DNA of 64,000 nucleotides, taken from the NCBI RefSeq assembly GCF_947500255.1, contig NZ_CANMRL010000001.1, positions 1,426,001-1,490,000 on the forward strand. The letters run 5' to 3'. The DNA comes from an uncultured Psychroserpens sp. (lineage in GTDB: Bacteria > Bacteroidota > Bacteroidia > Flavobacteriales > Flavobacteriaceae). The position numbers were made by a program, and so were the translations under genes. The notes beneath the pieces are model-generated. The model did not search any database and was not told the origin of the DNA. It saw only the letters and a list, made by a program, of their open reading frames with translations. Shown here in pieces: positions 1-64,000 of this stretch (position 1 is its first letter; each line of letters opens with the position of its first letter).

Positions 1-1077
1 CATCCGCATTTAAGAGACGTTCATGGCTATCAGATCAATGATTTTGGAGCTATAGTTGCGGCGGCTGCATTGGCACACGATATTGGAAATCCGCCTTTTG
101 GGCATTCAGGCGAAAAAGCTATCGGAGAATTCTTTAAAACGGGAGAAGGTCGTTATTTTGAAGATCAATTAACGGCAAAACAATATGAAGACCTATGTAG
201 TTTTGAAGGCAATGCTAACGGATTCAAAATTTTAACCGAAAGTAGAAAAGGACGTGTAGGTGGTTTGCGTTTAAGTTATGCAACACTTGGTGCTTTTACG
301 AAATACCCTAAAGAATCGCTTCCCAAAAAACCAACAAAACATATAGCCGATAAGAAGTATGGCTTTTTTCAAAATGAAAAAGATCTCTTTCAAGATATTG
401 CTGAAGAATTAGGTTTAGTAAAAAGAGGAAATGACAATGATGTGAGTTATTGTAGACACCCATTGGTATATTTGGTTGAAGCAGCCGATGATATTTGTTA
501 TACAATCATAGATTTTGAGGATGGGATCAATTTAGGGCTTATTCAAGAAGAGTACGCTCTAGAATATTTAATCAATTTGGTTCGTGACTCTATTCAAACT
601 AAAACCTATAATGCACTGCAAAGTACACAAGACAGATTAAGTTATTTACGATCATTGGCTATTAATACGCTTATAAGTGAAGCTGTTGATATTTTTATGG
701 AGCATGAAGAAACAATTCTATCAGGAGAGTTTTCTAAAGCACTCATAGATTATAGTGATTATGAGGCCCAAATAAAAGATATTATCACATTAAGTATTAG
801 TAATGTGTATCAAGCTACCGAGGTGGTTGATAAAGAAATCGTAGGATATAAAGTCATAAATGAACTTCTGGCTGTTTTCAGTAAAGCGGTAGTTAATAAT
901 CTACAAAATAATGTATCTAACTTTGATAAATTGATATTAAAGTCAATAAAAGATTATGTCGATCTCGAAAAGGACAATCTTTACGATTGTTTATTATCAG
1001 TTTGCTTTTATGTTTCAAAAATGTCAGACTCTAACGCAATTTTAACATATCAAAAATTAAAAGGTAATCATTTGTAA
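1..1077 (+). CDS. dgt: dGTPase (deoxyguanosinetriphosphate triphosphohydrolase), 5' partial
   Basis: The frame is open from base 1, so the N-terminus lies outside the window; the ORF track's start at 70 is only an internal TTG codon. The visible 358 residues contain the HD-superfamily metal motif AHDIGNPPFGHSGE, preceded in frame by HPHLRDVHGY. A later segment, YLVEAADDICYTIID, matches the downstream conserved Asp of dGTPases. The family hydrolyses dGTP to deoxyguanosine and triphosphate in the cytoplasm and so affects dNTP pools. The enzyme is followed by about 215 bp of non-coding sequence and then a small membrane peptide on the same strand. The family call is firm. Which dGTPase subtype it is, and its exact substrate range, cannot be told from the fragment. 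Confidence 0.9.
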   Translation, partial: HPHLRDVHGYQINDFGAIVAAAALAHDIGNPPFGHSGEKAIGEFFKTGEGRYFEDQLTAKQYEDLCSFEGNANGFKILTESRKGRVGGLRLSYATLGAFTKYPKESLPKKPTKHIADKKYGFFQNEKDLFQDIAEELGLVKRGNDNDVSYCRHPLVYLVEAADDICYTIIDFEDGINLGLIQEEYALEYLINLVRDSIQTKTYNALQSTQDRLSYLRSLAINTLISEAVDIFMEHEETILSGEFSKALIDYSDYEAQIKDIITLSISNVYQATEVVDKEIVGYKVINELLAVFSKAVVNNLQNNVSNFDKLILKSIKDYVDLEKDNLYDCLLSVCFYVSKMSDSNAILTYQKLKGNHL

Positions 1078-1235
1078 TTCAAAGTGTTGTTTTAATTTTT
1101 GTGATGGTGTTGATAGAAGTGTTGATAATTATTCTTTAGCGTAAATAAATACTGACATTTATATGTGATATTTGGCTTCTTAAAGAAGGGAAGCTCAAGA
1201 ACTCCTTTTTTATTTTATGCATTTCATCGATTAAA

Positions 1236-1266
1236 TTTGTATTTTAACGATAATTAGCTATATTTG
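1236..1266 (+). promoter_or_regulatory. Bacteroidota-type promoter for the 58-aa peptide gene
   Basis: TTTG at 1236-1239, a 19-nt spacer and TATATTTG at 1259-1266 match the Bacteroidota housekeeping consensus TTTG/TAnnTTTG exactly. The ATG of the small ORF is at 1295, giving a leader of roughly 20-25 nt. This promoter is the main support for treating the short ORF as a gene. Confidence 0.7.
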
Positions 1267-1294
1267 TTTAACCTAATCTTTTAAACCTACACAG

Positions 1295-1471
1295 ATGAAA
1301 AAGAATATTCTTGGAGCTGCAGTGATTTTTTTCGTAACACTAGCGTTCTTGTTAATGATTGATGATATTACTAGTAACGGTAATCATCAGCCACAGCAAC
1401 AGACCAATGTTCAGGTTTACGATGTAAATGAGCAGCCAGATATTGCTACTACTGACGAAGAGGAGCAATAG
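1295..1471 (+). CDS. Small single-pass membrane or secreted peptide, 58 aa, unknown function
   Basis: This ORF is too short for the ORF track. It starts with MKKNILGAAVIFFVTLAF, a lysine-led hydrophobic stretch that reads as a transmembrane helix or uncleaved signal anchor (residues about 5-22). A polar tail rich in Gln, Asn and Asp follows, ending in DEEEQ. A consensus promoter lies just upstream, with an AT-rich leader. The last 23 bp overlap the 3' end of dxs, which converges from the other strand. No known family is recognised. Existence of the gene is likely but unproven. Confidence 0.6.
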   Translation: MKKNILGAAVIFFVTLAFLLMIDDITSNGNHQPQQQTNVQVYDVNEQPDIATTDEEEQ

Positions 1472-3227
1472 ATTTAAACAAAAGACTTAAACTTTCGACA
1501 TCAATCTCTACAGATTGATGTTGTTGTTTTATAGAGGCATGTTCAATGAAACGATCTGGGATGCCTAATGTTCTTACAGGTATATTATAGTTGTTTTTAG
1601 AGGCAAATTCTAAAATAGCACTTCCAAATCCGCCCACAACAGTACCATCCTCGACAGTTATGATTTCTTGATACGTATTGAAAATCTCATGTAACAGTGT
1701 TTCATCAAGCGGCTTTACAAATCGCATATCATAATGAGAAATATAGTCATTGCTTTCACAATTAATAATAGCGTTTTCAACATTGGATGAAATAGACCCA
1801 ATGGTTAAAACAGCTAAATGATGTCCTTTTTTAAGTTGAACGCCTTCTCCAATGTTTAGTTCTGAAAATGGCTGTTTCCAATCCATGATATGTCCACGTC
1901 CTCTTGGATATCTTATTGCGATAGGATGATCCAATCCTAACTGAACTGTGTACATAATATTGCGCAATTCGATTTCATTTCGAGGTGCAAAAATGATCAT
2001 ATTCGGAATACATCTTAAATATGCCAAATCAAAAACACCATGATGTGTCGCACCATCTTCACCTACCAATCCTGATCGATCTAAGCAGAAAATAACGGGA
2101 AGATTTTGTAATGCAACGTCATGAATCACTTGGTCATAAGCACGTTGTAAAAATGTAGAATAGATATTGCAAAACGGAATCAGATTTTGAGTGGCCATTC
2201 CAGCTGCCAAGGTCACTGCATGTTGCTCGGCAATTCCAACATCGAATGCACGATCTGGAATTTGCTCCATCATAAACTTTAAAGAACTACCTGTAGGCAT
2301 AGCAGGAGTAATACCAACAATCTTTTTGTTGTTTTTAGCCAACTCGACAATGGTATGACCAAAGACATCTTGAAATTTTGGAGCCTGCTCCATGGTATTC
2401 TTTGGAATTAGATCGCCAGTTTGAGCATTAAATTTTCCAGGTGCATGATATTTTACCTGATTGTCTTCGGCTTGTTTGAGGCCTTTACCTTTGGTAGTGA
2501 TCACATGAAGAAACTTTGGGCCTTTAACCGATTTTAAACGTTCTAATTCTGAAATCAAAGTCGTAAGGTCGTGACCATCTATAGGGCCTGAATAATCAAA
2601 GTTTAACGCTTCAAAAACATTGTCTTGCTTTTCCTTTCCTTTTTTGACATTGGTTAAATACTGTTTTAAAGCACCAACACTTGGGTCGATACCAATGGCG
2701 TTATCATTTAAAATAACCAATAAATTGGCATCAGTAACACCAGCATGATTTAAGCCTTCAAAAGCCATTCCGCTAGCGATGGAAGCATCACCAATCACAG
2801 CAATGTGATGTTTGTCTTCGCCTTTAAGTTGCGAACCAATGGCCATACCTAAAGCAGCCGAAATTGAGGTAGACGAGTGTCCAACCCCAAAGGTGTCGTA
2901 TTCGCTTTCGGCACGTTTTGGAAAACCGCTAATTCCGCCTTCTTGTCTGTTGGTATGGAAAATATCTTTTCTGCCAGTTAGTATTTTATGTCCGTAAGCT
3001 TGATGCCCAACATCCCAAATAAGGAGATCTTCAGGTGTATTAAACACATAATGTAACGCTAAGGTTAGTTCTACAACACCAAGACTTGCGCCTAAATGTC
3101 CTTCTTTAGTCGCGACAATATTGATAATAAACGCACGTAACTCTTTGGCGAGTTGAGGTAAGTCATTAGGATTTAATTGTCTTAAATCTTTAGGAAGATT
3201 GATATGGTCTAATAGTCGCTTTTGCAC
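1449..3227 (-). CDS. dxs: 1-deoxy-D-xylulose-5-phosphate synthase
   Basis: A 592-aa thiamine-diphosphate enzyme that condenses pyruvate and glyceraldehyde 3-phosphate to DXP, the first step of the non-mevalonate isoprenoid pathway. Visible marks are the N-terminal GHLGASLG segment with the substrate-site His44, the TPP/Mg motif starting GDASIASGM and ending near LNDN, and the transketolase-type pyrimidine-binding region with DVGIAEQHAV. The C-terminal transketolase domain ends near the stop codon. The length is slightly short of the usual 620-640 aa, as in other flavobacterial copies. The gene starts 22 bp after the TonB-like gene, so the two are probably co-transcribed. The polyprenyl synthase at 20.4 kb uses products of the same pathway. 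Confidence 0.97.
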   Translation of the reverse strand: MQKRLLDHINLPKDLRQLNPNDLPQLAKELRAFIINIVATKEGHLGASLGVVELTLALHYVFNTPEDLLIWDVGHQAYGHKILTGRKDIFHTNRQEGGISGFPKRAESEYDTFGVGHSSTSISAALGMAIGSQLKGEDKHHIAVIGDASIASGMAFEGLNHAGVTDANLLVILNDNAIGIDPSVGALKQYLTNVKKGKEKQDNVFEALNFDYSGPIDGHDLTTLISELERLKSVKGPKFLHVITTKGKGLKQAEDNQVKYHAPGKFNAQTGDLIPKNTMEQAPKFQDVFGHTIVELAKNNKKIVGITPAMPTGSSLKFMMEQIPDRAFDVGIAEQHAVTLAAGMATQNLIPFCNIYSTFLQRAYDQVIHDVALQNLPVIFCLDRSGLVGEDGATHHGVFDLAYLRCIPNMIIFAPRNEIELRNIMYTVQLGLDHPIAIRYPRGRGHIMDWKQPFSELNIGEGVQLKKGHHLAVLTIGSISSNVENAIINCESNDYISHYDMRFVKPLDETLLHEIFNTYQEIITVEDGTVVGGFGSAILEFASKNNYNIPVRTLGIPDRFIEHASIKQQHQSVEIDVESLSLLFKSIAPLRQ

Positions 3228-3249
3228 AACACAAAAATACGAGAATTAA

Positions 3250-4227
3250 TCAGTCTTCCATATTAAAAACAATAGGCAAATTATAAATAACAGGAGTGAA
3301 TTGACCTCTTTGTTTTCCAGGATTAAACTTAGGCAGTAATTTGATTACACGAATGGCTTCTTTATCAAATAAAGGATGAGGTGATCTGGTTTTTATATCT
3401 TGAATTTGACCATCCTTATCTATTTCAAACTGAATATAAATACGTTGTCTTCCTGTAAGTCCAAGATTCACTGCAGTTTCAATATTAAAATGTTTTTGAA
3501 CAAATGCATTCATCTTTGAATTGAAATAGTCTTGCTGTTCTTTTTGAGATAAGTTGTTAGGTGTATTAGGAAACTGAGGAGGTACATCGATACTCAGCAA
3601 CCCTATAGTAACGTCATCATGAATCCTCATCTCGCCTTCAATTTCAGGATAGTCAGGTTCAATAATCGAATCTACGGGAATAGGATCTCTTGTATTATCT
3701 ATAACCTCACCAGTAATAACGAGTCCGTTTATGATCGGTATTGGAGGAGGAACAGGATTCTTTTTAACAATACTGTCTGCTTTTTCCATTTTTCTAAAAC
3801 AGCTTGTAGTTGTAGTATCAGATAAACGCTTGGCTAGAATTTGAGCAGAATCTATTTTAGGTTCTATAATCTCAACACTTTCAATTTTTTTAATACGACC
3901 ATTGTCATCAGAACAACTGAAAAGTGATGTTCCCATGGCTAAAAGTAAAGCCAATAAAAACAGTTTCTGAAAACTCAAATGCTGTTCAAACACCGTTTCC
4001 GAAACCTGTAAATTAATAGCATCCAATTGGTTTTGTTTTATATGTCCGCAAATACGTTGATCTTTATTATGATGAATAAAGGTTTGAACTTCATTCGTAT
4101 TCATTTTGGTAAAGTCGACAACCGTTTTAGAACAAGACTGGCAAAAGCGTCCTTTTTCGTTTGGTGTCATTTCGGACCAATTTTCGTGACAAGGTTTGGG
4201 AATTGAGATAGCGTAGCGTGGTTTCAT
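3250..4227 (-). CDS. TonB-family energy transducer-like protein with N-terminal Cys-rich domain
   Basis: The 325-aa protein begins with a cytoplasmic domain of a type common in Bacteroidota: PKPCHENWSEMTPNEKGRFC, then CQSCSKTVVDFTKM and a later ICGH, giving several conserved cysteines that look like a metal-binding site. One hydrophobic helix (about residues 87-106) follows. A proline-rich periplasmic spacer leads to a C-terminal TonB domain (about residues 235-325) with GRQRIYIQFEIDKDG and LPKFNPGKQRG. TonB proteins pass proton-motive force from ExbBD to outer-membrane receptors such as SusC. Here the Cys-domain fusion suggests a specialised or signalling role, but that is inference. It is upstream of dxs on the same strand. 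Confidence 0.8.
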   Translation of the reverse strand: MKPRYAISIPKPCHENWSEMTPNEKGRFCQSCSKTVVDFTKMNTNEVQTFIHHNKDQRICGHIKQNQLDAINLQVSETVFEQHLSFQKLFLLALLLAMGTSLFSCSDDNGRIKKIESVEIIEPKIDSAQILAKRLSDTTTTSCFRKMEKADSIVKKNPVPPPIPIINGLVITGEVIDNTRDPIPVDSIIEPDYPEIEGEMRIHDDVTIGLLSIDVPPQFPNTPNNLSQKEQQDYFNSKMNAFVQKHFNIETAVNLGLTGRQRIYIQFEIDKDGQIQDIKTRSPHPLFDKEAIRVIKLLPKFNPGKQRGQFTPVIYNLPIVFNMED

Positions 4228-4306
4228 AGTGTCATGATTTCTAGAATAGCATCAAATGTCTTGCCATGTTTATGATGAATTCGATTAGAATTGTATTTTT
4301 ACAAGC

Positions 4307-4756
4307 ATGGAAAACCCGTTTGACGATACCTATTTTATGAAAAAAGCCTTGCAAGAGGCTGAGGATGCTTTCGAGAAAGGCGAAATTCCCGTAGGTGCTG
4401 TGGTGGTAATTAATGATCGCATTATAGCCAGAGCTCATAATCTGACAGAACTTTTAAATGATGTGACTGCTCACGCCGAAATGCAAGCCATTACTGCAGC
4501 TGCTAATTTTTTAGGTGGAAAGTATCTCACGAATTGTACCTTATATGTGACTTTAGAACCTTGCCAAATGTGTGCAGGTGCTTTGTATTGGAGTCAGATT
4601 TCTAAGATTGTGTATGGTGCTAGAGATGAAGAGCGCGGTTGTATTAATTTGAAAACTAAACTTCATCCAAAAACGAAAATAGTTGGTGGTGTTCTGGCCA
4701 ATGAAGCTTCAAATTTATTAAAGCGATTTTTTATTCAGAAGCGAAATTTGAATTAA
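4307..4756 (+). CDS. tadA: tRNA-specific adenosine deaminase
   Basis: A 149-aa zinc-dependent deaminase that converts A34 to inosine in the anticodon of tRNA-Arg(ACG). The zinc and catalytic motif HAEM is at residues 56-59 (His56, Glu58), and PCQMCAGA supplies Cys86 and Cys89. The GEIPVGAVVV segment near residue 25 is typical of the family. The start MENPFDDTYFM is well placed, and a TATTTTTA box lies just upstream, so the leader is very short. The gene is divergent from the TonB-like gene. Length and motifs match TadA rather than guanine deaminase. Confidence 0.93.
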   Translation: MENPFDDTYFMKKALQEAEDAFEKGEIPVGAVVVINDRIIARAHNLTELLNDVTAHAEMQAITAAANFLGGKYLTNCTLYVTLEPCQMCAGALYWSQISKIVYGARDEERGCINLKTKLHPKTKIVGGVLANEASNLLKRFFIQKRNLN

Positions 4757-4870
4757 ACAGAAATTTGCGTTAGCAATAGAACGATCTGTTTGAGCTCTTC
4801 GAAGAAAGCGAGTAGTGAAAGTGCGACCAACTGAAGCTTTAGCGTAAGTAGGTAACGCCCAAACAAAAAA
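4757..4870. other. Intergenic stretch without a gene; possible dispersed repeat
   Basis: This 114-bp stretch between tadA and the cspA terminator holds no reading frame of note and is less AT-rich than other gaps. It contains GAGCTC and several short broken inverted segments such as CTCTTCGAAGAAAGCGAG. It resembles the non-coding dispersed elements seen in flavobacterial genomes, but with only one copy in this window that cannot be shown here. Confidence 0.3.
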
Positions 4871-4895
4871 AACGCCTAACTTTCGTTAGACGTTG
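4864..4895 (-). terminator. Intrinsic terminator of the cold-shock gene
   Basis: On the minus strand AACGTCTAAC-GAAA-GTTAGGCGTT forms a 10-bp stem with one G-U pair and a GAAA tetraloop, followed by a run of T (TTTTTTGTTT). It lies about 25 bp after the cspA stop codon. Confidence 0.85.
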
Positions 4896-4920
4896 AAACT
4901 GTAATATAAAGTATATCTTC

Positions 4921-5112
4921 TTAAAGAACTTGTACGTTAGCCGCAACCATTCCTTTTCTTCCTTCTTCTTCTGTGTACTCTACATTATCGCCTTCACGGA
5001 TCTCAACACCGTTAAGGTTTGATACGTGTACGAAAATGTCTTTTCCTGTTTCTTCGTTGGTAATGAATCCAAATCCTTTTGAATCATTAAAAAATTTAAC
5101 TGTTCCAGTCAT
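4921..5112 (-). CDS. cspA: Cold-shock domain protein
   Basis: A 63-aa single-domain CSD protein. RNP1 (KGFGFI) and RNP2 (DIFVHV) RNA-binding motifs are both present, and the start MTGTVKFFNDSKGFGFI is the family's standard N-terminus. Such proteins bind single-stranded RNA and act as RNA chaperones during cold shock or growth. The gene is monocistronic, with its own -7 box (TACATTTG on the minus strand at 5139-5146) and its own terminator. The symbol is used generically; which Csp paralogue this is cannot be decided. Confidence 0.95.
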   Translation of the reverse strand: MTGTVKFFNDSKGFGFITNEETGKDIFVHVSNLNGVEIREGDNVEYTEEEGRKGMVAANVQVL

Positions 5113-5138
5113 TGTAAAAAAATATATTAATTAAGTTG

Positions 5139-5146
5139 CAAATGTA
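5139..5146 (-). promoter_or_regulatory. -7 promoter box of the cold-shock gene
   Basis: TACATTTG on the minus strand fits TAnnTTTG and would give a leader of about 20-25 nt before the ATG at 5112. No clear -33 TTTG was found at the right distance. Confidence 0.5.
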
Positions 5147-5201
5147 CGCTATAATATAATGCGATGTATTAATTAATTGTAATTTTTTAAAATATTGATT
5201 T

Positions 5202-5438
5202 TCAATAGGTTTTATTTTTTTGGTTTTCGCGCATTTTGTCTAAGTTCTCTTGTGTTAACATATAATCTTTTATGTCTTTATCTTTCCAGCGATAATATCC
5301 AAAAAGAGGAAACACCACAACAAAAAGGCCTATCACACCAAACCCTATAAGCTTTTGTGAATAAGGGAGGTCTAAGAAGTAACCACAACATATACTGCCA
5401 ATTGAAGCTAAAAACGCAATAAGAATGAGATATTTCAT
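5202..5438 (-). CDS. Small two-helix membrane protein, 78 aa, unknown
   Basis: The protein starts MKYLILIAFLASIGSICCGYF, a first hydrophobic helix (about residues 2-20). A second helix, LIGFGVIGLFVVVFPLFGYY, spans about residues 30-50. The charged C-terminal tail (KDKDIKDY through NQKNKTY) is probably cytoplasmic. It lies between cspA and the ClC channel gene on the same strand, 33 bp after the ClC stop, so it may be co-transcribed with the channel. No known family is recognised. The alternative overlapping frame at 5278-5463 is a shadow. Confidence 0.65.
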   Translation of the reverse strand: MKYLILIAFLASIGSICCGYFLDLPYSQKLIGFGVIGLFVVVFPLFGYYRWKDKDIKDYMLTQENLDKMRENQKNKTY

Positions 5439-5471
5439 AAGGCTGTTTTTTGTTAAATATCAATACCTGAT

Positions 5472-7250
5472 TTACGATGTAAAATTAATTAATTCCCGTC
5501 GGTAAGCTGTTAATAATTTAGATTTTGATACAAACCCGTAATAACTTCCACCTTTAATTACAGGAAGATTCCATGCACTACTATCTTGAAATTTACGCAT
5601 CACATCTTTCATGGAGTCGCTTTCATAATAAATATAATCTGGCGGATTATGCATAAAAGTTTCTACCGAAGTCGTCTCATAAAGTGATTGATCAAACATA
5701 ACCGTTCTAATGTCATCAAGTAAAATAACGCCAACCAAATATTGATTGTCATCAACTACAGGAAATAGATTCCGACTCGATTTGGCCACACCTTGATGTA
5801 GCATTTCACCAAGGGACATTTCTGGATTTAAAACAGTAAAGTCCTGTTCGATAACACTATCGAGTTTCATTAGAGTTAATACCGACTGATCTTTATTATG
5901 TGTAAGCAATGCTCCTTTTTCGGCAAGCTCTTTTGTGTAGATGGTATGGTCGACCGCATTTTTAGTAATAATAAATGACATAGAAACAGTAATCATTAAG
6001 GGAACAAACAATTGATAACCACCTGTGATTTCTGCAATTAAAAAAATAGCGGTTAAAGGTGCATGGAGCACACCAGCAATTAATCCTGCCATACCGATTA
6101 GCGTAAAATTTGATTCTGAAACTTGAAATCCGAAACCGATATTATTAATAATTTTGGCAACAACATTACCTAATGCACTTCCCATAACCATAGTTGGGAT
6201 AATAATTCCGCCAGCTCCTCCTGCTGCAAAAGTCGTGGTCATGGCAACAGCTTTAAAAATAGTAATGCCAATAAGTAATGCGATAACCACCCAAATATTA
6301 TCTAAATACTCATCAAAAGGAGTCTTCCCTAAGGCATGTAAGTGATTTCCATCGAGTAAATCATTAATAAATCCGAAACCTTCACCATATAGTGGAGGAA
6401 TAAAATAGAGCATGACACCAATAGCTAAACCACCGACTATCAGTTTTTGTCCATTAGTTTTAAACCGTTCAAAAAATTTATAAACGGCAAAATAAATTTT
6501 AGAGAAATAGATGGATGCAATACCAGTTCCTATACCTAAAATAATAAAGAATAAAGTGTCTCTTAATGCAAATGTAGTAGATACATTATAATTAAATAAG
6601 ACACCATTTCCGAGGAAAAAATAAGAGGTGAGTACAGACGATACCGAAGCAATCAATAATGGTAATAATGAAGCAAAAGTCAAGTCGAGACTAAAGACTT
6701 CTACAGCAAAAATTATAGCAGCGATAGGCGATTGAAAAATAGATGCGATAGCACCTGCTGCGGCACAACCTATAAGCAATGTTCTGGTTTTTCTATCGAC
6801 ATGAAATAATTGTCCAATATTTGAACTTACTGCCGAAGCCGATGCAATTGCAGGTCCTAATAATCCAACAGAACCACCAAAACCAGCAGTTAGTGGTGCA
6901 GTAATTAGTGGTAAATATATTTTGCTTCGTTTGAGCAAGCCATTCTTTTTAGATAGTGAAAAAAGGATACTTGGAATGGCGTGTTCGACAGGTCGCTTGG
7001 AAACATATTTTGCAAATAAATAAACCAACCAAAGACCTATAACAGGTAAGATGAAATAGATACTATTTTGAGAAACAATGATACTTTTTTCAAGCAGCCA
7101 TTCAATACTATACGTTATATTTTTTATGGTTACAGAGACTAATCCAGATAATAAACCAATAAGAATAGCTAATAAAAACACAAAGTTTTTTTGCGAAATG
7201 TATTTGTATCGCAAAATGAGCAAGCGTTTTATAACGTTTTGGATTGGCAT
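5472..7250 (-). CDS. ClC-family chloride channel with C-terminal CBS pair
   Basis: The 592-aa protein has a ClC membrane domain (about residues 25-430) and two CBS domains (about 445-592), which usually bind adenine nucleotides. The ClC signatures are HAIPSIL near residue 90, GFGGSVGLLGP at 123-133 and GGAGGIIIPTMVMGSALGN. In proton-coupled ClC exchangers the middle signature reads GxEGP or GxEAP, where the Glu is the gate. Here the residue at that position is Leu131, so the gating glutamate is missing. By analogy with gate-Glu mutants of the E. coli exchanger, this protein is more likely an uncoupled anion channel; that is inference. It lies downstream of aspS, from which a terminator separates it. 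Confidence 0.9.
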   Translation of the reverse strand: MPIQNVIKRLLILRYKYISQKNFVFLLAILIGLLSGLVSVTIKNITYSIEWLLEKSIIVSQNSIYFILPVIGLWLVYLFAKYVSKRPVEHAIPSILFSLSKKNGLLKRSKIYLPLITAPLTAGFGGSVGLLGPAIASASAVSSNIGQLFHVDRKTRTLLIGCAAAGAIASIFQSPIAAIIFAVEVFSLDLTFASLLPLLIASVSSVLTSYFFLGNGVLFNYNVSTTFALRDTLFFIILGIGTGIASIYFSKIYFAVYKFFERFKTNGQKLIVGGLAIGVMLYFIPPLYGEGFGFINDLLDGNHLHALGKTPFDEYLDNIWVVIALLIGITIFKAVAMTTTFAAGGAGGIIIPTMVMGSALGNVVAKIINNIGFGFQVSESNFTLIGMAGLIAGVLHAPLTAIFLIAEITGGYQLFVPLMITVSMSFIITKNAVDHTIYTKELAEKGALLTHNKDQSVLTLMKLDSVIEQDFTVLNPEMSLGEMLHQGVAKSSRNLFPVVDDNQYLVGVILLDDIRTVMFDQSLYETTSVETFMHNPPDYIYYESDSMKDVMRKFQDSSAWNLPVIKGGSYYGFVSKSKLLTAYRRELINFTS

Positions 7251-7264
7251 AGATTAAATCTACT

Positions 7265-7294
7265 AAAAAATCCTGCATGAAGCAGGATTTTTAA
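7265..7294 (-). terminator. Intrinsic terminator after aspS
   Basis: AAATCCTGC-TTCAT-GCAGGATTT on the minus strand is a strong stem-loop followed by TTTTT. It lies directly after the aspS stop codon and also works, less well, in the other direction. Confidence 0.85.
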
Positions 7295-7295
7295 T

Positions 7296-9050
7296 TTATG
7301 ATTTTAAGTTGAGTTTTAAACTCAGCTCTGTTAATTGTTCATCATCAATTGGCGCTGGTGCATCAATCATAACGTCTCGACCATTGTTGTTTTTTGGGAA
7401 TGCTATAAAATCTCTAATGGTTTCTTGTCCGCCAAGGATGGCTACCAGTCGATCTAAACCAAATGCGAGTCCGCCATGAGGAGGCGCTCCATATTGAAAA
7501 GCATCCATTAAGAATCCAAATTGCGCTTTAGCTTCTTCGGGTGTAAATCCTAAGTAATCAAACATTAAGGCTTGTGTTTCTTTATCATGAATACGAATAG
7601 ATCCACCACCAATTTCGTTTCCATTTAAAACTAAATCATAGGCATTAGCCTTAACAGCACCTGGATCGGTTTTTAGTAATTCTATTTGACCAGTCTTAGG
7701 TGATGTAAATGGATGATGCATTGCATGGTAACGTTCAGTGTCTTCATCCCATTCCAGAAGCGGGAAATCCATAATCCAAAGTGGAGCAAACTCATCTGGC
7801 TTACGCAAGCCTAGACGTTCTGCTAATTCCATACGCAATGCACTTAATTGAGCTCTCACTTTATTGGTGTTTCCAGAAAGCACACAAATAAGATCTCCAG
7901 GTTTAGCGCCTGTAACTTCAGCCCATTTTGCTAAATCGTCTTGATCGTAAAATTTATCCACAGACGATTTGTAACTTCCGTCATCATTACATCTGCAGTA
8001 AACCATTCCTAAGGCGCCAACTTGAGGACGTTTCACCCAATCAATTAATTTGTCTATCTCTTTTCTAGTGTAACTATTTCCGCCAGGAACAGCAATTCCA
8101 ACAACTAATTCGGCAGAATTAAACACATTAAAATCTTTATGTTGTGCTACAGCATTGAGCTCGCCAAATTCCATTCCAAATCGAATATCTGGCTTGTCAT
8201 TTCCATAAAGACGCATAGCGTCATCATAAAGTAATCGCGGAAATTTTTCGATGTCTACACCATTAACTTCTTTAAGGAGGTGACGTGTTAATCCTTCAAA
8301 TGCATTTAAAATATCTTCTTGCTCGATAAATGCCATTTCACAATCAATTTGCGTGAATTCTGGCTGTCTATCGGCACGTAAGTCTTCATCTCTAAAGCAT
8401 TTTACAATTTGAAAATATTTATCCATGCCGCCAACCATTAAGAGCTGCTTGAATGTTTGAGGCGATTGTGGTAAAGCGTAGAATTGCCCTTCATTCATTC
8501 GAGAAGGTACTACAAAATCACGAGCACCTTCAGGAGTTGATTTAATCAAATATGGTGTTTCTACTTCGATAAACCCTTCTTGAGATAAATAGTTTCTTAC
8601 TTCTTGAGTGACTTTATGTCTAAAGATGAGGCTGTCTTTTACTGGATTACGACGAATATCTAAATAGCGGTATTTCATTCGTAGTTCTTCACCACCATCA
8701 GTGTCATCTTCAATAGTGAAAGGTGGTAGTTGAGCTTCATTTAAAATGTTCAATTCTGTAACTAAGATCTCAATATCTCCAGTTGGTATATTGGGGTTTT
8801 TAGAAGCACGTTCAATGACAGTGCCTTTGACTTGAATAACAAATTCACGACCAAGCTCCTGCGCTTGTTTCATCATAGCTTTAGAAGTGCGTTCCTCATC
8901 AAACACGAGTTGTGTTATTCCATAGCGATCACGTAGGTCTATCCATACGATAAATCCTTTGTCACGAGATTTTTGAACCCAACCTGCAAGTGTAACTTCT
9001 GTATTGATATGTGATGCTCTTAATTCACCACAATTATGACTTCTGTACAT
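7296..9050 (-). CDS. aspS: Aspartyl-tRNA synthetase
   Basis: A 584-aa class II synthetase that charges tRNA-Asp. The N-terminal OB-fold anticodon domain (about residues 1-110) includes [15 protein letters not shown]. Class II motif 2 is the [18 protein letters not shown] segment, and motif 3 is [10 protein letters not shown] near the C-terminus. The insert between motifs 2 and 3 is the bacterial GAD domain, which marks the bacterial rather than archaeal form. The start [11 protein letters not shown] is standard for the family. A -7 box, TAAATTTG on the minus strand, lies at 9068-9075. Confidence 0.97.
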
Positions 9051-9067
9051 AGTAAAAAATTGAAGTG

Positions 9068-9075
9068 CAAATTTA
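9068..9075 (-). promoter_or_regulatory. -7 promoter box of aspS
   Basis: TAAATTTG on the minus strand matches TAnnTTTG and lies 17 bp before the aspS start codon. No convincing -33 element was found. Confidence 0.45.
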
Positions 9076-9240
9076 ACAAGTTAATATGTTTATTTCCATG
9101 TTTCTCTACAATTTATGCTTAAAGAAATTAATTTTTAATCGTTTTAAACAAAATATTTTTTGCATTTTTTTAACAATATCTGTAAGATTATTAAGTTTTT
9201 ATTAAGATATTTAACATGACTAATTCAAAAAATTAACATT

Positions 9241-12198
9241 ATGAACTACACTTTATCATTAAAGTTACTTCTTTTTTCATTTCTTTTTATTCCGCTACTG
9301 ACTTTCAGTCAAAACGTTACGGGTAAGATAATGGATGGAAGTACAAATTTACCTTTAGCTGGCGCTAACGTCATTATAAAGGGAACTAATACTGGAGCAC
9401 AGACAGATTTCGATGGAAATTTTTCGCTCAACGTTGATAGTTTTCCAGTAACACTTACGGTTTCTTCATTAGGTTTTGAAACTGTTGAACAAGTTGTAAA
9501 TGAGCCAGGAGTGGTAAACATAACACTCAAAGAATCTGCTACAGCACTTAATGAAATTGTTGTTACAGGTTTAGCATCTTCCACAAAGCGATCTAACTCT
9601 GCCAATGCTGTTGCTTCCATTTCTGCATCAGATCTTACTGGTGTAACTGTTCAGTCTGGTTTAGATGGTGCATTATACGGTAAGTTTAATGGCGCAGAGA
9701 TTAAAGCCAATTCTGGAGCTCCAGGAGGTGGTATTTCAATGAGACTAAGAGGTGTGACATCAATTTTTGGTGATCAACAACCGTTATTTGTTGTAGATGG
9801 GGTTTATGTAGATAACTCTTCAATTGGTTTAGGAAACAATGTTGTAAGTCAAGCTGCAGGAGGTGGTAACCCATCAACAAATCAAGATGATGCATCCAAC
9901 AGGATTGCAGATATTGATCCAGAAGATATTGAAAGTGTTGAGATTTTAAAAGGAGCTTCGGCTGCTGCGATTTATGGATCTCGAGCTGCAGGTGGAGTTG
10001 TTATTATTAAAACAAAACGAGGAAAGCAAGGTAAGCCTACCGTTCAATTCTCTCAAGTTGTAGGTTTGAGAAGCCCAACACAGCTTCTAGGTTTAAGAGA
10101 TTATACTCAAGCACAAATAACGGCACTTGGAGGACCAAGTAACCCAGCACTTAGGGATTATGAAGCAGAATTATTTGATCATACCAGAGTATCTACTACA
10201 ACAAGATTTTCTACATCTGGAGCAAAAGATGATACCGATTATTTTTTAGGTGCAACACATAGAGATGAACCTGGTTTAGTTGATAATACAGGTTATACTA
10301 AAAGTTCTGTTCGTCTTAATGTTGGACAGCGATTTAATGATTGGTTAGATATTTATGTAACGTCAAATTATATCAATTCGAAAGCCGATAGAGGATTTTT
10401 CAATAATGGTAACGCTAATAGAACAGTTGGTTATGCATTAGCATTTACATATCCTTGGGAAGATTTATCACCAGTTAATGGTGTTTATCCTCAAGGTGGA
10501 GCAGGATCTAATGTGTTAGAGACAGTTGCCTTAACAACCAATAGAGAGGAAGTGAATAGATTTATTGGAAGTGCGAAATCAAACATTAAATTATTGACTA
10601 CAGATCAGCACAGATTAAAACTTGTTCTTGAAGGTGGTTTCGATCAATATACCTTAAGAACTACGAGTATTTTCCCTAAATCCTTATCATACTTCGCTTC
10701 GCCTACATCTTTAGGAGGTGTGTCGATTTCTGGTACAACGATTAATACAAATTATAACTTATCTGCATTCTTAGTTCACAATTTTGATTTGGATAACGGA
10801 TTGAGTTTTACGACGCAATTAGGTAGTTTCTATCAAGACTTTGATCGTAATACAGTAATCACTATTGCAACAGGTTTAAATGGCTCGCAAACCAATTTAG
10901 GTCAGTCAACCAACGTGTCAACACAACAAATTATTAGACCGCAACAGGATACAGGGTTCTTTGTTCAAGAAGAAATCAACTATAATGATCAAATCATTGG
11001 TACTATAGGTCTTAGAGGTGATAAGTCGACAAACAATGGAGACGCCAATAAAATGTATTATTACCCTAAAGCTAATTTAGCAGTAAACATACATAAGTTT
11101 GATTTTTGGAGTTTGGATGAAGTTAGTTATCTAAAACCAAGAATAGCTTATGGAGAAGCTGGACGATTTTCAAATTTCAACGACAGATTTACGCCAATGA
11201 ATCCTCAGTTTATTGGAGGACAATCTGGTTTAAGTCCAGGAAACTTACGAGGAAACCCTAATGTAGGACCAGAGCGACAGTCTGAATTAGAATACGGTCT
11301 TGATTTCGGGTTATTAGATAGCCGATTAAATTTTGAGATTTCATTTTACAATAAAAAGATTGATGATCTTTTAATTCAGTCTCAAGTGCCAACCACAACA
11401 GGATTTACAAATCAGGTAGTCAATGGAGGTGAGTTGGAAAATAAAGGTATTGAACTTGGCTTAAATGCCAATATCATGGAAAAAGATGATTTCTCATGGA
11501 AAGCAGGAATAAAATGGTGGAAAAATAAATCTGAAGTGACGCGTTTAGATGTACCTTCATTTACAACTGGTGGTTTTGCTGCTTCTCTTGGTACATTTTT
11601 AATTCAAGAAGGAAAAAGTGCGACTCAAATTGTTGGTACGTTTGATGCCACGGCATTTACACCTGAAGAAATTGCAGCTAGAGATCCAGAAGGAGATGGT
11701 TTCTTTGTCTATGGAAATGCTGAACCAGATTTCCAAATGTCATGGTTTAATGAAATCAATTATAAAAGGTTTGATTTCACATTCCTATGGCACTGGAAAA
11801 AAGGTGGTGATAATATCAACCTAACAACTCTATTATATGATTTAGCTGGAACAACTTGGGATTATAACGACACAGGTTTAGATCCGAGTGGTCAGTTATC
11901 TAATGGAGATTATCGTGCAAGTCAGGCCTTTGTTAATCCAGACCCAGTTATTGAAGATGCAGGATATTTAAAACTAAGAGAAGTTGGTGTGTTTTACACT
12001 TTACCTAGCGATTTAATAAAGTATGCTAATCAAATTCGAGTAGGAGTTTCAGGTAGAAACTTAATCAACATTTTTGATTATAACAGTTATGATCCAGAGG
12101 TTTCAAATTTTGGAAACAATGTCTTAGGAAATAACGTTGAGGTTACACCTTATCCAACATCGAAGTTTGTAAACTTTCACTTAAATGTCACGTTCTAA
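9241..12198 (+). CDS. SusC/RagA-type TonB-linked outer-membrane receptor
   Basis: The 985-aa protein has a signal peptide (about residues 1-23, ending LTFSQ), then a CarboxypepD_reg-like domain (about 25-100, GKIMDGSTNLPLAGANVIIKG). A TonB plug follows (about 115-260), with the SusC-type motifs VDGVYVDN, IESVEILKGASAAAIYGSRA and GGVVIIKTKRG. The rest is a 22-strand-type beta-barrel ending in an aromatic residue, FHLNVTF. SusC proteins import glycans, peptides or other nutrients across the outer membrane together with SusD lids. The susD partner starts 12 bp later. No glycoside hydrolase, peptidase or sigma/anti-sigma pair is nearby, so the substrate is unknown. Confidence 0.95.
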   Translation: MNYTLSLKLLLFSFLFIPLLTFSQNVTGKIMDGSTNLPLAGANVIIKGTNTGAQTDFDGNFSLNVDSFPVTLTVSSLGFETVEQVVNEPGVVNITLKESATALNEIVVTGLASSTKRSNSANAVASISASDLTGVTVQSGLDGALYGKFNGAEIKANSGAPGGGISMRLRGVTSIFGDQQPLFVVDGVYVDNSSIGLGNNVVSQAAGGGNPSTNQDDASNRIADIDPEDIESVEILKGASAAAIYGSRAAGGVVIIKTKRGKQGKPTVQFSQVVGLRSPTQLLGLRDYTQAQITALGGPSNPALRDYEAELFDHTRVSTTTRFSTSGAKDDTDYFLGATHRDEPGLVDNTGYTKSSVRLNVGQRFNDWLDIYVTSNYINSKADRGFFNNGNANRTVGYALAFTYPWEDLSPVNGVYPQGGAGSNVLETVALTTNREEVNRFIGSAKSNIKLLTTDQHRLKLVLEGGFDQYTLRTTSIFPKSLSYFASPTSLGGVSISGTTINTNYNLSAFLVHNFDLDNGLSFTTQLGSFYQDFDRNTVITIATGLNGSQTNLGQSTNVSTQQIIRPQQDTGFFVQEEINYNDQIIGTIGLRGDKSTNNGDANKMYYYPKANLAVNIHKFDFWSLDEVSYLKPRIAYGEAGRFSNFNDRFTPMNPQFIGGQSGLSPGNLRGNPNVGPERQSELEYGLDFGLLDSRLNFEISFYNKKIDDLLIQSQVPTTTGFTNQVVNGGELENKGIELGLNANIMEKDDFSWKAGIKWWKNKSEVTRLDVPSFTTGGFAASLGTFLIQEGKSATQIVGTFDATAFTPEEIAARDPEGDGFFVYGNAEPDFQMSWFNEINYKRFDFTFLWHWKKGGDNINLTTLLYDLAGTTWDYNDTGLDPSGQLSNGDYRASQAFVNPDPVIEDAGYLKLREVGVFYTLPSDLIKYANQIRVGVSGRNLINIFDYNSYDPEVSNFGNNVLGNNVEVTPYPTSKFVNFHLNVTF

Positions 12199-12210
12199 AA
12201 AAATAATATT

Positions 12211-13524
12211 ATGAAAAATAGAATTATAAAAATGATCTTTTTTACACTGGCCTTTTCTTTTGCTGGATGTCAATTAGATGAAATACAAAATCCAAATGCA
12301 CCTTCCGTAGGAAGTTTTGCAAATGGTGCTAGTCAAGCAGATATTCAATTATTAGCTTCAGGTCTTGAGGCAGTAATGAGAAATGATTTAGCTTTTCATT
12401 ATGATACTGTAAGTATTCTCGGAAGAGAGTATTATGATTTAACAGGTGTTGACCCTCGTTATACAGGTGAGCTTTTAAAAGGACCTTTAGATAATAATGG
12501 TTTTTTAACAACCAGAGCATTTGCTGCTTGGTATAAAGTTGTTAAATCTGCTAATATACTAATTGAGGCAGTTGAGAATTCCTCGGCTGGATTCACCGAT
12601 GAGGTCAAGAATAGTTATTATGGTTACGCAAAAACATTAAAAGCATATGCACTTTTAATGGTAGCAAATAGGCAGTATACTAATGGTATTCGACTTGATG
12701 TAGAAGATCCAGATAACCTTGGCCCTTTTGTAGGCTACACTGAAGCACTTACAGGAATCATGGCTTTATTAAATGAAGCAAATGACGATCTATCTAGTGC
12801 GTCTGGAAATTTCGATTTTAGTATTAGTTCTGGTTTTGCTGGATTTAATACAGCAACAACGTATAGACAGTTTAATAGAGCGGTTGCCGCTAGGGTTGCA
12901 TTATACCAAGGAAATAATACTATGGTGTTATCTTTATTAGGAAATTCCTTTTTTGATATTAATGGTGATTTATTTAATGGTCCAGCACATATTTTCGGAC
13001 TTACAGGTAATGATATCGTTAACGCTCAATTTCATGTTCAAGGGCAATCTGGACAAGAGTTCATGATACATGACTCATGGGTTGCAGATGCCGAAGCTGG
13101 TGATACTAGAGTTACCGAAAAATCTTTTCAACTTCCAGGCGGAACTATGTTTGATGGTCTTTCAGCAGATTATCAAATAGCCGTTTACGATACCAATGTA
13201 GATCCAGTATATCTTATCAGAAATGAAGAGCTTATTTTGATGTACGCTGAAGCTAATATTGGAACCGATAATCCAGAAACCGTAGCTGCAATAAATAGAG
13301 TGAGAAATGCTGCAGGATTGGGAGATTATGCAGGCAACCCAACTGATGCTACAGAATTGTTAGAAGAAGTATTAAGACAACGACGATATTCTCTTTTAGC
13401 TGAAGGCCATAGATGGATTGATCTTAGAAGATTGAATAGATTAAATGAAACATATATTCCTCTTGATAGAGCAGGAGACAATATAATTGACGCATTTCCT
13501 ACACCATTTACTGAAAATGAATAG
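12211..13524 (+). CDS. SusD/RagB-type nutrient-binding lipoprotein
   Basis: The 437-aa protein has a lipoprotein signal peptide ending FAGC with Cys20 as the lipidation site, followed by QLDEIQNPNAPS, a typical SusD start. The body is helical with TPR-like repeats. The C-terminal part has the SusD motif LIRNEELILMYAEANIG followed by AINRVRNAAGLGDY and LLAEGHRWIDLRRL. It is the surface lid that captures substrate for the SusC partner encoded 12 bp upstream, and the two form an operon ended by a strong terminator. At 437 aa it is on the short side for the family. Confidence 0.95.
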   Translation: MKNRIIKMIFFTLAFSFAGCQLDEIQNPNAPSVGSFANGASQADIQLLASGLEAVMRNDLAFHYDTVSILGREYYDLTGVDPRYTGELLKGPLDNNGFLTTRAFAAWYKVVKSANILIEAVENSSAGFTDEVKNSYYGYAKTLKAYALLMVANRQYTNGIRLDVEDPDNLGPFVGYTEALTGIMALLNEANDDLSSASGNFDFSISSGFAGFNTATTYRQFNRAVAARVALYQGNNTMVLSLLGNSFFDINGDLFNGPAHIFGLTGNDIVNAQFHVQGQSGQEFMIHDSWVADAEAGDTRVTEKSFQLPGGTMFDGLSADYQIAVYDTNVDPVYLIRNEELILMYAEANIGTDNPETVAAINRVRNAAGLGDYAGNPTDATELLEEVLRQRRYSLLAEGHRWIDLRRLNRLNETYIPLDRAGDNIIDAFPTPFTENE

Positions 13525-13546
13525 GTAATTATAGAGTAGTTTAAAT

Positions 13547-13577
13547 CAAAAGCCTCAACTAAATGTTGAGGCTTTTT
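13547..13577 (+). terminator. Bidirectional intrinsic terminator after susCD
   Basis: AAAGCCTCAAC-TAAAT-GTTGAGGCTTT followed by TT is a strong stem with A-run and T-run on either side. It lies between susD and the convergent RND gene and could end both transcripts. Confidence 0.9.
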
Positions 13578-13650
13578 CGCTATTAATCAAAACCTTTTCT
13601 AATTCCCTAAAAGGTTTATCGCACATTGATATAAAATCAAATGTGTATCG

Positions 13651-16600
13651 TTAGACTTGACCTTCAAGTCTTTTATCCATATTAAACGTTTCTGTTTCCA
13701 AAAGCTCTGTTTCTGTATTCGTATTTGCACCTTTCATCCACATTTTTAAACGTGTTACTAAATAAAATAAGATAGGAACAACAATTAAAGTTAAGAACGT
13801 TGCAATGAACAACCCGTAAATTACAGTCCAAGCTAATGGTCCCCAAAATATAACGTTGTCACCACCTACATAAATGTTAGGGTTAAACTCGCTAAACAGT
13901 GTAAAGAAATTAATATTTAAGCCAGTAGCTAATGGTATCAATCCTAAAATAGTAGTGATGGCTGTAAGTAATACTGGACGTAAACGTGCTTTACCTCCTT
14001 TAACAATAGCGTCTAATAAATCATCTTTTTCTAAATACTCATCGTCATCTAAATCTCTTTTTAGCTTCTTTCTGTCTACCAGTAGCTGGGTATAATCCAG
14101 AAGTACTACACCATTATTTACTACAATACCTGCAAGTGAGATGATTCCCATCATGGTCATCATAATAACAAAGGCTTTTCCTGTTATGATCAAACCTCCA
14201 AATACACCAATAAGACTCAAGAAAATGGCTAGCATAATGATTCCTGGTTTTGATACAGAGTTAAACTGAAATATGAGTAGAAAGAAAATTAAACCAAGAC
14301 CAATAAAAAACGCAGACATCAAAAATGCCATTTGCTTGTTTTGCTCTTCTATTTGACCTGTGTAATCAATTTTAACATCATTGGGTTTGTCATTAAAAGA
14401 CTTCATTTCGTTCTGAATTTCGGTAACGATAGCACCAGCATCTGTATAGCCTGCAGCTAATGCAGAGTAAACAGTTACAACACGTTTCACGTCTTTATGC
14501 TTAATGGCACTAAACCCTGAAGAATTACTTTGACTCGCTACGGCAGACACAGGAATCTCCTTTATTTGACCAGAAGCCATATCTCTAAACGTAATCTTCT
14601 GATTGAAAATAGCACTTTTATTATATCGATTCTCTTCATTAAATCGTACATAGATATCATAATCATCTCCATCTTCTTTATAAATTCCGGCTTTAGCTCC
14701 AAAAATAGCATTACGTAATTGTTGTCCTACTTGACCTGAGGTAATCCCTAACTCACCAGCTTTTTTACGATCTACATTAACTTGCATAGAAGGTTTTGAG
14801 CGGTTCACATCAATTTTTAACTCTTCAATACCTTGGATATTTTTGGTATTAATGAAGTCACGCATTTTTTCGGCAGTAGCAATGAGTTCTTCATAATTTT
14901 TACCTTCTAACTCTATATTGATTGGATAACCTGCTGGAGGTCCAACAGCATCTTTTTCAACAGAAATTGCAACACCAGGATAAATACCATCCAAGGCATC
15001 TTGCACTTTTTTTAAGAGTTCATTACTATCAGCACCTTTTCTAAATTTATATTCGCGCATAGTCGCTGTGATCTTTCCACGATGCGGCATTTCGGCAGCA
15101 GAACCACCATCGGTTTGAGGATTTCCTGCACCTTCACCTACTTGGGATACAGCACTTTCGGTTAAGAAATTGTAACCATCATTGACATAGGTATTTTCAT
15201 TAATAATGTTGTATACACGCTGTTCAATGTCTTTAGTAATGGCATTAGTTTTTTTAATGTCTGTACCTTCAGGGTATTCGATGTAAACTATAATTTGGTT
15301 TGGCGTGTTATCAGGAAAGAATTCAACCTTTGTACGTTGACTAGCAACTGAGCCACCAAAACTTGCAAAAGCTATAAATAATAACACTACAGTACCTACA
15401 GTAATAAAAATTGGACGTTTCTTTCCTAATGCACCACGAAGTATTTTTTCATAAAAACGTTCCCATTTAGGCAATGTTTTAGACTGAAAATTATTAGCCC
15501 ATTTTCTAAGAAATAAGCGGTATGCCCAGAGTAAGATTGCTGTAAATACCATAACAGTACCTAATCCTCGATATGCACCACCAAAGAATATTATTGTCAA
15601 ACCTATGATTCCTAAAATAGCTGAAACCTTTATAATTTGCTTTAACGGCATTTCTTTGTCTTCAATGGTCATGTATCGAGATACTAATACCGAATTGAAG
15701 AAAATAGCAACAAACAATGATGATCCTAAAACTACAGAAAGTGTCACAGGGAAATAAATCATAAATTGCCCCATTACACCAGGCCAAAGCCCTAATGGCA
15801 CAAATGCAGCAACCGTTGTTAAGGTTGATATAATAATTGGAAACGCAATTTCACCAATACCTTTTTTTGCGGCTTCAATACGACTCATGCCTTCTTTTTC
15901 CATCAAGCGATAAACATTCTCAACAACCACAATACCATTGTCAACTAACATACCAAGTCCCATAATTAATCCGAACAGAATCATGGTATTCATAGTATAT
16001 CCTAAAAGGTTTAGAATCATTAACGACATGAACATCGACATTGGAATTGCAAATCCAACAAACAAGGCGTTTTTAAATCCTAAGAAAAACATTAAAACGG
16101 TTACTACTAGAATAATACCGAAAATGATGTTGTTTACAAGGTCATCTACTTGTCCGATTGTTTTTTCAGATTGATCGTTTGCAATGCTCACTTTTAGATC
16201 TGGAGGAAACACATTGGCAACAGCATCATCAACCATAACCTGAATTTTATCAGCAGCATCCACCATGTTTTTTCCTGCTCGTTTTTTTACGTCGAGCATC
16301 ACAACTGGATCACCAAACTCTCTTGCATAGGTTGTTTTATCTTCATCTTTAAATGTAACCTTTGCGATATCTTTTAAGTAAATAGGATTATTGCGTTCAC
16401 TCTTAACTACAAAGTTCTCCAATTCTTCTGGATTATCAATTTCACCTAGAATTCTGATTGTACGACGTTGTCCGCTTGAAATTAAATTACCAGCAGACAT
16501 AGTCATGTTTTCATTACTAATCGTTTGAATAATATCGTTAAAGCTCACTTGTGCAGCCATCATTTTGTAAATATCTACAGCTACTTCTACTTCTTTATCT

Positions 16601-17193
16601 TGAGCACCTCTAATATCAACTTGTTTAATTTCTTGTAAGCCTTCTATTTCATCTTCAAGATATTCTCCAAATGATTTAAGCACATCTACAGGATAGTCAC
16701 CAGAGATATTAATGTTGAGGATTGGAATTTCCTCAGACATACTCAAATCAAATACATTTGGTTCAACTTTAGCACCATTAAAGGTTGGCCAATCTTCACT
16801 AGCTGTTTCAGAATCTACCTCATCCTTTACTTTTTGTTTAGCTGCTTCTACCGAAATATTCTCATCAAATTCAACAATAACAATTGAGTAGTCTTCTTGT
16901 GATGTTGAAGTAATCTCAACCACATTACTCACAGTTTTTAGTTGATCTTCGATTGGATCTGTGATTAACTTTTCAATGTCCTCGGCAGTATTTCCAGGAT
17001 ATACAGAACTGATGTAGATTTTAGTTTCTTTAATCTCTGGGAAGTTTTCACGAGGCATACTAAAGTAAGCACTTGCGCCTAAGATTAGGATAAGCGTAAT
17101 TAATACATACATCGTGGTTTTATTATTAATAGCCCACGACGATAGTATAAATTCCTTATCTACTTTTTTCTTTTTTTTGTCTTTTTTGCTCAT
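13651..17193 (-). CDS. RND multidrug efflux permease (AcrB/HAE1-like)
   Basis: A 1180-aa inner-membrane proton-driven pump subunit. After a Lys-rich N-terminus (SKKDKKKKKVDKEF), a first membrane helix is followed by a large periplasmic porter loop, then the first block of helices with GLIMGLGMLVDNGIVVVENV, a typical RND helix-4 motif bearing the proton-relay Asp. A long loop, a second periplasmic domain and a second helix block with MGIISLAGIVVNNGVVLLDY follow. It is longer than E. coli AcrB (about 1050 aa) because of inserts around residues 505-600 and a C-terminal extension. It is the last gene of the tetR-tolC-adaptor-RND operon, 13 bp after the adaptor. The substrate is unknown. Confidence 0.95.
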   Translation of the reverse strand: MSKKDKKKKKVDKEFILSSWAINNKTTMYVLITLILILGASAYFSMPRENFPEIKETKIYISSVYPGNTAEDIEKLITDPIEDQLKTVSNVVEITSTSQEDYSIVIVEFDENISVEAAKQKVKDEVDSETASEDWPTFNGAKVEPNVFDLSMSEEIPILNINISGDYPVDVLKSFGEYLEDEIEGLQEIKQVDIRGAQDKEVEVAVDIYKMMAAQVSFNDIIQTISNENMTMSAGNLISSGQRRTIRILGEIDNPEELENFVVKSERNNPIYLKDIAKVTFKDEDKTTYAREFGDPVVMLDVKKRAGKNMVDAADKIQVMVDDAVANVFPPDLKVSIANDQSEKTIGQVDDLVNNIIFGIILVVTVLMFFLGFKNALFVGFAIPMSMFMSLMILNLLGYTMNTMILFGLIMGLGMLVDNGIVVVENVYRLMEKEGMSRIEAAKKGIGEIAFPIIISTLTTVAAFVPLGLWPGVMGQFMIYFPVTLSVVLGSSLFVAIFFNSVLVSRYMTIEDKEMPLKQIIKVSAILGIIGLTIIFFGGAYRGLGTVMVFTAILLWAYRLFLRKWANNFQSKTLPKWERFYEKILRGALGKKRPIFITVGTVVLLFIAFASFGGSVASQRTKVEFFPDNTPNQIIVYIEYPEGTDIKKTNAITKDIEQRVYNIINENTYVNDGYNFLTESAVSQVGEGAGNPQTDGGSAAEMPHRGKITATMREYKFRKGADSNELLKKVQDALDGIYPGVAISVEKDAVGPPAGYPINIELEGKNYEELIATAEKMRDFINTKNIQGIEELKIDVNRSKPSMQVNVDRKKAGELGITSGQVGQQLRNAIFGAKAGIYKEDGDDYDIYVRFNEENRYNKSAIFNQKITFRDMASGQIKEIPVSAVASQSNSSGFSAIKHKDVKRVVTVYSALAAGYTDAGAIVTEIQNEMKSFNDKPNDVKIDYTGQIEEQNKQMAFLMSAFFIGLGLIFFLLIFQFNSVSKPGIIMLAIFLSLIGVFGGLIITGKAFVIMMTMMGIISLAGIVVNNGVVLLDYTQLLVDRKKLKRDLDDDEYLEKDDLLDAIVKGGKARLRPVLLTAITTILGLIPLATGLNINFFTLFSEFNPNIYVGGDNVIFWGPLAWTVIYGLFIATFLTLIVVPILFYLVTRLKMWMKGANTNTETELLETETFNMDKRLEGQV

Positions 17194-17206
17194 TGCAATC
17201 TCAGGT

Positions 17207-18397
17207 TTAGTCGTTAGTAGAATCGTTTGTTTCGAGGATAAGAATCTTAACTTCTTGACCGTCTTTTACACTTCTTGCACCTTCTTGTATGATTTCGTCA
17301 TTATTGGTTAATCCAGAAAGAACTTCAATGTAATCGCCTTGTGTTTTTCCAGTTTCAATAAAAGCACGTTTAGCTGTTGCTTTATTATCAGACTTATTAG
17401 TAATTGTATATACATACTGTTGGCCTTCGGCGTTTTCTGAAATAATACTCAAAGGAATAAGTATGGCTTTTTCATTTGTGTAATCGTTAATTTTCAGTTT
17501 TGCAGTAAGGTTTGGCTTGATATTTTTATTAGTATTCGGAATCGTAACTTCAACTTTAAACGTTCGGTTAGCTGGATTGATAAAGCTTCCCGCTTGACGT
17601 ACCTTTGCTTCCATAGTAGTATCTAGAACAGGAAATTCTACTTCTACCATTTTACCTTCGGTCACGTTGGTAATGTAGCTTTCAGGAACATCAGTTTCAA
17701 TGTACATCTCATCCAAATTCACTATTCTAAACAATTGCGATTGTCCAGGAGCAACAACACTTCCTTGTTCTGTAATTACATCATCAATAGTACCAGAAAA
17801 AGGAGCTTTAACAACTGTTCTAGCCACTTGTTGCTGTAATTGATTAACCGCTTTTTGTTGTGCTTCATAATTAGACTTGGCTTGTAAAAATTGAATTTCA
17901 CTTCCTATATTTTGGTCCCATAAGCGTTTTTGTCGCTCGAACGTGGTTTTTGCTAAATCGGCTTGGATTTGTAATTGGGCCACTTGCTGACTTAATCCGC
18001 CATCATCAATTTTAGCTAAGGTTTGACCTTTTGAAACTTTTTGCCCTTCTTTAACAAATACACTTGTCATTACACCAGAGTATTCTGGGTAAATCACTAA
18101 GTTTTTCTTTGTATCCACATTTCCTTGTAATTCTACATAATGTGTAAATACACTTTCTTTTGCAGGAAAAGTGGTAATCAATGGAATTTTCTCTTGAGGA
18201 TCTAATTCTTTGATTTTAGAACTTAGTTGCTTCAATTGTTCGGCGAGTGCTTGTTGTTGAGCATCGAGTTCGGTTTTCTTTTGACGAATTTGTTCTAGGT
18301 CATTAGAAGCAATGATGTCTTCTACACTTTGTGTTTTCTCATTTCCGCAGGAAAACAATACAAGAGCGACTAGTGATAAAGTTATAATATGTTTCAT
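17207..18397 (-). CDS. RND efflux periplasmic adaptor (membrane fusion protein)
   Basis: The 396-aa protein has a lipoprotein signal peptide (LVLFSCGNEK, Cys17) and a long alpha-helical coiled coil (about residues 30-65). The barrel-sandwich (lipoyl-like) hybrid domain includes GVMTSVFVKEGQKVSKGQTLAKID and its second half FSGTIDDVITEQGSVV. The beta-barrel and membrane-proximal domains follow. Adaptors of this type link the inner-membrane pump to the TolC-like channel across the periplasm. The gene starts 11 bp after the TolC-like gene and ends 13 bp before the pump gene. Confidence 0.95.
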   Translation of the reverse strand: MKHIITLSLVALVLFSCGNEKTQSVEDIIASNDLEQIRQKKTELDAQQQALAEQLKQLSSKIKELDPQEKIPLITTFPAKESVFTHYVELQGNVDTKKNLVIYPEYSGVMTSVFVKEGQKVSKGQTLAKIDDGGLSQQVAQLQIQADLAKTTFERQKRLWDQNIGSEIQFLQAKSNYEAQQKAVNQLQQQVARTVVKAPFSGTIDDVITEQGSVVAPGQSQLFRIVNLDEMYIETDVPESYITNVTEGKMVEVEFPVLDTTMEAKVRQAGSFINPANRTFKVEVTIPNTNKNIKPNLTAKLKINDYTNEKAILIPLSIISENAEGQQYVYTITNKSDNKATAKRAFIETGKTQGDYIEVLSGLTNNDEIIQEGARSVKDGQEVKILILETNDSTND

Positions 18398-18408
18398 TTG
18401 AATAGTGT

Positions 18409-19725
18409 TTAATTGTTGATTGGTGAATTAAGTACAGTTTCTAATTCGGCTTTTGAATTGATAACATCAAGCATGGCTTGAAGTAATTCTTGTTGAGCGG
18501 AGTATAATTGAGTTTGCGCTTGACGAAGCTCAAAACTTGAACCAATACCTTCAAAAAATTTGGTTTGATTTTTTTGTTCGATTCGCTCGGCAAGTGCTAA
18601 ATTTTCTTTTTTATTTTCGTAATCTTCAATTGCAAACTGATAATTGCTTTTTGATGACGCGATCTCAAGTTGAATTTTTTGTGCTGTTTCGGTTAAATCA
18701 TTTTGTGCTTTTTCGAGATTAATAGCGGCTCTTTGCGTTGAAGCACTTCGCATACCTGAACTAAAAATTGGAATTTTCATCGATACGCCAAATATTGACG
18801 ATCCGAACCATTGTTCACTACTACTTGTGAAGTTGAACGCTTCTCTGTTTGCAGTATATGCTCCATTTATAAAAGCATCTAAGGTAGGTAAGGCTTTACT
18901 TTTTTCTAACTTTAACAAAAGCTCTTTTGAACGTTTATCATTTTCAGAAATCTTATAATCAATGGTGTTTTGAACATTGTCCTCAACAGTTAAAAGATCT
19001 AAAAGGGTGTTTTGGTCTGTTAAACTTTCGAGGTTGTCTGTTAATGTCGTTTTAGAGTGAACATCAATACCAAGCGTAATATTTAGCATTTGATAAGCTA
19101 AATCTTTCAATCTTGTTGTATTGTTTAAATTACTTCTAACACCTGATAATGTAATCTGTAATTGCTCTACACTTTCTTCTTCCTCAAGACCATTTTCATA
19201 AATCTTAGTGGTTTCATCTAAGTTTTTTTCTAAAACGGCAATGTTTCTGTCAAAGATATTAATGCTTTCTTCAGCCAATAAAACATTACCATAAGCATTG
19301 ATCACGGCTTTTCTAATCTCCAAATCGGTTTTTTCCTTAGCATTTTTAGAAATTTCTAAAAATACTTTTGCCGATTGTAAACCAACTAAGTAAGAGCCAT
19401 CAAAAAGTTTTTGATTTAATGTGGCTGTGGCAACCAAAGAATGTTTTGGTCCAGCTTCAATGATTTGGTCTCCGAAAACGAAAACGTTTCTTTTTATGGC
19501 ATTTTGATAATCGACTTGACCACTTAATTGCGGTAAACCAGTTGCAATTGTCTCCCATTTTTGCTTTATAGCTGCGTCGACGTCATAGGCCGCATTTTTC
19601 GCAGTTCTGTTGTTCTCTAAAGCATAATCTATGGCTTCCTGTAAAGAGAAACTTTGAGGAGTTTCTTGAGAAAATCCGTTATAAAACAGATGTATGCTTA
19701 AAAATAATATGAGTGTTTGTCTCAT
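18409..19725 (-). CDS. TolC-family outer-membrane efflux channel
   Basis: The 438-aa protein has a signal peptide (about residues 1-19, ending NGFSQ) and a mature start SFSLQEAIDYALENN that is classic for TolC-like proteins. Two internally related long helical segments follow, including ENGLEEEESVEQLQITL and, in the second half, FEGIGSSFELRQAQTQLY. These trimeric channels form the outer-membrane exit of tripartite efflux pumps. It is the second gene of the operon, starting 3 bp after tetR, so the two genes are surely co-transcribed. Confidence 0.95.
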   Translation of the reverse strand: MRQTLILFLSIHLFYNGFSQETPQSFSLQEAIDYALENNRTAKNAAYDVDAAIKQKWETIATGLPQLSGQVDYQNAIKRNVFVFGDQIIEAGPKHSLVATATLNQKLFDGSYLVGLQSAKVFLEISKNAKEKTDLEIRKAVINAYGNVLLAEESINIFDRNIAVLEKNLDETTKIYENGLEEEESVEQLQITLSGVRSNLNNTTRLKDLAYQMLNITLGIDVHSKTTLTDNLESLTDQNTLLDLLTVEDNVQNTIDYKISENDKRSKELLLKLEKSKALPTLDAFINGAYTANREAFNFTSSSEQWFGSSIFGVSMKIPIFSSGMRSASTQRAAINLEKAQNDLTETAQKIQLEIASSKSNYQFAIEDYENKKENLALAERIEQKNQTKFFEGIGSSFELRQAQTQLYSAQQELLQAMLDVINSKAELETVLNSPINN

Positions 19726-19728
19726 AGT

Positions 19729-20334
19729 TTATGATTGATTTTTTGTTATAAATTGATTTAATATTTTGAATCCTTTTTCAGTAACAATGGCTCTTAAGTG
19801 GTATTCGAGATAACTTTCCATAAGGTATTCCATGGGGAATTTTTGATTTGGAAAAATGGCACCATCCTTTATTCCAGTCATCCCATTAAAGTACATTCTA
19901 GAAATAAAGTCAACATCAATACTATCTCTAAAAAGACCTGTGTCAACACCATCTTGTAAACTTTCTTGAACGGATTCATGCATTTTCTCAAATTGCTTGA
20001 TTTTTAGCATGCTATAAATCTGTGGATAATATTTTCTTAGCTGGTATTGCGGTGACGATTTCTCATTTTTTAAATGATGCATTACAAACATTTTTATGTC
20101 GTATAGTTCTTCAATCGGATTTTTTGAAGCCTCACAAATATCATCTATACCCTCGCAAATGGTTTCAAATAGATAAAATGTTACGGTTTCTACAAGTTTG
20201 GTTTTATTACTAAAATGAACATAGATCGTTTTTTTTGAGATCCCCATTTCATTAGCTATATCATCCATTGTTACACTTTTAAAACCAAGTGTAAGAAAGA
20301 GTTCGGTGGACTTATGTATTATTTTTTGTCTCAT
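19729..20334 (-). CDS. TetR/AcrR-family repressor of the efflux operon
   Basis: The start is set at MRQKIIHKSTELFLTLGF (20334), not at the ORF track's 20373, because the N-terminal HTH begins here and a promoter box lies between the two positions. The protein is about 201 aa. Its N-terminal helix-turn-helix reads VTMDDIANEMGISKKTIYVHFSNK (residues about 25-48), followed by a ligand-binding domain of low conservation. Such repressors release DNA on binding a drug or metabolite. It is the first gene of the efflux operon, and the perfect inverted repeat at 20355-20386 overlaps its own promoter, which suggests autorepression of the whole operon. Confidence 0.92.
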   Translation of the reverse strand: MRQKIIHKSTELFLTLGFKSVTMDDIANEMGISKKTIYVHFSNKTKLVETVTFYLFETICEGIDDICEASKNPIEELYDIKMFVMHHLKNEKSSPQYQLRKYYPQIYSMLKIKQFEKMHESVQESLQDGVDTGLFRDSIDVDFISRMYFNGMTGIKDGAIFPNQKFPMEYLMESYLEYHLRAIVTEKGFKILNQFITKNQS

Positions 20335-20343
20335 AATCAGGTG

Positions 20344-20374
20344 CAAAGGTAAGCTAGGAAACTTTAAAAACAAA
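20344..20374 (-). promoter_or_regulatory. Promoter of the tetR-efflux operon
   Basis: On the minus strand TTTG (20371-20374), 19 nt, and TACCTTTG (20344-20351) match the Bacteroidota consensus fully. The ATG at 20334 is only 9 nt after the -7 box, so the transcript would be nearly leaderless. Confidence 0.75.
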
Positions 20375-20386
20375 AAAAGTTTCCTA
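20355..20386. promoter_or_regulatory. Inverted-repeat operator of the TetR-type regulator
   Basis: TAGGAAACTTT and AAAGTTTCCTA form a perfect 11-bp inverted repeat with a 10-nt A-rich spacer. It covers the -33 element and the spacer of the tetR promoter, so a bound repressor would block RNA polymerase. That TetR binds here is inferred from position and symmetry. Confidence 0.7.
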
Positions 20387-20445
20387 AGTTTTAATGTTTT
20401 TTTAACATTGCGTTAAAGTGTTGTGCTTGATTTATTCATTTGCAT

Positions 20446-20453
20446 TATTTTTG
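20446..20453 (+). promoter_or_regulatory. -7 box of the polyprenyl synthase gene (leaderless-type)
   Basis: TATTTTTG is followed by CACA and then the ATG at 20458. A start point a few nt after the box would fall on or next to the start codon. The same TATTTTTGCACAATG string occurs before tatD. Confidence 0.6.
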
Positions 20454-20457
20454 CACA

Positions 20458-21432
20458 ATGCAAAATATTCAATCCTACCACGACGCATTTGTAAAGCATC
20501 TTGAGGCTTTCATAACATCAAAGCAACCAGAAACACTTTACAATCCTATTAACTATATTTTACAACTAGGCGGTAAACGTTTACGTCCAATTTTAACATT
20601 GATGACTGCCGAGATTTTCGAAAGCGATTATAAGAAAGCGTTGGATGCGGCATTAAGTGTTGAGGTATTTCACAATTTTTCTTTAGTTCATGATGACATT
20701 ATGGATGATGCACCTTTACGAAGAGGAAAAGAAACTGTTCATGAAAAGTGGGATATAAATACGGGGATTCTATCTGGAGATGCCATGCTTATTATGGCCT
20801 ATCAATTGTTTGAAAATTATGAGCCTCATGTATTTCAAGATTTAGCAAAACTATTTAGCAAAACAGCAATTGAAGTTTGTGAGGGTCAGCAATATGACGT
20901 TGATTTTGAAACTCGAGATGATGTGACGATTGCTGAGTACCTTAAGATGATTGAATATAAAACAGCAGTTTTAGTTGGAGCTGCTATGAAAATGGGAGCT
21001 ATTGTTGCCGAGGCTTCTCAAGAGTGTCAGAATTCTATTTACGACTTTGGAAGAAACCTAGGTATTGCATTTCAACTACAGGATGATTACTTAGATGCTT
21101 TTGGAGATCCAAAAACATTTGGTAAACAAGTTGGTGGTGATATTATAGAAAATAAGAAAACCTATTTGTATTTGAAGGCTCTCGAATTTTCAAATAAAGA
21201 AGATCAATTGCAACTGGAACATTTATATGGCGTAAGTCCATCAGACCCAAGTGAAAAGATTGAGACAATAAAACAATTATTCGTAGCAACAGGTTCTGCA
21301 GAAGCGACTAAGAAAGAAATTGAAAACTATACAAAGAAAGCGTTCTCGGTTTTAGAATCCATTAAAATTTCCGAAGCCAACAAAAATGCACTTATGTCGT
21401 TTGGTGAAAATTTAATGAATCGTAATGTATAA
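20458..21432 (+). CDS. Trans-isoprenyl diphosphate synthase
   Basis: The start is placed at the ATG of MQNIQSYHDAF rather than at the TTG at 20440, because a consensus -7 box covers the upstream codons. The protein is about 324 aa. It has both aspartate-rich motifs of the family: DDIMDD after LVH (first DDxxD) and LQDDYLDAFG (second), plus GGKRLRP and the GDAMLIMAY segment. It joins isopentenyl diphosphate units to an allylic primer to make a polyprenyl diphosphate, such as the menaquinone side chain. The chain length cannot be read from the sequence. The downstream 116-aa gene overlaps its stop codon (TAATG), so the two are coupled. Confidence 0.93.
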   Translation: MQNIQSYHDAFVKHLEAFITSKQPETLYNPINYILQLGGKRLRPILTLMTAEIFESDYKKALDAALSVEVFHNFSLVHDDIMDDAPLRRGKETVHEKWDINTGILSGDAMLIMAYQLFENYEPHVFQDLAKLFSKTAIEVCEGQQYDVDFETRDDVTIAEYLKMIEYKTAVLVGAAMKMGAIVAEASQECQNSIYDFGRNLGIAFQLQDDYLDAFGDPKTFGKQVGGDIIENKKTYLYLKALEFSNKEDQLQLEHLYGVSPSDPSEKIETIKQLFVATGSAEATKKEIENYTKKAFSVLESIKISEANKNALMSFGENLMNRNV

Positions 21433-21782
21433 TGCAATTACCTACCACATTTGAACATTTAATCTCAGAAGCTGAAGACCTTAATCTCTATGTTAAACTT
21501 ATAAAACAAGTCAATAAAGATTTTTTATTGGCTAATATTGATCTTGATTTTCAAGACGATATTTTACCATCACGTTTGAAGTATGTTATGCATGAGACGA
21601 TTTATAAACTTATTCAAGAGAAGTTTGCCGATTATTTGAACTTACTATATATCGTTGATGTTTCCGAAGAAAAAATTAAGCAATTAGATGGTAGTGACAC
21701 CTTAAAACTTTCAGAGCAAGTCACTTTTTTAGTGTTACAGCGCGAATGGCAGAAAGTATGGTATCGCCACAAGTTTTCTTAG
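21432..21782 (+). CDS. Conserved small cytoplasmic protein, 116 aa, unknown
   Basis: The ATG overlaps the stop codon of the polyprenyl synthase by one base (TAATG), a sign of translational coupling. The protein is charged and predicted largely helical (YVKLIKQVNKDFLLANIDLDF, FLVLQREWQKVWYRHKFS), with no signal peptide or membrane helix. It lacks any motif that I recognise. Coupling to the prenyl synthase suggests a partner or accessory role, but there is no direct evidence. The last four bases overlap the convergent outer-membrane gene. Confidence 0.75.
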   Translation: MQLPTTFEHLISEAEDLNLYVKLIKQVNKDFLLANIDLDFQDDILPSRLKYVMHETIYKLIQEKFADYLNLLYIVDVSEEKIKQLDGSDTLKLSEQVTFLVLQREWQKVWYRHKFS

Positions 21783-22306
21783 AAAAACACGCGAACAAAA
21801 GGCGCCCAAGGATCGGCATAAATACTTTTGTCTCTATCGTAAAGTACGTCATACCTGATACCGAGTGTTACATTATTGGACCTATAACCAACACCTAAGA
21901 ATAATGCTGGATACCAATAGTTTTGATCTTCAAATTGGTTGTTTTCAAATTTCCGATTTACATTAAGCTCTTCAAACTCTCCAGATAATTGAATTTCAGG
22001 AATTGGATTGTATAAACTAATAACGCTAGCTCCAAAAATTGTAGAATTATAAGTGTTTTTTAAGCTATTGTAAGTGCCGTTTAGCCCTAAACCTAAGGCA
22101 AAATCTGAATTAAATTGGTAAATGGCACTAGGTGCAAGTGTCCCGCTAAAAAAGCCATCACCAAAACTTAACCCTAAACCACCACCAAAACGAACGTGAT
22201 TCCAAAAATCGTTAGTACTATCTTGAGAATATGAACTAAATGAAAAACACATAATGAGCGATAGAGTAACTACGGATTTCAAATTAAAAAGGTAAGGAAA
22301 TTTCAT
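21779..22306 (-). CDS. Small outer-membrane beta-barrel protein, 175 aa
   Basis: The protein has an N-terminal signal peptide (VVTLSLIMCFSFSSYSQ, cleavage near residue 28), then alternating aromatic and hydrophobic strands with GGGLGLSFGDGFFSGTL, ALGLGLNGTYN and VTLGIRYDVLYD. It ends in WAPFVRVFF, with the C-terminal Phe typical of barrel insertion signals. The length fits an 8-strand barrel of the OmpW/OmpX kind. The function is unknown. It is a single gene between two plus-strand units and shares its last 4 bp with the upstream gene. Confidence 0.8.
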   Translation of the reverse strand: MKFPYLFNLKSVVTLSLIMCFSFSSYSQDSTNDFWNHVRFGGGLGLSFGDGFFSGTLAPSAIYQFNSDFALGLGLNGTYNSLKNTYNSTIFGASVISLYNPIPEIQLSGEFEELNVNRKFENNQFEDQNYWYPALFLGVGYRSNNVTLGIRYDVLYDRDKSIYADPWAPFVRVFF

Positions 22307-22374
22307 AAAGCAAAATTTGAGTTAAATATGGCTTATAAATATACCAAAAAGGTATCTATTTTTAGTAAATGTTG

Positions 22375-22382
22375 TATTTTTG
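22375..22382 (+). promoter_or_regulatory. -7 box of the sucAB operon
   Basis: TATTTTTG lies 39 bp before the sucA ATG. A short dyad, ATACC-AAAAA-GGTAT at 22341-22355, lies just upstream of it at about -40 and could be an operator. No -33 TTTG was found. Confidence 0.45.
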
Positions 22383-22421
22383 ACTAAATTTTGTTGAAGC
22401 GAAAACGACTTATACCAAATA

Positions 22422-25178
22422 ATGGATAAATATTCCTTTTTAAACGCAGCACACACAGCATACTTTGCTGATTTATACGAACAATACCAAAAAAATCCTG
22501 ATTCAGTTGAGCCAAGTTGGAGAGCCTTTTTTCAAGGTTACGATTTTGGTAGTGAAAGTTATGGGATGGATGGTGACCTAATTGAAGGTGTTTCGACCCA
22601 AATTCCGGAACAAGTTCAAAAGGAGTTTCAGGTGGTAAAACTGATAGATGGTTATAGAAGTAGAGGTCACTTGTTTACAAGAACTAATCCTGTTCGTGCA
22701 CGACGAAAGTATGCACCTACTCTTGAAATTGAAAACTTTGGTCTATCACAAAATGATATGGACACGGAGTTTTCGGCTGGAGAAATAATTGGTATTGGTA
22801 AAAGAACATTAAGACAGATAGTTGATCATTTAGAAAGAATTTATTGTGACTCTATTGGTGTCGAGTACATGTATATTAGAAAACCTGAAGAAATTCAATG
22901 GATTCAAAATAAACTTAATGTCAATGATAATCAGCCTCAGTTTTCAGCTGAGCAAAAAAAGCACATCTTAAAAAAATTAAACGAAGCCGTTTCTTTTGAA
23001 AGCTTTTTACATACAAAATATGTTGGTCAGAAGCGTTTTTCGCTTGAAGGAAATGAATCCTTAATTCCTGCATTAGACGCACTTATTGAAAATGCATCAG
23101 AGCATGGGGTTAAAGAATTTGTTATGGGAATGGCACATCGTGGTCGTTTGAGTACCTTAACTAATATCTTTGGAAAATCTGCTAAAGATATCTTTAGTGA
23201 ATTTGACGGAAAAGATTACGAACAAGAGGTTTTTGATGGCGATGTAAAATACCATTTGGGTTGGACAAGTAATCGTGTAACGGATAATGGAAAGCAGATT
23301 AATTTAAATATTGCTCCAAATCCTTCACACCTTGAAACCGTAGGTGCAGTTGTTGAAGGTATTGTAAGAGCAAAACAAGATGATAAGTATAGTGATAATC
23401 CTTCACAAGTGTTACCAATTGTTGTTCATGGTGATGCCGCTATATCTGGTCAAGGTTTAGTTTACGAAGTTGTTCAAATGGCACAACTGGATGGTTATAA
23501 GACCAATGGAACGATTCACATTGTAGTGAACAATCAAATTGGATTTACCACCAATTACCTAGATGGGCGTTCTAGTACGTATTGTACAGATGTTGGTAAA
23601 GTGACTTTGTCACCTGTATTACATGTTAATGCCGATGATGCCGAAGCTGTTGTTCATGCCATGTTATTTGCACTTCATTTTAGAATGAAATTTAAACGCG
23701 ATGTTTTTATCGATTTATTGGGTTATAGAAAATATGGTCATAATGAAGGTGATGAACCACGCTTTACACAGCCAAAATTATATAAGGCTATTTCTAAACA
23801 TAAGAACCCAAGAGATATTTATGCCGAAAAATTGATGAATGAAGGTGTTATTGATAAAGGGTATGTAGCGCAATTAGAAAAAGATTATAAAGATAAACTC
23901 GAAGTAAAACTTGAGGACTCTCGAAAAATAGATAAAACTGTCATTACGCCATTTATGGAAAATGAGTGGGTGGATTTTAATACTGTAGTTGAAGATAAAA
24001 TGCTTCAGCCAGTTGACACTTCATATCCTAAGAAAAATCTAAAGCATATTACTAAAGTTATATCTAACTTACCAGAAGACAAAAAATTTATTCGCAAAAT
24101 TGAGCGTTTAGTTCAATCACGACAAAAGATGTTTGATGATGATAAATTAGATTGGGCAATGGCAGAACATTTGGCCTATGGAACTTTATTAGAAGAAGGG
24201 TATGATGTACGTATTTCTGGTCAGGATGTAGAACGTGGAACATTCTCTCATCGTCATGCAGTAGTTAAAGTAGAAGATAGCGAAGAGGAAATTTTATTAC
24301 TCAATCAAATAAGCGAAACCCAAGGTAATTTCTATATCTACAACTCTTTGCTTTCAGAATATGGTGTAGTAGGTTTTGATTATGGATATGCTATGGCAAG
24401 CCCTAAGACCTTGACGATTTGGGAAGCTCAATTTGGAGATTTTAGTAATGGTGCTCAGATTATGTTAGATCAATACATCTCGGCAGCTGAAGATAAATGG
24501 AAACTACAAAATGGTTTGGTTATGTTGTTGCCACATGGTTATGAAGGGCAAGGTGCAGAACATTCATCTGGTAGAATGGAACGTTATTTACAGTTGTGTG
24601 CAAAAGATAATATGTTTGTTATGGATTGTACAACACCAGCAAATATGTATCATTTACTTCGTAAACAAATGAAAGCGGAGTTTAGAAAGCCATTAATCGT
24701 ATTTACACCTAAGAGTTTGTTACGTCACCCATTAGTAGTGTCTTCTGTAGATGAATTTGCAAATGGAAGTTTTCAAATGATCATAGATGATGCTTCTGCT
24801 AATGTAGATAAAATAAAAACATTGGTTTTTGTAACAGGGAAATTCTATTATGATCTGTTAGAACAAAAAGAAGAGCTTAAACGTGAGGATGTTGCTTTGG
24901 TGAGAATTGAACAATTATTCCCGCTTCCAGAAAAACAGATTAAAGATATCATAAGTAAGTACAAAAATGCTGATGATCTTGTTTGGGCTCAGGAAGAACC
25001 AAGAAATATGGGAGCATATAGTCACATGTTAATGCATTTAGATGAAGCAAAATCATTTAGAGCGGCAACACGAAGACCTTATGGAGCTCCTGCAGCAGGA
25101 AGTGGTGTGAGATCTAAAAAACGTCATCAAGAGGTCATTGACTTTGTATTTGACAAAACGAAAAACAACCAACGCTAG
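22422..25178 (+). CDS. sucA: 2-oxoglutarate dehydrogenase E1 component
   Basis: A 918-aa thiamine-diphosphate enzyme of the TCA cycle that decarboxylates 2-oxoglutarate and passes the succinyl group to E2. The N-terminus SFLNAAHTAYFADLYEQYQKNPDSVEPSW is the E2-binding helix region of the OdhA family. Later marks are EFVMGMAHRGRLSTL, the TPP-region segment VHGDAAISGQG with NQIGFTTN, YRKYGHNEGDEP, and the transketolase-like part with GTFSHRHAV and LPHGYEGQGAEHSS. Length fits the family. sucB follows 63 bp later, so the operon encodes E1 and E2; the E3 lipoamide dehydrogenase is not in the window. Confidence 0.97.
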   Translation: MDKYSFLNAAHTAYFADLYEQYQKNPDSVEPSWRAFFQGYDFGSESYGMDGDLIEGVSTQIPEQVQKEFQVVKLIDGYRSRGHLFTRTNPVRARRKYAPTLEIENFGLSQNDMDTEFSAGEIIGIGKRTLRQIVDHLERIYCDSIGVEYMYIRKPEEIQWIQNKLNVNDNQPQFSAEQKKHILKKLNEAVSFESFLHTKYVGQKRFSLEGNESLIPALDALIENASEHGVKEFVMGMAHRGRLSTLTNIFGKSAKDIFSEFDGKDYEQEVFDGDVKYHLGWTSNRVTDNGKQINLNIAPNPSHLETVGAVVEGIVRAKQDDKYSDNPSQVLPIVVHGDAAISGQGLVYEVVQMAQLDGYKTNGTIHIVVNNQIGFTTNYLDGRSSTYCTDVGKVTLSPVLHVNADDAEAVVHAMLFALHFRMKFKRDVFIDLLGYRKYGHNEGDEPRFTQPKLYKAISKHKNPRDIYAEKLMNEGVIDKGYVAQLEKDYKDKLEVKLEDSRKIDKTVITPFMENEWVDFNTVVEDKMLQPVDTSYPKKNLKHITKVISNLPEDKKFIRKIERLVQSRQKMFDDDKLDWAMAEHLAYGTLLEEGYDVRISGQDVERGTFSHRHAVVKVEDSEEEILLLNQISETQGNFYIYNSLLSEYGVVGFDYGYAMASPKTLTIWEAQFGDFSNGAQIMLDQYISAAEDKWKLQNGLVMLLPHGYEGQGAEHSSGRMERYLQLCAKDNMFVMDCTTPANMYHLLRKQMKAEFRKPLIVFTPKSLLRHPLVVSSVDEFANGSFQMIIDDASANVDKIKTLVFVTGKFYYDLLEQKEELKREDVALVRIEQLFPLPEKQIKDIISKYKNADDLVWAQEEPRNMGAYSHMLMHLDEAKSFRAATRRPYGAPAAGSGVRSKKRHQEVIDFVFDKTKNNQR

Positions 25179-25241
25179 AAAATAAAGATTTTTATAAAAA
25201 TATAAATTGTTACAAACGCTAAAAAATAAAATTACAGAACG

Positions 25242-26459
25242 ATGATTTTAGAAATGAAAGTTCCTTCGCCAGGAGAATCAATCACAGAGGTAGAAATTGC
25301 AGAATGGTTAGTTGCAGATGGAGACTATGTTGAAAAAGATCAGGCCATTGCAGAAGTTGATAGTGACAAAGCTACATTAGAATTGCCTGCAGAGGCTAGT
25401 GGAACAATTACACTCAAAGCAGAAGAAGGAGATGCGGTTGAGGTTGGAGCTGTTGTCTGTTTAATAGATACAAGCGCTGCAAAACCTGAAGGAGGAGATG
25501 CTACACCAGCTAAAGAAGAGAAAAAAGAAGAAGCACCTAAAAAGGAAGCTCCAAAAGTTGCTGCTGCCGAAACGAAAACATATGCTACAGGTACAGCAAG
25601 TCCTGCCGCTAAGAAAATATTAGATGAGAAAGGGATGGATACATCATCTGTTTCTGGTACTGGAAAAGATGGTCGTATTACTAAAGAAGATGCGGTTAAC
25701 GCTGTGCCTTCTATGGGAACTCCTACTGGAGGAAGCCGAGGGACATCTCGTAGCAAAATGTCTATGCTAAGACGTAAGGTTGCAGAGCGTTTGGTTGAAG
25801 CCAAAAATACAACAGCGATGCTAACGACTTTTAATGAAGTTGACATGTCTCCTATTTTTGAATTGCGTAAGCAGTACAAAGAAGACTTTAAGGCAAAGCA
25901 TGGTGTGAGTCTTGGATTTATGAGTTTCTTTAGTTTGGCAGTTGTTAGAGCATTAAAATTGTATCCAGCTGTAAACTCTATGATAGACGGAAAGGAAATG
26001 TTAAGTTATGATTTTGTAGACATCTCTATTGCCGTATCTGGACCTAAGGGATTGATGGTGCCTGTTATAAGAAATGCTGAAAACTTAAGTTTTAGAGGTG
26101 TTGAATCTGAGGTTAAGCGCTTAGCTATTAGAGCAAGAGATGGTCAAATTACAGTTGATGAAATGACTGGAGGAACATTCACTATTTCTAATGGAGGTGT
26201 TTTTGGTAGTATGTTATCTACACCAATTATCAATCCACCGCAAAGCGGAATTCTAGGGATGCATAATATTGTTGAACGTCCTGTAGCTATTGATGGTAAA
26301 GTTGAGATTAGACCTATTATGTACGTTGCGCTTTCATATGATCATAGAATTATTGATGGAAAAGAAAGTGTTGGATTTTTAGTGGCTGTTAAAGAAGCTT
26401 TAGAAAATCCGGTAGAGTTATTAATGGAAAATGATATAAAGAAAGCCTTAGAAATGTAA
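25242..26459 (+). CDS. sucB: Dihydrolipoamide succinyltransferase, E2 of 2-oxoglutarate dehydrogenase
   Basis: The 405-aa protein has one lipoyl domain (residues 1-78) with the lipoylated Lys43 in [11 protein letters not shown]. An Ala/Lys/Glu-rich hinge follows, then the E1/E3-binding domain (about 115-152, [14 protein letters not shown]). The catalytic acyltransferase domain (about 170-405) has the active-site motif SYDHRIIDG with His368 and Asp372. It transfers succinyl from E1 to CoA. A single lipoyl domain and the pairing with sucA support succinyl rather than acetyl specificity. A large antisense ORF (25340-25879) is a shadow. A strong terminator follows. Confidence 0.97.
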
Positions 26460-26483
26460 TCTCATTACATAATTAAATGATAC

Positions 26484-26523
26484 AAAAAAGCGCAATTCAA
26501 AAATTTGGATTGCGCTTTTTCTC
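26484..26523 (+). terminator. Intrinsic terminator of sucAB
   Basis: AAAAAGCGCAATTC-AAAAATTTG-GATTGCGCTTTTT forms a strong stem followed by T residues. It closes the sucAB operon and separates it from the minus-strand array. Confidence 0.9.
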
Positions 26524-26548
26524 CCTAATAAAAATAACTAACTAATAA

Positions 26549-26659
26549 CTAAAAAAAATTTACAAGAATATTTATTGATATAATTAAAATGGCACTAAAT
26601 ATCAAGCCCGCAATAAAGATCTTGTTTGTAAGGCTTTGTTTGTTTTTCATCGTTTCCAT
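26549..26659 (-). CDS. Possible 36-aa single-helix membrane peptide
   Basis: This is a short ORF, below the ORF track's limit. It starts METMKNKQSLTNK, a polar, positively charged head (a second in-frame ATG lies at codon 4). It then runs KIFIAGLIFSAILIISINIL, a hydrophobic helix of about 20 residues, and ends VNFF. It is on the same strand as the small RNA array and lies just after its last unit, whose terminator has a weak T-run, so read-through from that unit could feed it. No promoter box was found. It may be a real small membrane protein or chance. Confidence 0.35.
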   Translation of the reverse strand: METMKNKQSLTNKIFIAGLIFSAILIISINILVNFF

Positions 26660-26691
26660 TTTTATATATTTTAAATTATACTTTTCGATTT

Positions 26692-26790
26692 CAATAAAGC
26701 TCTGAGCTTATGAAGACACTCAGAGCCTTATATACCCTAATTAATTAATAGAGTTACTATAAAAAAATCCCTCTAATCTTAATAACTCTG
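26692..26790 (-). ncRNA. Small RNA candidate, array unit E (most diverged)
   Basis: The predicted start, taken from the promoter, is near 26790. The 5' end can fold as AGAGUUA paired with UAACUCU (26783-26789 with 26750-26756), enclosing an AGGGA motif. A terminator-like stem, GCUCUGAG with CUCAGAGC (26699-26726), ends it, with a weak U-run. At about 99 nt it is longer than units A-D. No conserved reading frame was found. Confidence 0.5.
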
Positions 26791-26793
26791 ATG

Positions 26794-26841
26794 TAAAATT
26801 CGCCATTAATCACATACCAAACAATACGTAGTTCTACGTAT
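26794..26841 (-). promoter_or_regulatory. Operator-promoter of array unit E
   Basis: The palindrome ATACGTAG-TT-CTACGTAT is at 26824-26841. On the minus strand a -33 TTG overlaps its edge, 20 nt follow, then GAATTTTA (26794-26801), the only unit that deviates at the last base of the -7 box. Confidence 0.65.
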
Positions 26842-26887
26842 ATTTCATGTTTTAAATGTTAAAGTTTTCTTTTTTGACGACTTTTCA

Positions 26888-26961
26888 TAAAAAAAGCTCT
26901 GAATTAATAAAAATCCAGAGCCTTTATTCCTTTTTTCCAAAAGGAAATTGATTAATAGCAT
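26888..26961 (-). ncRNA. Small RNA candidate, array unit D
   Basis: The minus-strand sequence after the promoter opens with GCUAUU, as in units A-C. It has an 8-bp hairpin (UUCCUUUU with AAAAGGAA, 26926-26948) whose loop shows GGAA, then a terminator, GCUCUG...CAGAGC followed by UUUUUUU. The length is about 74 nt. Confidence 0.6.
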
Positions 26962-26963
26962 GA

Positions 26964-27011
26964 CAAACTTCGGTAATATTATGATGCGAAACAATACGTA
27001 GTTCTACGTAT
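26964..27011 (-). promoter_or_regulatory. Operator-promoter of array unit D
   Basis: The palindrome is at 26994-27011, the -33 TTG at 26992-26994 (complement), a 20-nt spacer follows and the -7 box is GAAGTTTG (26964-26971). Confidence 0.7.
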
Positions 27012-27042
27012 ATTTTGTTTAATCTAGTTTTTGTTGGATTTA

Positions 27043-27116
27043 AAAATGAAACCCTGAATTGAAATTCAATCCAGGGTTATGGATGATTTGATTCTTCCAT
27101 TAAGAATAATAGCGAT
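27043..27116 (-). ncRNA. Small RNA candidate, array unit C
   Basis: The RNA opens near GCUAUU and then forms AUUCUU-AAUGG-AAGAAU (27091-27107), with AUGGA at the loop. A terminator-like stem, AACCCUG...CAGGGUU (27050-27078), ends it, followed by a broken U-run. The length is about 74 nt. Confidence 0.6.
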
Positions 27117-27118
27117 AC

Positions 27119-27166
27119 CAAATTTCAACAATAAAATGAATAAAGTCAATACGTAGTTCTACGTAT
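27119..27166 (-). promoter_or_regulatory. Operator-promoter of array unit C
   Basis: The palindrome is at 27149-27166, the -33 TTG at 27147-27149 (complement), a 20-nt spacer follows and the -7 box is GAAATTTG (27119-27126). Confidence 0.7.
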
Positions 27167-27177
27167 TCTGAAAAAAA

Positions 27178-27250
27178 ACAAAAAACTCTAAATCAATGAA
27201 GATTCAGAGTTTTCTAGTTAATTAAATTCTCCCTATAAGAATAAATAGCT
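27178..27250 (-). ncRNA. Small RNA candidate, array unit B
   Basis: This unit is nearly identical to unit A: GCUAUUUAUUCUUAUAGGG, a 5-bp hairpin AUUCU...AGAAU (27226-27242) with AGGGA, the spacer UUUAAUUAACUA, and a 12-bp terminator stem (27182-27213) followed by a long U-run. The length is about 73 nt. Confidence 0.65.
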
Positions 27251-27254
27251 AACA

Positions 27255-27302
27255 CAAATGTCTGTATTTCTCTTAATAGAAACAATAGGTATATTTACCT
27301 GT
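27255..27302 (-). promoter_or_regulatory. Operator-promoter of array unit B (variant operator)
   Basis: The operator here reads CAATAGGTATATTTACCTGT. It aligns without gaps to the other copies, and its outer C and G are swapped on both arms, so AGGTA-TATT-TACCT is still a palindrome. The -33 TTG, the 20-nt spacer and the -7 box GACATTTG (27255-27262) are kept. Confidence 0.65.
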
Positions 27303-27312
27303 TTTTTGTAAA

Positions 27313-27383
27313 ATAAAAAACTCCAAATCAATAAAGATTTAGAGTTTTAGTTAATTAAATTCTCCCTACAAGAATAAATAGCT
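27313..27383 (-). ncRNA. Small RNA candidate, array unit A
   Basis: The RNA would open near AGCUAUUUAUUC and form AUUCU-UGUAGGG-AGAAU (27359-27375) with an AGGGA motif. The spacer UUUAAUUAACUA leads to a 13-bp terminator stem (27317-27348) and UUUUUU. The length is about 71 nt. Its promoter overlaps the end of the response-regulator gene. Confidence 0.65.
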
Positions 27384-27387
27384 GAAA

Positions 27388-27435
27388 CAAATATCAGCAT
27401 TAAATCTCATGGAGTCAATACGTAGTTCTACGTAT
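27388..27435 (-). promoter_or_regulatory. Operator-promoter of array unit A
   Basis: The palindrome is at 27418-27435, the -33 TTG at 27416-27418 (complement), a 20-nt spacer follows and the -7 box is GATATTTG (27388-27395). The operator centre would sit near -42.5 from the predicted start, a usual site for activators that touch polymerase. The stop codon of the upstream response regulator lies inside the palindrome. Confidence 0.7.
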
Positions 27436-28063
27436 ATTTTGATAAAAATTCTTCATGCTCTTTAGCATACAAAACAATGCTATTAGCTTTCGATTCAAGT
27501 TTTAACTTTGTTCTGATATTACTTTTATGTTTTTCAACTGTTCGGTCTGAGATAAATAAAACACTTGCAATTTCTTTAGCAGTTTTATTTTCGGCAATGA
27601 GTTTGAAAACCTTCATTTCAGAGTCGGTTAATGTTTTTAATTCATCAGGTGTTTCTTTTATTTCGAGGTATTCGATCAACTCAGGGCTAAAATAAGAGGT
27701 TTCTTGAAGCACAGATGCGATACAATTTTCAATTTCTGCTATAGCAAACTCTTTGAGTATATAACCGTAAATACCTAATGACTTTGCTTTATTATAGATA
27801 TCCTGACTCTTCTCAAAAGTGATAATTATGATTTTAGTATTAAGGTTAAAGGTTTTGCATTTTTCGGCAACCTCTAGACCAGTAAGCATAGGCATTTGAA
27901 TATCTAAAATTGCAATATCTGGTTTGTGCGCATTAATAAGAGTTAGCGCTTCTTTACCGTTTTTTGCACTCGCGATGACATTAAATTGCTTTTCTAAAAG
28001 GAAGTCATTTAGACCTTTAAGAATTAATGGATGATCGTCTGCTATTATAATTGACGTAGACAT
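27428..28063 (-). CDS. LuxR/NarL (FixJ)-type response regulator
   Basis: A 211-aa two-domain regulator. The receiver domain (residues 1-120) has the acidic pair Asp9/Asp10 in ADDHP, the phosphoacceptor Asp54 in ILDIQMP, Thr82 and Lys104. The C-terminal LuxR-type HTH (about 146-200) contains LTDSEMKVFKLIAENKTAKEIA and ISDRTVEKHKSNIRTKL. Receivers of this type are phosphorylated by a histidine kinase, but none is in the window, so it is an orphan here. Five 7-2-7 palindromic sites lie directly downstream, the first overlapping its stop codon. NarL-family proteins bind such sites, so it is the leading candidate to control the array. Confidence 0.95.
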   Translation of the reverse strand: MSTSIIIADDHPLILKGLNDFLLEKQFNVIASAKNGKEALTLINAHKPDIAILDIQMPMLTGLEVAEKCKTFNLNTKIIIITFEKSQDIYNKAKSLGIYGYILKEFAIAEIENCIASVLQETSYFSPELIEYLEIKETPDELKTLTDSEMKVFKLIAENKTAKEIASVLFISDRTVEKHKSNIRTKLKLESKANSIVLYAKEHEEFLSKYT

Positions 28064-28129
28064 TGGGCTATTAATCTGAGGGATTGAAGTCTAAAGATAA
28101 CGAGTTTTGTTAATGTAAAGAAATAATTC

Positions 28130-28570
28130 TTACAATTTTAAATACAGATATTTTGTATCATAGTCTATGACCGCTTTAGATTTTTTTAAAATGTCTGCTC
28201 CAATAATCCCATCAACTGGTTTTGAATTATGGGTTGTAAGCGCTGTATTAACATGAGTAAGATTGAATAAGATTAAAGCAACTTTATCTTTTTTCCATTT
28301 CCCTATTTTAAGTGTGTTTTTTTTAGAGACCTGAGTTTGCATATCTATTGCACCTGCTCCTGCAGCTTTTATTTTTGAATCTTTAGCAATTAGCTTAAAG
28401 GTCTCTATGGCCTCAAAACCAACACAGGAACTAGATGCACCAGTATCTAATATAAAAAGCCCTTTTACTCCGTTTATTGAAGCTTTAATTTCGAAGTGAT
28501 TTGTCTTGGTCAATTTTAATTTCACCTTAGTGTATCCTTTAGCTAATAAGTACTCTTGTAGAGTTTCCAT
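28130..28570 (-). CDS. Retropepsin-like aspartic protease
   Basis: The start is placed at METLQEYLLAKGY (28570); the upstream ATG at 28612 would add a leader that overlaps the probable promoter (TATCTTTG on the minus strand). The 146-aa protein has one pepsin-type motif, FILDTGASSS, with the catalytic Asp. It also has the second family motif GIIGADILKKSKAVID, where the substrate flap-side strand follows. Single-domain retropepsin-like proteases of this kind act as dimers. No signal peptide is seen, so it should be cytoplasmic. It is a single gene between the response regulator and tatD; its target is unknown. Confidence 0.85.
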   Translation of the reverse strand: METLQEYLLAKGYTKVKLKLTKTNHFEIKASINGVKGLFILDTGASSSCVGFEAIETFKLIAKDSKIKAAGAGAIDMQTQVSKKNTLKIGKWKKDKVALILFNLTHVNTALTTHNSKPVDGIIGADILKKSKAVIDYDTKYLYLKL

Positions 28571-28612
28571 AACAACAATTTTAAGCAAAGATAATAGTAT
28601 ACAAATTAGCAA

Positions 28613-28642
28613 TTGACTTTATTATTAATTCATTTATTTTTG
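28613..28642 (+). promoter_or_regulatory. Leaderless-type promoter of tatD-ansA
   Basis: TTG (28613-28615), 19 nt, and TATTTTTG (28635-28642) fit the Bacteroidota consensus. CACA and the ATG follow at once, so the transcript should start on or next to the start codon. Confidence 0.65.
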
Positions 28643-28646
28643 CACA

Positions 28647-29414
28647 ATGATAATTACAGATACACATACACATTTATATAGTGAAGCATTTGATACTGAT
28701 AGAAAAGCGATGATCGAACGTGCTATTTCTCAAAATGTATCACGCTTTTTTATTCCTGCTATAGACTCTACTTATACCAAAGCCATGATGGCGTTGGAAG
28801 CAGATTTTCCTAATCATGTCTTTTTAATGATGGGATTACACCCTACTTCTGTTAAGGACAATTATAAAGAGGAATTAAAACATGTTGAAGATTTATTAGC
28901 GAAGCGTCATTTTTATGCTGTAGGTGAAATTGGAATTGATTTGTATTGGGACACATCCACATTGCACATTCAACAAGAGGCATTTAAATACCAGATAGAA
29001 TTGGCGAAACAATATGACTTACCAATTGTAATACATTGTAGAAATGCTTTTGATGAAATTTTTGAAGTGCTTGATGAAGTAGCAGATGATAAACTATTTG
29101 GAATCTTTCACTGTTTTACAGGAACATTGGAACAAGCACATAGAGCGATTTCTTATAATATGAAATTAGGAATTGGTGGTGTTGCTACTTTTAAAAATGG
29201 AAAGATAGATCAATTTCTTAAAGCGATTGACTTAAAGCATATTGTATTAGAGACCGATTCTCCATACTTAGCTCCAAAACCATATAGGGGGAAACGAAAC
29301 GAAAGTGCGTATATCACAAAGGTATTAGAAAAATTAGCTGAGATATATTCGGTTTCCGAAGAAAAAATTGCCGAAATTACCACAGCAAACTCTAAAGATA
29401 TATTTGGAATATAA
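28647..29414 (+). CDS. tatD: TatD-family metal-dependent DNase
   Basis: A 255-aa TIM-barrel hydrolase of the amidohydrolase superfamily. The metal-binding motifs are DTHTHLY at residues 5-11, GEIGIDLYWD (with the conserved Glu), VIHCRNAF, IFHCFTG and LETDSPYLAPKPYRGKRNE. Family members have 3'-5' exonuclease and metal-dependent DNase activity and act in DNA repair and fragmentation. The gene ends exactly where ansA begins (TAA then ATG), so the two are one transcript. Confidence 0.93.
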   Translation: MIITDTHTHLYSEAFDTDRKAMIERAISQNVSRFFIPAIDSTYTKAMMALEADFPNHVFLMMGLHPTSVKDNYKEELKHVEDLLAKRHFYAVGEIGIDLYWDTSTLHIQQEAFKYQIELAKQYDLPIVIHCRNAFDEIFEVLDEVADDKLFGIFHCFTGTLEQAHRAISYNMKLGIGGVATFKNGKIDQFLKAIDLKHIVLETDSPYLAPKPYRGKRNESAYITKVLEKLAEIYSVSEEKIAEITTANSKDIFGI

Positions 29415-30449
29415 ATGATGGCAGTAAATCAACCTAACATATTACTAGTCTATACAGGAGGTACCATTGGTATGATCAAAGACCCTGAAACCGGAGCGCT
29501 GAAATCTTTCGACTTCAAGAATTTATTGGAGCGTATTCCTGAACTTAAGCTTTTAGATTGTAATATTGAGACAATTTCGTTTGATGATCCTATTGATTCT
29601 AGTAATATGAATCCAAAGTATTGGGTTCAAATTGCCGAAATCATTGAAGGAGAGTATCATAATTTTGATGGATTTGTTGTCCTTCATGGAAGTGATACAA
29701 TGAGTTACTCGGCTTCGGCATTGAGTTTTATGTTTGAAAATTTAGCAAAGCCAATCATTTTTACAGGATCTCAATTACCAATTGGAGATTTACGTACAGA
29801 TGCTAAGGAGAATTTAATTACTTCTATACAAATGGCTACGCTGCAAAGAGCAGGTAAACCAGTGATAAGAGAAGTTGGTTTATATTTCGAATATAAATTA
29901 TATCGCGGAAATAGAACTACAAAAATCAATGCAGAACATTTTGAAGCATTTGAATCTTTAAATTATCCGCATTTAGCAGAATCGGGCGTACATTTAAATG
30001 TAGAGTATGATGATTTATTTAAGCCCAATACACGAAAAAAACTTGTCGTACACAAACGATTCGAAACTAACATTTTATTAGTAAAATTATTTCCGGGAAT
30101 TTCAGAAACTATTTTAAGACCACTTTTTGATAGCACAGCTGTTAAGGGTATAGTATTGGAAACCTATGGTGCTGGAAATACAACTACAGAGGTTTGGTTT
30201 ATAGATCTATTAAAGCAAACTATTAAGAGAAATATCCCAATTATTAATGTGACTCAATGTTCTGGAGGGAGTGTTTTAATGGGACAATATGAAACGAGTA
30301 CACAATTAAAATCTATAGGCGTTATTTCAGGAAAGGATATTACTACCGAAGCGGCTTTAGCTAAATTGATGTTTATGTTAGGAGAAAATGTGTCTATTAA
30401 AACATTTAAAACTATTTTTGAAACCTCTTTACGCGGCGAAATGAGTTAA
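29415..30449 (+). CDS. ansA: Type I (cytoplasmic) L-asparaginase
   Basis: A 344-aa enzyme that hydrolyses asparagine to aspartate and ammonia. Both active-site threonine motifs are present: VYTGGTIGM near residue 13 and the second, LHGSDTMSYSA, near residue 90. The C-terminal part has NVTQCSGGSV, typical for the family. There is no signal peptide, which fits the cytoplasmic type I form. The start is at 29415 or at the next codon, also ATG. The gene directly abuts tatD. A second, unrelated asparaginase-type gene of the Ntn-hydrolase family lies at the right end of the window. Confidence 0.93.
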   Translation: MMAVNQPNILLVYTGGTIGMIKDPETGALKSFDFKNLLERIPELKLLDCNIETISFDDPIDSSNMNPKYWVQIAEIIEGEYHNFDGFVVLHGSDTMSYSASALSFMFENLAKPIIFTGSQLPIGDLRTDAKENLITSIQMATLQRAGKPVIREVGLYFEYKLYRGNRTTKINAEHFEAFESLNYPHLAESGVHLNVEYDDLFKPNTRKKLVVHKRFETNILLVKLFPGISETILRPLFDSTAVKGIVLETYGAGNTTTEVWFIDLLKQTIKRNIPIINVTQCSGGSVLMGQYETSTQLKSIGVISGKDITTEAALAKLMFMLGENVSIKTFKTIFETSLRGEMS

Positions 30450-30454
30450 CAATT

Positions 30455-30542
30455 AGAGAGGTGGCCGAGTGGTCGAAGGCGCACGCCTGGAAAGTGTGTA
30501 TACTCCAAAAGGGTATCGAGGGTTCGAATCCCTTCCTCTCTG
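30455..30542 (+). tRNA. tRNA-Ser (anticodon GGA)
   Basis: The acceptor stem AGAGAGG pairs with CCTCTCT, with discriminator G at 30542. The D arm is GCCGAGTGGTCGAAGGC. The anticodon arm is CACGC-CTGGAAA-GTGTG with anticodon GGA, reading UCC and UCU. A long variable arm (TATACTCC...GGGTATC) marks a class II tRNA, and the T arm has GGTTCGAAT. CCA is not encoded. Confidence 0.96.
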
Positions 30543-30550
30543 CGAATACA

Positions 30551-30610
30551 TGAAAACACCTTAGAGAATTTGTCGAAGCTAGCTTCAGTAAATTCTCTAA
30601 GGTGTTTTCA
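30551..30610. repeat. Long perfect inverted repeat (21-bp arms)
   Basis: TGAAAACACCTTAGAGAATTT (30551-30571) is the exact reverse complement of 30590-30610. The 18-nt loop contains a second palindrome, GAAGCTAGCTTC. It lies 8 bp after tRNA-Ser and could act as a terminator or processing signal, although no T-run follows. Confidence 0.9.
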
Positions 30611-30647
30611 TGAGCAAACGTAAGTTTGCTATTATTGTGTATTGCCA
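30571..30647 (+). repeat. Direct repeat copy 1 (about 77 bp)
   Basis: It matches 30689-30765 at an offset of 118 bp with about one mismatch. The unit contains the palindrome GAAGCTAGCTTC and a hairpin AGCAAAC-GTAA-GTTTGCT. Similarity fades but continues after the exact part (GGGATCAG...GCTAA). Confidence 0.9.
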
Positions 30648-30688
30648 GCATAGCTTTTTGGGATCAGCGCAGCTAATCCATGATGTGT

Positions 30689-30765
30689 TGTCGAAGCTAG
30701 CTTCAGTAAATTCTCTAAGGTGTTTTCATGAGCAAACGTAAGTTTGCTATTATAGTGTATTGCCA
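30689..30765 (+). repeat. Direct repeat copy 2 (about 77 bp)
   Basis: Second copy of the unit above, again with the GAAGCTAGCTTC palindrome and the AGCAAAC/GTTTGCT hairpin. Only the first copy has the left arm needed for the 21-bp stem. Confidence 0.9.
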
Positions 30766-31075
30766 ATATGATCTTTAGGGATCAGTGTCGCTAAATCTAG
30801 TTTAGTGTCCAATACTAATAAGGAAGATATACGCCAATTCTAAATTTGATATGAGCGAATTTTCAGACTTAAAACGTCTTCAATGCGTTAATTTTACAAG
30901 TTTTTTTAGGATCATAACAAGAAAAACAAAACATTTTATTTAAATTCGTCATCGTAAAGATTTCAAATTGAGTTAAACAACGTTAAACCTCACTACTCAA
31001 TTGGGATTTTTATTTTTTAATTACAATTTTTTTATATCTTTAACACTTTAACTAATAAAATTAAGAACAAGAACG

Positions 31076-31858
31076 ATGAAAAGACTATTTTCTATCTTAG
31101 CCATAGCATGTATCATGGCTTTCAGTACTGTTAATGCAAGTACAAATGCTTATACAGTAGAAGCTGCAACTACTGCAGTTACCACATCATTTCAACAAGA
31201 CGAAACACCAGCAACAGCTGACGAAGAAAAATCTTTTACGCAACAAGTAAAAGAACGTTTTATTGAAGGTGGTCCATTTTTTATGGGAATTGTATTGCTA
31301 TGTTTAATTCTAGGATTGGCTATTGCTATTGAAAGAATTATCTATTTAAATCTTGCAACAACAAATTCAAAGAAATTAACTGCTAATGTTGAGGACGCTC
31401 TTAACTCAGGAGGAATAGAAGCAGCAAAAGAAGTTTGTAGAAACACAAAAGGACCTGTTGCATCTATCTTTTATCAAGGATTAGATAGAGCAGATGAAGA
31501 TCTCGATGCCGCTGAAAAAGCAGTAGTAGCTTATGGTGGTGTTCAAATGGGACAATTAGAAAAGAATGTATCTTGGATATCATTATTTATCGCATTAGCA
31601 CCAATGCTTGGTTTCATGGGTACAGTACTTGGTATGATTGATGCCTTTGATAAAATTGAAGCTGCAGGTGACATGAACCCTTCGTTAGTAGCAGGTGGTA
31701 TTAAAGTAGCCTTATTAACAACAGTATTTGGTCTAATTGTTGCTATTATATTACAAATCTTTTACAATTACATTATATCAAAAATTGACAGCATCGTTAA
31801 CGATATGGAAGATGCATCTATCTCACTAATGGATTTATTAGTAAGACATAAGAAATAA
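31076..31858 (+). CDS. exbB: ExbB/TolQ/MotA-type proton channel protein
   Basis: A 260-aa inner-membrane protein. It starts with a hydrophobic segment that looks like a signal peptide (MKRLFSILAIACIMAFSTVNA), as in many Bacteroidota ExbB proteins. A helix near residues 72-92 and the conserved MotA/TolQ/ExbB block follow, with SLFIALAPMLGFMGTVLGMIDAF and a last helix at about 205-230. With ExbD it forms the stator that couples proton flow to TonB. The genes for a small membrane protein and two ExbD proteins follow with short gaps, so they form one operon ended at 33488. Confidence 0.92.
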   Translation: MKRLFSILAIACIMAFSTVNASTNAYTVEAATTAVTTSFQQDETPATADEEKSFTQQVKERFIEGGPFFMGIVLLCLILGLAIAIERIIYLNLATTNSKKLTANVEDALNSGGIEAAKEVCRNTKGPVASIFYQGLDRADEDLDAAEKAVVAYGGVQMGQLEKNVSWISLFIALAPMLGFMGTVLGMIDAFDKIEAAGDMNPSLVAGGIKVALLTTVFGLIVAIILQIFYNYIISKIDSIVNDMEDASISLMDLLVRHKK

Positions 31859-31885
31859 GAAACCAATTATTAAATCAAACATAAC

Positions 31886-32329
31886 ATGAATATTCAAAAA
31901 ATAATCAAAATTGTTGCTTTGGTAATCGGTCTAATTGCAGTATTCTTTTTAGTAAGAATTATGATGTTAGGAGATGAAGCTATTGAAACAGTGGAAGAGA
32001 ACCAAGCCGTTTTAGGTTGGTTTGCAAACTTAGCCTATGTGGTTTTAGGTATTGCTACAGTATCCGCAGTGGTATTTAGTTTAGCTAATTTAGTAAGCAA
32101 TCCTGATAAACTTAAAAAGGCATTAATGTCAGTAGGTGTCTTTGTAGCTGTTTTAGCAGTTGCATGGTTTGCATCTTCAGGAGTAGAAACACCATTGAAT
32201 GATGGTAAAATGTTATCTGCATCTGGATCTCAAATGATTGAAGCAGGAATTAAGGCATTCTATATTTTAATTTTGTTAGCAGCAGGTTTAATGTTGTTTT
32301 TCGGAGTTAAAAAGATGCTAAGTAAATAA
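31886..32329 (+). CDS. Membrane protein of the ExbB/D operon, 147 aa
   Basis: The protein has four predicted membrane helices (about residues 5-26, 46-66, 76-96 and 122-143). The last ends FGVKKMLSK, with positive charge suggesting a cytoplasmic C-terminus. It starts 27 bp after exbB and ends 8 bp before the first exbD. It has no motif that I recognise. The place within the operon suggests a subunit or accessory factor of the energising complex; that is inference from context. Confidence 0.8.
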   Translation: MNIQKIIKIVALVIGLIAVFFLVRIMMLGDEAIETVEENQAVLGWFANLAYVVLGIATVSAVVFSLANLVSNPDKLKKALMSVGVFVAVLAVAWFASSGVETPLNDGKMLSASGSQMIEAGIKAFYILILLAAGLMLFFGVKKMLSK

Positions 32330-32337
32330 ATTAAATT

Positions 32338-32949
32338 ATGGCAAAACGATCAGCACCAGAAGTTAATGCAGGATCTATGGCAGATATTGCATTCTTACTT
32401 CTTATATTTTTCTTGGTAACGACTACAATTCCTAAAGATTCAGGAATTAATCGTAAACTTCCTCCAATTGAAGAAAACGATGAAGATGTTATTATCAAGC
32501 AAAAAAATATATTTACTGTTTTAATTAATGGTAAAGATCAATTATTAGTCGAAGATGAACTAATGGAACTTGAAGATTTAAGAGCAGCAGCTATTGAGTT
32601 TTTAGACAATGGAGGTGATGGTTCTTGTGATTATTGTAATGGAAAGAAAGATGCTGCGTCATCGGATAATCCAGATAAGGCCATTATTTCATTAAAGAAT
32701 GAGAGAGAAACTTCTTATAAAACGTATATCTCAGTTCAAAATGAATTGGTAGCGGCTTATAATGAGTTACGTAACAGAAGAGCACTATTAATTGGAGCAA
32801 GAAAAGGATTTCCAGAGATGGACTTTGTAAAGATGGAAAAGAACTTTAAAGATGCTAAGTTCATTGGAAACAAGGATAAATTGAAAGAAGTTATTGACCA
32901 GATAAGAAACGAGTATCCTGAAAAGCTCTCTGAAGTTTACACTAAATAA
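32338..32949 (+). CDS. exbD: ExbD/TolR-type biopolymer transport protein, first copy
   Basis: A 203-aa protein with a short N-terminal cytoplasmic part, then one membrane helix in MADIAFLLLIFFLVTTTI. That helix holds the conserved Asp that carries protons in ExbD. The periplasmic domain follows and is longer than usual because of an insert with CDYCNGKKDAASSDNPDK, a Cys pair (CDYC) not typical for ExbD. Proteins of this family work with ExbB to drive TonB. A second, shorter exbD lies 11 bp downstream. Confidence 0.9.
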   Translation: MAKRSAPEVNAGSMADIAFLLLIFFLVTTTIPKDSGINRKLPPIEENDEDVIIKQKNIFTVLINGKDQLLVEDELMELEDLRAAAIEFLDNGGDGSCDYCNGKKDAASSDNPDKAIISLKNERETSYKTYISVQNELVAAYNELRNRRALLIGARKGFPEMDFVKMEKNFKDAKFIGNKDKLKEVIDQIRNEYPEKLSEVYTK

Positions 32950-32960
32950 AACACAAGAAA

Positions 32961-33437
32961 ATGTCTAAATTTAAAAATAAAAAAGACGATGCTTTACCAG
33001 CTGTAAATACAGCATCTTTACCAGATATTGTTTTTATGTTGTTATTTTTCTTCATGGTTGTAACGGTTATGAGAGAAGATACGTTACTTATTGAAAACAA
33101 ATTACCATTGGCAGATCAAGTAGAAAAGCTAGAGAAGAAATACCCAATTAGTTACATCTATGCAGGTAAGCCTACACAAGCATTTGAAGATCGATATGGT
33201 AAAGAAGCACGACTTCAACTTAATGATAAGTTTGCAGAAATTAGTGAAATAGAATCTTTTATTAATTCAGAAAGACTATCTATACGAGAAGAGTTAAGAG
33301 ATTTCTTAACCGTATCGTTAAAAGTTGATAGTGAAGCTAACATGGGTATTGTTAGTGATATCAAACAAGAACTTAGAGAAGTTAATGCTTTAAAGATTAA
33401 TTATGCAACAGGTTCTGGTAGTGCATTAGATAATTAA
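32961..33437 (+). CDS. exbD: ExbD/TolR-type biopolymer transport protein, second copy
   Basis: A 158-aa protein with the ExbD plan: the helix LPDIVFMLLFFFMVVTVM includes the conserved proton-carrying Asp. A periplasmic domain with VDSEANMGIVSDIKQELREV follows. It is the last gene of the operon, so the stator would hold two different ExbD subunits, which is common in Bacteroidota. A terminator follows directly. Confidence 0.9.
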   Translation: MSKFKNKKDDALPAVNTASLPDIVFMLLFFFMVVTVMREDTLLIENKLPLADQVEKLEKKYPISYIYAGKPTQAFEDRYGKEARLQLNDKFAEISEIESFINSERLSIREELRDFLTVSLKVDSEANMGIVSDIKQELREVNALKINYATGSGSALDN

Positions 33438-33459
33438 TATCTTGAATCAACAATAAAAT

Positions 33460-33488
33460 AAAAGCATCCAATTTGGGTGCTTTTTTTA
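33460..33488 (+). terminator. Intrinsic terminator of the exbB-exbD operon
   Basis: AAAGCATCC-AATT-TGGGTGCTTT with a G-U pair is followed by TTTTT. It lies 22 bp after the second exbD stop codon. Confidence 0.9.
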
Positions 33489-33524
33489 TTCTACACACTC
33501 AAAATTTTTTAATCACTATTGAGT

Positions 33525-33532
33525 TATATTTG
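33525..33532 (+). promoter_or_regulatory. -7 box of the beta-barrel gene (leaderless-type)
   Basis: TATATTTG is followed by TACT and the ATG at 33537, so the predicted transcript begins at the start codon. The box lies inside the ORF track's longer version of this gene, which supports the later start. Confidence 0.55.
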
Positions 33533-33536
33533 TACT

Positions 33537-34250
33537 ATGAAATATGTTTTATATGTAATAATTGCACTAATGGGCATTCAAATTCTTGAAGCTCAAAATG
33601 CGCTTGAAACAGAAAAAAAATCAGATTCTATTGTTGATGAAAACTATAGAGAAGATCAGTTTTATCTCTCAGTTACCTATAACCTTCTTGGTAGAAAATT
33701 AGACGGCGTGTCTCAAAGTGGTTTTTCAAGTGGTTTTCATTTTGGGTTTATTAGAGATATGCCTATCAATACAAAACGAAATATTGCTATAGGTGTAGGA
33801 TTGGGTTTGTCAACGAACTCCTATAATCAAACCTTATTAATTTCCGAAGACAATGGAGTTACTAACTACACTATCTTAGATGACGATACAACATTTAGTA
33901 AGAATAAGTTCACTACCTACTTATTAGAAATGCCAATTGAATTTAGATGGCGAACATCAACGTCTACCGACTATGATTTCTGGAGAATATATACGGGAAT
34001 CAAATTGGGTTATGTCCTGTATAATTCATCAAAATTTGATGGGAGTCCCAATGATATTAAATTATCTAATATCGATGATTTTAATAAGCTTCAATATGGA
34101 TTGACCTTAAGTGCAGGATATTCAAATGTGAGTTTTCATTTCTATTATGCACTTAATTCCATATTCGATTCTAATGCGAAGCTTAGCACTACTAATCAGT
34201 CTATAGATATGAATGTCGTTAAAATAGGGTTGATTTTTTATATTCTATAA
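33537..34250 (+). CDS. Outer-membrane beta-barrel protein (PorT-like)
   Basis: The start is moved from 33519 to the ATG of MKYVLYVIIALMGIQILEAQ, which gives a proper signal peptide with cleavage after AQ near residue 20. The mature part alternates in barrel style (FYLSVTYNLLGRKLDG, NIAIGVGLGLSTNSY, FEFRWRTS-like strands, IYTGIKLGYVLYN) and ends MNVVKIGLIFYIL. Length and strand layout resemble the PorT/porin-family barrels often found in flavobacteria. True PorT/SprT belongs to the type IX secretion system; nothing else of that system is nearby, so such a role is not claimed. Confidence 0.75.
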   Translation: MKYVLYVIIALMGIQILEAQNALETEKKSDSIVDENYREDQFYLSVTYNLLGRKLDGVSQSGFSSGFHFGFIRDMPINTKRNIAIGVGLGLSTNSYNQTLLISEDNGVTNYTILDDDTTFSKNKFTTYLLEMPIEFRWRTSTSTDYDFWRIYTGIKLGYVLYNSSKFDGSPNDIKLSNIDDFNKLQYGLTLSAGYSNVSFHFYYALNSIFDSNAKLSTTNQSIDMNVVKIGLIFYIL

Positions 34251-34253
34251 CAA

Positions 34254-34859
34254 TTACATCCAGTAGTTTAACAAGATCAATTGCGGCAATAGACCTACAA
34301 AAAAACCTACAGCTAATTCTACAGGAGTATGTGCCTTCAAGTGTAAACGCGAGGTTGCAATGGCACCTAAGATCACACACATCAATGCAATAGTACCATT
34401 AATATTTATTTTGAAATGAATAGCAATAGCCACAGCAAACATAAAAAACCCAGCTGATGCTATCATGTGTATACTCGCTTTAAACTTTGCGAGTACGAGC
34501 GTAAAGCATGTTATTGTCGAAATAAGAATTCCAATGAAAAAGAAATACAATTCAGGAAGCTCGTTAACAGGTAATACACGAGCTAAAATAAGTATGACTA
34601 TAAAGCTATTAATAAGTAAAGGTAGTCGTCGCTCTGAAACTTTTTCTAGGTGAAATGATTCTACTTTATTGAGTGTTTTTAAAAGATAAAACAATAGAAT
34701 AGGTAATATAATGGTGAGAATTGTTATTGAAAACACTTTGGCTTTCATTAATGGCATTGGTACAAAACGGGGTGTTTTTGAAAAATAAAAGACCACACCA
34801 AGCAATGGCATTAATAATGGGTGAAAAATATATGATATGCTTTTGAGGAGTTGGTCCAA
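34254..34859 (-). CDS. PAP2-like integral membrane protein, 201 aa
   Basis: The protein has six or so membrane helices. The C-terminal half resembles the PAP2 (lipid phosphatase) core: KASIHMIASAGF fits the motif with Ser-x-His, and SRLHLKAHTPVELAVGFFVG fits the SRxxxxxH-x-D-like last motif, but with Glu in place of the usual Asp. The N-terminal part (FHPLLMPLLGVVFYF) is typical of flavobacterial PAP2-related proteins. It may act on lipid phosphates or may be a relative without activity. It is a single gene, convergent with the beta-barrel gene. Confidence 0.75.
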   Translation of the reverse strand: MDQLLKSISYIFHPLLMPLLGVVFYFSKTPRFVPMPLMKAKVFSITILTIILPILLFYLLKTLNKVESFHLEKVSERRLPLLINSFIVILILARVLPVNELPELYFFFIGILISTITCFTLVLAKFKASIHMIASAGFFMFAVAIAIHFKININGTIALMCVILGAIATSRLHLKAHTPVELAVGFFVGLLPQLILLNYWM

Positions 34860-35126
34860 GTTAGTTAATCTATAATTATTGATTCTGTTTTAATGTCAAT
34901 ATTGGTGTGTCATAATGTTTTAAAAACACCAAGTATTTAATCAACTAAGAATACAAACTTTTTAGATGACCAACTACCAGAATCAAAGTTAGAAAATATA
35001 TCTAAAAAGGCTAAAATTTAACATTAAGTTATTGTGGGAAAAATCCTAAAATAATACATTTATCTTCAAATTTTATTATACTATAAACCTATAGGGCTAT
35101 ACATTTTAAAAACCAAATCAAAACAA

Positions 35127-37250
35127 ATGAAGAGACATCTAAAAACATTGACAAGATTAATTGCTTTTACATCAATCGTATTTTTTACTAGTTGTGAAAA
35201 AGAAGAAATTGTTCATTATAATGAAACGAAAGTAGAAAGTAGGGTTAAATCAATTTCACTGGGCGAATTATATGATAAAATTGGATATACAGATACTTAT
35301 AAAGCCTATAATAGATTTTTTGATACCAATGACAATGCTTTAAATAGAATTAGTAATAATTGTGAAGCTCAAATTATTACTGATGATATTACAATGATTG
35401 AATATGATTATATAACATCCTATATTTTAAAAATTGATACAGAAACCGAAAATAATGAATTTTATAATTTGGTTTTTCATGTAAATAACAGTGATGGTAT
35501 TGTAAAATCAAATATCATAAAGTATACACCTAGTTTAGATTGGCTTCTAGATATGTCACAACCATTTAAAGGCACAATGCATATGATGGATAATGATATT
35601 TTTTCTCTCGAAGATATGACAAATGCACTATCTAGAAATTCATTAGTATTTACTTGTGTCACATCTATTACTTGGCAATGGGAATGTAGTGCTAATAATA
35701 ATCATAGTCCTGCAGACACGCAAACACCAAATCCAGATACACCGGGATTAATGATATGTGAAGTTGGAGGTAATCAATTAATCATTAATGTAACTTATGG
35801 AGATTGTCCAGAAGGATTTGAAGCAGGTGACTCGACTTCGGGAGGCATTTTTGTTTCTCCAAATGTAGCGGTTAATCATGGAACTGTAACGCCTGGTTCA
35901 AATGGAACAGGGACGGGAACTGGAAATAATGGAGGTGATGTGAGTGATGGTAGCGGAACAGGTTTAGGTGATTTAGATGGTAATACCTTTCCTGTAAAAA
36001 TAAAACCGTTACAGAACCCAACGGAAGCAGCTTTAATTGCTTTAGGCTCTATAGTTCAAAGTCCTGTTGCTGAAATTGAACCTATAGACATTAAGCGAGC
36101 ACGAATTAAAGCAGTTGGTTTATATTTTCTAACACTTACTGGCGGAGATGAGAACTCTCCATTTGTTGAGTTTAATGAAGCTTTAGATACTGCAGCAAAT
36201 AATGAAAGTTTATCGGCAGAAGACTTAGATATTATGGGTCAAAAAACAAAGGCTGCTTATAATCAACTAATTAATTATGCTAGTGCTATAGAAGGAATAA
36301 GTGATATTAATGAGTTACAATACATAATGCCTCAACATGTTATAGACCAGGTTGAAATAAATATTACAGAAACAACTATCTTGCCCGAGGTTAAATCATT
36401 ATCTCAATCTAGTTGGCCTCAAAATGCAGAAGAATGGACTGCAATGGCTGAGATTATGGGGCAATTTTTAGTAGAAATTGGGTTAGCACTTATACCAGGT
36501 AGTAGTATTGTTGATGTTGTTGGAGGTCTTGATGAAGGAGATTATTGGTTGGTTACAGCAGGAATAGCTGGTTTAGTAATTGATGCTTTTGGAGGTGTAA
36601 TTTTAAAAACCATTGCTAAAGCAGGGAAAGCTATTTATAAATCATTTAAAATTTTTAAGCTAGCCTATAAATACTTGGCGGAGATTAGAAGAGGATTAAC
36701 CGCTGGACTTAAAACGGTTTTAGAAGGAGATACAGTGAAAATTTTAGATGATGCAGATAATTTGATTGCAAGAATTTACAATAATATCCTTACATTTAAA
36801 TATACTGGTTTTGGAGGTGATATTGTAACTAAACCTAATAAGACAACTACTGTTATAGGCAAGTGGGTTGATAATGTTGATGGAGGAGGAACGAGTAAAG
36901 TTATTAACTCAGGATTATCAAAATCTGGAGAGAATGTTGGAGGGATTAATGCATTAAGTTTTGATGGAAGTGGAATGACAGAAGCTCAACAGTGGTTGGT
37001 TAATCAACAATGGTTAGATGATGCTATTGTAAGAGGAGATGATATTAGAGTAATTTCTAATCCATTAGAGAATATTAATAAATTTAAAGTAAATACAAAT
37101 GGTCAATTTGTAAATTCTATTGGAGATGTCATACCAGAAAGTGAATTAACAAGTCAAGGAGTTTTAAGCTTCTTTGGCAAGGAGATTGAACACCTTGAAA
37201 ATGCGGGTTACGTCTATGATGTTATAACCAAACAATGGTATTTACCTTAA
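35127..37250 (+). CDS. Lipoprotein with polymorphic-toxin architecture, 707 aa
   Basis: The protein has a lipoprotein signal peptide (IVFFTSCEKEE, Cys23). An N-terminal domain of unknown kind (about residues 30-200) is followed by a Gly/Thr/Asn-rich linker (about 250-286, GSNGTGTGTGNNGG). A helical region leads to a hydrophobic, Gly-rich block (about 454-505) with LIPGSSIVDVVGGLDEGDYW and LVIDAFGGVILKTIAKAGKA, of the sort that precedes toxin domains in polymorphic toxins. The C-terminal part (about 580-707) includes GKWVDNVDGGG, VNQQWLDDAIVRGDDIRVIS and FFGKEIEHLENAGY, which I read as a toxin domain of unidentified activity. A small gene follows 11 bp later, as expected for immunity. Function is inferred from architecture. 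Confidence 0.7.
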   Translation: MKRHLKTLTRLIAFTSIVFFTSCEKEEIVHYNETKVESRVKSISLGELYDKIGYTDTYKAYNRFFDTNDNALNRISNNCEAQIITDDITMIEYDYITSYILKIDTETENNEFYNLVFHVNNSDGIVKSNIIKYTPSLDWLLDMSQPFKGTMHMMDNDIFSLEDMTNALSRNSLVFTCVTSITWQWECSANNNHSPADTQTPNPDTPGLMICEVGGNQLIINVTYGDCPEGFEAGDSTSGGIFVSPNVAVNHGTVTPGSNGTGTGTGNNGGDVSDGSGTGLGDLDGNTFPVKIKPLQNPTEAALIALGSIVQSPVAEIEPIDIKRARIKAVGLYFLTLTGGDENSPFVEFNEALDTAANNESLSAEDLDIMGQKTKAAYNQLINYASAIEGISDINELQYIMPQHVIDQVEINITETTILPEVKSLSQSSWPQNAEEWTAMAEIMGQFLVEIGLALIPGSSIVDVVGGLDEGDYWLVTAGIAGLVIDAFGGVILKTIAKAGKAIYKSFKIFKLAYKYLAEIRRGLTAGLKTVLEGDTVKILDDADNLIARIYNNILTFKYTGFGGDIVTKPNKTTTVIGKWVDNVDGGGTSKVINSGLSKSGENVGGINALSFDGSGMTEAQQWLVNQQWLDDAIVRGDDIRVISNPLENINKFKVNTNGQFVNSIGDVIPESELTSQGVLSFFGKEIEHLENAGYVYDVITKQWYLP

Positions 37251-37261
37251 TTAGAATAGAT

Positions 37262-37795
37262 ATGGAAAATCTAAAATTAAAGCTTATAGAAAAAAATAAA
37301 GAAAGGTTGACAAAGTATGAGTCATTTAAGAGTTTCGAAAGCAAACATCTAAATGTAGACTTAAACTCTTGTTTGACAAAAGGGTTTTCTTCAGAAAATC
37401 CTAAATATAAATATGTAAATTATTTAAGATATTATTTTTTGCATTATACTTTCGAAAATAATATCGATTTTAACGACTTAGTTTTATTGGCTATGCAGAA
37501 AAAGGATATTAGTTTAATTTTTTACAGTATATATTTAACTTCCCAATTTATTGAAGAAAAGCATCCTAGAGAATTACAAGATTGGTTTATAAAAAGTTAT
37601 GTTTCTCTTGAAAAGATCTCTGATAAACCAAAAGAATTGATAAGTTTTTTTTTAGAAAAGGAGTTAATTAAAGATTCTCAAAAAAAGTTTTTTCAAGAAA
37701 TTTTAAATGATTTTACAAGACGATATAATGCTTTTAATGGAACTTACAAAATTGAGGAAGAGCCATTCTTACATTTTGTAAATATACCTTTCTAA
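37262..37795 (+). CDS. Probable immunity protein for the upstream toxin
   Basis: The start is placed at MENLKLKLIEKNKERL (37262). The ORF track's 37235 start would overlap the toxin gene by 16 bp and is also possible. The 177-aa protein is charged, helical and lacks a signal peptide (YVNYLRYYFLHYTFENNIDF, FFLEKELIKDSQKKFFQEIL). The base composition is very AT-rich. It has no motif that I recognise. Its place, 11 bp after the stop codon of a putative polymorphic toxin, is the main reason for the call. Confidence 0.55.
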   Translation: MENLKLKLIEKNKERLTKYESFKSFESKHLNVDLNSCLTKGFSSENPKYKYVNYLRYYFLHYTFENNIDFNDLVLLAMQKKDISLIFYSIYLTSQFIEEKHPRELQDWFIKSYVSLEKISDKPKELISFFLEKELIKDSQKKFFQEILNDFTRRYNAFNGTYKIEEEPFLHFVNIPF

Positions 37796-37829
37796 TGATT
37801 AGTTTGGAATTTCTAAAGTTATAAATAAA

Positions 37830-37981
37830 ATGAGTGTTTTACCTATAGATGTTGTTTTAAAAATTAAAAAGACTTTCAAAACGAGAATGAAATTTCTTTA
37901 GTCAAAATTTTTTTAGAAAAAATATATAGAGTCTATAAATATAGGAAAGTTCAATATGGTAGAGCCACTTTAATTCATTGA
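37830..37981 (+). pseudogene. Possible decayed small gene with frameshift
   Basis: An ATG at 37830 opens MSVLPIDVVLKIKK and then goes out of frame. A second frame continues DFQNENEISLVKIFLEKIYR and then VQYGRATLIH to a stop at 37981. The two together read as one helical, charged protein of about 50 residues with one frame slip near 37870. It follows the immunity gene and may be what is left of a further immunity gene. This rests on reading alone. Confidence 0.35.
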
Positions 37982-38005
37982 AGAAGCATATTTAACTAGT
38001 TTACC

Positions 38006-39889
38006 ATGAAAAAACACATGTATATAAATGTTCTTTTTGCCTTAAGTATGTATTGGTGCACTGCCCAAACAACTTATGATGTTGTATTTCCTAAAACACA
38101 AACTGAAATGGATGAGGTTTGTCAGCAGTGCTATACAGCGTTTAGACAAAAGCCCAAAGAAGTGAAATTTTCAATTAAGCGAGAAAGAAACTATTTGTTT
38201 TTTGAAACTAATAATAAGCCTTGGTTTAATCAATTGTTTAAAGGAGTAAATGATGGGATTGCTATAGATGTTGTTGCCAAAGATTATTATAATTGTGATG
38301 AAGAAACAATAGACCAACAAATAAAAGGGGCGCTGTTACGACCAGTTTATGCCAAACGATTGAAGTCTGGTCTCAAACAAAAAGGAGATATATTTAGAGT
38401 AAGAGTTGGTAATATACCAGCCCATTTATTAGATAAAGAATTAGAATATAACATCTTATTTCTTGGAAATAAGAGGCTATGCATGTATTACATTATTTAT
38501 AACCTTAAAGCTTATAACTGGGATTTGTTAGATATGGGAATGTATCTAGATAACATAAGTTATAATAATCAAGGAGTTTCATCTAAAGCACAAGATGCAT
38601 TTAAGATAAAGTATAAAACCTTACGCTTTAAAATTCCTTTTGAAAAAAATAAAACGGAATACCCTCCAGAGGATATTAAGCCTTTGTATGATTCTCTAAA
38701 TCTTACAGATTTTAATATTAAAACTATAAATATTAATGCTTATTCATCTATTGAAGGAAGGTTAGAACGCAATATAGAATTGCAAGAGCAAAGAGCAAAT
38801 AGTATTGCCAAAGCCTTACAATCATATCAAAAACCTACTATTGAAACTACAATTTCATCTTCTGAAAATTGGGTGGAATTTTTAAATGATATTGCGAATA
38901 CCAAATACGATAATCTAAAAAGTTTGAGCAAGGCTCAACTTAAAGCAAAGTTAGTTGGTGCATTTTCTAAAGAAATGGAGCCTTACCTAAAAAACCATAG
39001 AAAAGCTGTAGTTACATTAGAGTTGGAGAAAAAAGATAAATACAAGACCTTGTCTGAAACGGCTTTAGTTGATTTGTTTAATGCTTCAATTACAAATGAT
39101 AACTTAGACGAAGCAACGGTAATTCAAAATTCAATTTTCGAAAAATTAAAAAACAAAGAGGTTTCTCCAGATATTTTGAAGACCATGAATATTCCTCGAC
39201 AAATGAAATTTGTGAATGTCTTAAACAACAATAGTGCTATAAAGTATCAGCTAAATGAGCAACAAATAATCATTGTAAGAAATGAACTGGAAGCACTTAA
39301 AAAACTAGAACCTGAAAACCCGAGAGTTAATTATAACCTTATCGCTATAAAAATTAAAATTTGGCGCTATAATTTTGAGCCTGTGAATACTGATCAACTG
39401 AAAAAGGAAATTAACGGACTTAAAAGGTATGGTGTTGAGCAAGTATTAATCGATAAAATGTTAGTGAATTATCACATTATCAAAAGTGAGCAATTCATGA
39501 AAAAACAAGATTATACTAACAAAGATATATCAGTAAACTATATTTATCAAAATTATAAAAAAGTCCCATTATCAAATGTTGACTATTTTAGTTTAGCTCA
39601 GTTTCTTGCCTATTATGCTAATGTTGATAAAGCAGCCAATTTGTTAAGTTCTAAAGTTAATCAAATTGATGTTGATGAAGATTTATTGTTCTATTACTTG
39701 AATTTAACACTCACAAATTCAGATTTGACCCAAACTGAAAACTATAGAACGATAATGCTTAACGCTGTTAATTTAAATAAATCTAGATTTTGCAAATTAT
39801 TTGATGCAGTAGGTAAAGATGGAGTTACATTTCAGCTTATGGATGATGCTTTTTTAAAATCTACATATTGTGAAAATTGTAATAATTAG
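38006..39889 (+). CDS. Secreted protein with OmpA-like segment, 627 aa
   Basis: A signal peptide (MKKHMYINVLFALSMYWCTAQ) is followed by a domain with several Cys residues (EVCQQCYTAF). In the middle (about residues 205-350) there is an OmpA-like segment: ININAYSSIEGRLERNIELQ and then QRANSIAKALQ, the part of OmpA domains that contacts peptidoglycan. The C-terminal half (about 350-620) is helical and repeat-like, in TPR style, ending YCENCNN with a Cys pair. The function is unknown. The gene follows the toxin cluster and its stop codon overlaps the rpoN gene end by 4 bp. Confidence 0.65.
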   Translation: MKKHMYINVLFALSMYWCTAQTTYDVVFPKTQTEMDEVCQQCYTAFRQKPKEVKFSIKRERNYLFFETNNKPWFNQLFKGVNDGIAIDVVAKDYYNCDEETIDQQIKGALLRPVYAKRLKSGLKQKGDIFRVRVGNIPAHLLDKELEYNILFLGNKRLCMYYIIYNLKAYNWDLLDMGMYLDNISYNNQGVSSKAQDAFKIKYKTLRFKIPFEKNKTEYPPEDIKPLYDSLNLTDFNIKTININAYSSIEGRLERNIELQEQRANSIAKALQSYQKPTIETTISSSENWVEFLNDIANTKYDNLKSLSKAQLKAKLVGAFSKEMEPYLKNHRKAVVTLELEKKDKYKTLSETALVDLFNASITNDNLDEATVIQNSIFEKLKNKEVSPDILKTMNIPRQMKFVNVLNNNSAIKYQLNEQQIIIVRNELEALKKLEPENPRVNYNLIAIKIKIWRYNFEPVNTDQLKKEINGLKRYGVEQVLIDKMLVNYHIIKSEQFMKKQDYTNKDISVNYIYQNYKKVPLSNVDYFSLAQFLAYYANVDKAANLLSSKVNQIDVDEDLLFYYLNLTLTNSDLTQTENYRTIMLNAVNLNKSRFCKLFDAVGKDGVTFQLMDDAFLKSTYCENCNN

Positions 39890-41346
39890 ATCTTCTTTCG
39901 TAATCGCGCTACAGGAATATCCAGTTGCTCACGATATTTAGCAACGGTTCTACGTGCTATAGGATAGCCTTTTTCTTTGAGTATTGTTGCAAGTTTTTCG
40001 TCAGTTAGTGGTTTCTTTTTATCCTCTTCTTCTATAACCGTTTCCAGTATTTTTTTGATTTCACGAGTTGATACCTCTTCACCTTGATCATTAGTCATCG
40101 ATTCACTAAAGAATTCTTTAATAAGTTTTGTACCATAAGGCGTGTCTACATATTTACTATTAGCAACACGAGACACGGTAGACACATCCATATCAATTTC
40201 ATCTGCAATGTCTTTTAAGATCATTGGTTTTAACTTACGTTCATCACCTGTAAGAAAGTATTCCTTTTGATAATGCATAATGGCACTCATGGTCACAAAA
40301 AGTGTCTGTTGACGCTGTTTAATGGCTTCTATAAACCATTTGGCAGCATCTAACTTCTGCTTAATAAACATGACGGCGTCTTTTTGAGATTTGCTCTTAT
40401 CTTTGGTAGCCTTGTAACCTTTCATCATATCACTATATTCACGTGATACATGAAGTTCAGGAGCGTTTCTTCCGTTGAGTGTAAGTTCTAATGCGCCGTC
40501 TACAATTTTTATGGCAAAATCTGGAACCACATGCTCCACCATTTTATTGTTTCCAGCATAAGAGCCTCCAGGTTTTGGGTTGAGACGCTCTATTTCTTCA
40601 ATAGCATCTCTGAGTTGAACCTCAGTAATATCAAATTTTTGAAGTAACTTTTTATAGTGCTTTTTTGTAAATTGATCAAAGGCTTTATCAATAACATCAA
40701 TGGCTAATTCGACATCTGGATGTTTCTCCTTTCTATGCAATTGAATACTTAAGCACTCCTGAAGGTTTCTTGCACCAACACCAGCTGGATCTAATTGATG
40801 TACTTTAAGGAGTACTTTTTCAATCGTCTCTTCAGTAGTAAACACATTTTGAGTAAAGGCCAAGTCATCCATAATATCACTCAACGACCGACGGATATAA
40901 CCACTTTCATCAACACTACCAACTAAAAACTCGGCAATTTCTCGCTCTTCATCACTAAGCCTGAAGGTGTTTAACTGATTTCTTAAATGCTGTGTAAACG
41001 ATGTCCCAGCTGCATACGGTACATTCTTTTCTTCGTCATCAGCACTATAATTGTTGGCTTGTGTGCGATATTCAGGGATATCATCATCACTCAAGTATTC
41101 ATCAATATTAATGTCTTCAGTATTAATAGTCTCATTATCATCGTATTCATCAGCTGAGTTATCAAACTCATCAAATTTATCCTCGTCTTTGGTGTCTTTT
41201 CCTGTATCTAAAGCAGGATTTTCTTCCAGTTCTTGTTTTATGCGTTGCTCAAATGCTTGCGTAGGTAGCTGTATCAACTTCATGAGTTGAATTTGTTGCG
41301 GTGACAACTTTTGAGATAATTTAAACTGTAAATATTGTTTGAGCAT
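39886..41346 (-). CDS. rpoN: RNA polymerase sigma-54 factor
   Basis: The 486-aa protein starts with the activator-interacting region (LKQYLQFKLSQKLSPQQIQLMKLIQLP, Gln/Leu-rich). An acidic region II (about residues 50-105) is followed by the core-binding domain with DPAGVGARNLQECLSIQL. The helix-turn-helix region includes MDVSTVSRVANSKYV, and the RpoN box is ARRTVAKYREQ near the C-terminus. Sigma-54 needs an AAA+ activator to open promoters; none is in the window. It is a single gene, convergent with the OmpA-like gene. Confidence 0.97.
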   Translation of the reverse strand: MLKQYLQFKLSQKLSPQQIQLMKLIQLPTQAFEQRIKQELEENPALDTGKDTKDEDKFDEFDNSADEYDDNETINTEDINIDEYLSDDDIPEYRTQANNYSADDEEKNVPYAAGTSFTQHLRNQLNTFRLSDEEREIAEFLVGSVDESGYIRRSLSDIMDDLAFTQNVFTTEETIEKVLLKVHQLDPAGVGARNLQECLSIQLHRKEKHPDVELAIDVIDKAFDQFTKKHYKKLLQKFDITEVQLRDAIEEIERLNPKPGGSYAGNNKMVEHVVPDFAIKIVDGALELTLNGRNAPELHVSREYSDMMKGYKATKDKSKSQKDAVMFIKQKLDAAKWFIEAIKQRQQTLFVTMSAIMHYQKEYFLTGDERKLKPMILKDIADEIDMDVSTVSRVANSKYVDTPYGTKLIKEFFSESMTNDQGEEVSTREIKKILETVIEEEDKKKPLTDEKLATILKEKGYPIARRTVAKYREQLDIPVARLRKKI

Positions 41347-41426
41347 AATCTAAATTTGGTACAAAGTAAAGTTAAAAAAACTATTGATAACTGCTTGCAA
41401 AAACAATGCCCTTTTATAATAATTTA

Positions 41427-41462
41427 AAAGACCTACTAGATTTTAAATCGAATAGGTCCTTT
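41427..41462 (-). terminator. Intrinsic terminator after asnS
   Basis: On the minus strand GACCTATTCGATT and AATCTAGTAGGTC pair in 12 of 13 positions with a short A-rich loop, followed by TTTT. It lies 28 bp after the asnS stop codon. Confidence 0.7.
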
Positions 41463-41489
41463 GTATATGTCTATATGAAATGTCTTAAA

Positions 41490-42920
41490 TTAAAATTCTG
41501 CATTTTGTGGTGTTCTTGGATAAGGAATCACATCACGTATGTTACCCATACCAGTAGCGAACATTACTAAACGTTCAAACCCTAAACCAAACCCAGAATG
41601 CACTGCAGTTCCATATTTACGAAGATCTAAGTACCACCACAATTCTTCTTCAGGGATATCAAGTGCTTTCATCTTTTCTTTTAATACCTCTAGGCGTTCC
41701 TCACGTTGTGACCCTCCAGCCATTTCTCCAATACCTGGGAATAAAACATCCATAGCACGAACAGTTTTTCCGTCTTCATTTAAACGCATATAAAACGCTT
41801 TAATATTTGCTGGATAATCAAATAAAATTACTGGACATTTGAAATGCTTTTCTACTAAGAAACGCTCATGCTCACTTTGTAAGTCTGCTCCCCATTCTTC
41901 AATAATATATTTGAATTTCTTTTTCTTATTTGGTTTACTGTTTCTTAAAATGTCAATGGCTTCAGTATAACTTACTCTTTTAAAGTTGTTGTCTACCACA
42001 AATTTGATTTTTTCAATCAAGCTCATTTCAGAACGTTCAGCTTGTGGCTTAGATTTCTCTTCAGTTAATAGGCGTTGTTCTAAAAATTCTAAATCTTCAC
42101 GATTGTGTTCTAAAGCGTAGCCCAGTACAGATTTCATAAAGTCTTCGGCTAAGTCCATATTACCAGCCAAATCCATAAAAGCAACTTCAGGTTCTACCAT
42201 CCAAAATTCGGCTAAATGACGCGAAGTATTTGAGTTTTCAGCTCTAAATGTTGGGCCAAATGTATATACTTTTCCAAGAGACATCGCATACGTTTCAGCT
42301 TCTAACTGCCCAGAAACCGTTAAGTTCGTCTCTTTTCCGAAGAAATCTTCTTTATAATTAATTGAGCTATCATCATTAAGAGGTGGGTTTTTTGCGTCTA
42401 AATTTGTTACTCTAAACATTTCACCTGCACCTTCAGCATCACTTCCTGTAATAATTGGTGTATGTACATGGTAAAACCCATTGTCAGTAAAATACTTGTG
42501 AATCGCAAAAGACAACGAAGAACGTAAACGCATCACAGCACTAAACGTATTTGTTCTTGTACGTAAATGTGCGTTCTTACGTAAGAACTCAAAGGTGTGT
42601 TTTTTAGGCTGAATTGGATAGGCTTCAGGATCTGAATCACCAAGAATTTCAATAGACGACACTTGTATTTCTACTTTTTGCCCTTTTCCTTGACTTTCTA
42701 CCAAATCTCCTTTAATATGCACAGCGGCACCAGTTGTGATACGCTTTAATAAGTCTTCATCTGTATTTTCAAAATCAACAACACACTGTATATTATTTAT
42801 CGTCGACCCATCATTTAGAGCAATAAAACGATTGGCTCTAAAGGCTCTTACCCAACCTTTTATTTCTATAGGCTGAAATGTAATATCTTGTGTTAATAGT
42901 TGTGAAACGGTATAGTTCAT
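41490..42920 (-). CDS. asnS: Asparaginyl-tRNA synthetase
   Basis: A 476-aa class II synthetase that charges tRNA-Asn. The N-terminal OB fold (about residues 1-110) includes IEIKGWVRAFRANRFIALNDG. The catalytic core has GPTFRAENSNTSRHLAEFWMVEPE (motif 2) and GFGLGFERLV (motif 3). AsnRS is set apart from AspRS by the lack of a GAD insert and by the length. Presence of asnS means Asn-tRNA is made directly. A -7 box (TATATTTG on the minus strand) lies at 42938-42945. Confidence 0.97.
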   Translation of the reverse strand: MNYTVSQLLTQDITFQPIEIKGWVRAFRANRFIALNDGSTINNIQCVVDFENTDEDLLKRITTGAAVHIKGDLVESQGKGQKVEIQVSSIEILGDSDPEAYPIQPKKHTFEFLRKNAHLRTRTNTFSAVMRLRSSLSFAIHKYFTDNGFYHVHTPIITGSDAEGAGEMFRVTNLDAKNPPLNDDSSINYKEDFFGKETNLTVSGQLEAETYAMSLGKVYTFGPTFRAENSNTSRHLAEFWMVEPEVAFMDLAGNMDLAEDFMKSVLGYALEHNREDLEFLEQRLLTEEKSKPQAERSEMSLIEKIKFVVDNNFKRVSYTEAIDILRNSKPNKKKKFKYIIEEWGADLQSEHERFLVEKHFKCPVILFDYPANIKAFYMRLNEDGKTVRAMDVLFPGIGEMAGGSQREERLEVLKEKMKALDIPEEELWWYLDLRKYGTAVHSGFGLGFERLVMFATGMGNIRDVIPYPRTPQNAEF

Positions 42921-42937
42921 TATTTTGAAATTTTATG

Positions 42938-42945
42938 CAAATATA
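42938..42945 (-). promoter_or_regulatory. -7 promoter box of asnS
   Basis: TATATTTG on the minus strand, 17 bp before the asnS ATG and just after the RND exporter's stop codon. It suggests that asnS has its own promoter. Confidence 0.45.
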
Positions 42946-42957
42946 AATGTTATCGGT

Positions 42958-45357
42958 TTAATTTTCTTCAGAAGTATCGTCTTCCTCTGGAATAATATTT
43001 ATAGAAGGTTCACGCATGACTTCCTTATTAGCAATACTTCGTTCTAGTGACAACAGTAACGATGGAAGTAGGAGTAAATTAGACAACATAGCAAATAGTA
43101 AAGTTGCTGAGACTAATGCACCTAAAGCAACTGTTCCTCCAAAACTTGATGTTGTAAATACAATGAATCCAAAAAACAAAACGATTGACGTGTAGAACAT
43201 ACTCACACCAGTTTCTCGTAATGCTCTATAAACAGATTTACGTATTTTCCAATGGTTCGCTTGCAGCTCTTGTCTATATTTTGCCAAAAAGTGAATAGTA
43301 TCATCTACCGAAATTCCGAATGCAATACTAAATACTAAAATTGTTGATGGTTTAATAGGAACACCTAAATAGCCCATAAGCCCTGCTGTAATTACGAGTG
43401 GTAATACATTAGGGATTAGCGAAACTATAATCATCCTAACAGATCTAAACATGTAGGCCATGAATATAGAGATCAATAAAATTGCTAGCGATAATGAAAT
43501 GGCTAAGTTTTTTACGAGGTATTTTGTGCCTTTCTGAAAGACAAGTGCTTTCCCTGTCATGATGACGTCGTAGCGATCTTTTGGTTGAAATGTTTTATCA
43601 ATTTTAGTCTGAAGGTCTTCTTGAATACGTTCCATTTTATCCGTACCAATGTCCTTCATAAACGTAGTGATGCGTGCATATTGTCCAGTACTATCTACAA
43701 AGTTTTTTAACAGATCAACATCTGAAGACGAGTTTTTTGCATAAGACAGGATAAAACTATTTTCTTGGCTGGTGGGTAATTGGTAATATTTAGGATTACC
43801 ATTGTAATACGCTTGCTTACTATATTTTACCAAACTTACCACAGAAATCGGGCGAGACAGTTCGGGGATTTCATCGATAAGATCCTCTAACTTCTCCATT
43901 TTTTTTAGTGTACTCAATTTCATGACACCTTTTTTGCGTTTGGTGTCAATCATAATCTCGAGAGGCATAATGCCATCAAATTCCTCTTCAAAGAATCGAA
44001 TATCTTTAAAAAAGGCTTTCTCTTTTGGCATGTCTTCTATAAGGCTTCCTGAGATTTCAATTTTATAAATTCCAATAATACTTGCAATAATAAGCACTAA
44101 TGAGGTTACGTAAATAGCAATCTTCTGTTCTCTCACCATACGCTCGATCCAATTTACAAAACCACCTATCCAACGTTTGTTTAAATGTTCTAAGTGTCGG
44201 TCTTTAGGATAAGGTAAAAAGGTGTAAATAATTGGAATAACTAATAGACAAAGAATGAAAATGGCAAGAATACTTAGAGACGCAACAATACCAAATTCTT
44301 TTAAAAGTTTGCTTTCGGTTAAAATAAAAGTAGCAAAACCAGACGCTGTAGTCACATTGGTCATCAAGGTCGCATTTCCAATTTTGGTAATTACACGTTG
44401 TAATGACTTAACTTTATTACCATGAAGTTTTACTTCGTGCTGATATTTGTTGATAAGGAAAATACAATTAGGTATTCCAATAACAATAATTAGTGGTGGA
44501 ATTAAAGCGGTAAGAACCGTAATTTCATAATTTAGCAATCCTAAAATTCCGAAGGTCCACATCACACCAACACAAACCACGATTAATGAGATAAAGGTTG
44601 CTCTAAATGATCTAAAGAAGAAAAAGAAAATTAGAGATGTGACACCCAAAGCCAAACCTATAAATAGACCTATTTCATCGACGATATTTTGAGAATTAAG
44701 TGTACGTATGTATGGCATACCAGAAATTCTGACATCTAAATCATTGGCATCTTTAAAGGCTTTAATTTTTTTATCAAGCGTTAGCATGATAAAATCTTTT
44801 CTAGCTGCCGTATTTACAATCTCTTTTTTAAGATAGATTGCGGTTCTAATAGTACCAGTTTCGGTATTGAATAAGAAATTATCATAGAAAGGATATTTCT
44901 TAAATAGTTCATCTTGCAGGGTTTTGATTTGCTCTTGAGATGAAACAGAATCTTTGATAAATGGAACTAGATCAAATTTTTCGGCATTGTCATTTTTGAC
45001 TAGTTTTTGTAAATCATTTATAGAAACTACTGTTTCAACTTCATCATAGGCTTTAAAATCTTCTGAGAGTTGGTTCCAAGCATTTAGTTTGTCAACTGTA
45101 AATAATGTGGAGTCTTTGACACCAAGCACAATGAGGTTGCCCTCTTCTCCAAAGATCTCAAGAAATTTGTTGTAGGTAACATTAATGTCGTCGTCGTCTG
45201 GAAGTAAGTTGGCCTCAGTGTAAGTAAAACGCATGTTATTCCACTGAGAGCTAAAGAAAAGGGTTGCTAAAATAATGGCAATAAGAATACCAATTTTATT
45301 GCGCAAAATAAGTCGCGCAACAACTTCCCAAAAATTCTTAGTAAACAATTTAAACAT
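42958..45357 (-). CDS. MMPL-type RND exporter, 799 aa
   Basis: The protein has two repeats, each with one helix, a periplasmic loop and a five-helix block, about 12 helices in all. The sterol-sensing-like blocks include LTALIPPLIIVIGIPNCIFLINKYQHE in the first and ILVFSIAFGISVDDTIHFLAKYR in the second, with the conserved Asp pair of RND proteins. At about 800 aa it belongs with the 'hydrophobe' RND family (MMPL, HpnN, lipid export) rather than with AcrB. No adaptor or channel gene is nearby. The substrate is perhaps a lipid, by family only. Confidence 0.88.
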   Translation of the reverse strand: MFKLFTKNFWEVVARLILRNKIGILIAIILATLFFSSQWNNMRFTYTEANLLPDDDDINVTYNKFLEIFGEEGNLIVLGVKDSTLFTVDKLNAWNQLSEDFKAYDEVETVVSINDLQKLVKNDNAEKFDLVPFIKDSVSSQEQIKTLQDELFKKYPFYDNFLFNTETGTIRTAIYLKKEIVNTAARKDFIMLTLDKKIKAFKDANDLDVRISGMPYIRTLNSQNIVDEIGLFIGLALGVTSLIFFFFFRSFRATFISLIVVCVGVMWTFGILGLLNYEITVLTALIPPLIIVIGIPNCIFLINKYQHEVKLHGNKVKSLQRVITKIGNATLMTNVTTASGFATFILTESKLLKEFGIVASLSILAIFILCLLVIPIIYTFLPYPKDRHLEHLNKRWIGGFVNWIERMVREQKIAIYVTSLVLIIASIIGIYKIEISGSLIEDMPKEKAFFKDIRFFEEEFDGIMPLEIMIDTKRKKGVMKLSTLKKMEKLEDLIDEIPELSRPISVVSLVKYSKQAYYNGNPKYYQLPTSQENSFILSYAKNSSSDVDLLKNFVDSTGQYARITTFMKDIGTDKMERIQEDLQTKIDKTFQPKDRYDVIMTGKALVFQKGTKYLVKNLAISLSLAILLISIFMAYMFRSVRMIIVSLIPNVLPLVITAGLMGYLGVPIKPSTILVFSIAFGISVDDTIHFLAKYRQELQANHWKIRKSVYRALRETGVSMFYTSIVLFFGFIVFTTSSFGGTVALGALVSATLLFAMLSNLLLLPSLLLSLERSIANKEVMREPSINIIPEEDDTSEEN

Positions 45358-45529
45358 GTGCCTTGTAAAAGAAGCGCAAAGTTAGGAAAAAGCAAGTGAT
45401 TGTGTGTAAAAAATAAGATTTATTAACACGTCTATTTTTTTTGAAAACATCTATAAATAGTATTCTTGATTTAACATTTCGATATTTGAATAATAGTGGA
45501 AATATATATAACTTGAAATAAAAATTGAA

Positions 45530-48262
45530 TTGTATAGAATTTACGTTTTTAAATTGCGGGTTTTAGTGTTGTTTTTGCTGTTGCTCACAACCAATTTGTT
45601 GGCGCAAACTAGTAAATCATACATGCATAATTCGTTGGCTGAAAAGGTGTACTTACAGTTTGATAATACCGTTTACACAACTGACAAAACCATATGGTTT
45701 AAAGCTATTCTTATTAACGCTGGAACTCATCAGACGGCTTATTCTAGTGGTATTTTATACGTAGACTTAATAGATTCAAAACAACATATTGTTAATTCAA
45801 AACTCATTAAAATCAAAGATGGTATTGGAAATGGTCATTTTGAATTAGATAGAAGCTATGAACCAGGAATGTACTTGATTAGAGCTTATACCGAATGGAA
45901 TAAAAATTTCAATTCGGATTTTATCTTTGAAAAGGAAATTCAAATATTTTCTGAAAACAAAAACGACAAGTATCATAAGCCAATTCAAAATATTAGACGA
46001 GTAGATAGTAATGCAATTGCTCAGCGGTTTAAAGCCAATTTATATCCAAAACTAATTGACCCAGATCATAAAAAAAGTTTAATGGTTTTTGTTACACAAG
46101 ATGATCAAATAGATACGCTTATTTCGAATAGAGGAAAAGAGGATAGTTATGTTTTAGAATATGAGATTTCTAATCAATCTAAACGTGTTGAATTAAGTTT
46201 TTTAACCGATAATGAGCGTTCATATTCAACGTCGTTTTCGCCACAATTAGACTATATAGATTTACAATTTTTTCCTGAAAGTGGAAATCTTATAAGTGGT
46301 TTGTCTAATAGAGTGGGTTTCAAAGCAGTTGGAGCAGATGGTCGAGGTGTTTTTGTTGAAGGATATGTTTTGAATGAAACAAATGAAATTATAACATCGT
46401 TTAAGAGTAACACTTTGGGTATGGGAAGTTTTATATTAGAAGACGCATATAGCTCTGCACGATATAAGGTGCAACTCAAGTCCGATTATAATACTTCAGA
46501 GAACATATATTATTTACCGCAAGTAGTACAATCAGGTTATTTGATAAATGTTATTTCTAAAAAAGATAAAATCTATGTGGCTGCTAAAACTAACATTAAG
46601 GGTAATAATTCAATAGTTTTGAAAGGAATGTCTCGTGGGTTTGAATATTTGAAACAAGAGGCTACTTTAATTAATGGCAGTTTTATTTATGTGTTTCCAA
46701 AGAAATTATTTCCTGAAGGAATTATTGCTTTTACATTATTCGATAACACCAATGTACCTGTGGCAGAACGTTTGTTTTTCAATCATGATGTAAGTAAACG
46801 GTTAATGGTTAATTCGACATTTGACCAAAAAAATAGATACCAAAGAGATAAAATAGATTTAAGCATTTCAACTCAAATGCCAGATAAAATTCCAGTTAGT
46901 GCTAATGCTTCGGTGTTAGTATTAAATAAAGAAAACCTTGATAGTAATCATCAAAATATACAATCTTATTTTTTGTTGAGTTCTGATTTGAAAGGCCCTA
47001 TAGAAAATCCAAGGTTCTATTTTCAGGATGGACACATTGAAGATATTGATTTTTTGATGTTAACTCAGGGTTGGCGCAGATACAAATACCATGATCCTAT
47101 AAGAAAATTGAATTATAAACTCGAAAAAAACTTGAATGTTTCTGGAATTGTAACACCCAAAAACCCCAAAAATAAAAACAATCCTATAGAATTGATGTTA
47201 ATGACTTTCGATACGCAGCGCTCGGTTTATACAACAGATGTTGTAGCTCCTGGAAGTTTTGAGTTTCAACTAAATGATATATACGGACAGGAACAGGAAA
47301 TTGTAATTCAAGCTCTTGATAATACAAAAACAGATAAGAATGATTATAATGTAACTTTAAATAAGAAAACAGAACTTCCGATTGATTTTGTTTTAAATAC
47401 GATAAGCGGAGTTAAGGATAGTTTAGTGCAAAAAATTGTAGAAAAAAATAGAGCATTTAAAAACATACAGGAGGAATACTACTTTAATACGTTTGGTACA
47501 ACCAAGTTAGATGAAATTGTCATTAATGGTTATAAGATGACACCTCTTAGAAAAAAGATGGCTGACAATTATGGAAAGCCAAATGCAGTAATTGATGGTA
47601 AAGATTTAAGAGCAGCAGAAAGCGAACTATCAACAGGGCTTTTCAGCGTGCTTTTTAGTAGTAGTTTCAGAGATAAGATTATTATCACTAGAGGTGTTAC
47701 AGGAGGTCTTAGTGCGAAAACAGCTAAAGGAGGAAGAGGTCATACAACCTTATTTGTTGTAGATGGAGAGCCAGTGACCGAAGTCAATATGCCATTGCTT
47801 CAATATTTGTTGGTAGATGAGATTACGAGTGTAGAGGTTATTGATAACCCAAGAAAATTAAAAAAGCTATACAGCATTGTTATGTCTGCGCCTCCACCAC
47901 ACGGTCGTTTAGAGGGCAGTATTATATCTATTTATACACGTTCTGGCAAAGGTATATTTGGTGCTATTAGAGCTTCAGAAGAGAAATTAGAGTTAAATAT
48001 GATACCTGTGTTTTCTATTGAAAAAGAATTTTATGTACCTAAACACGATTCTAATCATGTTTATGATTTGTCTGTTCCTGATTTTCGGTCTACTATCTTC
48101 TGGGAACCACAGTTAATAATAGATGATAAAGGTGTACAAAATATCAGTTATTATCATTCGGATAATATAGGAACCTTTCAAATTATTATTGAAGCCATTT
48201 CTAAAACAGGCGAAATAGGATATCAGGTCCTTAGTTATACTGTCGAAGAGCGTACTAATTGA
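45530..48262 (+). CDS. MG2/TonB-plug domain surface protein, 910 aa, TTG start
   Basis: No in-frame ATG is present before the signal peptide, so the start is the TTG at 45530, giving MYRIYVFKLRVLVLFLLLLTT and cleavage after LLAQ near residue 26. The N-terminal part resembles the MG2 strand domain of alpha-2-macroglobulins (EKVYLQFDNTVYTTDKTIWFKA). The region at about residues 655-810 is a TonB-receptor-like plug (LDEIVINGYKMTPLR, TLFVVDGEPVTEV, EITSVEVIDNPRKLKKL). No barrel follows; the protein ends after a short beta domain. Such proteins are common in Bacteroidota but without a settled function. It is convergent with a barrel-only gene. Confidence 0.75.
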   Translation: MYRIYVFKLRVLVLFLLLLTTNLLAQTSKSYMHNSLAEKVYLQFDNTVYTTDKTIWFKAILINAGTHQTAYSSGILYVDLIDSKQHIVNSKLIKIKDGIGNGHFELDRSYEPGMYLIRAYTEWNKNFNSDFIFEKEIQIFSENKNDKYHKPIQNIRRVDSNAIAQRFKANLYPKLIDPDHKKSLMVFVTQDDQIDTLISNRGKEDSYVLEYEISNQSKRVELSFLTDNERSYSTSFSPQLDYIDLQFFPESGNLISGLSNRVGFKAVGADGRGVFVEGYVLNETNEIITSFKSNTLGMGSFILEDAYSSARYKVQLKSDYNTSENIYYLPQVVQSGYLINVISKKDKIYVAAKTNIKGNNSIVLKGMSRGFEYLKQEATLINGSFIYVFPKKLFPEGIIAFTLFDNTNVPVAERLFFNHDVSKRLMVNSTFDQKNRYQRDKIDLSISTQMPDKIPVSANASVLVLNKENLDSNHQNIQSYFLLSSDLKGPIENPRFYFQDGHIEDIDFLMLTQGWRRYKYHDPIRKLNYKLEKNLNVSGIVTPKNPKNKNNPIELMLMTFDTQRSVYTTDVVAPGSFEFQLNDIYGQEQEIVIQALDNTKTDKNDYNVTLNKKTELPIDFVLNTISGVKDSLVQKIVEKNRAFKNIQEEYYFNTFGTTKLDEIVINGYKMTPLRKKMADNYGKPNAVIDGKDLRAAESELSTGLFSVLFSSSFRDKIIITRGVTGGLSAKTAKGGRGHTTLFVVDGEPVTEVNMPLLQYLLVDEITSVEVIDNPRKLKKLYSIVMSAPPPHGRLEGSIISIYTRSGKGIFGAIRASEEKLELNMIPVFSIEKEFYVPKHDSNHVYDLSVPDFRSTIFWEPQLIIDDKGVQNISYYHSDNIGTFQIIIEAISKTGEIGYQVLSYTVEERTN

Positions 48263-48263
48263 G

Positions 48264-49541
48264 CTATAGACTCACGTTAAAGGTAAACTTGGCCGCAAAA
48301 TTATCGGCCCATGACGGCAGGTGATAACCACCATAACGATAGGCAAAACTTAGTCCGAAACCAAAAAGAAGTTTGTTTAGCTCAATGCCAGCTTCAGAAT
48401 ACCCCTTAGACAGGGTGTTAAATTCTATACTTTCATGACGTTCAATATTACTCATATCACCAATAGCAAATCTGGAAATAAGGACAAGTTGCGGTCTGTA
48501 GCGTTCTGTAATTTTAAAAGGTCTCACAAAGTGTTTGAGTTGTAATGTTGTAAAACGATCAGAAAAGAATTCGTTAAAATACATGGTTTCAAAACTGTTG
48601 ATTCCTGCTACAGAAAAACGTTGTAAAACAGTCTCTTTGGTAATGTTATTAGGATAGGCGTGGTATAGATGTGTTAAGGGCGTATTTCCTAAGGCTAGAC
48701 CAGAAGTTAAAATGGCTTCGGTAAAAACTTTGTCATTAAATATAAATCGATGTACAGTTCTAAAGTCAGTTTTGAAAAAATTAAAGTCACCTTTTAAAAC
48801 ATTTCTAAAACCTTGTGTCAATTGCAATGAGAATTTAGGATAACCACTTTTGGTTTCTTTGACTTGACCATCGTTGAGTTCAAAATTACTAAAAGGACTC
48901 CATTGCAAAGATACTTTTGCAGTACTTAGGTCAAAGGTTTCATAAGAGGTGTCATCAATGGTATAAAAATAATTATATGTTGGATTGATCTTACTTATGG
49001 AAAATTCAGCTTCAGATAACAAATGATTTGAAAATTGATGTTCAATACCAACAGCTTTTGTAATGTGTTTATGGAAAAGATCAATGTTTAATAATCGTGG
49101 CTCGAAAAACGAAAAAAAGCGCTTGTCTGTTAAAAATGTTGAGCTACCTGTTTCCTGTAAATCATCAGTATAGGATATATTTATCCATGTGTCTGTATCT
49201 TTATTTGCCCTAAAGCCTCCACCAATTTTATATTTAAATCGATGATCTCTAAAGCCATAAACCACATAACTATTGATGCGATATTTTTCAGAAAACCCGT
49301 CATTAGTCTCACCGCCAAGTCCCGTTCTAAATCCTTCATACTGATTAAATTTTATCAAGTATTTTAAGTCTATATTTAGAAATTTAGTAGGAAAAAAGCC
49401 GTTACCTAATTGTTTTAGAAATTCCCTTTTGTTTATAGAGTCGTTTTTAACTTTTGTAGAATCGTTATCAGATGTCGGATTTTGTGAATGTAATGCACAA
49501 GTAAATAGCGTAACAAAAATTAGGCAAAAAGTCTTATGCAT
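48264..49541 (-). CDS. DUF5686-like outer-membrane barrel protein, 425 aa
   Basis: The signal peptide MHKTFCLIFVTLFTCALHSQ is followed by a short linker and a barrel with YEGFRTGLGGETNDGFSEKY, YVVYGFRDHRFKYKIGGGF and FGFGLSFAYRYGGYHLPSWA. These match the C-terminal barrel of DUF5686 proteins. The family usually has about 800 aa with an N-terminal CarboxypepD_reg-like domain; here that part is missing, so this is a barrel-only form. It ends FTFNVSL. It is convergent with the MG2/plug protein, with a single base between stop codons. The function is unknown. Confidence 0.75.
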   Translation of the reverse strand: MHKTFCLIFVTLFTCALHSQNPTSDNDSTKVKNDSINKREFLKQLGNGFFPTKFLNIDLKYLIKFNQYEGFRTGLGGETNDGFSEKYRINSYVVYGFRDHRFKYKIGGGFRANKDTDTWINISYTDDLQETGSSTFLTDKRFFSFFEPRLLNIDLFHKHITKAVGIEHQFSNHLLSEAEFSISKINPTYNYFYTIDDTSYETFDLSTAKVSLQWSPFSNFELNDGQVKETKSGYPKFSLQLTQGFRNVLKGDFNFFKTDFRTVHRFIFNDKVFTEAILTSGLALGNTPLTHLYHAYPNNITKETVLQRFSVAGINSFETMYFNEFFSDRFTTLQLKHFVRPFKITERYRPQLVLISRFAIGDMSNIERHESIEFNTLSKGYSEAGIELNKLLFGFGLSFAYRYGGYHLPSWADNFAAKFTFNVSL

Positions 49542-49569
49542 GTAATCGTTAATATGTTTAGGATTAATA

Positions 49570-49601
49570 AAAAAAGCGACGTTGTGTTAGTCGCTTTTTT
49601 G
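49570..49601. terminator. Bidirectional intrinsic terminator next to frr
   Basis: AAAAAAGCGAC-GTTGTGTTA-GTCGCTTTTTT is a perfect stem with A-run and T-run. It lies 5 bp after the frr stop codon (minus strand) and would end the pyrH-frr transcript. Confidence 0.9.
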
Positions 49602-49605
49602 AATG

Positions 49606-50160
49606 TTATACTGTCATGATTTCATTATCTTTGACATCAAAAGTATCGTCTATTTTCTTAACGTACTTGTCTGTCATTTGTTGTATGTCAATTTCAGCAT
49701 TTTTTTGCTGATCTTCTGAGACATCAAGATCCTTAATTTCATTGTTTGCATCTTTACGTGCATTTCTAACACCAACTTTTGCATCTTCAGCTTCCGCTTT
49801 TGCCTGCTTGGACAAGTCACGTCTACGCTCTTCTGTTAAAGGAGGAACATTGATTATTATTGATTCACCATTACTCATCGGGTTAAACCCTAAATTTGCA
49901 ACCATGATGCCACGTTCAATCTCTTGAAGCATGCTTTTTTCCCAAGGTTGAACTGTAATAGTTCTACCATCAGGTGTATTGACGTTGGCTACTTGATTTA
50001 AAGGTGTTTGAGTGCCGTAATAGTCTACCATTACACTTCCCAACATCGATGGACTAGCTTTACCAGCTCGAATATTTACAAATTGCTTTTCAAGGTGCTT
50101 TATTGCAGCATCCATAGCTTCTTGAGCTGTATCTAATATAAATTTTATGTCTTCGTTCAT
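49606..50160 (-). CDS. frr: Ribosome recycling factor
   Basis: A 184-aa protein that splits post-termination ribosomes together with EF-G. Visible features are the helical domain I start (AQEAMDAAIKHLEKQFVNIRAGKASPSML), domain II with VDYYGTQTPLNQVANV, and the conserved end of domain I, LTEERRRDLSKQAKAEAEDAKVGVRNARKDA. The length equals the family norm. The gene lies 50 bp downstream of pyrH, an order found in many bacteria, and a terminator follows. Confidence 0.97.
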   Translation of the reverse strand: MNEDIKFILDTAQEAMDAAIKHLEKQFVNIRAGKASPSMLGSVMVDYYGTQTPLNQVANVNTPDGRTITVQPWEKSMLQEIERGIMVANLGFNPMSNGESIIINVPPLTEERRRDLSKQAKAEAEDAKVGVRNARKDANNEIKDLDVSEDQQKNAEIDIQQMTDKYVKKIDDTFDVKDNEIMTV

Positions 50161-50210
50161 AGTTTAAAAACTTTAATTCGTAAAATGCTTACCAAAAAAT
50201 AAGCCAAACA

Positions 50211-50918
50211 TTATAAATTAACTTTAGTTCCTATATTTTCTCCGGATACTACTTTCAATAAATTCCCTTTTTTGTTCATATCAAAAACGATAATTGGAAG
50301 TTTATTTTCCTGACTCAATGTGAATGCTGTCGTATCCATGACTTTTAGTCCTTGACGTAGCACATCATCAAATGTAATATGATCAAATTTGATAGCATCT
50401 GCATTTTTCTCTGGGTCATCATTATAGATACCATCAACACGTGTTCCTTTTAAAATAACATCTGCTTCAATTTCAATAGCTCTTAAAACCGCTGCAGAAT
50501 CTGTAGTAAAATAAGGATTTCCAGTTCCTCCACCAAAAATAACTACACGACCTTTATTAAGATGACTCATTGCTTTTCTTCTAATAAAGGGTTCTGCTAC
50601 TTCATTAATTTTAATCGCAGTTTGTAAACGGGTTTTTACACCAGCATCTTCTAAAGCATTTTGCAAAGCTAAGCCGTTAATTACGGTTGCGAGCATTCCC
50701 ATATGGTCACCTTGAACACGATCCATTCCATTCATCGCACCAGCTACACCCCTAAAAATATTTCCACCACCGATTACAATGGCTACTTCAACGCCAAGAT
50801 CGGTAATTTCTTTAATATCTTTAGCATATTCTCCCAGACGTTCTGGATCAATTCCATATTGACGAGAACCCATTAGAGCTTCACCAGATAATTTAAGTAG
50901 GATTCTTTTGTATTTCAT
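50211..50918 (-). CDS. pyrH: UMP kinase
   Basis: A 235-aa enzyme that phosphorylates UMP to UDP in pyrimidine synthesis. Family marks are [14 protein letters not shown] at the start, [32 protein letters not shown] and [13 protein letters not shown] -7-like TATATTTG lies upstream on the minus strand. It heads the pyrH-frr operon. The usual neighbours tsf and rpsB lie close by but are separated by the serine protease gene on the other strand. Confidence 0.97.
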
Positions 50919-51120
50919 TTCTTATATTGAAAGTTTAGCAAATATAATCATTATTGTAATTTAGAAAAGTAGAATTGGGATATAAAAAAATACCTGTGAA
51001 AATGACAATTACTTTTATGAACTTATGAAAAGACAGTAATTTTGTATTGATTATGAGCAATTTAATTTTCGTAACATAAATAATTTTCGTTTTTTTATAA
51101 AGTATTCTATACCAGCTATT

Positions 51121-52515
51121 ATGAAAAATAGAGTGTTTCTTTTACTTTTCTCCTTTGTTTTAATTTTTTCATGTAGAGAACCTGCACCTAAAGGATTGGA
51201 CACTAAACTTATTGCCGCCGAATATTACAAAGGCGTTGTGAAAATAATTATGCTTGATCCAGAATTAGAAAAAGAAAAGCCTGGTAAAGGTTATTTAAGT
51301 AGAGGTTCTGGTTTTATCGTGACCAAAGACGGTTATGTTTTTACTAATAAGCATGTAGTGGAAACAGCTGTTAAAGGTTATTTAGACTACGACTATAATG
51401 TTGGTAAAACCAAAAAATCTAAAATTGATGTATATTCTGAAGACATTGTAAATGATAAGAATTTAGTTAAAGTTTATCGAGTTGGACATACAGTTCCTGT
51501 AATTCAGGTGTTTAATGGGAAGAGTGAAAACGACTATAAATTATATAAAGCTAAGGTTGTTTCAATAGGAGCAGGTGCTTTTGATGGCGCACTATTAAAA
51601 ATAGTTAGTGATTTAAATGATAATCCAGTAAGCATGAATTTTACCAAGCTTCCTGTTGGAAATTCTGATACGGTATCACAAGGAGAAAAATTATGTGTGT
51701 TTGGATATCCAGCACAATTTCAAGGCTCAGCAGATCTAATGTTAAGAGATTTAAGCACCCTAAGTGTTGGTATTATGAGTGGTAATGATTTTGTGTTTAA
51801 TTCTGATTATGGGTATATTAAAACTGATGCTGAAATTCACCCTGGAAATAGCGGAGGGCCTGTTTTTGATGAGAATAATAAAGTTATTGGAATTGCGACA
51901 GCTAAAGGAAATAAAACAGGAATTGGACTTGTAGGTGGTATTAATGGAATGTACTATATTTCTGCTATTGATAATAAAGCTCACACAAAATTAATTGCAG
52001 ATGGGTTAACATTACCTAATCGTTCATCATCAATAAATACAATTAAAGGGGATAAACAATTAACAAAAACCAAAGCACAGATTAATGCGGCAATAGCTTT
52101 ACGAGTTAAAAAGGAGAATGACCTAAAGAAACCACCTTCTAATTATGTGTCTTATTTAAGTTCTAAGGTGTTTTTCTCAAATGTTTCTGCAAAAAAGAAT
52201 AATAACCTAATACCAGATGCCTCTAAACGATACTCTAGTTTTACAATAGACAAGTCTTTGGGAGGAGTAATTTGGATATATGTTGAAAATAAGCCTTATA
52301 AACTAGGAACAGACAGAATGAAAGTCTATGTAGATTTAATGGATGAAAATGGCAATTATAAACAAGTTAAAACCTTTAATGTCACTGAAGTTAACAGCAG
52401 TTCATCTATAACACATTTCTCCAATTCATTTTACAAATCGGGTAAGTATAAAATCAGTGTTTATTCTGATACTAAACTTATAAACTCTGGATATATGACA
52501 CTTTCTTATAAATAA
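51121..52515 (+). CDS. Trypsin-like serine protease lipoprotein
   Basis: A 464-aa protein with a lipoprotein signal peptide (LIFSCREP, Cys18). The protease domain (about residues 35-290) has the full triad: His78 in TNKHVV, Asp155 in FDGALLK and Ser244 in GNSGGP, with SRGSGFIVTKDGYV before the His. It looks like the DegP/HtrA type without a clear PDZ domain. The C-terminal region (about 350-464) is a beta-rich domain (GGVIWIYVENKPYKLG) of unknown role. The protein likely faces the periplasm or the cell surface. It is a single gene between pyrH and tsf. Confidence 0.85.
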   Translation: MKNRVFLLLFSFVLIFSCREPAPKGLDTKLIAAEYYKGVVKIIMLDPELEKEKPGKGYLSRGSGFIVTKDGYVFTNKHVVETAVKGYLDYDYNVGKTKKSKIDVYSEDIVNDKNLVKVYRVGHTVPVIQVFNGKSENDYKLYKAKVVSIGAGAFDGALLKIVSDLNDNPVSMNFTKLPVGNSDTVSQGEKLCVFGYPAQFQGSADLMLRDLSTLSVGIMSGNDFVFNSDYGYIKTDAEIHPGNSGGPVFDENNKVIGIATAKGNKTGIGLVGGINGMYYISAIDNKAHTKLIADGLTLPNRSSSINTIKGDKQLTKTKAQINAAIALRVKKENDLKKPPSNYVSYLSSKVFFSNVSAKKNNNLIPDASKRYSSFTIDKSLGGVIWIYVENKPYKLGTDRMKVYVDLMDENGNYKQVKTFNVTEVNSSSSITHFSNSFYKSGKYKISVYSDTKLINSGYMTLSYK

Positions 52516-52540
52516 AAAAACCTCTCAAATTAATGAGAGG
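52514..52540 (-). terminator. Intrinsic terminator of rpsB-tsf
   Basis: On the minus strand CCTCTCA-TTAATT-TGAGAGG is followed by TTTTTTT. It lies about 30 bp after the tsf stop codon, and its T-run touches the stop codon of the protease gene. Confidence 0.85.
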
Positions 52541-52571
52541 CTTCGTTTTATATTGAGAATAAAATAGATTA

Positions 52572-53546
52572 TTATCCTACTGTAGCACGTTTAAACCCAG
52601 TAACAGTAACGTCACCATAAGATTCAACATACTGAGCGACAGTTTTCTTTTCATCTTTAATGAACTTTTGATCTAATAAACATTGTTCTTGATCTAAAGT
52701 TGTATTATCAGAAATGAAACGCTCCATTTTACCTGGTAAAATTCTATCCCAGATTTGTTCTGGCTTACCTTCAGCTTTTAATTCGGCTTTAGCAGCTTCT
52801 TCAGCTTGAGCTAATACTTCAGGAGTTAATTGTGCCATTGAGATGTACTGTGGTACATTCTTTAAGGTCTTACCTAAACGTCCTAATTCGATATTATCTT
52901 TTTCGATTACAGCAATTCTTGCTTCTGTTTCAGAAGCAACGTATGCTGGATCAAAATCTCTATAAGATAATGTTGTAGCTCCCATAGAAGCGACTTGCAT
53001 AGCAAGGTCTTTTACTAAAACTTCAGCGTTATCCACGTTTGCAGATAATCCTACTAATGCAGCAATTTTATTGATATGAACATATTGTCCAACGTAAGGT
53101 GCATCTAATTTTTCAAAAGAAGTGATGTCTAATTTTTCACCAATAACTCCTGTTTGTTCTGTTAACTTTTCAGCAACAGTCATTCCACCAAAATCGGCAG
53201 CTAAGAATTCTTCCTTAGTGTTATAGTTTAATGCAATTTCTGCAAATTGATTAGCTAATGCTACGAAGTTTTCATTTTTCCCAACGAAATCAGTTTCACA
53301 TCCTAATACAATAGCAACACCAGACGTGTTATCTGCATTAATTTTTGCGATTGCAGCACCTTCAGATGAATCTCTATCAGCTCTTTTTTCTGCAACTTTT
53401 TGTCCTTTTTTACGAAGTACTTCAATGGCTTTGTCGAAATCGCCTCCAGCTTCAACTAAGGCTTTTTTACAATCCATCATACCAGCTCCTGTGGCTTGTC
53501 TTAATTTATTTACTTCTGCGGCTGTAATTTTTACAGTATTTTCCAT
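52572..53546 (-). CDS. tsf: Translation elongation factor Ts
   Basis: A 324-aa protein that exchanges GDP for GTP on EF-Tu. The N-terminal UBA-like domain includes KITAAEVNKLRQATGAGMMDCKKALVEAGGD and EKRADRDSSEG. The core has VLGCETDFVGKNENF and LAMQVASM, and the C-terminal part has KMERFISDNTTLDQEQCLLDQKFIKD. The Bacteroidota form, like this one, is longer than E. coli Ts. It lies 87 bp downstream of rpsB, with a hairpin in between. Confidence 0.97.
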   Translation of the reverse strand: MENTVKITAAEVNKLRQATGAGMMDCKKALVEAGGDFDKAIEVLRKKGQKVAEKRADRDSSEGAAIAKINADNTSGVAIVLGCETDFVGKNENFVALANQFAEIALNYNTKEEFLAADFGGMTVAEKLTEQTGVIGEKLDITSFEKLDAPYVGQYVHINKIAALVGLSANVDNAEVLVKDLAMQVASMGATTLSYRDFDPAYVASETEARIAVIEKDNIELGRLGKTLKNVPQYISMAQLTPEVLAQAEEAAKAELKAEGKPEQIWDRILPGKMERFISDNTTLDQEQCLLDQKFIKDEKKTVAQYVESYGDVTVTGFKRATVG

Positions 53547-53560
53547 TGTTTATAAAAATT

Positions 53561-53610
53561 TAAAAAAGTCGTTTAATTTATATTTCGTGATGAAAACAAT
53601 TAAACGACTT
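53561..53610 (-). terminator. Hairpin between rpsB and tsf (attenuator-like)
   Basis: AAGTCGTTTAATT and AATTAAACGACTT form a perfect 13-bp stem with a 19-nt loop, followed on the minus strand by TTTTT. In form it is an intrinsic terminator, placed between two genes that are usually co-transcribed, so it may reduce tsf expression rather than end all transcripts. Confidence 0.65.
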
Positions 53611-53633
53611 AATTATATTGTGTAATTGTTTAT

Positions 53634-54449
53634 TTATTCTTCTTCGTTAGTGGCAACTGGTGCAACTACTTCAGCTTTTTTCTCAGCTTTTGCTTCAGTT
53701 TTCACTTCTTTTTTTGCTGCTGGTGATTTTTCACTTTTAGCATCTCTTTCAGCTTTTTCTGATTTTCTTTCAGCTAATCCATCTGCAACTGCCGATGTTA
53801 CTACTGATAAGATCTTGTTAATTGACTTAGACGCATCGTCGTTAGCAGGAATTAAATAATCTACTTCACGAGGATCTGAGTTTGTATCTACCATTGCGAA
53901 GATTGGAATGTTTAATTTCTGTGCTTCTTTAATGGCGATGTGCTCACGTTTGATATCTACTACAAAAAGTGCACCAGGTAAACGTGTCATATCAGAAATA
54001 GATCCTAAGTTCTTTTCTAATTTAGCTCTTTGACGATCTACTTGTAAACGTTCTTTCTTAGATAAAGAGTTAAATGTTCCATCTTTCTTCATACGATCAA
54101 TCATAGCCATTTTCTTAACAGCTTTTCTAATCGTAACAAAGTTAGTTAACATTCCACCTGGCCATCTTTCAGTGATGTAAGGCATGTTTACAGCGCCAGC
54201 TTTTTCAGCAACGATGTCTTTTGCTTGTTTTTTTGTAGCAACAAATAAGATCTTCTTTCCAGAAGCTGCAATCTTGTGAAGCGCTTCAGAAGTTTCTTGA
54301 ATTTTTGCTGCTGTTTTGTAAAGGTTAATGATATGGATACCGTTACGTTCCATATAAATGTAAGGAGCCATGTTTGGATCCCATTTTCTTGTCAAGTGAC
54401 CAAAGTGTACACCTGCTTCAAGTAAGTCTTTTACTTCTACTTTTTCCAT
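53634..54449 (-). CDS. rpsB: 30S ribosomal protein S2
   Basis: A 271-aa protein with the S2 signatures VKDLLEAGVHFGHLTRKWDPNM and YITERWPGGMLTNFVTIRKAV, plus LFVVDIKREHIAIKEA and FAMVDTNSDP. The C-terminus carries a long Lys/Ala/Glu-rich tail (about residues 235-271), an extension frequent in Bacteroidota. An mRNA leader with predicted structure precedes it. tsf lies downstream on the same strand. Confidence 0.98.
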   Translation of the reverse strand: MEKVEVKDLLEAGVHFGHLTRKWDPNMAPYIYMERNGIHIINLYKTAAKIQETSEALHKIAASGKKILFVATKKQAKDIVAEKAGAVNMPYITERWPGGMLTNFVTIRKAVKKMAMIDRMKKDGTFNSLSKKERLQVDRQRAKLEKNLGSISDMTRLPGALFVVDIKREHIAIKEAQKLNIPIFAMVDTNSDPREVDYLIPANDDASKSINKILSVVTSAVADGLAERKSEKAERDAKSEKSPAAKKEVKTEAKAEKKAEVVAPVATNEEE

Positions 54450-54475
54450 TTTGTAATAGTTTACGTTCTGTTAAA

Positions 54476-54527
54476 TTAGCAATGATCGAGTGGTTGCTTA
54501 CGCTCGCCTTGACCATTTAGATGCTAA
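54476..54527 (-). promoter_or_regulatory. Possible structured mRNA leader of rpsB
   Basis: TTAGCA (on either strand of the dyad, 54476-54481 with 54522-54527) encloses an inner stem, CGAGCG/CGCTCG-like with one G-U pair (54487-54492 with 54501-54506). This two-stem layout lies 27-78 nt before the rpsB start codon, where ribosomal protein leaders are often found. Binding of S2 is only a guess. Confidence 0.4.
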
Positions 54528-54593
54528 ACTGTACCTGAACTCGTTTCAGGATTTTTTTAATTGTTGCCGAATGGAAATTCAGCGGTTTTAATT

Positions 54594-54626
54594 TAAAGCT
54601 GTTCTGATGGTTAATCAGAACAGCTT
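54594..54626 (-). terminator. Hairpin after rplM-rpsI
   Basis: AAAGCTGTTCTGA and TCAGAACAGCTTT form a perfect 13-bp stem with a 7-nt loop, 50 bp after the rpsI stop codon. On the minus strand the T-run is short; on the plus strand it is longer. It probably limits read-through from rpsI into rpsB. Confidence 0.7.
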
Positions 54627-54676
54627 TGATTTTTTTATATTCCGAAGAAAATTCAGAATAATAAAAAAGGATAGGA

Positions 54677-55063
54677 TTAACGTTTCGAGAATTGGAATTT
54701 TTTCCTTGCTTTCTTCTGACCGAATTTTTTACGTTCAACCATACGAGGGTCTCTAGTTAATAATCCTTCTGGCTTTAATATTAGTCTGTTTTCTGCATCA
54801 AGTTCGCACATAGCGCGAGATAATGCCAAACGGATCGCTTCGGCTTGGCCTGTAATACCTCCACCGTAAACGTTTACTGTAATATCAAAGTTGCCATCAT
54901 TGTTAGTCATAGCTAAAGGTTGGTTTACCTTATACTGCAATGTTGCAGTAGGAAAATAAACCGCCATGTCTTTTTTGTTCACCGTGATGTTACCTTTTCC
55001 TTTGGCAACGTACACACGAGCAACAGCCGTCTTTCTACGGCCAATTTTGTGAATTACTTCCAT
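54677..55063 (-). CDS. rpsI: 30S ribosomal protein S9
   Basis: A 128-aa protein starting EVIHKIGRRKTAVARVYVAKGKG, with GGGITGQAEAIRLALSRAM, LLTRDPRMVERKKFGQKKARKKFQFSKR and the C-terminal SKR tail that reaches the P-site tRNA. Its start codon overlaps the rplM stop codon by one base, so the two are translationally coupled. Confidence 0.98.
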   Translation of the reverse strand: MEVIHKIGRRKTAVARVYVAKGKGNITVNKKDMAVYFPTATLQYKVNQPLAMTNNDGNFDITVNVYGGGITGQAEAIRLALSRAMCELDAENRLILKPEGLLTRDPRMVERKKFGQKKARKKFQFSKR

Positions 55064-55518
55064 TAGTTAACTTTGTTTAAGTCGATTGCTTTTGGTTTTT
55101 GAGCTTCATGTTTGTGCTCAGAACCTACAACAACATTTAAATTACGGAATAAATCTGCACCTAATTTGTTTTTAGGGAGCATTCCTTTTACTGATTTTTC
55201 TACGATTCTTGCAGGATCTTTTCCAAACAATTCATTCGCAGTTAAACTTCTTTGACCACCTGGATACCCTGTGTGACGAATGTACGTTTTGTCATTCCAC
55301 TTGTTTCCTGATAAGTTGATTTTTTCTGCATTGATAACAATAACGTTATCTCCACAATCAACATGTGGTGTGAAGTTAGGCTTGTGTTTACCTCTTAAAA
55401 GTATTGCTACTTTAGAAGCTAAACGACCTAGCGTTTGATTCTCAGCATCAACTAAAACCCACTCTTTATTAACAGTAGCTTTGTTTGCTGAAATCGTTTT
55501 GTAGCTTAATGTGTCCAC
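55063..55518 (-). CDS. rplM: 50S ribosomal protein L13
   Basis: A 151-aa protein with [39 protein letters not shown] and [17 protein letters not shown], all standard for L13. It heads the rplM-rpsI operon and has a full consensus promoter (55566-55596). The leader of about 40 nt can form a small hairpin, CTCTT-TTTT-AAGAG, just before the start codon, which may serve autoregulation. Confidence 0.98.
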
Positions 55519-55565
55519 ACTTATTAATTTTGTTATTAAACATTCCTCTCTTAAAAAAGAGTTTG

Positions 55566-55596
55566 CAAATTTACGATTAAATATTTGATTACCAAA
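55566..55596 (-). promoter_or_regulatory. Promoter of rplM-rpsI
   Basis: On the minus strand TTTG (55593-55596), 19 nt, and TAAATTTG (55566-55573) match the Bacteroidota consensus in every fixed position. Confidence 0.8.
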
Positions 55597-55755
55597 TCCT
55601 ATTTAGCCAATATTTTAAGTTGTGTCCAAAATAATTTTCCTTTTGTATGAGATTGATAACGAAGCCATTCGTTAAAATTTTCTCAAACATGATGATTTTA
55701 TGTAACAAAGACTTTAAATTGAAGTCTTTACAACGAAGACTAATCAATCAAATCA

Positions 55756-58416
55756 ATGAAAATCTATTCACTAATTACTGCAGTATTCCTATGCAGTTCA
55801 TTTACTGTTTTTGCACAAAATGAATCATCAATTCCAAAAAGAGTATACACAACTTCACCCATTAAAGACCTAAAGGCTCCAACTATTGATGGTATTCTTG
55901 ACGAAGCCGCTTGGGATATTGTGGAGTGGACATCTGATTACGTAGAATTCCAGCCAGATGTAGGTACACCTCCTTCCGAACAAACCAAAATGAAAATTGT
56001 GTATGACGACAAAAACTTATATGTCGCTTTCAAATGTTATCAAGCAGATCCTTCGACCATAGAAAAACGTATGGGAAGACGAGATGACTTTCCTGGAGAT
56101 TGGGTTGAAATCAATCTTGGAAGCTATAATGATGACCGAACGGGATTTTCGTTTACCATTTCAGCATCTGGAGTAAAAGGCGATGAATTTATATCTGATA
56201 ACGGAAATTTTGATGGCAGTTGGAATCCAATTTGGTATGCTGATACAAAAATTAATGATGATGGTTGGACTGCCGAAATGCGAATTCCGTTAAGTCAGTT
56301 ACGTTTTGGAGACCTCGAAGATCAAGTTTGGGGTTTACAATCAACACGACGCTATTTTAATAATGAAGAGCGATCAACATGGCAACCTTTACCTGCAAAT
56401 CCACCAGGATGGGTAAGTGAGTTTGGTGAGTTACGCGGACTTGTTGGATTAAAGCCTCAAAAACAATTAGAAATTCAACCCTATACTGTCGCACAATTAG
56501 ATACCTATCAAGCCGAAGCAGGAAACCCATTTAGAGATGGAAATGATACCAAACTTACTGGAGGATTGGATGCCAAAATTGGAATTACAAATGACCTCAC
56601 AGTTGATGTGACGATTAATCCAGATTTCGGACAAGTAGATGCCGATCCAGGAGCAATTGCATTGGATGGTTTTGAGATTTTCTTTCAGGAACGACGACCA
56701 TTTTTTGTAGAGAATAAAAATGTCTTTGACTTTAGAGTGGGAGGCGGAAGAGATAATGTGTTCTTCTCAAGACGTATTGGTAGAACACCTCAAGGCTTTA
56801 CAACAGCCGATGGCAGTTTGGGTGAATATGAGGACATACCAAATTTCACTACTATACTTGGTGCAGCAAAATTTAGTGGTAAAACAAAAAATGGTTGGGC
56901 TATCGGACTTTTAGAAAGTATTACAGCTAAAGAATATGCTGAGATTGAATTAGATGAGCGTGAAGATGTGATCAATAGCTTACCTGAAGTTGGTGAACGA
57001 CGAGAAGAACTCGTTGAGCCGTTTACTAATTATTTGGTGGCAAGAGCACAGAAAGATTTTAATGATCGTAACTCGTACATAGGTGCCATTGTAACATCTA
57101 CCAATAGAAAATTGGAAGGGAATTTAGATTTCCTAAGAAAGAGCGCTTATACTGGTGGTGTCGATTTTAGACATAACTGGAAAAACCGTAGGTATTACAT
57201 TCAAGGGAATCTCACATTAAGTACTGTTAATGGAAGTAAGGAAGCCATTACCAACACACAAACCTCATTAACACATTTATTTCAACGAACTGATGCCAGT
57301 CATGTAGATGTCGATCCTAATAAAACCTCATTAACTGGTTCGGGTGGACGACTGGAATTTGGTCAACGTGGTAGTGATAAATGGCGATATACTATTGGCG
57401 GAAATTGGAAATCTCCAGAATTAGAACTTAATGATATTGGATTTTTAAGACAGGCAGATATTATTTCTCAATATGCTAATGTGAGGCGTTTATTTAATAA
57501 GCCTACAAGTTGGTTTAGGAGAGCAAATATTGGTTTAGAACAATTTACGCAATATGATTTTGAAGGGAATTATAATAGGATTCAGTATGAAATGAGTGGA
57601 AATATTAATTTCATAAATAACTGGTTTGCCGATTTTGGAGCCGCACACAAACCTAGAATATATAGTAATACTGTATTGCGAGGAGGTCCGAGATGGAGAT
57701 GGAACGAAGAGAATTTTTGGTATATGTTCATAGGAACCGATCAACGCAAGAAACTAAGTACAACTATAGGTTATGTGAACTCAAGAGCAAAGCAAAACAA
57801 TTTTTCATTAGATCGTTATGAATTAAGATTTAGATACCAACCTTTAAATTCATTGAGTATGTCTTTAAATTTTGAGTACGAAGAAAATCCAAATAGAACC
57901 CAATATGTTACCGAATCTAATTTTAACGGAACTCCTCGTTATATCTTAGGTGAAATTGATAACGAAAGTTTGAGTGCTACCTTGAGAGTCAACTATAATA
58001 TCAATCCTAATTTGACCATTCAATATTATGGACAGCCTTTTATATTCAAGGCGAAGTATTCTAACTTTAATTTTGTAAACAATCCTACTGCAGAAAACAT
58101 TAACGACCGTGTTACGTGGTATGATGCTAATCAAATTTCAGAAGAAAACGGTTCATACGTTGTGGATGAAGATGTAAATGGAACATCAGATTATAGTTTT
58201 GGAAACCCTGACTTTGCTTTCGTACAGTTTAGATCAAACCTTGTGGTGCGTTGGGAATACATTCCAGGATCAGAAGTATTCTTAGTATGGTCTCAAGGAA
58301 TTACTGGTCTAGGTGATGTGAATAATGATTTTGGAGCTATTATTGACAACCAAATTTTTAACCAAAAACCCGAAAACACATTCTTGATTAAGGCTACATA
58401 CCGATTTGTATTGTAG
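55756..58416 (+). CDS. DUF5916 outer-membrane protein with N-terminal CBM9-like domain
   Basis: The 886-aa protein has a signal peptide (about residues 1-20, SSFTVFAQ). A carbohydrate-binding family 9-like domain (about 35-230) follows, with APTIDGILDEAAWDIVEW, KIVYDDKNLYVAFKCY and MRIPLSQLRF. The rest (about 240-886) is the DUF5916 barrel with VDVTINPDFGQVDADPG, FFQERRPFFVENKNVF and NPDFAFVQFRSNLVVRWEY, ending LIKATYRFVL. The family is widespread in Bacteroidota. Its role is not settled; sugar or peptidoglycan binding is suggested only by the first domain. It is a single gene, divergent from rplM. Confidence 0.88.
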   Translation: MKIYSLITAVFLCSSFTVFAQNESSIPKRVYTTSPIKDLKAPTIDGILDEAAWDIVEWTSDYVEFQPDVGTPPSEQTKMKIVYDDKNLYVAFKCYQADPSTIEKRMGRRDDFPGDWVEINLGSYNDDRTGFSFTISASGVKGDEFISDNGNFDGSWNPIWYADTKINDDGWTAEMRIPLSQLRFGDLEDQVWGLQSTRRYFNNEERSTWQPLPANPPGWVSEFGELRGLVGLKPQKQLEIQPYTVAQLDTYQAEAGNPFRDGNDTKLTGGLDAKIGITNDLTVDVTINPDFGQVDADPGAIALDGFEIFFQERRPFFVENKNVFDFRVGGGRDNVFFSRRIGRTPQGFTTADGSLGEYEDIPNFTTILGAAKFSGKTKNGWAIGLLESITAKEYAEIELDEREDVINSLPEVGERREELVEPFTNYLVARAQKDFNDRNSYIGAIVTSTNRKLEGNLDFLRKSAYTGGVDFRHNWKNRRYYIQGNLTLSTVNGSKEAITNTQTSLTHLFQRTDASHVDVDPNKTSLTGSGGRLEFGQRGSDKWRYTIGGNWKSPELELNDIGFLRQADIISQYANVRRLFNKPTSWFRRANIGLEQFTQYDFEGNYNRIQYEMSGNINFINNWFADFGAAHKPRIYSNTVLRGGPRWRWNEENFWYMFIGTDQRKKLSTTIGYVNSRAKQNNFSLDRYELRFRYQPLNSLSMSLNFEYEENPNRTQYVTESNFNGTPRYILGEIDNESLSATLRVNYNINPNLTIQYYGQPFIFKAKYSNFNFVNNPTAENINDRVTWYDANQISEENGSYVVDEDVNGTSDYSFGNPDFAFVQFRSNLVVRWEYIPGSEVFLVWSQGITGLGDVNNDFGAIIDNQIFNQKPENTFLIKATYRFVL

Positions 58417-58481
58417 TGGTTTAGAATACTATTTTAAACCGTTATATCTATAATTCTAACATCGACGCAGTAATTTTTAAT

Positions 58482-58489
58482 TACTTTTG
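58482..58489 (+). promoter_or_regulatory. -7 box of the YgiQ-type gene
   Basis: TACTTTTG lies 7 nt before the ATG at 58497, so the transcript would have almost no leader. CAAAAGG, the sequence in between, also holds an AAGG that could pair weakly with 16S rRNA. Confidence 0.5.
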
Positions 58490-58496
58490 CAAAAGG

Positions 58497-60452
58497 ATGA
58501 GTGAATTAAGACTTTCAAGTTGGTTGCCTACCACAAACAAAGAGGTTAAGATACGAGGCTGGGATGAACTAGATGTTATTTTGTTTAGTGGAGATGCCTA
58601 TGTAGACCACCCAACCTTTGGTCCTGCTGTTATTGGACGTTTACTTGAAAGTTTCGGATTGCGTGTGGCGATTGTGCCACAGCCTAGTGTGACGGATAAT
58701 CTTCAGGATTTTACAAAACTTGGAGCGCCAAAATTGTTTTTCGGTGTTACAGGTGGTTGTATGGATCCCATGATTAGTAATTATAACGCCAATAAAAAAC
58801 GTCGTGATAAAGATGCATACACGCCAAATGGCGATATAGGATTTCGACCTGATTATGCGACCACTGTCTATTCTAAAATTCTAAAAGAGAAATGGCCAGA
58901 TGTACCAGTATTAATTGGAGGCATTGAAGCATCACTACGTCGTGTTACTCATTACGACTATTGGAGCGATACACTAATGCCAACGATTTTAGAAAGTTCT
59001 AAAGCCGATTTATTGGTGTATGGCATGGGCGAACAACCATTGCGAGAAGTGGTGCGCTTAATGCAGAAAGGTGTTCCGTTTTCAAGTATCACAACGGTTA
59101 AGCAAACGGCAGTACTTTTAAATAAAGATGCTAAGATCCCGAAGAATAGTAATTGGGAGGATGTTGAAATCGCATCGCATGAAATTTGTTTAAATGACAA
59201 GAAACAATATGCATCCAATTTTAAAATCATAGAGCAAGAATCGAATAAGTTAGCAGCGCGACGTATTTTTCAAAAGGTTGGTGATAGGACTTTGATGATT
59301 AATCCGCCATATCCAACCATGACCGAAGACGAAATTGATGCGTCTTTTGAGTTGCCTTATACACGATTACCACATCCAAAATATAAAAAGCGCGGACCAA
59401 TTCCTGCGTATGAAATGATCAAGTTTTCCATCAACATCCATCGTGGTTGTTTTGGTGGTTGTAGTTTTTGTACCATTTCGGCGCATCAAGGAAAGTTTAT
59501 TGCCTCTCGAAGTCAGGAATCGGTATTAAGAGAAGTGGATACGGTTGCTAATATGCCAGATTTTAAAGGCTATTTGAGCGACATTGGTGGTCCGAGTGCC
59601 AATATGTACAAGATGAAAGGTAAAATACAGTCTATATGCGACAAATGTGTGGCACCTAGTTGTATTTCGCCAGTGATTTGCAGTAATTTGGATACCTCAC
59701 ACAAACCGTTAACCGATTTATATCAAGCAGTTGATAGTCATCCAAAAGTAAAAAAGTCATTTATAGGTTCTGGAATTCGTCACGATATGCTAGTGCCAGA
59801 ATTCAATAAGAATGCAGATCCGAAAGAGCTCGACGATTACACCGAAGAAGTGATGACCAAGCACGTGTCTGGCCGACTAAAAGTAGCGCCAGAACATACG
59901 AGTGATCCGGTGTTGAAATTGATGCGGAAACCGTCTTTTAAGTACTTCCATAAGTTTAAGGAACGTTTTGATAAAATCAACATCAAGAAAGGTTTAAAAC
60001 TACAGTTGATACCTTATTTTATCTCCAATCATCCAGCATGTGAAGCCGAAGATATGGCGAATCTCGCTGCCGAAACTAAAGATATGGGTTTCCAGTTAGA
60101 GCAAGTACAAGGCTTTACACCTACACCTATGACGGTTGCAACTGTCATCTACTATAGTGGATATCATCCATATACCTTAAAAAAGGTCAACACGCCAAAA
60201 ACTCGTAAAGAAAAAGATGAACAACATCGTTTTTTCTTTTGGTATAAAGATGAAAACAAAGCCTGGATTAGAAAGACCTTAAATAAACTCGGTCGTCAAG
60301 ATTTATTGGATGTTCTACTACCAAAAAAGGACGAGAAATGGCGTAAAAATAAACCTAAAGGTGAAGCTAAAAACACCTTTAATGATGCGGTGCCTTTTAA
60401 CCAGCGGAAAAATAAGGTGAAGTATAAGGGGAAGAAGAAGCGGAGGAGGTAA
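58497..60452 (+). CDS. YgiQ-family radical SAM protein
   Basis: A 651-aa protein. The N-terminal domain (about residues 1-290) includes VILFSGDAYVDHPTFGPAVIGR and TGGCMDPMISNYNANKKRR. The radical SAM domain follows with the 4Fe-4S motif RGCFGGCSFCTI (CxxxCxxC). A second Cys group, CDKCVAPSCISPVICSN, lies downstream. The Lys/Arg-rich C-terminus (KNKVKYKGKKKRRR) looks like a nucleic-acid contact. The family's reaction is unknown. The gene is convergent with polA with 8 bp between the stop codons. Confidence 0.93.
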   Translation: MSELRLSSWLPTTNKEVKIRGWDELDVILFSGDAYVDHPTFGPAVIGRLLESFGLRVAIVPQPSVTDNLQDFTKLGAPKLFFGVTGGCMDPMISNYNANKKRRDKDAYTPNGDIGFRPDYATTVYSKILKEKWPDVPVLIGGIEASLRRVTHYDYWSDTLMPTILESSKADLLVYGMGEQPLREVVRLMQKGVPFSSITTVKQTAVLLNKDAKIPKNSNWEDVEIASHEICLNDKKQYASNFKIIEQESNKLAARRIFQKVGDRTLMINPPYPTMTEDEIDASFELPYTRLPHPKYKKRGPIPAYEMIKFSINIHRGCFGGCSFCTISAHQGKFIASRSQESVLREVDTVANMPDFKGYLSDIGGPSANMYKMKGKIQSICDKCVAPSCISPVICSNLDTSHKPLTDLYQAVDSHPKVKKSFIGSGIRHDMLVPEFNKNADPKELDDYTEEVMTKHVSGRLKVAPEHTSDPVLKLMRKPSFKYFHKFKERFDKINIKKGLKLQLIPYFISNHPACEAEDMANLAAETKDMGFQLEQVQGFTPTPMTVATVIYYSGYHPYTLKKVNTPKTRKEKDEQHRFFFWYKDENKAWIRKTLNKLGRQDLLDVLLPKKDEKWRKNKPKGEAKNTFNDAVPFNQRKNKVKYKGKKKRRR

Positions 60453-60460
60453 TTGCTAAT

Positions 60461-63304
60461 TTAATGCGCCTCCAACCAATTATCACCAATATCTAAATCG
60501 ACATCAAGTGGAACTTCGAGTTTATAGGCGTTTTCCATTTCCGTTTTGATAAGTGATTTCATGGCGTCGAGTTCCGGTTTGTAAACATCAAATACCAATT
60601 CATCATGCACTTGTAAAAGCATCTTTGATTTGTAATCACTGGCTTGTAGCTTCTCATGAATCTTGATCATGGCAATTTTAATGATATCGGCTGCACTTCC
60701 TTGAATTGGTGCATTTACTGCATTACGTTCGGCTGCGCCACGAACCACAGCATTGCGCGAGTTGATATCTTTTAAATAACGTCGACGTCCTAAAACGGTT
60801 TGTACATAACCATTGTCTCTTGCAAAACCCACTTGCTCACTCATATAAGCACGCAATTTTGGATAGGTCGCGTAATAGGTGTCGATAAGCTCTTTAGATT
60901 CACTTCGTGAGAGATTGGTTTGATTACTCAATCCAAAAGCAGACACACCATAAATAATTCCGAAGTTCACCGTTTTTGCATTGCTACGTTGCTCGCGTGT
61001 CACTTCCGAAATAGGTACATTAAATACCTTGGAAGCCGTAGATGCATGAATATCCTCACCATTTTTAAAGGCTTCTATCATGGTTGCCTCCTGACTTAAT
61101 GCTGCAATGATACGCAGTTCTATTTGCGAATAATCGGCAGCAAGTAAGGTGTGGTCTTCATCTCTTGGAACAAAAGCTTTTCGCACTTGACGACCACGTT
61201 CGGTACGAATAGGAATGTTCTGTAAGTTCGGGTTGTTACTACTCAAACGTCCAGTAGCAGCAACGGTTTGCATATAATCGGTATGCACATGACCAGTAGC
61301 TTCATCAACTTGAAGTGGTAAGGCATCAACATAAGTGCTTTTGAGTTTTGATAGACCTCTAAAATCTAAAATATTTTGAATGATCTCATGGTCTTTGGCG
61401 AGGTAACTTAACACATCTTCAGCTGTAGAATATTGACCAGTCTTCGTTTTTTTAGGTTTATCAACCAGTTTCATCTTTTCAAATAAAATAACACCTAATT
61501 GCTTTGGTGACGCAATATTGAACTCTTCTCCAGCGGCATCGTATATTTTCTTTTCGAGTGTCGCAATATCGTTATTCAATTCTTCTGATAATGAATTTAG
61601 AAAGGCTTTATCTAGATTAATGCCTTCCAATTCCATTGCTGCGAGTACACGTAGTAGTGGAACTTCGATCTCATCAAATAGTTTTTGTGTGTTGGCTTCA
61701 CCTAATTCTTTTTCGAAATGCTCTTTAAGTTGTAAAGTAATGTCTGCATCTTCTACAGCGTATTCTGTCTGCTTATCTAGCGGCACTTCTCGCATCGACA
61801 ATTGATTTTTTCCTTTCTTACCAATCAATTCGGTAATGGAAATAGGCGTGTAGTTAAGATAAGTTTCGGCTAACACATCCATGTTATGTCGCATATCAGG
61901 ATTGATGAGGTAATGCGCTAACATGGTGTCAAAGAGTTTTCCTTTAACCTCAATATTGTATTTGGCCAAGACTTTAATATCATATTTTAAATTCTGACCG
62001 ATTTTTTCGATATGTTCATTTTCAAAAAATGGACGTAACACTTCTATGAGTTCTTGAGCCTGTTCTTTTTCCTCCGGAAATGGGACATAAAATCCTTTAC
62101 CTGCTTCCCATGAAAAGGCGATGCCAACCAGTTCTGCCGTTAAGGGATTAAGTCCGGTCGTTTCGGTATCGAAACATACAGAAGATTGATTTAATAAATT
62201 ATTGACAAACAATTTGGTGGCCATTCCTGGAGCGATACTTTGATAAAAATGCGACGTGGTTTCAGCAGTCTTTCGTGTGTATTCTGAAACTGTTTCAGTG
62301 GTATCAGCATCATCTCCACCAAACAATGAAAACTGTCCAGCACCAGCAGAAGATTTTGTTTTAGGAGTTGCTTTAGGCGCTTCTTTTTGAGCTGTTGTTT
62401 CTGTTGGAGGAGCAGTGGCTTCCGCAGAAAATGTTTTTAGGAAATTATCGGTTAATCTTCTAAATTCTAGATTCTGAAATATCTCTTTTACTTTTTCAAT
62501 ATCTGGATGATCGAGCTCAAAGTCCTTAGCGTTGAATTCTACTGGGACATCAAGCATAATAGTGGCTAGTTTCTTTGATAATAAACCCAATTCACCATTA
62601 GCTTCCACTTTCTCCTTCATTTTGCCTTTGAGCTGATCTGTATTAGCGAGCAGCCCTTCCATACTACCAAACTGATTGATAAATTTCTTAGCCGTTTTTT
62701 CACCAACACCAGGAAGTCCTGGAATATTATCGGAAGCGTCACCCATCATGCCTAGAAAATCGATGACTTGCATCGGACTCTCTACTTCAAATTTTTTCTG
62801 AACTTCAGGAATGCCCCAAGTTTCATAACCACCTCCAAAAACAGGTCTGTACATAAAAATATTATCGGTAACCAATTGCGCAAAATCTTTGTCAGGAGTC
62901 ACCATATATGTTTTATAACCTTCTTTTTCAGCTTGACGAGATAAGGTTCCAATCACATCATCGGCTTCATAACCTTCTTTAACCATAATTGGAATATGCA
63001 TGGCTTTAAGAATCTCGTAGATATATGGAACAGCCGTTTTAATCCCTTCAGGCGTTTCATCACGATTAGCCTTGTAGGCTTCATACATTTCCACACGGTC
63101 TGCACTTCCGCCTTTATCAAAACAAACGGCTAAATGGTCTGGTCGCTCTCGCTTTATGACATCAAGTAGTGAATTCATAAAACCCATGATGGCTGAAGTG
63201 TCTTCGCCTTTTGAATTGATTCTTGGGTTTTTTATAAACGCGTAATATCCACGGAAAATTAGTGCATAAGCATCAACTAGAAATAGTCGTTTTTGATCTG
63301 ACAT
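60461..63304 (-). CDS. polA: DNA polymerase I
   Basis: A 947-aa three-part enzyme for Okazaki fragment processing and repair. The 5' nuclease domain (about residues 1-290) has LFLVDAYALIFRGYYAF and GDASDNIPGLPGVGEKTA. An Ala/Thr/Lys-rich linker (about 295-350) leads to the 3'-5' exonuclease domain (about 355-545) with CFDTETTGLNP, so the DxE proofreading residues are kept. The polymerase domain (about 560-947) has motif A LLAADYSQIELRI, motif B RSNAKTVNFGIIYG and motif C LLQVHDELVFDV. All three activities should be present. Confidence 0.98.
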   Translation of the reverse strand: MSDQKRLFLVDAYALIFRGYYAFIKNPRINSKGEDTSAIMGFMNSLLDVIKRERPDHLAVCFDKGGSADRVEMYEAYKANRDETPEGIKTAVPYIYEILKAMHIPIMVKEGYEADDVIGTLSRQAEKEGYKTYMVTPDKDFAQLVTDNIFMYRPVFGGGYETWGIPEVQKKFEVESPMQVIDFLGMMGDASDNIPGLPGVGEKTAKKFINQFGSMEGLLANTDQLKGKMKEKVEANGELGLLSKKLATIMLDVPVEFNAKDFELDHPDIEKVKEIFQNLEFRRLTDNFLKTFSAEATAPPTETTAQKEAPKATPKTKSSAGAGQFSLFGGDDADTTETVSEYTRKTAETTSHFYQSIAPGMATKLFVNNLLNQSSVCFDTETTGLNPLTAELVGIAFSWEAGKGFYVPFPEEKEQAQELIEVLRPFFENEHIEKIGQNLKYDIKVLAKYNIEVKGKLFDTMLAHYLINPDMRHNMDVLAETYLNYTPISITELIGKKGKNQLSMREVPLDKQTEYAVEDADITLQLKEHFEKELGEANTQKLFDEIEVPLLRVLAAMELEGINLDKAFLNSLSEELNNDIATLEKKIYDAAGEEFNIASPKQLGVILFEKMKLVDKPKKTKTGQYSTAEDVLSYLAKDHEIIQNILDFRGLSKLKSTYVDALPLQVDEATGHVHTDYMQTVAATGRLSSNNPNLQNIPIRTERGRQVRKAFVPRDEDHTLLAADYSQIELRIIAALSQEATMIEAFKNGEDIHASTASKVFNVPISEVTREQRSNAKTVNFGIIYGVSAFGLSNQTNLSRSESKELIDTYYATYPKLRAYMSEQVGFARDNGYVQTVLGRRRYLKDINSRNAVVRGAAERNAVNAPIQGSAADIIKIAMIKIHEKLQASDYKSKMLLQVHDELVFDVYKPELDAMKSLIKTEMENAYKLEVPLDVDLDIGDNWLEAH

Positions 63305-63404
63305 TGGTTTGTATTTTGAAGTTTATAAAGCTACAAAAACTTATGCGTTTATATGGAACAAATTGAACTACAATTTGTAATTTTCCGCAGTAAAAAATAA
63401 TACG

Positions 63405-64000
63405 ATGAAAAATTTCTCAATAGCCATTCATGGAGGCGCTGGAACTTTGGTAAAAGGACTCATGACTCAAGAACTGGAAGCACAATATAAAAAGGCTTTA
63501 CAAATCGCTCTAAATAAGGGTTATGACGTTTTAAATGAAGGAGGAACTGCTGTTGATGCTGTTGAGGTTGCTGTTAAATCCCTAGAGGACACTCCATTGT
63601 TTAATGCAGGAAAAGGGTCTGTGTTTACTGCAGAGGGGACGCATGAAATGGATGCGAGTATTATGGATGGAAAAACATTAAATGCTGGAGCAGTGTCTTT
63701 AGTTACTGGAATTAAAAACCCAGTATCATTAGCACGAGATGTTATGGATAAAAGTTACCACGTGTTTTTGGCAGGTGAAGGCGCTATGCAATTTGCCAAG
63801 CAGAATAATTATGATATTGAACCTCCTTCTTATTTTTATGATGAGGTACGTTATCAGCAATGGCAAGGCATTAAGGATAGTGAGAACTTTCAGTTAGATC
63901 ACAGTGTTAAAAAGGATGGGAAATTTGGAACAGTTGGCGCTGTGGCTTGCGATCAAAACGGAAATATTGCAGCTGCAACCTCTACTGGCGGTATGACTAA
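63405..64000 (+). CDS. iaaA: Isoaspartyl peptidase / Ntn-type L-asparaginase, 3' partial
   Basis: The frame starts MKNFSIAIHGGAGTLVKG and runs off the window, so it is absent from the ORF track. Visible family marks are IHGGAGT, GGTAVDAVEVAV, FNAGKGSVFT and HEMDASIMDG. The autocleavage site is GTVGAVACDQNGN, with the catalytic Thr that becomes the N-terminal nucleophile of the beta chain, followed by AAATSTGGMT. Family members cleave isoaspartyl dipeptides and asparagine. No signal peptide is seen. It is divergent from polA and not related in fold to the type I asparaginase at 29.4 kb. Confidence 0.92.
   Translation, partial: MKNFSIAIHGGAGTLVKGLMTQELEAQYKKALQIALNKGYDVLNEGGTAVDAVEVAVKSLEDTPLFNAGKGSVFTAEGTHEMDASIMDGKTLNAGAVSLVTGIKNPVSLARDVMDKSYHVFLAGEGAMQFAKQNNYDIEPPSYFYDEVRYQQWQGIKDSENFQLDHSVKKDGKFGTVGAVACDQNGNIAAATSTGGMT

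Follow-up and report, generated by a model that had tools for sequence, protein, structure and literature searches.

Mostly downstream of a LuxR/NarL-type response regulator (RR), genomes from 80 of 237 sampled genera of Flavobacteriaceae, a large family of mostly aquatic bacteria, carry matches to a repeated unit that appears to be a small-RNA gene. The units form a tandem array that the RR probably activates and whose RNAs probably lower expression of the RR in turn. The circuit was recognised in a 64-kb stretch of a Psychroserpens genome (the whole of the DNA analysed, hereafter the window). The array, its promoter geometry, its conservation and its linkage to the RR rest on sequence comparison. 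In the absence of transcript data, transcription, RR binding, activation, pairing and repression are inferred, and we place the probability of this reading at roughly 0.7.

The RR gene (27428-28063, minus strand) encodes a receiver domain (PF00072, E 2e-26) and a GerE helix-turn-helix domain (PF00196, E 6e-15), and its product is 100% identical to that of P. luteolus. Directly behind it on the minus strand lie five units, named A to E in the order of increasing coordinates, with operator starts 170, 155, 136 and 133 bp apart. Each consists of a palindrome, a TTG at its edge, a spacer of exactly 20 nt, a GAnnTTT(G/A) box, and a non-coding body of 67-96 nt ending in a terminator. Four of the operators are the perfect 16-mer TACGTAGAACTACGTA, while that of unit D is degenerate (CAGGTAAATATACCTA). 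The window contains 8 matches to TACGTAN4TACGTA with up to 2 mismatches, against 1.64 expected. The operator of unit E (27419-27434) overlaps the RR stop codon and is followed by the -7 box GATATTTG (27388-27395) and sRNA E (27316-27382), with the GCTATTTATTCTTGTAGGGAGAATT hairpin and a terminator. Unit D comprises its operator (27286-27301), the box GACATTTG (27255-27262) and sRNA D (27181-27249), which is of the same type as E. In unit C, the operator (27150-27165) and the box GAAATTTG (27119-27126) precede sRNA C (27042-27113), whose AATGGA hairpin was seen only in this genome and its nearest relative. Unit B has its operator at 26995-27010, the box GAAGTTTG at 26964-26971, and sRNA B (26891-26959), with GCTATTAATCAATTTCC..AAAGGA hairpin and terminator. 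Unit A has its operator at 26825-26840, the box GAATTTTA at 26794-26801, and RNA A (26694-26789), which carries a GAGGGATT loop and a weak terminator. The putative transcript starts are 27382, 27249, 27113, 26959 and about 26789. RNA A may also be the leader of a 36-codon ORF (26549-26659, minus strand) for a small one-helix hydrophobic peptide, METMKNKQSLTNKIFIAGLIFSAILIISINILVNFF, which is conserved in the array loci. This ORF is followed by its own terminator (26485-26520, minus strand; AAAAAGCGCAATCC..GCGCTTTTTT), an inverted repeat that is 94% complementary, and then by sucB on the other strand.

The first-pass annotation of the window, which described five small-RNA units of identical promoter geometry and inferred selection on promoter and RNA structure, is confirmed in the first respect and supported in the second. 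However, two of its details are wrong. Units A and B, described as near-identical, are alike only in their promoter half (80% over 51 nt), and their bodies are different RNA types. Nor is E the diverged unit, as D and E are of the same type (75% over 102 nt) with C related, and A is the odd one out. Units E and D (with C related) have a 5′ GCTATT(A/T)AT and a hairpin with the loop UAGGG, whereas B has GCTATTAATCAATT and a UCCUUU/AAAGGA hairpin. The annotation also did not note the putative feedback sites in the RR leader, the membrane peptide or the lost kinase discussed below.

Counting the window's own, 27 genomes of the genus and family with the RR orthologue were compared, and all have units behind it. 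Of 81 units, 78 have the box exactly 20 nt after the TTG position and 79 have the TTG itself, whereas the box motif has a frequency of only 0.0067 per position in the window. The stems of the E-type RNAs are held in 96.4% of cells, with 10 of 17 pairs changed on both sides, a result reached by 0 of 500 shuffles. This covariation is driven mainly by the terminator (9 of 11 pairs), while the loop hairpin is conserved with mostly one-sided changes, and the result for the B-type is weaker. Of the 81 bodies, 43 have no ATG ORF in the first 75 nt and only 4 reach 24 codons.

A covariance model of the E-type unit, searched over 400 Flavobacteriaceae genomes, found matches in 123 genomes. Of the 30 best loci, 28 have an RR orthologue (46-100% identity) directly upstream, and nearly all lie beside the same aspartyl-protease and sucB genes. 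Arrays range from one unit to nine matches, the latter in locus L094 (G393:C1:1237800-1241800; L, G and C numbers denote loci, genomes and contigs), where four of the tandem units are near-identical copies, indicating recent amplification of an sRNA gene. Among 247 class-level genomes only one marginal extra hit appeared, itself in the same family. No Rfam family reaches its gathering score in the array, the only match in the whole window being a tRNA, and none was found in 15 related loci. A permissive search of the array returned neither Flavo-1 nor 6S-Flavo, and sub-threshold hits such as Atu_C9 are terminator look-alikes.

Across the 400 genomes, with the RR called at E 1e-55, 111 have both RR and array, 12 the array only, 42 the RR only and 235 neither. 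In L054 the perfect operators, and in L058 all operators, share a changed centre (AAAGTT, AACGTT), as expected if one trans-acting protein reads them. The operator is centred about 43 bp upstream of the putative start and abuts a -33 element that is TTG here and often TTT in other genera, which fits class II activation by the RR. It remains possible, although unlikely, that the palindrome is bound by another regulator or works as a repressor site, the RR being only a neighbour and possible target. At least two genomes (L144/G087, one contig, and L143/G245) kept intact operators and units after losing the RR from the locus, so either a second activator exists or the loss is recent, and many LuxR-type paralogues exist in these genomes. 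Against this stand the strong co-occurrence, the position of the operator, and the single origin suggested by the RR tree, in which all array-bearing RRs lie on one side of one branch (support 88/52; 86% of bootstraps).

The RR-only relatives examined (L131, L133-136, L138) gave no model hit and show no comparable unit between operator and peptide gene. In all six, the RR is followed by a related palindrome (TACGTG..ACGTA) and a small hydrophobic-peptide gene of the same design, in the same chromosomal slot before sucB. Where the upstream gene was read (L140, L142), the RR is preceded by a TPR-histidine kinase. This kinase is missing from the array loci, and no good homologue was found in the window genome, the best hit being only 25% identical over the TPR part. 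Thus, the array probably arose once between RR and peptide gene, and the RR lost its kinase neighbour, although this ordering is an inference from the tree and synteny. The peptide gene would then be the older output of the RR. These outgroups raise the alternative that the units are cis-acting leaders or attenuators of the peptide genes, with terminated leaders as by-products and extra units as duplicated leaders that lost their ORF. In L058 and L073/L132 individual units are indeed each followed by such an ORF, and unit A has a weak terminator before its own. However, most units have no ORF behind them but keep exact promoters, 5′ ends and strong covarying terminators, L094 amplifies RNA units, and L143 keeps a unit but has no peptide. 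Moreover, a cis leader does not explain the complementary sites in the RR mRNA. This alternative is considered improbable, but it may be the evolutionary origin of the array.

The RR's own leader in the window reads AATCCCTCAGATTAATAGCCCA-ATG. Within it, GATTAATAGC (28067-28076, minus strand), 3 nt before the ATG, is the exact complement of the first ten bases of RNA B (GCUAUUAAUC). Further upstream, TCCCT (28079-28083, minus strand) is the complement of AGGGA in units A, D and E, and its context AATCCCTC is the exact complement of GAGGGATT in RNA A. Still further upstream is TATCTTTA (28092-28099, minus strand), the probable -7 box of the RR's own promoter, which is also among the over-represented 8-mers. 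In an unbiased k-mer ranking over RR leaders of 40 genera, k-mers from the two sites come first: TAATAGC occurs in 18.3 genera against 0.7 in dinucleotide shuffles (maximum 3), TCCCT in 21.7 against 3.0, and both in 10.3 against 0.12. Their order and position differ between genera (for example g230 and g189), which suggests repeated gain rather than mere inheritance. Leaders of the adjacent protease gene contain TAATAGC in 1 of 36 genera and TCCCT in none of 36. Nevertheless, about half of the genera lack an exact TAATAGC in the RR leader, and pairing of sRNAs with their own genome's leader is no better than with those of other genera (p 0.17). The latter is unsurprising given the near-invariant seed, but it means that the proposed feedback rests on site enrichment.

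The best reading is that the units are tandem paralogous genes for trans-acting sRNAs (67-72 nt for E, D, C and B; 96 nt for A), each with its own RR-activated promoter. Their two recognition elements, the 5′ end GCUAUUAAU and an AGGGA loop, would pair with UAAUAGC and UCCCU just before the RR start codon and lower RR translation, so that the circuit limits itself and copy number sets dose and gain. The variant units (B, C, A) and further mRNAs with the same sites would extend the regulon. Genome-wide, TCCCT-N(2-14)-TTAATAGC occurs 638 times against 156 for the reversed control in array-bearing genomes (372 after subtracting every array hit), but 451 against 443 times in array-less genomes (Mann-Whitney p 4e-9). 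These comparisons are not corrected for shared ancestry, and some extra hits may be unlisted sRNA copies rather than targets. Exact reverse complements of the E-type core TCCCTAAGAACTAATTAATAGC were found away from the main array (G382:C1:511228, G313:C1:547924, G294:C3:494898, G064:C1:126831, G217:C140:169450 and 172086), and are probable dispersed second copies of the sRNA. In Psychroserpens, the complementary site lies at the putative 5′ ends of mRNAs for a family of secreted proteins (L206, L210, L180; ..AQSGIYESYAIL..), a candidate trans target. A conserved intergenic sequence, TCCCTATGATTAATAGC (or TCCCTAATTAATAGC), complementary to both seeds, also lies just before a terminator and behind genes judged Crp/Fnr-like by sequence inspection (L204 about 1274-1290, G000:C2:233973-233989; L201, G000:C1:684247-684261). 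Similar sites recur in about ten Psychroserpens genomes, and may represent a sponge RNA or 3′-UTR target.

The RR class and the E-type hairpins, whose UAGGG loop has highly conserved bases and is repeated along the array and again behind the small ORF, could instead suggest titration of an RNA-binding protein, as in GacA-RsmX/Y/Z, where a NarL/FixJ-class RR with a palindromic upstream site probably likewise drives several short RNAs with GGA-type loops. However, no CsrA was found in 20 genomes including the window's own (controls positive), which excludes a Gac/Rsm-type CsrA sink. RRM_1 proteins were not found in the 8 genus genomes searched, although one order-level genome and the Bacteroides control were positive, and no Hfq was found in 12 genomes (controls positive). 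Furthermore, B-type RNAs have no UAGGG loop, the single-stranded 5′ end is at least as conserved as the loop, and RR leaders carry complements of both. Titration is considered unlikely.

The general logic of the circuit is known, while the RNA family and its genomic arrangement appear to be new. Literature searches limited to open-access papers found no description of such an array. Listeria LhrC1-5 (PMC4132741) are likewise five paralogous short sRNAs with their own promoters; all need one response regulator (LisR), as is only inferred here, and they have additive copies and a repeated short recognition motif. They belong to another phylum, with a different RR class and sequence, and their CU-rich motifs pair with mRNA, whereas here AGGGA is predicted to pair with UCCCU, the RR gene is directly upstream with its mRNA a predicted target, and a membrane-peptide gene is included. 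Vibrio Qrr1-5 (PMC2680268) are several sRNAs under a response regulator, in a loop in which an activator of the sRNA genes is itself repressed by them, an arrangement that is only inferred here. The RNA is unrelated, however, and Qrr action probably depends on sigma-54 and Hfq, whereas here the promoters are of the flavobacterial TTG/TAnnTTTG type. The streptococcal csRNAs of CiaRH (PMC8186281) are five similar sRNAs from the strongest promoters of an RR regulon, two of them in tandem in S. sanguinis, but with a direct-repeat operator (TTTAAG-N5-TTTAAG) and unrelated RNA. Within the same phylum, the 14 paralogous FopS/GibS sRNAs of Bacteroides (PMC11697453) share a common 5′ seed that binds near start codons, but are not described as an RR-linked array and are associated with the RRM protein RbpB. 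In the same family, 85 newly described Rfp RNAs of Flavobacterium psychrophilum, including Rfp18, were mapped by transcriptomics (PMC9723704), and no mention of an RR-linked array was found there, without comparison of the RNA sequences themselves.

Trans-acting sRNA control in Bacteroidota, many of which lack Hfq and CsrA, is little understood, and a single-locus family of this kind would offer a clean genetic model of how sRNAs work without known chaperones, how tandem duplication tunes a circuit and how sRNA genes arise from a leader. It would also give many marine flavobacteria an annotated RNA family where they now have none. More tentatively, the system may be family-wide and independent of Hfq, CsrA and RRM proteins, with an orphaned RR held in check by its own array through the two short seeds. 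In this view amplification of units (up to nine) tunes the circuit, the 'anti-array' sequences after Crp/Fnr-like genes act as sponges, and the array grew out of the promoter-leader of the small membrane peptide.

Within the array, the palindromes do not occur without promoter boxes and terminators. Elsewhere in this genome the palindrome also occurs at 7 sites, 2 of which have the exact 20-nt geometry in front of a protein gene (L005 1501-1547 and L007 1501-1547; a 278-aa putative membrane protein and a 272-aa protein without Pfam match). These are candidate further members of the RR regulon and suggest a small mRNA regulon as well. Pfam gives no confident function for other genes behind the operator. 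Lastly, Flagellimonas/Muricauda relatives of the RR (44-48% identity; L025 4659-4710, L028 and L029 4642-4693) end in a terminator-like hairpin that itself contains TACGTA repeats (TACGTACCCC..GGGGTACGTATTTTT).
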